From contig CAIZZF010000021.1 of NCBI GenBank assembly GCA_903937385.1, positions 1-35,947 of the forward strand: DNA of 35,947 nt. The letters are read 5' to 3'. Positions 1 to 35,947 of the stretch are shown piece by piece. Numbering within the stretch: the stretch's first letter is position 1; each line of letters starts with the position of its first letter. Made by a program: the position numbers and the translations under genes. Below the pieces are notes generated by a model. The model did no database searches, was not told the DNA's origin, and saw nothing but the letters and a program-made list of their open reading frames with translations. The stretch comes from an uncultured Holophagaceae bacterium (GTDB lineage Bacteria > Acidobacteriota > Holophagae > Holophagales > Holophagaceae).

Positions 1-137
1 ACTTTCCGATCCACACCAGCCTGATCGAAGGCGTGAACAACAAGATCAAGCTCATCAAGCGCATTGGCTACGGCTACCGGGACGATGCCTACTTCTTCCT
101 CAAAGTCCGCTCAGCCTTCCCCGGAATTCCCGGATGA
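1..137 (+). CDS. Transposase C-terminus, ISL3-like (5'-truncated by the window edge)
   Basis: The open frame starting at base 3 gives 44 residues before a TGA at 135-137. The sequence has the run SLIEGVNNKIKLIKRIGYGY followed by RDDAYFFLKV. This matches the end of the DDE domain of ISL3-family transposases, where the catalytic Glu lies in an 'xEGxNNKIKxIKRxxYGxR' motif, so the E here is probably the last catalytic acidic residue. Most of the gene lies outside the window, so intactness cannot be judged. The stop codon lies inside what looks like the right terminal inverted repeat (117-140), so the coding region seems to run into the element's end. The family call rests on this short motif and on the flanking 8-base T run, which fits the 8-bp target duplication known for ISL3. 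Confidence 0.75.
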   Translation, partial: FPIHTSLIEGVNNKIKLIKRIGYGYRDDAYFFLKVRSAFPGIPG

Positions 138-174
138 ACCTTTTTTTTGGTTCTTCCGGGGTTTCTGGGAATGC
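117..174. repeat. Two facing insertion-sequence ends separated by eight T
   Basis: Reading backwards from base 140 gives GGTTCATCCGGGAATTCC. Reading forwards from base 149 gives GGTTCTTCCGGGGTTTCT. The two agree at about 19 of 26 positions and are separated by exactly TTTTTTTT (141-148). The left one is best read as the right terminal repeat of the ISL3-like element whose transposase ends at 137, with the T8 as its target duplication. The right one would then be the left end of a second or older copy, of which only about 65 bases can be seen. A simple imperfect hairpin with a T8 loop is the alternative. Confidence 0.5.
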
Positions 175-213
175 CAGCTCTCCATGGATTCACCCAGTTC
201 GTGGGAGAAGGGC

Positions 214-365
214 AACCACTCTCCCAGCGGATGCGGAGATGGCTGAGGGTCGCAGAGAACAGCGGTGGACACCCCCTCGGCCAAGGCCTCTAGGCGCTGC
301 GGGCGGCTAGCCCGAAGCCCTCAGCGCCCCTCCGCCCCCCTCGTCTTTTCGCTGCGAGAGTGGTT
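214..365. repeat. Palindromic element A (GCGGAG/GCAGAG family)
   Basis: The outer arms are aaccactctc (214-223) and gagagtggtt (356-365), a perfect 10-bp match. One mismatch and a further CAGCG/CGCTG pairing extend it inward. CTGAGGG at 243-249 can pair with CCCTCAG at 318-324. The left arm reads like elements B and D (aaccactctc, then GCGGAGATGGC, GAGGGTCGC), so the three belong to one family. The 5' arm is purine-rich. It sits at the 3' side of both motB and the transposase tail. Confidence 0.6.
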
Positions 366-417
366 GCTTTTGCCTGAACGTGCGGAGAACACACAGGGGG
401 AGGGGTTGGCGTTTCTT

Positions 418-445
418 GGTTCTTCCCCGAAATCCTAGCTGACCC
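418..445 (+). repeat. Isolated insertion-sequence-end-like repeat
   Basis: The sequence begins GGTTCTTCCCCGAAATCC and runs to a GACCC followed by six T. Its first nine bases are identical to the end-like sequence at 149. No matching opposite end is seen between here and motB, which stops only 18 bases further on, so this would be a solitary end left by a deleted copy. The call rests on similarity to the neighbouring end only. Confidence 0.35.
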
Positions 446-462
446 TTTTTTGGTAGGCCACC

Positions 463-1374
463 TCAGTGCCCTGCAGCGGCCTTGGCCTTGGGCTTCTCGG
501 CGCCCTTCTCGCGGGGCTGGGCTTTCTGGTGCTTGGTCTCGGCGGCTTCGGTGGCGGCGGACACGACGACGATGGAGATGCGGCGGTTCTGGGGATCCTT
601 GGCGTCCTTGCCCTCGAGGGGGATGGTGTCGCCGTAGCCCGTGACGCGCCGCACCTGGCCCGGGCGGAGGCCGCCGGCGGCGCTCTCCATGACCCGGCGG
701 GCGGCGTTGGCCCGGTCGGAGCTGAGCTCCCAGTTGGTGTAGGCCCGGTTGGAATACTGGGAGGAGTCCGTGTGCCCGCCGATGACCACCCGGTTGGGCA
801 GCTTGCCCAGCTCCCGGGCGATCTCTTTGAGGATCGACAGGGTGTAGCTCTTCAGGGTGGCGCTGCCGGAGTCGAAGAGCACCTGGGCCGCCTTGTCCTG
901 GATCTGGATGCGCAGGCCCTCGTCGGTGAAGTCCATGCTGATCTGGTCCTGGAAGGCCTGGAGCAGCTCGTCCTGCTGGAAGGCCTTCTCGATGGACTCC
1001 GCCGTGGCCTCCATGGTCTTCCGCTCCTCGGCTGCGGCCCCCGGAGAGTCCGCATTGGCGTCCGTGCCCCCGTCGCCATCGGGTCCCGGCGCCATGCCCC
1101 GGCCCCCGGGCAGGATGCCCTTGCCGTGGTCCGCCAGGATCTCCTTGCCCCGGTCCGTGTTGAAGAAGTTGGCGTCCTGGAACATCCCGGCGATGCCCGC
1201 CTTGGTGTTCGCGTTCGCGCTGCTGAGCAGCCACATCAGCAGGAAGAAGGCCATCATGGCCGTCACCAGATCCGCGTAGGCCACCTTCCAGGCGCCCCCG
1301 TGGGCCGCCGCGTGGCCCCCCTTCTTCTTGACGTAGCGGATTTTGACTTCGGCGGGGGCTTGCTGCTCAGACAT
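463..1374 (-). CDS. motB: Flagellar stator protein MotB (OmpA-like peptidoglycan-binding domain)
   Basis: 303 residues, a normal MotB length. Near the N-terminus the run WKVAYADLVTAMMAFFLLMW forms the single membrane helix. Asp35 within it (YAD) matches the proton- or ion-carrying aspartate of MotB. The C-terminal half is an OmpA/MotB domain with GGHTDSSQYSNRAYTNWELS and then SSDRANAARRV, the typical peptidoglycan-anchoring signature. The tail is Ala/Lys-rich. It follows motA on the same strand with a 5-base gap, so the two are cotranscribed and form the A4B2-type stator that anchors to the cell wall. Nothing in the sequence tells H+ from Na+ use with certainty. No other flagellar gene is in the window. 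Confidence 0.93.
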   Translation of the reverse strand: MSEQQAPAEVKIRYVKKKGGHAAAHGGAWKVAYADLVTAMMAFFLLMWLLSSANANTKAGIAGMFQDANFFNTDRGKEILADHGKGILPGGRGMAPGPDGDGGTDANADSPGAAAEERKTMEATAESIEKAFQQDELLQAFQDQISMDFTDEGLRIQIQDKAAQVLFDSGSATLKSYTLSILKEIARELGKLPNRVVIGGHTDSSQYSNRAYTNWELSSDRANAARRVMESAAGGLRPGQVRRVTGYGDTIPLEGKDAKDPQNRRISIVVVSAATEAAETKHQKAQPREKGAEKPKAKAAAGH

Positions 1375-1379
1375 CGCCG

Positions 1380-2246
1380 CTACCTCGGCTTGATCTGCCG
1401 TACGACTTCCTCTAACTCACCCGACCCTGGCCGCTCCGTGGAAGGGATGTTGCGGCGGGCGAACTCCACGGCGGTGATGGGGGCTGCCCCGTTGCCGAAG
1501 CTGGTGAGGCCGGCGCGGATGCAGTTGAAGTAGTAGGCCTCAAGGCCGTTGATGGCGTCGATGTTCTTGGCCAGGGGCTGGAACACGCCGTAGGCCAGCA
1601 GGATGCCCAGGAAGGTGCCCACCAGGGCCGCGCCGACCTTGGCGCCGATGATGTTTGGTGGCTGGTCCAGGAAGCCCATGGTGATGACCACACCCATGAC
1701 GCAAGCCACGATGCCGAAGGCGGGAAAGGCATCGGCGAGGGCACCCATGGCGGCGCCGGGGGCCGCGTTCTCCGCATGGTGGACGTCCAGGTCCGCGTCC
1801 ATGACCATGTCGATCTCATCCATCTTGGCACTGCCGTTGATCAGCAGCTTCATGGAGTCGCAGAAGAAGTCCATGGCGTGGTGGTTGCCGGTGAAGGTCG
1901 GATACTTCTTGAAGATGGACGAGTTGTGCGGGTCATTGACGTCCTGCTCCAAGGCCAGGAGGCCGCCCTTCTTGATGTTCACGTAGATCTCGTACTGCAT
2001 CATCAAAGCTTCCATGTAGACGGGCTTGGTGTAGGGGCTGCCCTTCAGGGGCTTGGCCAGATCCCCGGCCACCCGCTTGATCAGGTTCAGGGGGTTGGCC
2101 GCCAGGAAGGCCCCGGCGCCGGCGCCGAAGATGATGAGTCCTTCGGCGGGCAGGGGGTGCAGCAGGGTAGGTATGCTGCCGCCTTCCATCAGGTAGCCCC
2201 CGATGACTGCGACGAATACCACCGCCAACCCGATCAGAAAAAACAT
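1380..2246 (-). CDS. motA: Flagellar stator protein MotA
   Basis: 288 residues. The start was placed at MFFLIGLAVVF because AGGAG lies 7-11 bases upstream and the protein then begins with its first membrane helix. A longer frame upstream (to 2327) has no such signal. Four hydrophobic helices are visible: residues 2-20, about 32-52, about 180-202, and the run VGAALVGTFLGILLAYGVF. Between helices 2 and 3 is the large charged cytoplasmic loop that contacts the rotor protein FliG. Helices 3 and 4 form the ion channel with MotB. motA is the first gene of a motA-motB operon. It is transcribed away from the deoxyhypusine-synthase-like gene, with 103 bases between the two starts that must hold both promoters. 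Confidence 0.93.
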   Translation of the reverse strand: MFFLIGLAVVFVAVIGGYLMEGGSIPTLLHPLPAEGLIIFGAGAGAFLAANPLNLIKRVAGDLAKPLKGSPYTKPVYMEALMMQYEIYVNIKKGGLLALEQDVNDPHNSSIFKKYPTFTGNHHAMDFFCDSMKLLINGSAKMDEIDMVMDADLDVHHAENAAPGAAMGALADAFPAFGIVACVMGVVITMGFLDQPPNIIGAKVGAALVGTFLGILLAYGVFQPLAKNIDAINGLEAYYFNCIRAGLTSFGNGAAPITAVEFARRNIPSTERPGSGELEEVVRQIKPR

Positions 2247-2349
2247 GCTGCAGCTCCTGCCGATTTCATCGGTCAGGAGGGGCCAGGGCTGAATTCTGGA
2301 CACGAAATGCAGGGCCACGCCTGCCACAATGAAAGCATTCGGAGGATTT

Positions 2350-3342
2350 ATGACCCCAGCCAGCCCCGCCCTCGGCCCCGTCGGCAGCTATGTGAAGCAC
2401 CACTTCCGGCACTTCAACGCCGCGGCCCTGGTAGACGCCGCCGAGGGCTACCGGGTCTACCTCGAGCAGGGCGGCCGGATGATGGTCACCCTGGCCGGGG
2501 CCATGAGCACCGCCGAGCTGGGTCTCTCCTTCGCCGAGATGATTCGTCAGGACAAGGTGCACCTCATCGTCTGCACCGGCGCCAACCTGGAGGAGGACAT
2601 CTTCAACCTGGTGGCCCACGATTTCTACGAGCGGGTGCCCCACTACCGCGACCTCACCCCCCAGGACGAGGCGGACCTGCTGGCCCGGCACATGAACCGC
2701 GTGACCGACACCTGCATCCCGGAGATGGAGGCCATGCGCCGCATGGAGAAGGCCATGCTGGACGTCTGGACCCGGGCCGACCAGGCGGGCGAGCGCTACT
2801 TTCCCCACGAGTTCTTCCAGCAGGTGCTGAAGTCCCGCGTGCTGGAACCCTCCTTCCAGATCGACCCCAAGCACTCCTGGATGCTGGCCGCCCTCGAGAA
2901 GAACGTGCCCATCGTCGTCCCCGGCTGGGAGGACAGCACCCTGGGCAACATGTACGCGGCGGCCGTGATCCGCGGCGAGATCAAGAACGTCCACACCGTG
3001 CGCACCGGCATCGAGTACATGACCTGGCTGGCCCAGCACTACCAGGACGTGACCAAGACCGCGACCCTGGGCATGTTCCAGATCGGCGGCGGCATCGCCG
3101 GGGACTTCCCCATCTGCGTGGTGCCCATGCTGCACCAGGACCTGGAGCTGACCCACGTGCCGCTCTGGGGCTACTTCTGCCAGGTGAGCGACTCGACCAC
3201 CAGCTACGGCTCGTACTCGGGCGCCGTGCCCAACGAGAAGATCACCTGGGGCAAGCTGGGCATCGACACCCCCAAGTTCATCGTCGAGAGCGACGCCACC
3301 ATCGTCGCGCCACTGATCTTCGCCTATCTGCTCGGCTGGTAA
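2350..3342 (+). CDS. Deoxyhypusine synthase-like protein (bacterial homologue of altered specificity)
   Basis: 330 residues from the ATG preceded by GGAGGA at 2341-2346. An ATG seven codons earlier has no ribosome site. The NAD-dependent fold is shown by VCTGANLEEDIFNL near residue 65 and by the C-terminal block AVPNEKITWGKLGID. Lys302 in WGKL aligns with the Lys329 that forms the covalent intermediate in human deoxyhypusine synthase, and Trp300 and Glu296 also align. The spermidine-contacting Asp316 is replaced by Tyr289, and the human Lys287-His288 pair after GGG is Gly-Asp here. Bacteria lack eIF5A, so a canonical hypusine role is unlikely. Known relatives include homospermidine synthases and other polyamine aminobutyl or aminopropyl transferases, so a polyamine substrate is the best guess. 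It is monocistronic and ends at palindrome B. Confidence 0.8.
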   Translation: MTPASPALGPVGSYVKHHFRHFNAAALVDAAEGYRVYLEQGGRMMVTLAGAMSTAELGLSFAEMIRQDKVHLIVCTGANLEEDIFNLVAHDFYERVPHYRDLTPQDEADLLARHMNRVTDTCIPEMEAMRRMEKAMLDVWTRADQAGERYFPHEFFQQVLKSRVLEPSFQIDPKHSWMLAALEKNVPIVVPGWEDSTLGNMYAAAVIRGEIKNVHTVRTGIEYMTWLAQHYQDVTKTATLGMFQIGGGIAGDFPICVVPMLHQDLELTHVPLWGYFCQVSDSTTSYGSYSGAVPNEKITWGKLGIDTPKFIVESDATIVAPLIFAYLLGW

Positions 3343-3345
3343 AGA

Positions 3346-3468
3346 GAACCACGCTCGCAGAGGGGCGCGGAGAAGGCAGAGGTTGCTGAGGAATGTTCCT
3401 CTCCTCTGCCTTCTCGGCCTTCCTCCACGACCCTCCGCTCTCTCAGCGCCCCTCCGCGAGGGTTTTTT
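3346..3468. repeat. Palindromic element B with terminator-like end
   Basis: GAGAAGGCAGAGG at 3370-3382 pairs perfectly with CCTCTGCCTTCTC at 3403-3415 (13 bp). Inside the loop GAGGAA (3388-3393) pairs with TTCCTC (3396-3401). Outer parts CTCGCAGAGGGGCGC and GCGCCCCTCCGCGAGGG also match imperfectly. The last 19 bases (3450-3468) are CCCTC-CGC-GAGGG plus six T, a small intrinsic terminator for the deoxyhypusine-synthase-like gene. The element lies between two convergent genes. Its left arm is nearly the same as that of element D. Confidence 0.7.
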
Positions 3469-3474
3469 GGGGCT

Positions 3475-4230
3475 CTACAGGTCCCAAACCAGCAGCCGCG
3501 CCCCTTCGCGTCCGGCCACGGGGATGGTGCGCTGGGGGGTTTCGCCGGGCACTTCGAAGCTGTGGCTGATGAAGCGGCTGCCGGGCTTCAGCTCGCGGCG
3601 GGCCTTGGCCCAGAGGGCGGGCATGGGCACCGGGGACAGGAAGGCGTAGGCCACGTCAGAGGCCGCGAGGTCTATGCGCCAGAGGCTTCCCAGGCGGATG
3701 GTGGCATTCGGTAGCGGCAGGCAGCGCAGCCAGGCCACCAGCCAGGTGAGGGGCGAGGCTTCGATGCCCGTGAAGCGACCATCGGGCCGGACCCGGGCCA
3801 GATGGGCCACCGGTCCGCCAAAGCCGCAGCCCAGGTCCACGAAGGCGAAGCCCGGGCGCTCGGGCAACAGGCCCTCCAGCTTCACCCAGGCATCCCGGCT
3901 GGCGTGGTAGAGGGGCACGCGGGTCAGCAGGCCCCCGCCAAAGACCAGCGCCAGGGCCAGGAACAGGACCAGATAGACCCAGGCGGGCAGCGTCAGGCCC
4001 CAGAGCGCCCGAGCCAGGAAGGGCAGCACCGCCTGGAGGATGATCCAGCGGACCTCCAGGGCCAAGGCCCGGGACAGGAAGACCGCCCCCACCGCCTGCA
4101 GGAGCACCCACACGAAGCCCGGCAGCCGCAGCCCCAGGCGTGCCAGCACCACCACCCCCGCGAAGGCCAACCCCTGCGCCAGGAGGGCACGGAGGACCGG
4201 AGGCAGGCGGTGGAGGAGGAAGAGCGACAT
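3475..4230 (-). CDS. Membrane-anchored class I SAM-dependent methyltransferase
   Basis: 251 residues. The first ~105 residues are very hydrophobic, with several membrane helices (for example AQGLAFAGVVVLARLGL and YLVLFLALALVFGGGLL). From about residue 125 a soluble Rossmann domain follows. FVDLGCGFGGPVAHLA at about 129-144 is the SAM-binding glycine loop and FTGIEASPL is the acidic end of strand 2. The substrate is unknown. The architecture (N-terminal helices plus a small methyltransferase core lacking an obvious substrate domain) resembles uncharacterised bacterial proteins often annotated only as class I methyltransferases. The start has AGGAG only one base upstream, and an in-frame TAG lies 12 bases upstream, so the start can hardly be earlier. 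It runs head-to-head with gluQ with 17 bases between starts. Confidence 0.75.
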   Translation of the reverse strand: MSLFLLHRLPPVLRALLAQGLAFAGVVVLARLGLRLPGFVWVLLQAVGAVFLSRALALEVRWIILQAVLPFLARALWGLTLPAWVYLVLFLALALVFGGGLLTRVPLYHASRDAWVKLEGLLPERPGFAFVDLGCGFGGPVAHLARVRPDGRFTGIEASPLTWLVAWLRCLPLPNATIRLGSLWRIDLAASDVAYAFLSPVPMPALWAKARRELKPGSRFISHSFEVPGETPQRTIPVAGREGARLLVWDL

Positions 4231-4247
4231 GCTCCTATGCTAATCGG

Positions 4248-5237
4248 ATGACCATCGGCCGCTTCGCCCCATCGCCCACGGGGGTCCTCCACCTGGGCAA
4301 CCTCCGCACGGCGCTGGCCTCGTGGCTGTCGGCCCGAGCACCCGGCGGCCGGTGGCTCATCCGCATGGAGGACGTGGACGGGCCCCGCTGCAGCCCGAGA
4401 CTCGGCGAGCTCCAGCTGGGGGACCTGGCGGCCCTGGGCCTCCACTCCGATGGCCCCGTGCTCTGGCAGTCCCAGCGGACCAAGGCCTACCGCGCGGCCC
4501 TGGCGGCGCTCCACGGGGCGGGCCGCCTGTATCCCTGCGTCTGCACCCGGAAGGACTTGCAGTCCCTGGCCTCCGCACCCCATGCGGAGGACGGCCTGCG
4601 CCCCTACCCCGGCCGCTGCCGGGGCCGGACCTGGGATGGGGCTGAGGCCATGGCCATGGGTTCACTCCAGAGCCATGGCGGGGGTCCGGGGGGACTTCAG
4701 CCGCAAGGCGGCCAGGCGGTCCCCCCGGAGGACATTGGCGCCTTGCGCTTGCGGCTGCCCGAGGGGAGCCTCACCTGGACGGACCTCCTGCTGGGACCCC
4801 AGGCCGATGACCCCGCGGCCCTCACCGGGGATCCCCTGCTCTTCCGCCGGGACGGTTGCTTCGCCTACCACCTGGCTGTGGTGGTGGACGATGGCGCCCA
4901 GGGGATCACCGAGGTGGTCCGCGGGGCCGACCTGCGCCCGGTCACCGCCACCCAGGTTCGGCTCCAGGAGGCCCTGGGCCTGCCCCGCCCCGCCTATGCC
5001 CACCTGGGGATGGTCACCGCCCCGGATGGCAGCCGCCTGGGCAAGCGCGCCGGCGCCCTGGGCCTGGCCGCCCTGGCGGACCGGGGCGTCGACACGGCAC
5101 AGGTGCTCGGCTGGCTCGGCTGGAGCCTGGGCTGCCAAGTCACCCCCGACCCCTGCCGGGCCGAGGACCTCATCCCCGCCTTCAGTTGGGACCGAGTCCC
5201 TCCGGGCGACCTCGCCGTGCCCGCCGCGTGGTGCTGA
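4248..5237 (+). CDS. gluQ: Glutamyl-queuosine tRNA(Asp) synthetase
   Basis: 329 residues from ATG at 4248 (MTIGRFAPSPTGVLHLGNL). The protein is the catalytic half of a glutamyl-tRNA synthetase without the anticodon-binding domain, as in GluQRS, which attaches glutamate to the queuosine base of tRNA(Asp). FAPSPTGVLHLGN carries the HIGH-like motif (HLGN). RLGKRAGA near residue 263 replaces KMSKS. YPCVCTRKDL followed later by YPGRCRGR fits the zinc-binding cysteines of this family. The frame could be opened 36 codons earlier, but that Pro/Gly-rich stretch is antisense to the methyltransferase and looks non-coding. No good ribosome site is visible before 4248. A queuosine pathway is implied, but its other genes are not in the window. 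Confidence 0.9.
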   Translation: MTIGRFAPSPTGVLHLGNLRTALASWLSARAPGGRWLIRMEDVDGPRCSPRLGELQLGDLAALGLHSDGPVLWQSQRTKAYRAALAALHGAGRLYPCVCTRKDLQSLASAPHAEDGLRPYPGRCRGRTWDGAEAMAMGSLQSHGGGPGGLQPQGGQAVPPEDIGALRLRLPEGSLTWTDLLLGPQADDPAALTGDPLLFRRDGCFAYHLAVVVDDGAQGITEVVRGADLRPVTATQVRLQEALGLPRPAYAHLGMVTAPDGSRLGKRAGALGLAALADRGVDTAQVLGWLGWSLGCQVTPDPCRAEDLIPAFSWDRVPPGDLAVPAAWC

Positions 5238-5265
5238 CAGAGGGCGAGAAGGCTAAAGAAGTTGG

Positions 5266-5355
5266 ATAAGCGGAGGCGGCGGAAGAGCAGAGGAAAGCGG
5301 AGAAAAGCCTTGTCCTGTCTTGCTTTTCTCCGCCCCTCGGCAGTCCTCCGCTTAT
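5266..5355. repeat. Palindromic element C (AAGCGGAG family)
   Basis: The outer arms ATAAGCGGAGG (5266-5276) and CCTCCGCTTAT (5345-5355) match over 11 bp. The inner arms GCGGAGAAAAGC (5297-5308) and GCTTTTCTCCGC (5322-5333) match over 12 bp. The purine-rich 5' arm consists of repeated GCGGAG, GCAGAGG and AAGCGGAG units. It lies between the convergent genes gluQ and rpsT, next to a separate terminator. It has the same design as elements A, B and D but a different sequence. Confidence 0.7.
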
Positions 5356-5371
5356 GGAGATCTTTTTACAG

Positions 5372-5400
5372 AAAAAGACCCGGCTCGCCGGGTCTTTTTT
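5372..5400. terminator. Bidirectional intrinsic terminator between gluQ and rpsT
   Basis: A 12-bp stem (AAAAAGACCCGG at 5372-5383, CCGGGTCTTTTT at 5388-5399) closes a four-base CTCG loop. The stem has A-rich and T-rich ends, so it gives a U tract on either strand. It suits termination of both gluQ from the left and rpsT from the right. Confidence 0.88.
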
Positions 5401-5420
5401 CTTGCGAATGGGTAGATCGC

Positions 5421-5684
5421 TTAGGCCAGCTTGTTCACTTTCAGAGCCAAGCGGGACTTGGTGCGGTCGGCGGCGTTCTTGTGCATGACGCCCTTGCGGC
5501 AGGCCTTGTCGACCAGGCCCTGGGTCAGGGGCAGCTGCGTGGCGGCCTCGGCCTTGTTGCCGGCTTCAACCACGGTCAGGAATTTCTTGACGGCGGTCTT
5601 CAGCTCCGAGCGGTTGCTGCGGTTGTTGAGGCGGACCTCAGCATCGCGGCGGGCTTTCTTGACGGCAGACTTGTGATTGGCCAT
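5421..5684 (-). CDS. rpsT: 30S ribosomal protein S20
   Basis: 87 residues, the usual S20 size, beginning MANHKSAVKKARRDAEVRL, the family's typical N-terminus. It is rich in Lys/Arg and Ala and binds 16S rRNA in the small subunit. Later parts, such as GVMHKNAADRTKSRLALKVN, match the conserved C-terminal helices. The start at 5684 follows from the family's N-terminus; the frame stays open further upstream without a good signal. It is a single-gene transcript with its own promoter (5735-5762) and a shared terminator at its end. S20 is known to be translationally autoregulated in E. coli. The short leader here (about 45 bases) could hold such control but I see no clear structure that proves it. 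Confidence 0.96.
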   Translation of the reverse strand: MANHKSAVKKARRDAEVRLNNRSNRSELKTAVKKFLTVVEAGNKAEAATQLPLTQGLVDKACRKGVMHKNAADRTKSRLALKVNKLA

Positions 5685-5734
5685 GGTTCGGGTCTCCAGC
5701 TCCCGGGGCAGTCCTTCGGGAAGCGCGAATAACC

Positions 5735-5762
5735 ATCCTATCGCAAGCAGCCCTTGGGTCAA
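5735..5762 (-). promoter_or_regulatory. Sigma-70-type promoter of rpsT
   Basis: On the minus strand TTGACC (5757-5762) is followed after 16 bases by TAGGAT (5735-5740). Both boxes are close to the consensus. The -10 box ends 50 bases before the rpsT start codon, which leaves a leader of about 44 bases. Confidence 0.6.
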
Positions 5763-5781
5763 GCGGAAAAGACCGACTCCA

Positions 5782-5862
5782 GACCCCATTCGCCCCTTCC
5801 CGATTGGCCCGCGCCGGGGCATCCTGATGGGAGGCGAATGGCCTCCCGAGAAGGGTGGGGTC
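5782..5862 (+). promoter_or_regulatory. Inverted repeat that could mask the transketolase ribosome site
   Basis: GACCCCA (5782-5788) and CCCTTC (5794-5799) can pair with GAAGGG (5850-5855) and TGGGGTC (5856-5862). This makes 13 pairs with one five-base bulge. The 3' arm contains the purine-rich ribosome-binding region and ends directly before the ATG at 5863. If formed in mRNA it would hide the start site. Whether it is regulated is unknown. Confidence 0.4.
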
Positions 5863-6693
5863 ATGCCGCAACAGAAACTGGAGTCCGTCGAGGAGCTCGC
5901 CGCGAAGGCCAAGGCCATTCGCAGGGATGCCCTGCTGCAGGTCTACAAGGCCCAGAGCGGTCACCCCGGGGGCAGCCTCAGCTGGGTGGACATCGGCGTG
6001 GCGCTCTACTTCCACGAGATGACCGTGTTCCCCGAGGATCCGACCAACCCCGCCCGGGACCGCTTCGTGCTGTCCAAGGGCCACGCCTGCCCCACCCAGT
6101 ACGCCCTGCTGGCGCACCAGGGCTTCTTCCCCCGGACCGAGCTGGAGACCTTCCGCCGCTACCCGACGCGCCTCCAGGGGCACGCCGAGAACCATGCCAC
6201 GCCGGGCGTCGAGGTCACCACCGGCAGCCTGGGCCAGGGCCTGCCCCAGGCGGTGGGCATCGCCATCGGCCTCAAGGTGCAGCAGGCGCCCCAGCGCGTC
6301 TATTGCGTGGTGGGGGACGGCGAGAGCCAGGAAGGCATCATCTGGGAGGCGGCCATGGCCGCGCCCCACCACAAGCTGGACAACCTCTGCGTCTTCCATG
6401 ACCTCAACGGCCTCCAGATCGACGGCGAGGTGAAGAAGGTCATGAACATCAACCCCGTGCCGGACAAGTGGCGCGCCTTCGGCTGGGCCGTGAAGGAGAT
6501 CGACGGCCACGACTTCACCCAGATCCTGGAGGCCCTGGCCTGGGCCCGCACCGTGGTGGGTCAGCCCGTGATGATCTGCGCCCGCACCGTCAAGGGCAAG
6601 GGCGTGAGCTTCATGGAGAACCAGGCTGGCTGGCACGGCGTGCCGCCCAAGCCCGAGGAATTCGAAAAAGCCATGGCCGAGCTGGCCGACTGA
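5863..6693 (+). CDS. Transketolase, N-terminal (thiamine diphosphate-binding) subunit
   Basis: 276 residues from MPQQKLESVEELAAKAKAIR. The ThDP/Mg-binding motif is clear: GDGESQEGIIWEAAMA, then HDLNGLQIDG. SGHPGGSLSWVDI and SKGHACPTQYALL are the conserved transketolase N-terminal segments. The protein covers only the first half of a full transketolase (about 620-660 residues), as in split transketolases of many bacteria and archaea. In those the pyrimidine-binding and C-terminal domains are a second gene, usually next door. Here the next gene is argS, so the partner must be elsewhere or missing. The start was set at 5863 by the purine-rich GGGTGGGG just upstream and by family alignment. It lies 20 bases before argS and is probably cotranscribed with it. 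Pentose phosphate or related sugar metabolism is the expected role. Confidence 0.9.
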   Translation: MPQQKLESVEELAAKAKAIRRDALLQVYKAQSGHPGGSLSWVDIGVALYFHEMTVFPEDPTNPARDRFVLSKGHACPTQYALLAHQGFFPRTELETFRRYPTRLQGHAENHATPGVEVTTGSLGQGLPQAVGIAIGLKVQQAPQRVYCVVGDGESQEGIIWEAAMAAPHHKLDNLCVFHDLNGLQIDGEVKKVMNINPVPDKWRAFGWAVKEIDGHDFTQILEALAWARTVVGQPVMICARTVKGKGVSFMENQAGWHGVPPKPEEFEKAMAELAD

Positions 6694-6713
6694 ACCCTGA
6701 GGAACCCCCGAGC

Positions 6714-8513
6714 ATGGATGCCCTGAGAACCACCTTCGAACAGCACCTGGCGGCGGCCCTGCCCGGCGTGGAGATCACGCTGGAGCGGCCCAAGTCCGGC
6801 GAGCTGGGCGACCTCGCCTTCCCCTGCTTCCGCGCCGCCAAGCAGCTGGGCAAGAACCCCGTGCAGCTCTCCCAGGAGCTGGCCGCGGGCATCCGCATCG
6901 ACGGCGCGGCCCTGGTGGCCGCGGGACCCTACCTGAACCTGAAGCTGGCGCCCGAGACCCGCGCCACCGCTGTGCTGGGGGCCATCCTCCAGGCGCCCGG
7001 AGACCAGCCCTTCGGCTCCCGCCGGGCCAACGGCCGCAAGGTGATCGTCGAGTACAGCTCGCCCAACATCGCCAAGCTCTTCACCATCGGCCACCTGCGG
7101 TCGACCATGATCGGCCACGCCCTGGCCCAGCTGCACCAGTTCCTGGGCTGGGAGGTGCACCGCCTCAACCACCTGGGCGACTGGGGCACCCAGTTTGGCA
7201 CCCTGCTGGCGGCCTACACCCGCTGGGCGCAGGACACCAACGCAGACCTGGAAGCGGACTTCGATTGGGCCGAGCCGGCCCCGGAGAAGCGCCGCACGCC
7301 CCTGTTTCGACTCTTCCAGCTCTACGTGCGCTTCCACGCTGAAGAGGAAAACGACCCCGCCATGCGCGACGAGGGCCGCGCCTGGTTCCGTCGCCTGGAG
7401 GAGGGCGATCCCGAGGCCCGGCGGCTCTGGGCCTGGTTCCGCAAGATCTCGCTCAAGGAGTTCCAGCGCATCTACGACCGCCTCGGCGTGGCCTTCGACA
7501 CCCTGGAGCAGGGCGAGGCCTTCTACGAGGACCAGCTGGTCCCCACCATGGCCCTGCTGGAGCAGGCCGGCCTGCTGGTGGAGGGCGACAAGGGCGCCCG
7601 CATCGTGAACCTGGAGGATGTGGGCATCGCCACGCCCTGCCTCGTGCAGAAGGGCGATGGCACCAGCATCTACGCCACCCGCGACCTGGCGGCGGCCCTC
7701 TTCCGCAAGCAGACCTACGCCTTCGACCGCTGCCTCTATGTGGTGGGCACTGACCAGGTGCTGCACTTCCAGCAGATTTTCGCCGTGCTCAACAAGCTGG
7801 ATCCCTGGTTTCACGGGCGTATGCTGCACACGCCCTTCGGCATGGTCAAGCTGCCCGAGGGCAAGATGAGCACCCGGAAGGGCAACGTCATCTTCCTCGA
7901 GGACGTGCTGGACGAGGCCCGGGAGCGCGTGGCCGCCATCATCCAGGAGAAGAACCCGGAGCTGGCGGAGCGCGAGGTCGTGGCCGAGATGCTGGGCATG
8001 GGCGCCGTGGTGTTCTTCGACGCCATGAACGACCGCGTGAAGCCCATCACCTTCACCTGGGACCGCGTCATCGCCCTGGACGGCGACACCGGGCCCTACG
8101 TGCAGTACGCCCATGCCCGCATCCTGAGCGTGCTGCGCAAGGCCGGCGGCGACTGGGCCGCCAAGGCCCAGGCCGGTGCGGCCCAGGGCCCCTGCCTGCC
8201 CTTTCCCCTCGCGCCCCTGCCCGCGGACCTGGGCGGCCTCGCGGCACCCGAGGCCCAGGCCCTGCTCTTCGAGCTGGCGGGCCTGCCGACGGCCATCGCC
8301 GCCGCCGCCGAGGGCTGCATGGCCACGCCCCTGGCCCGACAGCTGGTGGCCCTGGCCCGGTCCTTCAGCGGCTTCTACACCAACTGCCCGATCCTCGCCC
8401 CCGACAACACCCCGGAAGTCCGCGAAGCCCGCCTCGCCCTCTGCGTCGCCACCGCCCGCGCCCTCCGCCAGGGCCTCTACCTCATGGGCATCCAGGCCCC
8501 GGAGGAGATGTGA
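6714..8513 (+). CDS. argS: Arginyl-tRNA synthetase
   Basis: 599 residues, class I synthetase that charges tRNA(Arg). Domain order: an N-terminal Add-1 type domain (1-110) with SGELGDLAFPCF; a catalytic Rossmann domain with VIVEYSSPNIAKLFTIGHLR, whose GHLR is the HIGH-like motif near residue 126; LNHLGDWGTQFG shortly after; KMSTRKGN at about 384 as the KMSKS loop; and a C-terminal helical DALR anticodon-binding domain (about 460-599). The start at 6714 has GAGGA about 11 bases upstream. There is a second ATG four bases later in another frame. It is the second gene after the transketolase half and is followed by palindrome D before pyrG. Confidence 0.95.
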   Translation: MDALRTTFEQHLAAALPGVEITLERPKSGELGDLAFPCFRAAKQLGKNPVQLSQELAAGIRIDGAALVAAGPYLNLKLAPETRATAVLGAILQAPGDQPFGSRRANGRKVIVEYSSPNIAKLFTIGHLRSTMIGHALAQLHQFLGWEVHRLNHLGDWGTQFGTLLAAYTRWAQDTNADLEADFDWAEPAPEKRRTPLFRLFQLYVRFHAEEENDPAMRDEGRAWFRRLEEGDPEARRLWAWFRKISLKEFQRIYDRLGVAFDTLEQGEAFYEDQLVPTMALLEQAGLLVEGDKGARIVNLEDVGIATPCLVQKGDGTSIYATRDLAAALFRKQTYAFDRCLYVVGTDQVLHFQQIFAVLNKLDPWFHGRMLHTPFGMVKLPEGKMSTRKGNVIFLEDVLDEARERVAAIIQEKNPELAEREVVAEMLGMGAVVFFDAMNDRVKPITFTWDRVIALDGDTGPYVQYAHARILSVLRKAGGDWAAKAQAGAAQGPCLPFPLAPLPADLGGLAAPEAQALLFELAGLPTAIAAAAEGCMATPLARQLVALARSFSGFYTNCPILAPDNTPEVREARLALCVATARALRQGLYLMGIQAPEEM

Positions 8514-8550
8514 GCCTTCGCCAACACCAGCGATCCAGCTGCATCTCTAG

Positions 8551-8671
8551 AACCACTCTCGCGGAGGGGCGCGGAGATGGCAGAGGGTCGCTGAGGAAAG
8601 ACGGGCCTCGGCAGGCATTCCTGTCCCTCTGCGAACCTCCGCCATCTCGTCTTTTCTCTGCGAGCGCTTTT
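8551..8671. repeat. Palindromic element D (same family as A and B)
   Basis: The arm GAGATGGCAGAGGGTCGC (8574-8591) pairs with GCGAACCTCCGCCATCTC (8631-8648) at 16 of 18 positions. It begins aaccactctcGCGGAGGGGC, almost the same as element A, and ends CTCTGCGAGCGC. The purine-rich arm comes first. It lies between the tandem genes argS and pyrG, where it would be transcribed if the two are cotranscribed. Confidence 0.65.
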
Positions 8672-8709
8672 CTCGTTCTTGAACCCACGACCCATGCAGG
8701 AGCAAGGCC

Positions 8710-10305
8710 ATGACCAAGTACGTGTTCGTAACCGGTGGTGTGCTCTCGTCCTTGGGCAAGGGGATCGCGGCGGCTTCGCTGGGGGCGCTGCTGGAGGCTC
8801 GCGGGCTGAAGGTCACCCTCATGAAGATGGATCCCTACCTCAACGTGGATCCCGGCACCATGTCGCCCTTCCAGCACGGTGAGGTGTTCGTGACGGACGA
8901 CGGCGCCGAGACCGACCTGGACCTAGGCCACTACGAGCGCTTCACCTCGGTGCCCACCACCCAGAACCACACCATCACCACGGGCCGCATCTACAACACG
9001 GTGATCCAGAAGGAGCGCCGCGGCGACTACCTGGGCAAGACCGTGCAGGTGATCCCGCACATCACCGACGAGATCAAGAGCGTCATGAAGAAGGTCGCCA
9101 AGGACATGGACGTGGTGATCGTGGAGATCGGCGGCACCGTCGGCGACATCGAGAGCCAGCCCTTCATCGAGGCCATCCGCCAGTTCAAGCTGGAGTCGGG
9201 CCTGGGCAACGCCATCAACATGCACCTGACCTACGTGCCCTACATCAAGACCGCGGGCGAGCTGAAGTCCAAGCCCACCCAGCACAGCGTCAAGGAGCTG
9301 CGCGCCCTGGGCATCCAGCCGGACGTGCTGCTCTGCCGCGCGGAGCAGCACATCCCCCGCGAGCTGAAGGACAAGATCGCACTGTTCTGCTCGGTCACCC
9401 AGGATGCGGTGTTCAGCGCCCTGGACGCCCACTCCATCTATGAAGTGCCGCTGAACCTCCACAACGAGGGCCTGGACGCCAAGGTGGCGGCCCTGCTGGG
9501 CCTGGGCGAGAAGACGCCGGACCTCAGCGCCTGGGAGAAGCTGCTGCACCGCATCCGCAACCCCAAGGGCAGCGTGCGCATCGGCATCGTGGGCAAGTAT
9601 GTGGAGTTTAAGGAGAGCTACAAGAGCCTCATCGAGGCCCTGCACCACGCGGGCTACGGCCTCGAGGCGCACGTGGACCTGAAGTGGATCGAGGCGGAAG
9701 ACCTTGAAAACCAGGACCCCGCCATCTTCCTGTCGGACTGCCACGGCATCCTGGTACCCGGCGGCTTCGGCGTGCGCGGCACCCGGGGCATGGTCAAGTC
9801 CATCCAGTACGCCCGCGAGCACCGCATCCCCTTCTTCGGCATCTGCCTCGGCATGCAGATGGCCTCCGTGGAGTTCGCCCGCAACGTGGCGGGCCTCGAC
9901 GGGGCCGACTCCACCGAGTTCGACGAAGAGCCGAAGCATCGCGTCATCTTCAAGCTCCGCGAGCTGGTGGATGTGGAGGAACTGGGCGGCACCATGCGTC
10001 TGGGCGCCTATCCGTGCCGTCTGTCCCCGGGCAGCCAGGCCGAAAAGGCCTATGGCAGCACCGAGATCAGCGAGCGCCACCGGCACCGCTACGAGTTCAA
10101 CCACGAGTACAAGAAGGCCCTGGAGGCCAAGGGCCTGGTCTTCACCGGCATGAGCCCCGATGGGGTCTTCGTGGAGATCGTGGAGCTGAAGGACCACCCC
10201 TACTTCCTGGCCTGCCAGTTCCACCCCGAGTTCAAGAGCCGCCCCCTCAGCCCGCACCCGCTCTTCACCGCCTTCGTGAAGGCCAGCGCCGAGAACCGGG
10301 GCTGA
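8710..10305 (+). CDS. pyrG: CTP synthase (glutamine hydrolysing)
   Basis: 531 residues. It makes CTP from UTP, ATP and glutamine and is usually a tetramer feedback-controlled by CTP. The N-terminal amidoligase domain begins [20 protein letters not shown] and holds [20 protein letters not shown] and [14 protein letters not shown]. The C-terminal class I glutamine amidotransferase domain (about 290-531) has the nucleophile Cys379 in [11 protein letters not shown] and the catalytic His/Glu in [11 protein letters not shown]. The start is set by AGGAG (8699-8703). It has its own 196-base upstream region that contains element D. It ends 42 bases before palindrome E and is convergent with the VOC gene. 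Confidence 0.97.
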
Positions 10306-10347
10306 GGCATTCCGATTTGCATTGACGGAAAAGGATCACCCCCAAGA

Positions 10348-10406
10348 CACCAAGGCACCAAGAACTGCAAAGCAGATGATCGGTTGTCTTTCTTGGTGCC
10401 TTGGTG
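10348..10406. repeat. Palindromic element E (ACCAAGGC family)
   Basis: CACCAAGGCACCAAGAA at 10348-10364 pairs perfectly over 17 bp with 10390-10406, around a 25-base loop. The arm is made of repeated ACCAAG units, and a further CCAAGAC just upstream continues the pattern. It lies between the convergent genes pyrG and the VOC gene. It could act as a terminator stem, but has no true U tract. Confidence 0.8.
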
Positions 10407-10440
10407 GCAAATCTTGTTGCGCCCCTTTCAAGGGCGAAGA

Positions 10441-10818
10441 CTAGGCCATCGAGTGCAACCCCACCAAGTTGCCCTCGGGATCAACGACCAGGGAGATGAA
10501 GCCGTAGGGCCCGATGGCCATCTTGGACCGGTGGATCTGCCCTCCGGCGGGGAGGACCCGGGCCTCCTCCATGGCGCAGTCCGCGCAGTGGAAGTAGACC
10601 AGGGTGCCTGAGCCGCCGCAGGGAACCCCAGCCAGCCGCACCAGCGCCCCTGGGGTGCCGTAGCCCGTCTGGTCGCCGGGGAAGGCCCACATCTCCATGT
10701 CCGGAGACGGCACGCCAAGGGGCTGCAGCGTGACCTGGAAGACGGCCTCGTAGAAGGCCTTGGCGCGGTCGATGTCCTTCACGTAGATCTCGAACCAGAC
10801 CACCGGATTGACGCTCAT
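10441..10818 (-). CDS. VOC (glyoxalase/bleomycin-resistance) superfamily protein
   Basis: 125 residues from MSVNPVVWFEIYVKDIDRAK, with AGGAGG a few bases upstream. An earlier in-frame ATG has no such site. It is one VOC domain made of two beta-alpha-beta-beta-beta repeats: PVVWFEIYVKDIDRAKAFYE opens the first, and TLVYFHCADCAMEEARVLPA opens the second. It ends FISLVVDPEGNLVGLHS. This is the group often labelled 'VOC family protein' near lactoylglutathione lyase-like proteins. Metal ligands cannot be assigned with confidence and the substrate is unknown. It lies 42 bases downstream of the ACT-domain gene on the same strand, so the two may be cotranscribed. Confidence 0.85.
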   Translation of the reverse strand: MSVNPVVWFEIYVKDIDRAKAFYEAVFQVTLQPLGVPSPDMEMWAFPGDQTGYGTPGALVRLAGVPCGGSGTLVYFHCADCAMEEARVLPAGGQIHRSKMAIGPYGFISLVVDPEGNLVGLHSMA

Positions 10819-10860
10819 GGGTGCCTCCTGTCCTGAGGACGAAGGCAAGGTTAGCTGATT

Positions 10861-11277
10861 TCAGGGCGTCCCGAACGGCCGATCACCGGCGAGCCCTTCC
10901 AGAAGGGCCAGGGCCTCAAGCCGCCGGTCCCAGGGCACGAAGAGGTGGTCGTGATGGCAGGCGGACACGGCATTGAGGCTGATCCCCGCGGCGGCCAGCG
11001 TGGCGCTGAGGACCGCCAGGAAGCCCACGGCCTCCAGCGAGGAGTGGACGGTCAGGGTGATCAGGGCCCACCCCGCCTCCGGAGTAAGCCCGTGCGCCCT
11101 CGCCGTCTCCAACGGGAGGATCAGGGTCAGGCCCTCCTCCTCCTGGAAGCTGCCCTGGGCCCCACGCAGCAGCGGCAGCGCGACCTCCTCCACCAGCGAG
11201 AAGAAGCCAAAGGCCTCCCCGTGCAGGGCCGGACGCATGTTGCGCAGGAGGATCGGGAGATTGGTTTCGCCAGTCAT
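10861..11277 (-). CDS. ACT-domain protein (DUF2241-like)
   Basis: 138 residues, starting MTGETNLPILLRNMRPALHG with GGAGGT upstream. Middle motifs EEEGLTLILPLETARAHGL and WALITLTVHSSLEAVGFLA, then AAGISLNAVSACHHDHLFVP, are typical of a small stand-alone protein family with a C-terminal ACT domain (ACT_3/DUF2241 type). ACT domains bind amino acids or other small ligands. The function of this family is not established. The conserved 'HHDHLFVP' suggests a binding loop. It is the first gene of a probable two-gene unit with the VOC protein. It faces away from the ATP-citrate-lyase-like genes across a 371-base gap. Confidence 0.8.
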   Translation of the reverse strand: MTGETNLPILLRNMRPALHGEAFGFFSLVEEVALPLLRGAQGSFQEEEGLTLILPLETARAHGLTPEAGWALITLTVHSSLEAVGFLAVLSATLAAAGISLNAVSACHHDHLFVPWDRRLEALALLEGLAGDRPFGTP

Positions 11278-11648
11278 GGGACCTCCCGCCCCGAGGATAC
11301 CCAGCTGAGAGAGCCGTGCGAGACCGCATCCAGCGAAGCCTCACAGAGCGTCTCCAATCTGGTCTCCAGCATGGACCCGGCTGATCCCCATCCGGTCACC
11401 ATCCCTCTCTTGTTCCTACAAGTAATTACCGACGACAGGACTGAATGAACCCCGAGAACGCCCACCACACAGGCTGACAACACGCGCCATAAGCTATGTG
11501 AATAGAGCTATAAAAACTTAAAATCAAAATACTACCTGCAGGTAATCTTTTCGCTGGACCAGAAAGACGATAGTGTCATCATGTATCAAGGTCACGACGG
11601 AGAGTGTCGGGCCTGGTTCGTTGCCAGCGTCGATTGAGGGGGGAAAGT
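11278..11648. promoter_or_regulatory. Divergent control region with AT-rich island upstream of the ATP-citrate-lyase-like genes
   Basis: 371 bases without a credible gene, between the divergent ACT and citrate-lyase-like starts. From about 11490 to 11555 it turns AT-rich, in contrast to the GC-rich surroundings. It holds two short perfect palindromes, GTAATTAC (11422-11429) and TACCTGCAGGTA (11533-11544). A weak promoter candidate for the rightward genes is CTGACA (11474-11479) and TATGTG (11495-11500), but the 15-base spacing is poor. The rest shows nothing I recognise. Confidence 0.45.
11533..11544. promoter_or_regulatory. Possible operator palindrome
   Basis: TACCTGCAGGTA is a perfect 12-base palindrome within the AT-rich island, 105 bases before the first citrate-lyase-like start. 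Its site and symmetry suit a dimeric regulator, but a palindrome of this length can occur by chance. Confidence 0.25.
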
Positions 11649-12926
11649 ATGCAACTTTCAGGCCTTCGGTACGGTTCCAAGCTCCTTCAGTTGGTGGAGT
11701 TTCCCGTAGCCGAGTTCATCGATGGGTCCGCGACCAACCAGGAGATCCAGCAGTTCCTGGAGAAGCACAAGAAGCTGGTGGTGAAGCCGGCCTTCAACGG
11801 CGGCGTGGGCAAGAAGGGCAAGGCCGGGCTGGTCCGGGTGGTCAAGACCGTCCAGGAGGCCCTCCTGGCCAAGCGGGAGCTCTTCTTTGCCCAGCATACC
11901 TACGGCAACAAGGTCGTGACGGCCAACGGGGTGACCATGGAGGCCTTCGTGCCCTCGGATCTGGAGGTCTACTTCAGCATCTCGAGCTCCAGCGCCCGCC
12001 GGGGGCCCGTCTTCACCATCACGCCCTGGGGCGGCGTCGATATTGAGGACCTGCCACCCGAGAAGAAGGCCGTGGTGGAGATCGACCCCTTCACCGGCAT
12101 CAACGCCTTCGAGATCACGAACGCCCTCACGGACACCGGCTGCCCGGAGGCCTTCATCTCGGCCCTGGTCCAGCACCTGCCCAAGCTCTGGGACCTCTAC
12201 GACGGCTACGGGCTCACCACCATCGAGCTGAACCCGATCCGGGTCATGCGGCAGGGCAACCAGATCCTCCCGGTCGCCTGTGACGTGAAGGCCAGCTTCG
12301 ACCAGGACAACCCGGCCTGGAAGCGCATCGGCCTGCCGGACGGCCTGTTCCAGACGGAGACCACGCCCTTCGAGCTCGACATCAACGAGCTGAGGACCTA
12401 CCAGGGCCAGAGCGATGTGCTGGAGATGAACCCCAACGGCTCCATCCTGCCCTTCATGTTCGGCGGCGGCGCGAACAGCGCAGGCACGGAGACTCTGGGT
12501 GAGGCGGCCATCTTCTCCTCGGATTTCGGCGGGAACCCGCCCTACGAAAAGATCTACGAGATCAGCCGCATCGTGTTCGAGCACTGGTACAAGCAGGCCG
12601 ACATGCTGCTCCTCATCGGCGGCAAGGCCAACAACACGGACATCTACGTGACCTTCAAAGGCGTCTTCGACGCCCTGCGGGACCATGTGGCCAAGGCCGG
12701 CTGGAAGCCGCTCTACGTGGTGATCGGGCGGGGCGGTCCCAACGTGGTGAAGGGCATGTTCTACGCCAAGGACATCCTCGACCGGCTGCGGCTCCCCTAT
12801 CAGATGTTCGGCCACGACACGTCCATGATCCTCACGCTGGAGCGGGCGCAGAAGATCGACCGCTGGTGGGGGGCCGAGGGCGCCGCCGCCTACCGCAAGC
12901 TGATTGAAACCCAGGGCCGGGCCTAG
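11649..12926 (+). CDS. ATP-citrate lyase-like beta subunit (ATP-grasp / succinyl-CoA-synthetase-beta type)
   Basis: 425 residues from ATG 11649, preceded by an AGGGGGGA ribosome site. It matches the N-terminal third of animal ATP-citrate lyase and bacterial AclB. LVVKPAFNGGVGKKGKAGLV is the ATP-grasp lysine region, TTIELNPIRVM is the metal/nucleotide segment, and FMFGGGANSAGTETLGEA plus VVIGRGGPNVVKGM belong to the C-terminal citrate-binding part. Expected role: ATP-driven formation of citryl-CoA together with the next gene, giving acetyl-CoA and oxaloacetate. The next start is 8 bases after the stop, so the two are cotranscribed. Sequence details differ enough from classical AclB that another tricarboxylic or dicarboxylic substrate is possible. 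Confidence 0.8.
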   Translation: MQLSGLRYGSKLLQLVEFPVAEFIDGSATNQEIQQFLEKHKKLVVKPAFNGGVGKKGKAGLVRVVKTVQEALLAKRELFFAQHTYGNKVVTANGVTMEAFVPSDLEVYFSISSSSARRGPVFTITPWGGVDIEDLPPEKKAVVEIDPFTGINAFEITNALTDTGCPEAFISALVQHLPKLWDLYDGYGLTTIELNPIRVMRQGNQILPVACDVKASFDQDNPAWKRIGLPDGLFQTETTPFELDINELRTYQGQSDVLEMNPNGSILPFMFGGGANSAGTETLGEAAIFSSDFGGNPPYEKIYEISRIVFEHWYKQADMLLLIGGKANNTDIYVTFKGVFDALRDHVAKAGWKPLYVVIGRGGPNVVKGMFYAKDILDRLRLPYQMFGHDTSMILTLERAQKIDRWWGAEGAAAYRKLIETQGRA

Positions 12927-12934
12927 GAGACACC

Positions 12935-15661
12935 ATGCGACGACTGACCACTCGACCCTTCCCCTACTATGTGGGCCTCCACTCCCTGGAAGAGCTCGTC
13001 ACCAAGCAGAACCGCGTCTGCGTCATGAACATCCTGGGCAGCGAGAGCCGCAAGGTGACACCCGTCTCCCACGAATACAGCGGCGGCAACGTGGTCGCCG
13101 GCGTCCAGTACGGCCGACGCGGCGTGCTGGAAACCAAGCTCGGCGACATCCCGGTCTATCGCAGCATCCGGGAGGTCATGGAGAAGGGCATCGTCTTCGA
13201 CATGGGCGTGGTCTACATTCCCCCCACCGGCGTGTGCAAGGCCGTCTCGGAGCTCGTGACCCACAACGAGGCGCTCAAGCGCATCGTCATTGTCACGGAG
13301 AAGGTCCCCGCGCGGGATTCCCGGAACATCCGCGCCCTCTGCCAGGAGGCCGGGGTGGACGTCATCGGGGCCAACTGCCTCGGCATGGCCAATGCCTGGG
13401 ACCGGGTCCGCATCGGCGGCAGCCTGGGGGGCGACCATCCCGAGGAGACCCTGGCCAAGGGCTCCATCGCGATCCACTCCAACTCAGGGAACTTCACCAC
13501 CACCATGGCCGAGTACCTCCGCACCGCCGGCTTCGGCATCAGCACCGCCGTCTCCAGCGGGAAGGATGTCTACATCCACTTCGCCCTGCCCGAGTTCCTC
13601 TACGCGGCCCAGAATGATCCCCGCACGAAGGCCGTCGTAATCTACGTGGAGCCCGGCGGCTACTACGAAAAGCAGGCCCTCGACTGGATCAAGGACCGCA
13701 CCTTTGGCTTCACCAAGCCGATCATTGCCTGCGTCACGGGCCGCTGGAAGAAGAACATCACCCGGGCCTGCGGCCATGCCGGTGCCCTCTCAGGCAGCGG
13801 TGACGACGCCGAAGCCAAGGAGAAATGGTTCGACGAGTATTTCGGGGTGGAGGTCTTCGATCCCAAAGACCCCAAGGTGAGCAAGCGGGGCGTCCGGGTG
13901 TCCAGCATCCAGTACATCCCCGACGCGGTGCGGGCCGTCTACGAGAAGATCGACGAGCTGCCGGACTTCGAGACGACCGGTGACCTCTCCCTGAAGCTCT
14001 GGCTGGGAGACAGCCTGGTGAAGCTCCCCAAGGACCTCTACCTGCCCCTGTCCCAGCCCCCCGTTCCCTACGACCACCAGATCATCGAGGTCAACAAGCT
14101 GGTGGGGGCCCACTACCTCCGCCAGAACATGGCGAACAAGTCCGGCGCCACGCGCATGAACCGGAAGTCCCATGTGGCGGAGCTGCATGGGAAGTCGGTC
14201 CTGGAGCTCTCCGAATACACGATGGAGGAGAACCTCCACTTCGCCCTGGCCAAGGTCATGCCTGACAAGCACGACCTGCCCACCCTGAACCTGATCCTCA
14301 ACCTGTTCATGAAGATCGATGAGCGCCGCATGGAGCTCATCGATGTGGCCCGAGCCAACGGCTGCACCCCCAACGCCTACCTGGCCTCCCAGATCGCCCT
14401 GGTGGGCGACAAGGACCTGCTCTCCAAGTCCCGGACCCACTCCCAGTTCATCATCGACCTCATCCGGGAGTTCGGCCTCAACGAGAGCACCCAGGCCTTT
14501 CCCGCGGAGCTTGACGAATACGTCGTGCAGCACCTGCTCACCGCAGAGCCCTCCCGCAAGACCGACATCTCGGATCTGCTCTTCAAGGAGGTCAAGAGGT
14601 CGAAAAAGTCCTGCGTGGCCCTGAAGGTCTGCCAGCACATCATCGACCTGGCCGCCACCCGGAACCTGGAGATTCGCGACACCTACGAGTTTCTGCTGGC
14701 CACCATCGCGGTCTGCGTGCTCTGGAATCCCATGCTGGAGAAGCGTATCAGCCGCCAGCTCGTGGAGAACGCCGTCACCTACTTCTACCTCATGAGCCGC
14801 ATCGTCGCCTATTCCGTGGTGGACCGCGCCCACAACCCCCACTGGAAGAAGCTGGTCGACCAGAAGCTGTCCAATCTCAACCACAGCTTCACCGAGAATG
14901 CCTTCAAGGTGCTCTTCGCCCGGGTACCCACACCCAGCGATCTGCTGGAGTTCCAGACCCTCGTGGGACTCACGATCACCAACGGCCCCGGCACCCTGTC
15001 CGCCAAGGGCGCCAAGGAGAGCGTCAGCGCCCGCAACGACATCTCCATGGCCTTCGTCGGCTTTCTGGCCAACACGGGCCGGGCCCACGGCGGCAACGGC
15101 TACGACGCCATCACCTACCTGGCAGAGCAGTTCAAGGACGTCGCCCTGGCCGACCCCGGCGATCCGAACCACGGGGTGGACCTGAAGCAGCTCGCGGTCC
15201 GGGCTGCCAAGGCCTACGGCACCCTCAAGCACCAGATGCGGGAGGTAGATGAACCCCTGATGAAGCCCATTCCCTGCATCAACCACCCGGTCTTCCGGGG
15301 CAACCACATCAACGTGGATCCCCGGGAGGAGTTCGTGGCCGGGGTGATGAAGGAGCGGGGCGTCTACAACGCCTTCTGGGAGTTCTACCACCTGCTGGCA
15401 CAGGCGCTCTACGACGAAGGCGTCACCAAGAACGTGTTCTGCGTGAATGTGGATGCGGTCCTGGCGGTCATCACCCTGAAGCTGGTCTGGAAGGACCTCC
15501 AGTCCGGGCGCCTGAGCCTCCATCAGGTCCAGGACCTAGCCTTCACGCTCTTCCTGTTCGGCCGGACCATCGGCACCGCCGCCGAGATCGCCGACCACCG
15601 GGATCGCGGCGTGGACATGGACTGCCGCACCCCCGAGAGCGAGCTGTCCTACGTGCTCTAG
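12935..15661 (+). CDS. ATP-citrate lyase-like alpha subunit with divergent citrate-synthase domain
   Basis: 908 residues; classical bacterial AclA is about 610. Residues 1-330 are a succinyl-CoA-synthetase-alpha-like part: CoA-binding ANCLGMANAWDRVRIGG, then GHAGALSGSGDD with His281 matching the phospho-histidine. From about 400 to 908 is a helical citrate-synthase-like region with FLANTGRAHGGNGYDAITYL. PCINHPVFRGNHINVDPREE stands where other AclA have GIGHRIKS...NPDxRV, and NVDAVLAVITLKL fits the end of the fold. The Gly-Ile-Gly-His-Arg core is not kept, although a His is. The extra 300 residues fall mostly between the two parts. The start has AGGAG. The gene ends at a strong hairpin that it shares with the converging gltA. 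The substrate is inferred, not proven. Confidence 0.75.
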   Translation: MRRLTTRPFPYYVGLHSLEELVTKQNRVCVMNILGSESRKVTPVSHEYSGGNVVAGVQYGRRGVLETKLGDIPVYRSIREVMEKGIVFDMGVVYIPPTGVCKAVSELVTHNEALKRIVIVTEKVPARDSRNIRALCQEAGVDVIGANCLGMANAWDRVRIGGSLGGDHPEETLAKGSIAIHSNSGNFTTTMAEYLRTAGFGISTAVSSGKDVYIHFALPEFLYAAQNDPRTKAVVIYVEPGGYYEKQALDWIKDRTFGFTKPIIACVTGRWKKNITRACGHAGALSGSGDDAEAKEKWFDEYFGVEVFDPKDPKVSKRGVRVSSIQYIPDAVRAVYEKIDELPDFETTGDLSLKLWLGDSLVKLPKDLYLPLSQPPVPYDHQIIEVNKLVGAHYLRQNMANKSGATRMNRKSHVAELHGKSVLELSEYTMEENLHFALAKVMPDKHDLPTLNLILNLFMKIDERRMELIDVARANGCTPNAYLASQIALVGDKDLLSKSRTHSQFIIDLIREFGLNESTQAFPAELDEYVVQHLLTAEPSRKTDISDLLFKEVKRSKKSCVALKVCQHIIDLAATRNLEIRDTYEFLLATIAVCVLWNPMLEKRISRQLVENAVTYFYLMSRIVAYSVVDRAHNPHWKKLVDQKLSNLNHSFTENAFKVLFARVPTPSDLLEFQTLVGLTITNGPGTLSAKGAKESVSARNDISMAFVGFLANTGRAHGGNGYDAITYLAEQFKDVALADPGDPNHGVDLKQLAVRAAKAYGTLKHQMREVDEPLMKPIPCINHPVFRGNHINVDPREEFVAGVMKERGVYNAFWEFYHLLAQALYDEGVTKNVFCVNVDAVLAVITLKLVWKDLQSGRLSLHQVQDLAFTLFLFGRTIGTAAEIADHRDRGVDMDCRTPESELSYVL

Positions 15662-15675
15662 CGGAATGCCTACCT

Positions 15676-15712
15676 CATGAAGAAGGCCCGGCGGTGCCGG
15701 GCCTTCTTCATG
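15676..15712. terminator. Strong hairpin between convergent citrate-lyase-like gene and gltA
   Basis: CATGAAGAAGGCCCGGC (15676-15692) pairs perfectly with 15696-15712 over 17 bp around a three-base loop. There is no clean U run on either strand, but its location between two converging stops makes it a likely bidirectional terminator or 3'-end stabiliser. It is unrelated in sequence to the A-H palindromes. Confidence 0.7.
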
Positions 15713-15731
15713 GAGCGAAAAGCGCTGGGGC

Positions 15732-17039
15732 CTAGCGGCCGCCCTTGGCAGCCCACTCTTCGAGCATGGCGGTGGTGACGGACTTGGGGCGCTCCAGGGC
15801 GTAGCCGAGGGCGCGGTCCCAGGTGATGTTGGCCAGCACGCCGATGGCGCGGCCCACACCGAAGAGCACCGTGTAGTAGTCGTACTCGGTGAGCCCGTAG
15901 TACCACTGGATCACGCCGCTCTGCGCGTCGACGTTGGGCCAGGGGTTCTTGGTCTTGCCCTGCTCGGTCAGCACGCCGGGGGCCACCTTGTAGATGGTGT
16001 TGACCAGCTTGAAGAGCGGGTCATTGGGCATGTGCTTGAGGCAGAACTCCATCTGGGCGGTGTAGCGGGGATCGGTCTTCCGCAGCACGGCGTGGCCGTA
16101 GCCGGGGATGACGTGGCCGCTGTTCAGGGTGTCCCAGAGGGCCGCCTTGACGTTCTCCTCGGTGGGCTCGGCGCCGTTGAGCTGCTTCTGGAAGCTCATG
16201 ATCCAGTCCAGCACTTCCTGGTTGGCCAGGCCGTGAAGGGGGCCCGCCAGGCCGTTGAGGCCGGCGCTGAAGGAGTAGTAGGCGTCGGACAGGGCGGAGG
16301 CCACCAGGTGGGTGGTGTGGGCGCTGACGTTGCCGCTCTCGTGATCGCTGTGAAGGATGAAGTACATCCGGGCCACGTCGTCGTAGGGCTTGGCAATGCC
16401 CATCATCTGGGCGAAGTTCGCGCCCATGTCGAGGTCCGGATTGGGGGCGATGATCTCGCCGTTCTTGTACTTGTAGCGGTAGATGAAGGCGGCGATCTCG
16501 GGCAGCTTGGCCAGCAGGTCGCAGGCATCCTCATACATGGGATCCCAGTAGTCCACCTTCTTCATGCCGTGGTAGGCGGCGGCGAACTTGCTTTCTTTCT
16601 GAAGGGTCAGCACGGCCGTGGAGAGCATCACCATGGGGTGGCTGTCCTTGGGCATGGCCTTCAGCACCTCGAAGACATAGGAAGGCACCTTGGCGCGGGA
16701 CTTGAAGTCCAGCTTGATCTCCTCGGCATCCGCCGCGGTGGGGATCTCGCCGGTCAGCATGTAGAACCAGAAGGACTCCACCGTCGGGTACTCCGCGCCC
16801 GGCAGCTTCGGCAGGGCGGCGAAGGTCTCGGGGATGTTCTTGCCGCGGAACCGGATGCCTTCCTGGGAGTCCAGGTAGGAGATGTCGGTCACCAGGCACT
16901 TGATGTCACGAGCGCCGCCGATGCACTGGTCGATGGTGACCTCGTCGATCACCACCTTGCCAAACTCCTTGGTGAGCTTCGTGATGCGGGGACGGTGTTC
17001 CTGGATCTTTTCCAGAAGCAGGGACTTCAGACGGGTCAT
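15732..17039 (-). CDS. gltA: Citrate synthase, eukaryote-like type
   Basis: 435 residues. The start was put at MTRLKSLLLEKIQEH because GGAG lies 6 bases upstream; a start four codons earlier lacks one. It condenses acetyl-CoA and oxaloacetate to citrate. HSDHESGNVSAHTTHLVASA and LNGLAGPLHGLANQEVLDW carry the first active His (pig His274 region). PGYGHAVLRKTDPRYTAQME holds the second (His320 region). NVDAQSGVIQWYYG holds the catalytic Asp (Asp375 region). The match to mitochondrial citrate synthase is much closer than to the hexameric E. coli enzyme; such genes are known in Geobacter. It faces the citrate-lyase-like operon tail-to-tail. Confidence 0.96.
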   Translation of the reverse strand: MTRLKSLLLEKIQEHRPRITKLTKEFGKVVIDEVTIDQCIGGARDIKCLVTDISYLDSQEGIRFRGKNIPETFAALPKLPGAEYPTVESFWFYMLTGEIPTAADAEEIKLDFKSRAKVPSYVFEVLKAMPKDSHPMVMLSTAVLTLQKESKFAAAYHGMKKVDYWDPMYEDACDLLAKLPEIAAFIYRYKYKNGEIIAPNPDLDMGANFAQMMGIAKPYDDVARMYFILHSDHESGNVSAHTTHLVASALSDAYYSFSAGLNGLAGPLHGLANQEVLDWIMSFQKQLNGAEPTEENVKAALWDTLNSGHVIPGYGHAVLRKTDPRYTAQMEFCLKHMPNDPLFKLVNTIYKVAPGVLTEQGKTKNPWPNVDAQSGVIQWYYGLTEYDYYTVLFGVGRAIGVLANITWDRALGYALERPKSVTTAMLEEWAAKGGR

Positions 17040-17212
17040 GGCGAACTCCATGAGAGAAGGACGTTGAGGGGTGGAGCGTGGAAGGATCGGGGTCGGATCA
17101 TCATACGGGTATCGTCTATGGCGGCACTAGAATTCTTTCATGACCATTGCGGAATCAATATCAAGAAAGGCCGCTGTGCAAGCAGAATAGGCCTGGACCA
17201 TCAGGGGGCATC

Positions 17213-18178
17213 GTGACCTGCGTCAAACTGTGGGTATGGGGAATTGCAATAATGGGCACCGGCCTCCTGGCCCAGGAGACCCCCCGGCCCAACCGCGTGA
17301 CCTGGTTTGCCGGGTTCCCGGAGCCCCTGCCTGAAGGCGTCAAGGAGCTGGCCATCGAGACCTCCAGCCAGATGCTGCGGCCGGACCTGGAGCGCAGTTC
17401 CGACGGCCGGACCTGGGCCCGCCTGGACGGCGAGGAGTGGCAGCTCACGGGCGACTGGGCCTTCAAGACCGGCACCAGCCGGATCAACGTCCGGACCCGG
17501 GTGGTCTCCCGCTCTGGCGGCATCGAGGACCAGCTCCTGTGGAACTGGCACAAGCTGTTCAACCTGCCCCAGGGAGGCCGGGAGGATGCCCCGAAGGGCC
17601 GCCTGGCTTATCACCTAGAGCGGGACGGCCGCGTGATTGGCGACCTGTCCCGCCCCGGCGTGGCCCTGCTGGACCTGGACATCGCCTGGGTCCAGCCCTT
17701 CGGCACCGTCGAGTCCGGCGGGCGCTTCGGCGGCTCCGTCCAGCTGCCCACGGGCAAGCAGGCGGACTTCTCAGGCAGCGGCAGCACCGACGGCATGGTG
17801 GGTGTGGCGCTGTGGCGACGCTATGGCCGCTGGCGCCTCTTCGGCCAGGCAGAGCGGGTGGTGCTGGGCCTGCCAAAGAACAGCCCGCTGCGGCTGGTCA
17901 TGGACAAGACCTCCTTCAGCCGCACCTGGGCCACCCTGGGCTACCAGGGCGAGGGCGCCGGCCTCCTGTCGGGCCTGGGGGGCGAGGTCAGTCTGGCCTA
18001 CGCCGGCAGCCCCTACCGCGTGGGCCTCTCCCGATTGGACCGCCCCGGCTGGCAGCAGCACTGGACCTTCCGCCACACCCGCCTGCCCCGCTGGCGCTTC
18101 GGCTTCAGTGAAGAGGCCGGCACCTTCGTGGCCCCGGACATCAGCGCCTTCGTGGCCTATACCTTCGGCGATCGCTGA
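17213..18178 (+). CDS. Outer-membrane beta-barrel-like protein (DUF3187-like)
   Basis: 321 residues starting at GTG 17213, which has AGGGGG 8 bases upstream and begins a clear signal peptide (KLWVWGIAIMGTGLLAQ, cut after LAQ). An ATG 22 codons earlier would bury that signal. The rest alternates polar and aromatic residues like a barrel: SQMLRPDLERSSDGRTW, GGRFGGSVQLPTGKQADFSG, GVALWRRYGRWRLFGQAERV, and final RWRFGFSEEAG...VAYTF. The pattern fits the DUF3187 family, whose role is unknown. It lies 37 bases before lysS and may be cotranscribed. The 173-base region before it also holds the gltA leader; TATGAT on the minus strand (17100-17105) is a possible gltA -10 box. Confidence 0.6.
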   Translation: MTCVKLWVWGIAIMGTGLLAQETPRPNRVTWFAGFPEPLPEGVKELAIETSSQMLRPDLERSSDGRTWARLDGEEWQLTGDWAFKTGTSRINVRTRVVSRSGGIEDQLLWNWHKLFNLPQGGREDAPKGRLAYHLERDGRVIGDLSRPGVALLDLDIAWVQPFGTVESGGRFGGSVQLPTGKQADFSGSGSTDGMVGVALWRRYGRWRLFGQAERVVLGLPKNSPLRLVMDKTSFSRTWATLGYQGEGAGLLSGLGGEVSLAYAGSPYRVGLSRLDRPGWQQHWTFRHTRLPRWRFGFSEEAGTFVAPDISAFVAYTFGDR

Positions 18179-18215
18179 GCAGGCTGTAAACTAGGGGATT
18201 CGCGCCGGAGTCCCC

Positions 18216-19730
18216 ATGCAGCCCAACCAGTATCGTGATGTGCGCCTTGAGAAGCTCGAGAAGCTCAAGGCCCTCGGGGTAGAGGCCTGGCCGCGCAAGG
18301 CCCAGCGCAGCCACGGCATCGCCGACCTGGCGGCGACCTACGCCGACGCCGAGACCTGGACCAACGAGAAGCTGGAGGGCCTGGGCCTGACCGTGTCCGT
18401 CATGGGCCGGGTGCTCACCATCCGCGAGATGGGCAAGAGCGTCTTCGCGCACCTCACCGAGAACGGCGAGAAGCTGCAGGCCTTCTTCCGCATGAACGAC
18501 CTGGCCGAGCCCGGCTGGGACCTCCTCAAGCTGCTGGACATGGGCGACTTCATCCAGGTCACCGGGCCCCTCATGCGCACCAAGACCGGTGAGCTCAGCG
18601 TCCGCGTGAAGGAGGTCCGCTTCCTCAGCAAGGCCCTGCTGCCCCTGCCCGAGAAGTGGCACGGCCTGCAGGACAAGGAGCAGCGCTACCGCCAGCGGTA
18701 CCTCGATCTCATCTCGAATCCCGATGTGCTCAAGACCTTCCAGACCCGCTCCCGCATCGTCAGCGCCGTGCGGCGCCACATGGAGGAGCAGGGCTACCTG
18801 GAAGTCGAGACGCCCATGATGCAGCCCATCCCCGGCGGCGCCACGGCCCGGCCCTTCATCACGCACCACAACGCCCTGGACATGGACCTCTACCTTCGCA
18901 TCGCGCCGGAGCTGTACCTCAAGCGCCTCATCGTCGGCGGCTTCGAGAAGGTCTTCGAGATCAACCGCAACTTCCGCAACGAGGGACTCAGCGTCCGCCA
19001 CAACCCCGAGTTCACCATGATGGAGATGTACGAGGCCGGCAGCGACCTGCGCGACATGATGGCCCTCACCGAGAACCTGCTGAGCCGCGTGGCCCGGGAG
19101 GTCATGGGGTCCGAGCAGCTGCCCTGGGGCGAGCAGGTCATCTCCTACGCGGCGCCCTTCCGCCGCCTCACCATGAAGGACGCCATCGCCGAGTACGGCG
19201 CCATTGACCGCGTCCTGCTGGACAACGACGCCCAGATCCGCACCCTGGCCCAGGCGGTCCACATCGAGGACGCGGCCACCAAGTCCGCAGGCATGCTGCT
19301 GGGGGATCTCTTCGAGCACCACGCCGAGAAGCAGCTCATCCAGCCCACCTTCATCACGGACTATCCGCTGGAGCTGTCGCCCCTCACCAAGACCCTGGAG
19401 GGCGACGAGGCCTTTGTGGACCGCTTCGAGCTGTTCATCGGCGGCATGGAGCTGGCGAACGCCTACTCGGAGCTGAACGATCCCGTGGATCAGATGGCCC
19501 GCTTCCAGGCCCAGATGGACGAGCGCGAGGCCGGCAACGACGAGGCCATGCTGCTGGACCAGGACTTCATCACCAGCCTGGAGCACGGCTTCCCGCCCAC
19601 CGGCGGCGAGGGCATCGGCATCGACCGCATGGTCATGCTGCTCACCAACAGCCAGAGCATCCGCGACGTCATCCTCTTCCCCCTCATGCGCCCCACCAAG
19701 CCCAGCGAGGCAGCCGAGACGCTGGAGTAA
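18216..19730 (+). CDS. lysS: Lysyl-tRNA synthetase, class II
   Basis: 504 residues, the normal bacterial length. It charges tRNA(Lys). The N-terminal OB-fold anticodon domain covers about 50-145 (VSVMGRVLTIREMGKSVFAH). The class II core follows: motif 1 around SRIVSAVRRHMEEQGYLEVE, motif 2 FEINRNFRNEGLSVRHNPEF, and motif 3 GGEGIGIDRMVMLLTN near the end. CGGAG lies upstream of the ATG. No riboswitch or T-box-like leader fits in the 37 bases before it. Palindrome F follows directly after the stop. Confidence 0.97.
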   Translation: MQPNQYRDVRLEKLEKLKALGVEAWPRKAQRSHGIADLAATYADAETWTNEKLEGLGLTVSVMGRVLTIREMGKSVFAHLTENGEKLQAFFRMNDLAEPGWDLLKLLDMGDFIQVTGPLMRTKTGELSVRVKEVRFLSKALLPLPEKWHGLQDKEQRYRQRYLDLISNPDVLKTFQTRSRIVSAVRRHMEEQGYLEVETPMMQPIPGGATARPFITHHNALDMDLYLRIAPELYLKRLIVGGFEKVFEINRNFRNEGLSVRHNPEFTMMEMYEAGSDLRDMMALTENLLSRVAREVMGSEQLPWGEQVISYAAPFRRLTMKDAIAEYGAIDRVLLDNDAQIRTLAQAVHIEDAATKSAGMLLGDLFEHHAEKQLIQPTFITDYPLELSPLTKTLEGDEAFVDRFELFIGGMELANAYSELNDPVDQMARFQAQMDEREAGNDEAMLLDQDFITSLEHGFPPTGGEGIGIDRMVMLLTNSQSIRDVILFPLMRPTKPSEAAETLE

Positions 19731-19736
19731 AAGGAC

Positions 19737-19811
19737 TCACCACGAAGACACGAAGACACGAAGAAAAGCACCTGCTTTGTTTGACTTCGTGTCTTCGTGT
19801 CTTCGTGGTGA
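19737..19811. repeat. Palindromic element F (ACGAAGAC family), 27-bp perfect arms
   Basis: The arm at 19737-19763 pairs perfectly with 19785-19811 over 27 bp, around a 21-base loop. Each arm contains three tandem ACGAAG units spaced 8 bases apart (ACGAAGAC), preceded by TCACC. It sits 7 bases after lysS and before the degT-type gene. There is no U run after the 3' arm. Related sequence forms the inner arms of element G. Confidence 0.9.
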
Positions 19812-19901
19812 ATCAGTTGATTTTCTCATGTGCGGTCCGCCAATGTGACGGCTGCAGGCTGACTCCGGTGCCATACTGGCCGGCGTGAATTTGGAGGCCC
19901 C

Positions 19902-21029
19902 ATGCCTGTCCCGATGCTTGAGCTCGCACCCCAGAACGCCGCCATCAAGGCGCAGGTGCTGGAGGGCCTCTCGGGGCTGATCGACCGCTCGGCCTTCATC
20001 CTGGGCGAGAACGTCAAGGGCCTCGAAGCCGAGATCTCCGCCTACGCGGGCGCCGCCCACGCGGTGGCCATGTCCAGCGGCACCGACGCCCTGCTGGCGG
20101 CCCTCATGGGCCTGGGCATCGGTCATGGCGATGAAGTCATCGTGCCCAGCTTCACCTTCTTCGCCTCCGCGGGCGTGGTCTCGCGCCTGGGCGCGAAGCC
20201 CGTCTTCATCGACCTCGACCCCGCCACCTTCAACGCCAGCGGCGCCCTGGTGGAGGCCGCCATCACCCCCCGCACCAAGGCCATCATGCCCGTGCACCTC
20301 TTTGGCCAGCTGGCGGACATGCCGGGCATCATGGCCGTGGCCGCGAAGCACGGCATCCCGGTGCTGGAGGACGCCTGCCAGAGCCTGGGCGCCAAGGGCT
20401 GGGGCAAGTCCGCCGGCGAGTTCGGGGACATGACCGCCTACAGCTTCTACCCCACCAAGAACCTCGGCGCCTTCGGCGACGCCGGCATGACCGCCATCCG
20501 CGACGACGCCGCCCTGGCCGCCCGGGTGCGCCGCATCCGCGTCCACGGCATGGAACCGGTCTACGTCCACCACGAGGTGGGCATGAACGGGCGCATGGAC
20601 GAGTTCCAGGCCCTGGTGCTGCGCGCCAAGCTGCCCATGCTGGACCGCTGGCACGAAGGCCGCCGGGGGCACGCCGCCTGGTACCTGCAGCGCATGGCCG
20701 CCCTGGGCGCCGACGAGGTGGTGCTGCCCCTGGAAGTGGTGCCGAACGGCCGCCACATCTACAACCAGTTCACCATCCGCGTGAAGGGGGGGCGGCGCGA
20801 CGCCCTCCAGGCCCACCTGCGCGAGCGGGGCATCGGCTGCGCCATCTACTACCCCATCTGCCTCCACGAGCAGCCCTGCTTCCAGGATCTGGGCTATCGC
20901 GCCGGACAGCTGCCGGAGTCCGAGCTGGCCGCCAAGGAAGTGCTCAGCCTCCCGGTCTACCCCGAGATGACCGCCGCCATGCGCGAGGAAGTGGCCTCGG
21001 CGATCCTCGGGTTCTTCGGAAAGGCCTAG
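19902..21029 (+). CDS. DegT/DnrJ/EryC1/StrS-family PLP aminotransferase
   Basis: 375 residues. The family makes amino sugars for surface polysaccharides or antibiotics by transamination of nucleotide-linked keto sugars. AVAMSSGTDALLAALMGLGI and DEVIVPSFTFFASAGVVSRL form the PLP phosphate-binding part. LEDACQSLGAKGWGKSAG holds the aspartate for the ring nitrogen. SFYPTKNLGAFGDAGM carries the PLP lysine (Lys186). C-terminal YYPICLHEQPCFQDLGY is typical. GGAGG lies upstream of the ATG. No sugar-pathway neighbours are present, so the exact substrate cannot be told. Confidence 0.92.
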   Translation: MPVPMLELAPQNAAIKAQVLEGLSGLIDRSAFILGENVKGLEAEISAYAGAAHAVAMSSGTDALLAALMGLGIGHGDEVIVPSFTFFASAGVVSRLGAKPVFIDLDPATFNASGALVEAAITPRTKAIMPVHLFGQLADMPGIMAVAAKHGIPVLEDACQSLGAKGWGKSAGEFGDMTAYSFYPTKNLGAFGDAGMTAIRDDAALAARVRRIRVHGMEPVYVHHEVGMNGRMDEFQALVLRAKLPMLDRWHEGRRGHAAWYLQRMAALGADEVVLPLEVVPNGRHIYNQFTIRVKGGRRDALQAHLRERGIGCAIYYPICLHEQPCFQDLGYRAGQLPESELAAKEVLSLPVYPEMTAAMREEVASAILGFFGKA

Positions 21030-21075
21030 AGGCCGGGAAATAACCAAGGCAGCCGAGGGGTTTTTCTCCGACCTC

Positions 21076-21468
21076 TTAGCCCAGCCGGGACTTCGACCCC
21101 GAAGCCAGGGCCGCGTCGATCCAGGTGTCCAGCGCCTCCCGGGCCGCGTCCTCCATGCAGAGGAACTGGATGCCCACGCCCACCATGTCCATGGTGGTAC
21201 TCCCGGGTCGGTGGCCCAGAACGAAGCTCACCGTGGCGGTGAGGGGCTGCTTGGGCAGCTCCGGGTGGTCCAGGGTCAGGACCTCGAGGGTGGCCCCCCG
21301 GCTGAACAGGCCCGCATCCCGGACGCCCACCATGGCGAAACAGCCCCCGGGGCTGAGGTTGGTGATCCGGACCTCGCGGTAGGCGTGGCCCTTGAGGGTG
21401 AAGGAGATCCCGAACTCGGGACCCACGATGACCCGGCGGGCATCACGGCGATCGGCGTAGGTGCTCAT
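21076..21468 (-). CDS. PilZ-domain protein (probable c-di-GMP binder)
   Basis: 130 residues from ATG 21468 (MSTYADRRDARRVIVG). GGAG lies five bases before it, whereas a GTG further upstream has no such signal. The N-terminal RRDARR and the later ITNLSPGGCFAMVG match the two halves of the PilZ c-di-GMP motif (RxxxR and D/NxSxxG, with Asn in place of Asp). The beta-barrel segments RGATLEVLTL and VSFVLGHR, and a final VGIQFL strand, complete a single PilZ domain, followed by a short helix. It has no output domain of its own. It could tune motility or secretion. It faces degT tail-to-tail with only 46 bases between, where I see no clear terminator. Confidence 0.82.
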   Translation of the reverse strand: MSTYADRRDARRVIVGPEFGISFTLKGHAYREVRITNLSPGGCFAMVGVRDAGLFSRGATLEVLTLDHPELPKQPLTATVSFVLGHRPGSTTMDMVGVGIQFLCMEDAAREALDTWIDAALASGSKSRLG

Positions 21469-21497
21469 CCAGGCTCCGGGCGGGGGGAAATCCACGC

Positions 21498-21526
21498 TTT
21501 TGTATCGGCGGATCCCCCGTTACACT
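21498..21526 (+). promoter_or_regulatory. Candidate promoter upstream of rplI
   Basis: TTTTGT (21498-21503) and TACACT (21521-21526) are separated by exactly 17 bases. The -10 box is good and the -35 is weak. Transcription would start about 140 bases before the rplI ATG. Confidence 0.4.
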
Positions 21527-21587
21527 GGATTTTCTGATCGGCCTGAACCCACCGGGGGACAGGGCGGACCCCCAGGGATCCGGCCCT

Positions 21588-21606
21588 GACGGCGCACGAC
21601 GCCGTC
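21588..21606 (+). other. Short hairpin in the rplI leader
   Basis: GACGGCG (21588-21594) pairs with CGCCGTC (21600-21606) around a CACGA loop. It lies about midway in the predicted 140-base leader. It may be an ordinary GC-rich hairpin; no known leader motif is recognised. Confidence 0.3.
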
Positions 21607-21675
21607 TCACCCAAGCGGGGACAACGCGAGCAAGAGGCGCTGGCCGCAACCAACCCATCCCTTCCTGGAGTCCCC

Positions 21676-22122
21676 ATGGAAATCCTGCTGATCGAGAACG
21701 TGACCCACCTCGGCGCCCGCGGCGACGTGGTCAACGTCAAGGACGGCTACGCCCGCAACTTCCTGCTGCCCCGCAAGATGGCTCTGCCCGTCACCGCCGG
21801 CAACAAGCGCCAGATCGAGCTCGAGAAGGTCCGCGCCGAGAAGGTCCGCGCCAAGGAACTGGCTGATGCCAAGAGCCTGGCCGAGAAGCTCGAGGCCGTG
21901 AGCCTGGCTGTCGCCAAGAAGGCCGGCGAGCAGGGCCACCTCTTCGGTTCCGTCACCAACGCCGATGTGGCCGAGCTGTTCAAGGGCAAGGGCTTCACCC
22001 TCGACCGCCGCGACATCACCGTGCCCCACATCAAGGATGCTGGCACCTACGTCGTGGACGTCCGCCTCTACAGCGGCGTGCACGCCAAGGTCACCCTCGA
22101 AGTCACCGCCGCCGCCGAGTAG
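21676..22122 (+). CDS. rplI: 50S ribosomal protein L9
   Basis: 148 residues. MEILLIENVTHLGARGDVVN followed by VKDGYARNFLLPRKMA is the RNA-binding N-terminal L9 domain. A long Lys/Glu/Ala helix (about 40-75) joins it to the C-terminal domain (GSVTNADVAELFKGKGFTLD and later DRRDITVPHIKDAGTY). GGAG lies upstream of the ATG. In many bacteria rplI sits with rpsF and rpsR; here it stands alone and is followed by an HU gene. The separate position, with a leader of about 140 bases, is slightly unusual but known in other phyla. Confidence 0.96.
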   Translation: MEILLIENVTHLGARGDVVNVKDGYARNFLLPRKMALPVTAGNKRQIELEKVRAEKVRAKELADAKSLAEKLEAVSLAVAKKAGEQGHLFGSVTNADVAELFKGKGFTLDRRDITVPHIKDAGTYVVDVRLYSGVHAKVTLEVTAAAE

Positions 22123-22234
22123 GCGCGGTCCCACCCCATTCCCTCTGTGCCGGTCCCCTCGGGGGACAGCCGGCTCCGCCGGGATTCCCGTGTGATCGCG
22201 GATCCCGTCCACCCCATCTCCAAGGAGTATCTCC

Positions 22235-22534
22235 ATGCCGAAGTCCACCGCCAAGCCCGACACCCTCGGTATTGCCGAGCTCGCTGCCAACCTCGCGGAA
22301 GCCCAGGACCTGTCCAAGGCCCGCTCCAAGTCCATCCTGGACGGCGTCCGCGACCACATCGTCGAGACCCTTCTCGCCGGCAACCGCGTCAACCTCTTCG
22401 GTCTCGGCACCTTCGAAGTGCGCGCCACCAAAGAGAAGATGGGCCGCAACCCCAAGACCGGCGAGAGCATCAAGATCCCCGCCGGCCGCAAGGTTGTCTT
22501 CAAGACCGCCAAGGGCCTCAAGGATCAGATGTAA
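22235..22534 (+). CDS. DNA-binding protein HU
   Basis: 99 residues from MPKSTAKPDTLGIAELAANL with AGGAG upstream. The family core is visible: a helical dimer part (1-50), then the beta arm VNLFGLGTFEVRATKEKMGR and the DNA-contact RNPKTGESIKIPAGRKVVF, closing KTAKGLKDQM. HU proteins bend and compact DNA. It could instead be an IHF-like relative, but the arm sequence is HU-like. The last 34 bases of the gene and 23 bases downstream are repeated 201 bases further on. The gene lies 112 bases after rplI and may share its transcript. Confidence 0.92.
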   Translation: MPKSTAKPDTLGIAELAANLAEAQDLSKARSKSILDGVRDHIVETLLAGNRVNLFGLGTFEVRATKEKMGRNPKTGESIKIPAGRKVVFKTAKGLKDQM

Positions 22535-22758
22535 GACCGGCAGAGAACGCCGCAGAAGGCCGCCGCAAGGCGGCCTTCGTCGTTAGAGGAAAGACGACCT
22601 TGCGGCCGTGCACCCTCCGACCGCAGCGGAGCGGAGGGAGGATAGGACCGTCGCGCCCCAAGCGCGACGGGGGCGCAGCCCCGAGGGCCAGGGGCCCGAG
22701 CCAAGACCGCCAAGGGCCTCAAGGATCAGATGTAAGACCGGCAGAGAACGCCGCAGAA
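22501..22758. repeat. 57-bp direct repeat of the HU gene 3' end, flanking 144 bases
   Basis: Bases 22501-22557 (the last 34 bases of the HU gene and 23 beyond) recur without a mismatch at 22702-22758. The 144 bases between hold a terminator hairpin (22556-22577), CCCTCCG/CGGAGGG (22613-22619 and 22632-22638) and GTCGCGC/GCGCGAC (22650-22656 and 22662-22668). The second copy has no promoter or start codon and lacks the terminator hairpin. It looks like an att-type duplication or a short tandem duplication. Confidence 0.9.
22556..22577 (+). terminator. Intrinsic terminator-like hairpin after the HU gene
   Basis: AAGGCCGCC (22556-22564) pairs with GGCGGCCTT (22569-22577) around a GCAA tetraloop, followed by the T-containing TCGTCGTT. 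The stem is strong and the tract weak. It lies 22 bases after the stop codon. Confidence 0.65.
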
Positions 22759-22779
22759 ACCGGAACCGGGCGGGACTGG

Positions 22780-23184
22780 CTAGGTTTTCGGTGCCAAAGC
22801 CAAAGAAACCGCGAGGGTTCTCTGGAGTGACGTAAAGAGGTCCAAGAATCCGGTTGGACCCTCCTGGCCCGATGAGAAGGTGAGCGCCGCCGCGTCCAGG
22901 ATGGCCTTGTCCCAGGCAAACAACGGCGCTGGAGAGGTCATCTGGAGTTCGGTGGCCACGGCCTTCAGCGTGGCCGGGCCTGCCTGGACGGCTCGCCGCT
23001 GGAGGCTCACGGGGAGCTGCGCTACCACCGAGGCATGGAAGACCCGCACCTCGCCAGCCAGGACCATGTGGGCGAGCTCCGGGATGCCGCGCTCCAGGAC
23101 GATGGCCGCATGACGTCGGGACCGCGGGCCAACATCCAGCAGCCTGGCCGCCTGGGTGAAGGTGACGCGGGGCGGGGAGGTCAT
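22780..23184 (-). CDS. Small protein with ParB/HTH-like segment, unknown function
   Basis: 134 residues if it starts at MTSPPRVTFTQAARLLDVGP (23184); the frame stays open 69 codons further upstream without a recognisable domain. The part FTQAARLLDVGPRSRRHAAI, then VLERGIPELAHMVLAGEVRV and ASVVAQLPVSLQ, resembles the helical segment 'AAxLLxVSxRSVxxAxxVLExGxPELxxAVxxGExxVxxAAxxAxLP' found beside ParB-like nuclease domains in plasmid and phage proteins. No ParB nuclease motif is present here. The C-terminal half is hydrophobic-helical and not recognised. A truncated ParB-like or phage-derived regulator is possible. It faces the HU gene and its duplicated 3' end tail-to-tail. No clear ribosome site beyond GGCGCC is seen. 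Confidence 0.5.
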   Translation of the reverse strand: MTSPPRVTFTQAARLLDVGPRSRRHAAIVLERGIPELAHMVLAGEVRVFHASVVAQLPVSLQRRAVQAGPATLKAVATELQMTSPAPLFAWDKAILDAAALTFSSGQEGPTGFLDLFTSLQRTLAVSLALAPKT

Positions 23185-23397
23185 GGGCGCCTGGCGCAAA
23201 GGATGCTCATACCGGGACCGTCTCCTGTGGGGGAGAGGTGTCGTCTCCAGCACCAGTATCCACGACGCCGCCCAGGGGGATACGGATCGGGTGCCCCCCA
23301 ACGAGCCCGCCGCGGCTTCCCGCAGCACCATGAGGGCAGCCCGGGCATGGACTGGTGGGTGAACCAGCCTGTCTACTCCCCCGTGGCGCAACGGCGC

Positions 23398-26256
23398 TCA
23401 CAGCCCTTCCAGCCTCATGATCTCCTGGAGCTTCTGGTCCAGCTCCTCCAGGGTGTAGGGCTTGGCGATGCTGAGGGTCCGGCCCGCCTGCTGCAGCGCC
23501 CGGCTGGTGTCCGCATCGAGGTGGCCCGTGGCCAGGAGGACGGGCAGCCAGGGCTGCCGCTGCCGCAGCTGCTTCAAGGTTTCGAGGCCGTTCATGCCCG
23601 GCATGTTCAGGTCCAGGATCACCAGCTGGATCTCCAGGCCGGCATCAATCATGTCCAGGGCCGCCTGGCCCCCGGCTGCGGTGATCACGTGATGACCGGA
23701 GGACTCCACCATGGCTGGCAGAGAGTCCCGGATCAGCTCGTCGTCATCCACCAGCAGGATCTCCAGGGACGGGGCTTTGGATCCAGCGGCGGGAGCGGTG
23801 GCGTTGAGCGCTCGGGTCGACGCGCAGGAGGGCAGGTTGAGGGTGATCTGCGTCCCCTTGCCTGATTCACTCTGCAGGCTCAGGGTCCCGCCATGGGCCT
23901 TGACGGTGGCGTAGACCATGGCGAGCCCAAGCCCGGTGCCCTTCCCCATGGCCTTGGTGGTGAAGAAGGGCTCCGTGGCTCGGGCCAGCACCTGGGGGGT
24001 CATGCCGACCCCGGAGTCCTGCACGGCGAGTTCCACGTGGGCGCCGGGCAGGCTGCGGGTGCGCAGGGTGAGGGCGCCACCCGTGGGCATGGCATCCACG
24101 GCGTTCACGCACAGGTTCATGAGGGCGTTGGCGAGGGGGCCCGGCTCACCGAGCACCCAGGGCAGGTCTTCCTCAAGGTCCAGGACCACCTCCACCTTCT
24201 GCAGCGTGGTGCGGCGCAGGAGGTCTGACTCCTCGCGCACCAGGGCGTTCAGGTCCAGGGGCTTGGGCTCCCGGAGGTCCTTGCGGGCGAAGTTCGTGAG
24301 CCCCTTCACCAGGTCCCGGCCCCGGGCCGAGGCGCGGTCGATGATGTCCAGGAACCGGCCCAGGGCCGCGTCGGCGCCATGGGTCAGGTGGAGGGTCTCG
24401 GACACCGCCTGGATGGCGGCCAGGACGTTGTTCATGTCGTGGGCGACCCCCCCGGCGAGGCTGCCCAGGCTCTCCAGCTTATGGGTGTGCTGGAGGTCGA
24501 CCTCCAGCTGTTTTTCTTTTTCTTGGGCCCGGTGCAGCTCGGTCAGGTCGGTCACCGTCTCGATGACCCCGACGATCTCCCCCCGGTTGTCCCGGAGCGG
24601 GGCCTGGGTGGAGGAAGCCCACCCCGAGCGACCGGTGGACTCCAGGGCCCAGGCCGCGGGCGGGAACTGGACCTGCTCACCCCGCAGAGCCCGCTCCAGC
24701 CCCTTGGGCACGCCCAGCTCCTCCAGGAAGGGGAAGGCTTCGCAGGGCAGCTTGCCCACCACGTCCTTGGCGGGCAGGCCCACCAGGGATTCCATGAAGG
24801 GGTTGATGAGGACCAGGCGCCCCTCTTGGTTGTAAACCACGACCCCTTCCTGGGCGGAGGCGATGATCTGCTGGTTGAAGACGAGGGCTTCCGCCAGGGC
24901 CAGCTCCGCCTGCTTGCGCTCGGTGATCTCCAGGTGCGTCCCGGACATCCGCAGCGGCTGGCCGTCGGGGGTCCACGCCACCACCCGGCCCCGGTCCAGC
25001 ACCCAGACCCAGTGGCCTTCCTTGTGGCGCATCCGGCAGTCGCACTGGTAGTCCTCGGCCTCGCCCCGGAAGCAGCGCTGAATCAGCTCCTGGGAACGCG
25101 CCAGGTCCTCCGGGTGCGCCAGCTCATTCCAGGAGGCGATGGTGGTCGGTGCCAGCTCCGCCAGGGTGTAGCCCAGCATCCCGGCCCAGCGCTCGTTGAA
25201 CGTGGTCTTGCCCGTCTGCACATTCCATTCCCAGGTCCCGGCGTTGGTGCCCCAGATCACCTCGCTCAGCTGGCGGCGCTCCCGGAGGGCCCGCTGTTCG
25301 CTGGCCGCCAGGGTCCGCTCGGCCTCCAGGCGTGCGGTGATGTCCCTGGCGAAGCCGTGCCACAGGATGCTGTCATCCTCCAGGGGCTCGGGCTGGGCCG
25401 CGCCGGACAGCCAGCGGGTGCCTGTCCCCGGCCGCTCGATTCGGAAGTCATACTGCCAGGGCTCCAGGGTCTGCGCCGAGTGGTGAATGGAAGCCATGAG
25501 GGCGCCGTTGTCCTCGGGGTGGATCAGCGCGAACAGCGACCGGCCGTCCTCACGCACGGCCTCGGGTTCGAGGCCGAACAGGGCCCTGAGGCCGTCGCTG
25601 CAGTAGGGGAAGCAGGAGCGCCCATCCGGGAAGAGCTGGTACTGATAGATCATGCCCGGCAGGTGCTGGGAGAGCTTGCCCAGCCGCTCGTGGCTCTCCC
25701 GGAGCCGGTCCTTGGCCTCCCGGAGGGTGGTGATATCGGACAGCACGACGCGACACCGCCGGCTGTCATAAGCCAGTCCCACCTCCACCAGCAGGATCAA
25801 CGGCGGTGCATCGGGCCTCGGTATCCGCCCCTCAAAGGGCGCCAGGGGCTGGCCCAGGTAGGCCTGCTCCAGGTAGGCCGTGAAAGCGAGCGCATCGGGT
25901 TTGGCCAGGAAGTCGGCAAAGCGTCGACCCATGAGCCGCGCCCGCTCCAGCCCCAGCATGCGCCCGGCCTCCAGGTTGGCCCGGACGATGCTGCCGTCCG
26001 GCTCCAGCGAGAGGTACCCCACGGGGGCGAAGTCGTAGAGATCCGTGTAGCTCGCCAGAGCCTCCTCCAGGCGCACCCGGGTCTGTTGAAGATCCTCGTT
26101 CTGCATCTCCAGCTCGACCTGGTGCACCTGCAGCTCATGCACCTGGCGCATGGCCGTGACCGTGGTGGGAACCTCCAGCGCCGGGCGGGCCAGGCTGTTC
26201 ATGCGGGCCTCCGCGCGGCGGCGCAGGTCCTCGCTGGAAGGTTTGTCAGGCTTCAT
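23398..26256 (-). CDS. Hybrid sensor histidine kinase with multiple PAS domains and C-terminal receiver
   Basis: 952 residues, no membrane helix, so cytoplasmic. A short coiled coil (about 35-70) comes first. Four PAS-like units follow: around 75 (YDFAPVGYLSLEPDGSIVRA), around 200 (LPGMIYQYQLFPDGRS), around 345 (NAGTWEWNVQTGKTTFNERW, with a PAC motif ending ITERKQAE), and around 470 (IIASAQEGVVVYNQEGRLVL). Then comes a HisKA domain, LGSLAGGVAHDMNNVLAAIQ, with the phosphorylated His near 606. The ATPase domain has NLCVNAVDAMPTGG, DSGVGM and GKGTGLGLAMVYATVKAHGG. The receiver ends the protein, with phospho-acceptor Asp near 881 in LVILDLNMPGMNGLET. It starts within the stop of the CheB-CheR gene (ATGA overlap), so they work as a coupled pair. 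Confidence 0.92.
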   Translation of the reverse strand: MKPDKPSSEDLRRRAEARMNSLARPALEVPTTVTAMRQVHELQVHQVELEMQNEDLQQTRVRLEEALASYTDLYDFAPVGYLSLEPDGSIVRANLEAGRMLGLERARLMGRRFADFLAKPDALAFTAYLEQAYLGQPLAPFEGRIPRPDAPPLILLVEVGLAYDSRRCRVVLSDITTLREAKDRLRESHERLGKLSQHLPGMIYQYQLFPDGRSCFPYCSDGLRALFGLEPEAVREDGRSLFALIHPEDNGALMASIHHSAQTLEPWQYDFRIERPGTGTRWLSGAAQPEPLEDDSILWHGFARDITARLEAERTLAASEQRALRERRQLSEVIWGTNAGTWEWNVQTGKTTFNERWAGMLGYTLAELAPTTIASWNELAHPEDLARSQELIQRCFRGEAEDYQCDCRMRHKEGHWVWVLDRGRVVAWTPDGQPLRMSGTHLEITERKQAELALAEALVFNQQIIASAQEGVVVYNQEGRLVLINPFMESLVGLPAKDVVGKLPCEAFPFLEELGVPKGLERALRGEQVQFPPAAWALESTGRSGWASSTQAPLRDNRGEIVGVIETVTDLTELHRAQEKEKQLEVDLQHTHKLESLGSLAGGVAHDMNNVLAAIQAVSETLHLTHGADAALGRFLDIIDRASARGRDLVKGLTNFARKDLREPKPLDLNALVREESDLLRRTTLQKVEVVLDLEEDLPWVLGEPGPLANALMNLCVNAVDAMPTGGALTLRTRSLPGAHVELAVQDSGVGMTPQVLARATEPFFTTKAMGKGTGLGLAMVYATVKAHGGTLSLQSESGKGTQITLNLPSCASTRALNATAPAAGSKAPSLEILLVDDDELIRDSLPAMVESSGHHVITAAGGQAALDMIDAGLEIQLVILDLNMPGMNGLETLKQLRQRQPWLPVLLATGHLDADTSRALQQAGRTLSIAKPYTLEELDQKLQEIMRLEGL

Positions 26257-29030
26257 TGCCGGCTCGGTTTCGGCGGTGTCTCAGGGAGGGGCGGGGGGGC
26301 GAGCTGAGTGAGGAAGCGCCGGTCCAGCACCGTGTGGGTCTTGTGCAGGAGGGCCTCCAGGTCCGCCGCCGAGGCGGTCCCGCTCGCCTGACCCAGGAAG
26401 CGGCTCTCCAGCAGGGTGAGGATCTCGCGCAGGGAGACCTCCAGCACCTTCGACTCGCTGATGTTCACGAAGGTGATCACCACGCCATCGATGCGGTTGG
26501 TCTGAGTGCGGTAGGGCATGATCCGGACCTTGAACCAGCGTCCATCGTGGGTGGCGACCTGGCGCTCGTGGTAGATCAGGCTGCCCAGCACCTCCTTCAC
26601 GTCCTCCACGAAGGTGCGGTAGTCCAGCTGGGTGACCAGGTCCGTGATGGGTCGGCCGGCGTCGCCCGGGATCAGATTGATGATGCTGTTGATCTGGGTG
26701 GTGAAGCGCCGCACCCGCAGCTCATCGTCCAGGAACAGGGTGGCGATGTCGGTGCTGTTGAGCAGGTTCTTCATGTCGTCGCTGGCCTGGGAGAGCTCGT
26801 CCACCTTGGCCTGCAGCTCGTGGTTGACCGTCTGCAGCTCCTCATTCATGGACTGCATCTCCTCCTTCGAGGTGGTCAGCTCCTCGTTGGTGGACTGCAG
26901 TTCCTCATTGGTGGACTGCAGCTCCTCGTTGGAGGACTTCAGCTCCTCCTGGGAGGTCTGCATCTCCTCGCGGGTGGTCTGCAGCTCTTCCCGGGCCTGC
27001 TGAAGCTCCTCGATCTTGGCGGTGAGCTCGGCGTCCCTGGGGCCGGCCTTGCCGCGTTTGCCCGCAGCCGGGTGCTCGGGCGGGGTCGACACGTCCGCCA
27101 GGACGATCAGCACGAGGCCCGCCAGGGCCGGGGGTCCCTCCAGGGGCTGGATGGTGACGTCCACGTGGCGGGTGCCCCCGTTGGAGCCCACGGCCAGCGA
27201 GGGCAGGGAGACCGTCTCCTTGGACCGGAGGGCCTTCGTAAACCCGGAGTAGAGGGCATCGCCGAGGCCCGCGCGCGCCATGGCGAAGACATTGAGGTTG
27301 GCCTTGCCCGCGGCAGGCTCCAGATACTTGCCCGTCTTGCCGCTGATGAAGACGATGTCGCCCTTGGGGGTGGTCAGCAAGGCCGCTGGCGAGAAGTGCT
27401 GCAGGAGCAGAGCCTCGGTCTGGGCCTGCAGGTGAGCGGAGGACGGCTCCGAGGAAGGGAGGAGGGGCTGCGCAAGAGGCACCTGCCGGGTCCCGGGGTT
27501 CAGGCGCGAGACCGCGGATGGGAACTGGACCTCCACGCCGCCCAGGTTGCTCGCTTGACGCCGGTAGATGCGGGTCTTCCCCGGCTGCTGGGTGAACAGG
27601 TCCGTGTAGGAGCCGACCGTCTCCGAGCTCCCCAGCAGCAGGAAGCCGCCGGGGCTCAGGCTGTAGTGAAAGAGGGGCAGCAGCTTCTTCTGCAGGTCGG
27701 CCTCAAGGTAGATCAGCAGGTTCCGACAGCTGAGGAGGTCCAGCTTCGTGAAGGGCGGATCCATGACCAGGTTCTGCGGTGCGAAGATCACCATCTCCCG
27801 GATCTCCTTGCCCATGCGGTAGCCCCGCTCCTCCTGCACAAAGAAGCGGCGCAGGCGCGCCTCGGAGACGTCCGCGGCGATGTTGGCGGGATAGACCGCC
27901 GTGCGGGCCCGGGTGATGGCATCGCTGTCCAGGTCTGTGGCGAAGATCTGCAGCGCGTAGCGGGCCGCGGGCCGGGCCTCCTCGAGGGCCTCGCAGAAGG
28001 TGATGGCGAGCGAGTAGGCCTCCTCTCCCGTGGAGCAGGCGGGCACCCAGGCCCGCAGGGTGGCCCCGGTCGGATGGGCGGCCAGCAGGGCGGGGATGAT
28101 CTCGGTCTTGAGCTGCTCCCACATGGGGGCGTCGCGGAAGAAGCTGGTGACGCCGATCAGCAGCTCCTTGAACAGCAGGTCGGTCTCCTGGGGATTCGCC
28201 CGCAGGTAACGGACATAGTCCGCGATCTTGGGCAGCTGGTGCAGGCCCATGCGCCGCTCGACCCGGCGGTAGATGGTGCTCTTCTTGTAGAGCGAGAAGT
28301 CGTGTCCGGTCTGGCTGCGGAGCAGCAGGACCACCTTGTCCAGCGAGCTCTGGTCATGGTCCTCCCGGTCCGTGGCCGGACGATCGGTGAGCAGGGGGAC
28401 GTGCTGAAGGTAGAGCAGAATCCGGGCCGCCAGCTCCTCGGCGGGGGCCACCACGTCCGCGAGACCCGCGTCGATGGCGCTGCGCGGCATCCCGTCGAAC
28501 TTCGCCGTGGCGGGGGTCTGCACGAAGACCGACCCGGCCTTCTCCTTGATGGCGCGCAGGCCCAGCGTGCCGTCGGAGCCCATGCCCGAGAGGATGACCC
28601 CGATGCTGCGCTCCTGCTGGTCATCGGCCAGGGAGCGGAAAAAGTGGTCGATGGGCAGGCGCAGCCCCCGGGGGGTTGCCGGCTCCAGCAGGTGCAGCAC
28701 GCCGTTCAGGATGGACAGGTCCCGGTTGGGCGGGATCACGTAGACGCAGTTCGCCTCGACCTTCAAGTTGTCCTGGATCTGCACCACCGACATCAGCGTG
28801 GCCCGCTGCAGCAGCTCAACCATGATGCCCTTGTGGGTGGGGTCCAGGTGCTGGACCACCACGAAGGCGAGGCCGCTCGTGACCGGGATCTGCGCCAGGA
28901 ACTGCTCCAGCGCCTCCAGGCCGCCCGCCGAGGCCCCGATGCCCACGATGGGGGGAACCCGGTCAATCTCGACGGTTCCTTCAGGAGATCGTGCGGTTTT
29001 CGCTTTTTGGGGTGATGTTGTTTTTTTCAC
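26253..29030 (-). CDS. CheB-CheR-PAS fusion protein (methylesterase/methyltransferase-type regulator)
   Basis: 925 residues from a GTG start. Residues 25-205 are a CheB methylesterase domain without its receiver: GIGASAGG (Ser34), VVVQHLDP (His61) and LSGMGSDGT (Asp153) form the triad. Residues 230-500 are CheR-like: SFFRDAPMWEQL, AWVPACSTGEEAYSLAITF (SAM loop) and FATDLDSDAI. About 665-755 is a heptad coiled coil with repeats such as NEELQST. A PAS domain follows (LLNSTDIATLFLDDELRVRR to about 875). Such fusions occur next to PAS kinases and are thought to modulate their signalling rather than chemoreceptors. No chemoreceptor gene is close. The ribosome site is weak. Confidence 0.93.
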   Translation of the reverse strand: MKKTTSPQKAKTARSPEGTVEIDRVPPIVGIGASAGGLEALEQFLAQIPVTSGLAFVVVQHLDPTHKGIMVELLQRATLMSVVQIQDNLKVEANCVYVIPPNRDLSILNGVLHLLEPATPRGLRLPIDHFFRSLADDQQERSIGVILSGMGSDGTLGLRAIKEKAGSVFVQTPATAKFDGMPRSAIDAGLADVVAPAEELAARILLYLQHVPLLTDRPATDREDHDQSSLDKVVLLLRSQTGHDFSLYKKSTIYRRVERRMGLHQLPKIADYVRYLRANPQETDLLFKELLIGVTSFFRDAPMWEQLKTEIIPALLAAHPTGATLRAWVPACSTGEEAYSLAITFCEALEEARPAARYALQIFATDLDSDAITRARTAVYPANIAADVSEARLRRFFVQEERGYRMGKEIREMVIFAPQNLVMDPPFTKLDLLSCRNLLIYLEADLQKKLLPLFHYSLSPGGFLLLGSSETVGSYTDLFTQQPGKTRIYRRQASNLGGVEVQFPSAVSRLNPGTRQVPLAQPLLPSSEPSSAHLQAQTEALLLQHFSPAALLTTPKGDIVFISGKTGKYLEPAAGKANLNVFAMARAGLGDALYSGFTKALRSKETVSLPSLAVGSNGGTRHVDVTIQPLEGPPALAGLVLIVLADVSTPPEHPAAGKRGKAGPRDAELTAKIEELQQAREELQTTREEMQTSQEELKSSNEELQSTNEELQSTNEELTTSKEEMQSMNEELQTVNHELQAKVDELSQASDDMKNLLNSTDIATLFLDDELRVRRFTTQINSIINLIPGDAGRPITDLVTQLDYRTFVEDVKEVLGSLIYHERQVATHDGRWFKVRIMPYRTQTNRIDGVVITFVNISESKVLEVSLREILTLLESRFLGQASGTASAADLEALLHKTHTVLDRRFLTQLAPPPLPETPPKPSRQ
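26880..26942. repeat. Three tandem 21-bp repeats encoding coiled-coil heptads
   Basis: Units at 26880-26900, 26901-26921 and 26922-26942 share CTCNTTGG(T/A)GGACT with few differences. They encode the heptads EELQSTN, EELQSTN and EELKSSN of the CheB-CheR-PAS coiled coil. The neighbouring heptads are more diverged. Slippage could alter the repeat number. Confidence 0.75.
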
Positions 29031-29193
29031 TGCCTGACCCCGCTCGCTTTTCCACAGTTCACGAATGGTTAGCGGATCTAGTGTAGGTCCAGAAAGCTGT
29101 GTGTGCTGTCATAGCATAATCCCCGTAAGGGTGGGTTGACCCGGTGCGACAATCCTCCGCAGACGCCCCGCCCCCCTCTCCGAGACCGCCGCC

Positions 29194-31710
29194 ATGAGCC
29201 TGTTCCGCCCCTTCATCCTGCTGACCCTGGGGCTCCTGGCCCTGCCTGGCCTCCAGGCTCAGGCGCCCGTCCGGGACGCGGCGGACCTGCAGAAGCAGCT
29301 GGACCGCCTGCAGACCGTGGGCAGCGTGCTCTACGTCGCCGCCCATCCCGATGACGAGAACACCGCCGTGCTCGCCACCCTGACCAAGGGCCGCCACCTG
29401 CGCACCGCCTACCTGTCCCTCACCCGCGGCGGCGGCGGCCAGGACCTCATCGGCCCCGAGCTGGGCGACGGCCTGGCGGCCATCCGCACCCAGGAGCTGC
29501 GGGCCGCGCGTCGCCTCGACGGCGCGGAGCAGTTCTTCTCCTCGGCCGTGGACTTCGGCTTCAGCAAGACCGCCGAGGAGTCCCTGCGCCTCTGGCACCA
29601 CGACCGGGTGCTGGCGGATGTGGTGCGCGTCATCCGCACCTTCCGGCCCGACGTCATCCTGACGCGCTTCCCGCCGGATGCCCGGGCGGGCCACGGCCAC
29701 CACACGGCCTCGGCCCTGCTGGCCATCGAGGCCTTCGCCGCCGCCGCGAATCCGGCGCGGTTCCCGGAGCAGGTCCAGGCGGGGCTGCGGCCCTGGCAAG
29801 CCAGGCGGCTGCTCTGGAACCTCTTCCGCTTCGGCGAGGACGCCCCCAAGCCCGCCGCCGGGCTGCGCCTGGACGTGGGCGCCTACGACCCGCTGCTGGG
29901 CCGCTCCTACGGCGAGCTCGCCGCCGAGAGCCGCAGCCAGCACCGCAGCCAGGGCTTCGGCGGGCTGGCCCAGCGGGGCCAGTGGGAGGAGGGCTTCGAG
30001 CTGCTGGCGGGGGCGCCCGCCACGACGGACCTCTTCGAGGGCATCGACCTCACCTGGGCCCGCTTCCCGGGCACCGCCGACCTCGCCGCGCGGCTGCGCG
30101 AGGCCCGGTCGGCTTTCCGTCCCGACCATCCCGCCGCCAGCCTCCCGGCGCTGCTGCGGGCGCTGCTGGCCCTGCGCGCCCTGCCCCCGGCGGTCCAGGC
30201 CGAGCCCCTGGTGAAGACCAAAGCCGCCGAGCTGGAAGAGGTCCTCCGCTGCGCCGCCGGCCTCTGGGTGGAGGCCCTGGCGGACCGCCAGCGGGTGGCC
30301 CCGGGGGACCGCCTCACGGTGAACGCCGCGCTGCTGGCCCGCGGCGCCGCGCCCCTGGCGCTGGAGGCCCTCACGCTGGAGCTCGTCACGCCCGAAGGTG
30401 TGCGGGAGCTGGTCCACCGCGGCGACCGCCAACCCCTGCCCGACAACACCGCCCGCAAGGAGGTGTTCACCTTCACCCTGCCCCTGGACACGCCCCTGGG
30501 CCAGCCCGCGTGGCTGAACGGCCCCGGCGCGGACGCCTGGACGATCCTGCCTGAAGCCCCGGCGCCCTTCCGCCTGCGGGCCCGCCTGGCCCTGCCCGGG
30601 GGCGCCTTCGAGGTCACGGTGCCCGTGCAGTTCCGCTTCCGCGATCCGGTCCTCGGCGAGCGCACCCAGCCCCTGGCCGTGGTGCCACCCGTGCTGGTGA
30701 ACCTGGCCGAGACCGTGCAGGTCTTCGCGGCGGATGGCGCCCGGGACCTGCGCCTCAAGGTGCTGGCGGGCGGCGCCGGCGCCTCGGGCCGCATGCGTCT
30801 CCGGGTGCCCGCAGGGTGGGCCGTGGCGCCGGCCGAGCAGCCCTTCACCCTGGCCCGCGCCGGGGAGGAAAAGGAGCTGACCTTCCGCCTGAGCCCTCCC
30901 GCCGGGACCGCCTCCGGCGAGCTGCGCGCCGAGGTGGACACGGGCTCGGGCTTCACTCCCGCCCGGGGCCTGCTGAAGCTGGACCACCCGCACATCCCCC
31001 TGCAGACCCTGCTGCCCCTGGCCCAGGCCCGCCTGGAGCGCTTCGACCTCAGGCGGGCGGGCCCGCGCATCGGCTACGTCATGGGCGCCGGGGACGAGAT
31101 CCCCCACGCCCTGCGGCGCCTGGGCTACCAGGTGGAGCTGCTCTCGGACGAGGCCCTGGCCCAGGAGAATCTCCAGGGCTACGACGCCATCGTGCTGGGC
31201 ATCCGCGCCTTCAACACCCGCCCGGCCCTGCAGACCCTCAAGGAGCGGCTGCACGCCTACGTCGCGGCGGGCGGCACGGAGCTGGTGCTCTACACCGTGA
31301 ACATGGGCTTTCCCGGCATCAACGCCGCCATGGTCACGGACACCATCGGCCCCTATCCCTTCAAGGTGGGCCGCAAGCGCGTCACCGTGGAGACCGTGCC
31401 CGTGCGCTTCCTGCAGCCGGGTCACGCCCTCTTCCACTGGCCCAATGAGCTCACAGCCCGCGACTTCGACGGCTGGATCCAGGAGCGCAGCCTCTACCAC
31501 GCCGAGGGCTGGGACGCCCGCTACGTGCCGCTGCTGGGCATGGCGGATCCCGGCGAGGCCGAGGACGGCGGCGCGCTGCTGGTGGCCGAACACGGCAAGG
31601 GCCGCTACGTCTACACGGGCCTGTCTTTCTTCCGGCAGCTGCCCGACGGCGTGCCCGGCGCCACCCGCCTCTTCGCCAACCTCCTGGCCCTGGGGCGGCC
31701 CCATGACTGA
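29194..31710 (+). CDS. Large secreted PIG-L family deacetylase
   Basis: 838 residues. A signal peptide (1-24, LLTLGLLALPGLQAQA) directs export. The catalytic PIG-L domain (about 44-280) has VLYVAAHPDDENTAV, with His51, Asp53 and Asp54 as zinc/catalytic residues, and GHGHHTASALLAIEAF with the later zinc His. PIG-L enzymes remove acetyl groups from N-acetylglucosamine derivatives. Residues 380-620 are beta-rich, possibly sugar-binding. The last 200 (GPRIGYVMGAGDEIPHALRR on) resemble a glutamine-amidotransferase-like fold, a domain order known in large PIG-L proteins of Bacteroidota and Acidobacteriota. It overlaps the next small gene by 8 bases and is the first gene of the trio with the symporter. 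The natural substrate is unknown. A scavenging role for acetylated amino sugars is inferred. Confidence 0.88.
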   Translation: MSLFRPFILLTLGLLALPGLQAQAPVRDAADLQKQLDRLQTVGSVLYVAAHPDDENTAVLATLTKGRHLRTAYLSLTRGGGGQDLIGPELGDGLAAIRTQELRAARRLDGAEQFFSSAVDFGFSKTAEESLRLWHHDRVLADVVRVIRTFRPDVILTRFPPDARAGHGHHTASALLAIEAFAAAANPARFPEQVQAGLRPWQARRLLWNLFRFGEDAPKPAAGLRLDVGAYDPLLGRSYGELAAESRSQHRSQGFGGLAQRGQWEEGFELLAGAPATTDLFEGIDLTWARFPGTADLAARLREARSAFRPDHPAASLPALLRALLALRALPPAVQAEPLVKTKAAELEEVLRCAAGLWVEALADRQRVAPGDRLTVNAALLARGAAPLALEALTLELVTPEGVRELVHRGDRQPLPDNTARKEVFTFTLPLDTPLGQPAWLNGPGADAWTILPEAPAPFRLRARLALPGGAFEVTVPVQFRFRDPVLGERTQPLAVVPPVLVNLAETVQVFAADGARDLRLKVLAGGAGASGRMRLRVPAGWAVAPAEQPFTLARAGEEKELTFRLSPPAGTASGELRAEVDTGSGFTPARGLLKLDHPHIPLQTLLPLAQARLERFDLRRAGPRIGYVMGAGDEIPHALRRLGYQVELLSDEALAQENLQGYDAIVLGIRAFNTRPALQTLKERLHAYVAAGGTELVLYTVNMGFPGINAAMVTDTIGPYPFKVGRKRVTVETVPVRFLQPGHALFHWPNELTARDFDGWIQERSLYHAEGWDARYVPLLGMADPGEAEDGGALLVAEHGKGRYVYTGLSFFRQLPDGVPGATRLFANLLALGRPHD

Positions 31711-31822
31711 CGAGGCCCCGCCGCCGATCCTGGGCACCTGGCCGCGCCTCTATGCGGTGGTGGTGGGTGAGCTGCTGCTCTGCATCCTGGGCTTCTGGCT
31801 GCTGGCCCGGATCTGCGCATGA
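31703..31822 (+). CDS. 39-residue single-helix membrane peptide between deacetylase and symporter
   Basis: ATG at 31703 overlaps the end of the deacetylase gene by 8 bases; the stop overlaps the symporter start (ATGA). The translation is MTDEAPPPILGTWPRLYAVV, then VGELLLCILGFWLLARIC and a final Ala. A short polar N-terminus precedes one hydrophobic helix of about 21 residues. Small one-helix proteins of this kind precede other SSS-family transporters, so it could be an auxiliary subunit. Both overlaps suggest translational coupling, and the hydrophobic pattern argues against chance. The ribosome site is only a weak GGGG. Function unproven. Confidence 0.65.
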   Translation: MTDEAPPPILGTWPRLYAVVVGELLLCILGFWLLARICA

Positions 31823-33525
31823 GCCGCCTGGACTGGCTCGTCCTCGGCGCCGCCCTGCTGTTCGTGGTGCTGTGGGGCCTCTACAAGGGCCGCGGCGCCA
31901 CCACCGGCGACCACTACATCGGCGGCGGCCGGGACCACCGCTGGTGGCTCATCGGCCTCTCGATCATCGCCACCCAGACCAGCGCCATCACGTTCCTGTC
32001 GACGCCGGGCCAGGCCTACGTGGACGGCATGCGCTTCGTGCAGTTCTACTTCGGCCTGCCCCTGGCCGCCATCGTGCTGTCCATCTGGGCCATCCCCCTC
32101 TACCACCGGCTGAAGGTGTCCACGGCCTACGAGATCCTCGAGGCCCGCTTCGACCTGAAGACCCGCCTGCTGGCGGCCTGCCTCTTCCTGATCCAGCGCA
32201 GCCTGGCCGTGGGCATCACCATCTTCGCCCCGGCCCTGGTGCTCTCGGTACTGCTGGGCTGGAGCATCCACGCGAACATCCTCCTCATCGGCGTGCTGGT
32301 CATGACCTACACCGTGGTGGGCGGCACCAAGGCCGTGGCCTGGGCCCACAGCTCGCAGATGGTGATCATCGCCTGCGGCATGCTGCTGGCGGGGCTCATG
32401 ACCGTCCACCGCCTGCCCGCCCACGTGAGCCTCGGCGACGCCCTGCACGTGGCAGGCGGCCTGGGCCGCCTGAACGTCATCGACCCGCACTTCGACCTCA
32501 ACAACCGCTACAACCTCTGGTCCGGGCTCATCGGCGGCTTCTTCCTCATGCTGTCCTACTTCGGCACGGACCAGTCTCAGGTGCAGCGCTACCTGGCGGG
32601 CAGCTCCATCACCCAGAGTCGCCTGGGCCTGCTGCTCAATGGCATGGTCAAGGTGCCCTTGCAGTTCCTGGTCCTGCTGCTGGGCGCCCTGGTCTTCGTG
32701 TTCTACCAGTTCCACACGCCGCCCCTGTTCTTCAACCCGGGCCCGGTGAAGCAGGTGCTGGCGGGCCCCGATGCCGCCGCCTACCGCACGCTCGAGACGA
32801 AGTTCACCCAGGCCCGGGAGGCCCAGAGCCAGCGGGCCGAAGCCTTCGTGGCGGCCCGACACAGCGGCGACGCGGCCCAGACTGAAGCCGCCAAGCGGCA
32901 CTTTCAGCAGGCTCACGCCGAGAGCGAAATGATCCGGCGGGAGGGCGTGGCTCTCATCGAGAAGGCCAACCCCGGCACCAACCCCAGCGACACGAACTAC
33001 ATCTTCCTGGCCTACGTGCTGAGCAGCCTGCCCGCGGGCCTGGTGGGCCTGGTGCTGGCGGCGGTGTTCTCGGGCTCCATGTCCTCCATGTCCGGGGAGA
33101 TCAGCGCCCTGGGGGCCACCACGGTGGTGGACCTGTGGCGGCGTCTCGTTGGCGGCAGCGGCACGCGCGAAGTCTGGGTGGGCCGCCTCGCCACCTTCGC
33201 CTGGGGCGGCTTCGCCATGGCCTTTGCGGAGTACGCCGCCCGCCTGGGCTCGCTCATCGAGGCCGTGAACATCCTGGGCTCGCTGTTCTACGGCACCATC
33301 CTCGGCATCTTCATCACGGCCTTCTTCGTCAAGCGCGTGCAGGGCGGCACCGCCTTCTACGCTGCCCTGGTCGCCGAAGCCGGCGTGCTGCTCTGCTTCA
33401 AGTTCACCGCCATCTCCTTCCTCTGGTACAACGTCATCGGCTGCCTCGCCGTGGTGGGCCTGGCCTACGCCTTCAGCCTCTTCCAGGCCCCCCGGAAGGA
33501 CGCCACCGAACCCCTGGGCGCCTGA
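31819..33525 (+). CDS. Sodium:solute symporter (SSS family)
   Basis: 568 residues with about 13 membrane helices. LVLGAALLFVVLWGLYKGRG opens the first and WWLIGLSIIATQTSAITFLS carries the helix-1 sodium-site region. SYFGTDQSQVQRYLAGSS is the family's loop after helix 6. GLVLAAVFSGSMSSMSGEIS is the sodium-binding helix 8 (Ser-rich). Residues about 315-395 form a soluble helical insert rich in Ala/Glu/Arg (RTLETKFTQAREAQSQRAEA) that is not in the smallest family members. The substrate is unknown. Coupling to the PIG-L deacetylase suggests a sugar or sugar acid, or the acetate set free, but this is inference. Translation probably depends on the overlapping small gene. Confidence 0.92.
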   Translation: MSRLDWLVLGAALLFVVLWGLYKGRGATTGDHYIGGGRDHRWWLIGLSIIATQTSAITFLSTPGQAYVDGMRFVQFYFGLPLAAIVLSIWAIPLYHRLKVSTAYEILEARFDLKTRLLAACLFLIQRSLAVGITIFAPALVLSVLLGWSIHANILLIGVLVMTYTVVGGTKAVAWAHSSQMVIIACGMLLAGLMTVHRLPAHVSLGDALHVAGGLGRLNVIDPHFDLNNRYNLWSGLIGGFFLMLSYFGTDQSQVQRYLAGSSITQSRLGLLLNGMVKVPLQFLVLLLGALVFVFYQFHTPPLFFNPGPVKQVLAGPDAAAYRTLETKFTQAREAQSQRAEAFVAARHSGDAAQTEAAKRHFQQAHAESEMIRREGVALIEKANPGTNPSDTNYIFLAYVLSSLPAGLVGLVLAAVFSGSMSSMSGEISALGATTVVDLWRRLVGGSGTREVWVGRLATFAWGGFAMAFAEYAARLGSLIEAVNILGSLFYGTILGIFITAFFVKRVQGGTAFYAALVAEAGVLLCFKFTAISFLWYNVIGCLAVVGLAYAFSLFQAPRKDATEPLGA

Positions 33526-33565
33526 GGCAAGTCGAGAAAAAAGGTCACTGAAAAAGGCTTTTTTG

Positions 33566-33914
33566 CCACCGATGAACACCGATAAAAACTGATGAAAAGC
33601 TGATAAAGCAAAAGGCTCACCACGAAGGTCACGAAGACTACGAAGAAGAGCATGGCCCCTCGGGGGGCCACAAGGCCCGCACCATCAGGGGTAGCGACCA
33701 CACTGCACGGGTTGGATCCCGGGGGCGGACCCGTGCGGGATGTGTCGGCGCATCTTCGTGTCTTCGTGTCTTCGTGGTGGATCCTTTTTCATTTCAACCC
33801 ATGCGCCGGACCTCCGGCATGGGACGTTGGTGGAGGTCCATCACTGCCCGAATGGGCGGAGCAGGGCCGTTAACCCGGGATTCTTATCATGCTTTTATCG
33901 GTGTTCATCGGTGG
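33566..33914. repeat. Palindromic element G: ACCGAT-type outer arms
   Basis: The outer arms at 33566-33587 and 33893-33914 pair perfectly over 22 bp and are built of two ACCGAT units (ACCGATGA then ACACCGATAA). GAAAAGCTGATAAAG next to the left arm repeats the pattern. The arms are 305 bases apart, because an ACGAAG-type palindrome and two GC-rich hairpins lie between them. Element H carries the same arm sequence. Confidence 0.85.
33618..33779. repeat. Inner palindrome of element G: ACGAAG type
   Basis: The left arm 33618-33645 and right arm 33754-33779 carry three ACGAAG units each. The right arm is identical to the 3' arm of element F over 26 bases. The left arm has two extra bases and small changes (GGT, CTA in place of AC). 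The arms are separated by about 108 bases of GC-rich hairpin sequence. The whole unit is enclosed by the ACCGAT-type arms. Confidence 0.85.
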
Positions 33915-34049
33915 TTAAAGCTTTCTTTGCTGTGACCACAACGGCCCTTGGTTGCGCCATTGCGGATCGCCATATCGCGATCGATGCCTGTGGTTGTATC
34001 GTGTTCCCAAGGCACCCCCCCACAGACGCATTCACTTGGAGGCACTCGC

Positions 34050-35675
34050 ATGGACGGCTTGATGATGGCGTTCCCGCTCACGCTCCCGCACCTCTTCCAG
34101 CGGGCGGCTGACTACTATCCCGAGGTGGAGATCGTCTCGCGCCGCCCGGACAAGAGCCTGCACCGGACCAACTATGCGGAGTTCCACGGCCGCGCCCAGC
34201 AGCTGGCCAACGCCCTGAAGCGGCTCGGCCTGAAGCCGGGCGAGCGGGTGGCCACCCTGGCCTGGAACCACTCCCGCCACCTGGAGGCCTACTTCGCCAT
34301 CCCGCTGGCCGAGGGCGTCTTCCACACCCTGAATCCGCGCCTCTCGCCAACGGACCTCTCCTACATCATGAACGACGCCGAGGACGTCATGCTCCTCGTC
34401 GACGACGTGCTGCTGCCGGTCTGGGAGAAGCTGAAGGCCGATGTGAAGGTGCGCCAGGTGGTGGTCTGGGCCCACGGCCAGGACCTGCCTGAAGGCACCC
34501 TCGACTACGAGCAGCTCATCGCCGCCGAGCCCGCGTCCTACGAGATCCCCGCCATCGACGAGAACCAGGCCGCGGGCCTCTGCTACACCTCCGGCACCAC
34601 CGGCCGGCCCAAGGGCGTCCTCTACTCGCATCGGGCCCTGGTGCTGCACTCCATGGTCAGCGCCCTGCCCGACGTACTCGGCGCGTCCTTCACCGATGTG
34701 GTGATGCCCGTGGTGCCCATGTTCCACGTGAACGCCTGGGGCCTGCCCTTCACCTGCACCATGATTGGCGCCAAGCAGGTCTTCCCCGGCCCGCACCTGG
34801 ACGCCGTGAGCCTCCTGGACCTTATGGCCGGTGAGGGCGTCACCAAGACTGCCGGGGTGCCCACCATCTGGCTCAGCCTGCTGGATGCGCTGGACAAGGC
34901 CCCCCCCGGGACCTGGGACCTCTCGAAGCTGAATGAGATCATCTCCGGTGGCGCGGCCGCCCCGCCCTCCATGATCGAGCGCTTCGAGCGGGACCACGGC
35001 CTCCACGTGGTCCAGGCCTGGGGCATGACCGAGATGACCCCCCTGGGCACCGTGAGCCGCATCAAGCCCAGCCTCGCGGGCCTGCCTGCGGAGGAGAAGC
35101 TGGCCCTGCGCGCCACCCAGGGCCTGCCCGTGCCCCTCGTGGAGGTCCGCGTCGAGTCCCTGGAAGGCCCCGCGCCTTGGGACGGCAAGGCCATGGGCGA
35201 GCTGATGGTGCGCGGCCCCTTCATCGCCAGCGCCTACTTCAAGAACCCCGCCGAGGCCACCAAGTTCACCGAGGACGGCTGGTTCCGCACGGGCGACATC
35301 GTCACCACCAGCCCCGAGGGCTACGTCCGCATCACGGACCGCAGCAAGGACCTGATCAAGTCCGGCGGCGAGTGGATCAGCAGTGTGGACCTGGAGAACG
35401 CCCTCATCGGCCACCCGGCCGTGGCGGAGGCCGCCGTGGTGGCCGTGCCGCATCCCAAGTGGGACGAGCGACCCGTAGCCTGCGTGGTGCTACGCCCCGG
35501 CGCGTCGGCCACGCCCGACGAGCTGCGGGCGTTCCTGGCCCCCAAGTTCGCCAAGTTCTGGCTGCCCGACGCCTACCTCTTCCTGGAGGCGATCCCCCGC
35601 ACCGCCACCGGCAAGTTCATGAAGATGGCCCTGCGCAAACAGCTCAAAGACTTCCGCTGGTCCGGCAACGAGTGA
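34050..35675 (+). CDS. Fatty-acid/acyl-CoA ligase (AMP-forming, AlkK-like)
   Basis: 541 residues from MDGLMMAFPLTLPHLFQRAA, with GGAGG (34037-34041) upstream; the 34 codons before that ATG lack family similarity. An adenylate-forming enzyme, acid plus ATP to acyl-AMP and then acyl-CoA. CYTSGTTGRPKGVLYSHRAL is the AMP-binding P-loop motif. AWGMTEMTPLGTV is A5-like and GWFRTGDIVTTSPEGYVRIT is A7. DRSKDLIKSGGEWISSVDLE is A8, and PRTATGKFMKMALRKQL holds the A10 catalytic Lys. The N-terminal part is typical of the AlkK-type medium/long-chain group. Monocistronic, ending at element H. Chain length cannot be set from sequence. Confidence 0.92.
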   Translation: MDGLMMAFPLTLPHLFQRAADYYPEVEIVSRRPDKSLHRTNYAEFHGRAQQLANALKRLGLKPGERVATLAWNHSRHLEAYFAIPLAEGVFHTLNPRLSPTDLSYIMNDAEDVMLLVDDVLLPVWEKLKADVKVRQVVVWAHGQDLPEGTLDYEQLIAAEPASYEIPAIDENQAAGLCYTSGTTGRPKGVLYSHRALVLHSMVSALPDVLGASFTDVVMPVVPMFHVNAWGLPFTCTMIGAKQVFPGPHLDAVSLLDLMAGEGVTKTAGVPTIWLSLLDALDKAPPGTWDLSKLNEIISGGAAAPPSMIERFERDHGLHVVQAWGMTEMTPLGTVSRIKPSLAGLPAEEKLALRATQGLPVPLVEVRVESLEGPAPWDGKAMGELMVRGPFIASAYFKNPAEATKFTEDGWFRTGDIVTTSPEGYVRITDRSKDLIKSGGEWISSVDLENALIGHPAVAEAAVVAVPHPKWDERPVACVVLRPGASATPDELRAFLAPKFAKFWLPDAYLFLEAIPRTATGKFMKMALRKQLKDFRWSGNE

Positions 35676-35708
35676 GGCCGATTCACACGCAAAGAAAAAA
35701 ACTGATCA

Positions 35709-35812
35709 CCACCGATGAACACCGATAAGTGCTGATAAACACCGATAAAAGAACAATAAAAGACAAGAACACATGTTCCTTTATTTCTTTCTCTATCAGC
35801 TTTTAATCGGTT
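35709..35812. repeat. Palindromic element H (ACCGAT family), degraded
   Basis: The left arm has three ACCGAT units (35711-35746). CCGATAAGTGCTGATA (35722-35737) pairs imperfectly with 35794-35810, TATCAGCTTTTAATCGG. The centre holds GAACA-CA-TGTTC (35767-35778). The first 20 bases of the left arm equal those of element G's outer arm. It lies between the ligase and the opposing transposase tail. The missing half of the right arm suggests decay or a deletion next to the mobile element. Confidence 0.7.
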
Positions 35813-35822
35813 CCTCGCTGTT

Positions 35823-35947
35823 TCAGGTGGGTAACGGGGTAACGGCCCCCAGCGGCGAGCCCCAAAGGGGTGCGAGTCCATCGAATCGAAGCTTGCCTGC
35901 GATGAGGTAGGCGATGGCCACGATGTTGCGGACGGTCCGATAGCCTC
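35823..35947 (-). CDS. Transposase-like C-terminus (truncated by the window edge)
   Basis: The minus-strand frame from 35945 gives 40 residues to TGA at 35823-35825, reading GYRTVRNIVAIAYLIAGKLR and then FDGLAPLWGSPLGAVTPLPT. The GYRTVRN/IVAIAYL pattern is like the last conserved helix of DDE transposases of the IS4-type group ('GxRxVxNfiaiaYlxaGkL'). Too little is visible to name the family. The longer overlapping minus frame that begins at 35881 is not supported. It marks the right side of the window as a second mobile-element boundary. Confidence 0.45.
   Translation of the reverse strand, partial: GYRTVRNIVAIAYLIAGKLRFDGLAPLWGSPLGAVTPLPT

Follow-up and report, generated by a model that had tools for sequence, protein, structure and literature searches.

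The window, the whole stretch of 35,947 nucleotides analysed here, carries an intergenic compound of nested palindromes that is flanked by two genes on the + strand, coding for a sodium:solute symporter and an acyl-CoA ligase (Table 1). An earlier note on this DNA had described outer arms of 22 bp, perfectly paired and 305 bases apart, and this was confirmed: the left arm reads CCACCGATGAACACCGATAAAA, the right arm is its perfect reverse complement, and the longest perfect inverted repeat found by chance within 500 nt was 18 bp in 200 simulated windows (first-order Markov sequences, each of the window length). Outward of these arms pairing continues imperfectly to the limits of the complete outer element. 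The inner arms of CACGAAG type, of which the left one reads CACCACGAAGGTCACGAAGACTACGAAGAAGA, lie inside the outer ones as had been described and are imperfect, with a longest perfect run of 10 bp, but the GC-rich sequence that they enclose, which folds into hairpins, measures about 101 bp and not about 108. At both levels the arms are arrays of 9-10-bp units, inverted relative to each other on the two sides of a loop. Folded as single-stranded DNA, the complete outer element reaches -115 kcal/mol compared with a mean of -63.2 for shuffled sequences (z -11.36), a stability equalled by 0 of 100 shuffles, and the predicted fold pairs the outer arms and the inner arms alike. A search of Rfam over 33400-34100 returned 0 matches at E <= 5, and a structured RNA identity for the compound was dropped on that ground.

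Table 1. Features of the nested compound, its neighbours and related elements in the window.
Feature	Position	Strand	Evidence or remark
Left neighbour, sodium:solute symporter gene	31819..33525	+	PF00474
Complete outer element with imperfect outer stem	33543..33937	.	45 nt, 78% complementary; fold z -11.36
Left outer arm, ACCGAT type, 22 bp perfect	33566..33587	+	Repeat search, Markov control
Subterminal AAAAGCTGATAAAG	33595..33608	+	Shared with some gene-bearing units and with other ACCGAT palindromes
Inner left arm, CACGAAG array	33618..33649 (approximate)	+	Sequence, fold
GC-rich core	33650..33750	.	Repeated module; elsewhere in source genome with other arms
Inner right arm, CACGAAG array	33751..33779 (approximate)	-	Sequence, fold
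Right spacer	33780..33892	.	GTTAACCCGGG end (33869-33879) common to G003
Right outer arm, 22 bp perfect	33893..33914	-	Repeat search, Markov control; in G003 too at same locus
Right neighbour, acyl-CoA ligase gene	34050..35675	+	PF00501
Lone inner-type (CACGAAG) palindrome	19737..19811	.	27-bp perfect arms (length derived from six overlapping 22-mers); directly behind class II tRNA-synthetase gene
Outer-type palindrome, right arm eroded	35709..35811	.	About 140 bp from contig end

The elements of the compound are repeated in the source genome (3.68 Mb). Allowing up to 3 mismatches, the outer 18-mer was found 48 times in forward and 49 times in reverse orientation, where its reversed control scored 0 and 1, respectively; CCACGAAGNNCACGAAG, with up to 2 mismatches, gave 94 in each orientation, against 4 and 11 for its control, many of the 2-mismatch matches of this query resembling coding sequence. 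In the window and the source-genome stretches L010-L043, where paired arms alone were counted as palindromes, we catalogued 18 outer-only ACCGAT palindromes with a loop of 50-79 bp, 6 ACCGAT compounds with an arm-to-arm distance of 126-448 bp and 13 unpaired ACCGAT arms, some of them near contig ends. The earlier note had proposed that two separate families are combined stepwise, one in the loop of the other, and this agrees with the outer-only copies, with the lone inner-type copy in the window and with the contents of the five further compounds, which differ from that of the focal one. By eye, the inserts sit within subterminal stems of the outer element; since only paired arms were counted, we go as far as saying that the catalogue suggests a preference of palindromes for the loops of resident palindromes.

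The nesting is deeper than two levels, which had been overlooked. The core within the inner arms is itself a repeated module: in L032 a copy of 83% identity lies between arms of GCCAAG type, further copies are found in other surroundings in L034, L043, L028 and L016, and it is interrupted by an additional GC-rich palindrome in L043 and L028. The focal compound aligns at 70% with C19:76755-77130 over positions 1-348 of the 349 of the query; the core and some of the right spacer are common to the two, the inner arms being of CACGAAG and GCCAAG type, respectively. As they align despite different inner-arm types, copying of compounds or exchange of modules also takes place.

The same locus was compared in sister genomes. 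In G003, the flanks of which are 92-93% identical, the right outer arm and the GTTAACCCGGG spacer end are kept, the left outer arm is absent, and a GGGGAT-type palindrome takes the place of the CACGAAG one of the source genome. The locus is without arms in G023 and G030, which retain the homologous tail from GGTTAAAGC onward, G023 with about 6.4 kb of other sequence, and the contig of G022 begins within the region. The right outer arm of G003 is thus followed inward by another palindrome; an insert-free outer form, one of the versions that the earlier note had asked for, was seen in none of G003, G023 and G030. The note had named the same compound in all relatives, with no outer-only copies, as the finding that would speak against its reading; outer-only copies exist and G003 differs, so this does not apply, and comparison of the sequences supports stepwise nesting of two element families. 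Two further expectations fared worse. No target duplication flanking the inner unit was seen by eye, and the suggestion that the outer arms are young found no support, as G003 has the same right arm and another ACCGAT palindrome of the source genome, C26:109783, is shared with four sister genomes.

The alignment with the compound on C19, in which core and spacer parts are common and inner-arm types differ, is what would be expected if the compound had spread or been reshaped as a whole, derived by copying or recombination from an older one (for instance C19:76755-77141), with array units swapped by recombination and no insertion of the inner unit here. We consider this rather unlikely, given that the G003 locus has the right outer arm and the spacer next to it in common with the source genome but joined to a GGGGAT-type palindrome, and that outer-only copies number 18 against 6 compounds.

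A 20-kb source-genome stretch was further compared with four sister genomes for gain and loss of such units. One CACGAAG-type palindrome of the source genome is missing from G022, G003 and G030, one ACCGAT palindrome of G023, accompanied by other extra sequence, is missing from the source genome, G022 and G003, and G022, G030 and G023 carry an insert of some 300 bp, with arms of CACAAAG type, that the source genome and G003 lack. Such units are thus present in some sister genomes and missing from others, which counts in favour of mobile elements. No clear target duplication was found at the filled and empty pairs compared between genomes; possible 7-9-base direct repeats were noted by eye at two filled/empty sites. 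Presence and absence between sister genomes also weigh against the idea that the palindromes are immobile at present and retained because they serve the host, for instance by ending transcription or stabilising mRNA behind genes, and so do a variable unit number, loops of up to 448 bp and the Rfam result. Although the strong hairpin, the position of three window elements close behind stop codons and the one ACCGAT copy shared by the source genome and its four sisters are in keeping with a host role, we regard it as improbable.

The earlier note recognised the palindromes but missed that both kinds of arm flank, in relatives, genes for putative nucleases of the GxxExxY family (PF13366, TIGR04256). 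The source genome has one member, above both curated cut-offs, which belongs to the ACCGAT group and is not flanked by arms on both sides; next to it lies leuS (assigned by Pfam), and some 70 bp behind the gene there is an ACCGAT palindrome. A relative in G016, 81% identical, is likewise beside leuS. The nearest named relatives of the protein come from Holophagaceae and Geothrix, hence the host is Geothrix-like. No CACGAAG-type GxxExxY gene was found in the source genome, so the inner unit would need a past or foreign partner. ACCGAT arms surround GxxExxY genes in relatives at, for example, L120, L129, L186 and L225, and CACGAAG arms do so at L114, L173, L180 and L229.

Matches to GxxExxY were found in 40 of the 47 genomes of the genus, 163 in total, and arm type was taken from 89 of these, the sample including 60 extra matches chosen with three near a contig start skipped. 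Flanking inverted repeats exceeded the shuffle threshold, that is, an upstream/downstream pairing above the 99th percentile of shuffles, in 65 of 89 distinct genes (from 66 of 90 rows, L216 at a contig edge and L232, the same gene as L132, being dropped). The passing genes mostly have inverted short-unit arrays nearby, at least four of the 65 (L200, L204, L210 and L230) having GC-rich palindromes that are not unit arrays, and 24 of the 89 are without arms. In a cross-phylum set of 80 named loci from bacteria and archaea, of which 6 at contig edges were left out, 66 of 74 testable loci were above threshold; about ten loci are from Holophagaceae and for the most part overlap with the genus set, and several of the 66, among them L274, L302, L335, L344 and L310, are by eye not unit arrays. 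Random segments passed in 18 of 200 cases, and mismatched upstream/downstream pairs passed in 18% for the genus and 44% for the cross-phylum set, the latter value because unit types are shared. In both sets the distance from gene to arm is often a few to tens of bases, and records of GxxExxY with arrays come from more than 10 bacterial phyla, together with two archaeal records. The occurrence of palindrome arms of the same kinds around a small nuclease-like gene in many bacteria suggests that small mobile elements of this sort are widespread and have been little studied.

A filled and empty comparison is also available for the gene-bearing form. In the interval between ftsA and ftsZ, identified by Pfam on L119, arms and gene lie directly behind the ftsA stop codon in G061, G009, G020 and G024, and a short spacer alone is present in 8 of 8 other genomes searched. 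The units in these four genomes (L119, L113, L118 and L116) are of the CGGAG arm type. At L115 and L117 the gene downstream of the GxxExxY unit reads like, and is presumably, rpoC.

The type of arm follows the GxxExxY protein tree, with 14 changes for 55 labelled rows in 12 states (labels scoring <26 left out), where 300 shuffles of the labels needed 40.5 on average and at least 33; this pattern could come from linked inheritance alone. ACCGAT counts have a median of 30.5 in 12 genomes with a cognate GxxExxY gene and of 3 in 35 without (P 9e-5), where a cognate gene is one of at least 63% identity to that of the source genome. This line was drawn once the tree had been viewed, and the genomes compared are relatives of each other. 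The difference persists when the source genome, G022, G023, G030 and G003 are taken out (P 0.002). There are exceptions in both directions, with many copies and no gene at this identity in G017 (73) and G003 (38), and few copies beside a cognate gene in G062 (3) and G068 (6). A motif, AAAAGCTGAT, is found with at most 1 mismatch in 18 of 24 source-genome palindromes, in 3 of 8 ACCGAT/ACAGAT gene units and in 1 of 81 other GxxExxY loci, and the three gene units with it form the group nearest to the GxxExxY protein of the source genome.

A second gene family is found in similar arms. Genes of the four-helix-bundle family PF05635 (23S_rRNA_IVP) in the genus had arms above threshold in 12 of 12 tested (L233-L237, L239, L240, L242, L243, L245, L247 and L248), which were taken from 18 matches, and their flanking units, for example CTATCAG and CAGTCTT, differ from the GxxExxY ones. 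As these genes also lie between inverted unit arrays, the layout does not require a nuclease. The source genome yielded no PF05635 match, and a four-helix-bundle partner for its palindromes was rejected for this reason.

These data bear on the alternative that an unrelated enzyme, such as a Y1/RAYT-type or other IS transposase, moves the palindromes, and that GxxExxY and other small genes are passengers in their loops. The non-nuclease PF05635 genes in similar arms are consistent with it, as are the CACGAAG palindromes of a genome in which no cognate gene was found and the richness of G017 and G003 in ACCGAT copies with no close gene. The agreement of arm type with the GxxExxY tree, the higher ACCGAT counts that accompany a cognate gene and the often short distances between gene and arm point the other way, and we hold passengers to be an unlikely explanation, though one that keeps appreciable weight.

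The GxxExxY protein has the residues, and by structure prediction possibly the fold, of a small PD-(D/E)XK nuclease. D61, E71, K73, Q85 and Y89 are invariant among 13 diverse members, and D61, E71 and K73 also among 36 closer ones, in which Y89 is nearly so; the catalytic D...ExK residues of the PD-(D/E)XK superfamily are thus present in both sets. The D...ExK pattern with QxxxY marks RecB/Cas4-like nucleases. A structure predicted for the G022 protein, which is 97% identical to that of the source genome, had a pLDDT of 95.9, and its best structural match by VIA-align was SSO0001 (Z 9.5), which we take to be a Cas4 protein, followed by a Wolbachia CinA-CinB entry (Z 8.1) and the resolvase Hjc (7.7), where a Z below 8 may reflect a common arrangement alone; many of the lower rows are nucleases. 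Foldseek with the same model gave no match at E <= 0.001.

In light of these results, the reading that we favour, with modest confidence, is that the compound consists of gene-less, REPIN-like derivatives of GxxExxY elements, nested by insertion into loops and presumably moved by a nuclease. Two or more small gene-less mobile elements would be combined, one inserted in the loop of the other, each belonging to a large class in which two inverted arrays of 9-10-bp tandem units surround a loop and in which gene-bearing members carry one small GxxExxY gene in that loop. The gene-less palindromes would keep the arms and part of the subterminal sequence of the gene-bearing form, as REPINs and MITEs do, and their arms would be recognised by GxxExxY nucleases, present or past. 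In the most likely mechanism, the cognate nuclease would bind the unit arrays, the period of which is near one helical turn, and cut the palindrome when extruded as a hairpin or cruciform, with repair of the break copying or moving the element. Once extruded, a palindrome takes the form of a hairpin or four-way junction, a substrate in keeping with a PD-(D/E)XK-type fold. The loop of a resident palindrome could then be a preferred or harmless landing site, giving rise to nested dolls. Repetition, lone and compound forms, presence and absence, the gene between inverted arms, arm type by clade and copy number come from comparison of genomes; the binding of arrays, the cutting, the copying and the choice of loops by GxxExxY are what we infer. 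What speaks against this reading is that the genomes compared revealed neither movement nor a clear target duplication.

A broader proposal, which we put forward tentatively as possible rather than probable, is that GxxExxY and the arrays form a widespread mobile class in which extruded palindromes are cut, and the unit thereby moved, by a Cas4- or resolvase-like nuclease in place of a transposase. Changes in the array unit, of which ACCGAT, ACGGAT, CACGAAG, GCCAAG, CGGAG, AGGATT, GGGGAT and more have been named, would lead to many parallel specificities, gene-less copies would increase in number alongside the gene, and insertion of palindromes into one another's loops would build dolls with as many as four levels.

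The arrangement resembles that of REPIN and RAYT, described in PMC3116915 as many short intergenic palindromes with two inverted arms and a loop, and a single-copy partner gene beside a copy. The focal families likewise consist of paired inverted arms in many intergenic copies in the source genome, and its one GxxExxY gene, with leuS and a palindrome close by, is placed like the RAYT gene. Unlike in REPINs, however, the arms are tandem arrays of 9-10-bp units, a protein of PD-(D/E)XK type takes the presumed partner role that a Y1 transposase has in RAYT systems, and the gene lies between the arms in many relatives. The elements are also similar to MITEs in being small and gene-less, with terminal inverted repeats, many copies and a relation to gene-bearing elements, but their ends are arrays of short units, no clear target duplication accompanies them at the pairs compared, and the presumed partner is not a DDE transposase, the related gene-bearing form carrying a nuclease-like gene. 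Intervening sequences of 23S rRNA with the S23 (PF05635) gene, a small gene between stem-forming inverted ends, are discussed in PMC4990558 as a selfish or once-mobile element. The PF05635 genes of the genus, between inverted unit arrays, are comparable; unlike those sequences, the focal compound lies outside rRNA genes and in a genome with no PF05635 match. In the libraries and literature searched, which cover few subscription journals, no family name was found for ACCGAT- or CACGAAG-like array palindromes, and GxxExxY was named in passing, with no account tying it to inverted arrays.

GxxExxY proteins have a name but no function, and linking them to array palindromes gives each a partner, makes the origin of the repeats testable via a single small gene and sets a system with a nuclease beside that of REPIN and RAYT. 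The nested compounds, in addition, record the order of insertion.

Several minor observations concern the position and shape of the palindromes. In the window, three elements closely follow stop codons, palindromes starting from a few to about 40 bases past the stop codon (19728-19740; 33523-33566), and palindromes in this position are also found among the gain and loss units and the ftsA-ftsZ units. In L012 and L031, ACCGAT arms point away from each other over a common spacer, and in L031 there are two entire palindromes, one on each side of the spacer, resembling a tandem mosaic. One palindrome arm in L018 and L021 has many more 10-bp units than the opposite arm, which suggests that the number of units changes one-sidedly by slippage. 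At the start of C3 (L010) and the end of C9 (L018), next to ACCGAT palindromes, one and the same flank occurs in opposite orientations, and thus ACCGAT elements probably break the assembly; copies lie at or near contig ends in L010, L018, L029 and L035 and at the end of the window itself, so that palindromes of this kind may break assemblies.
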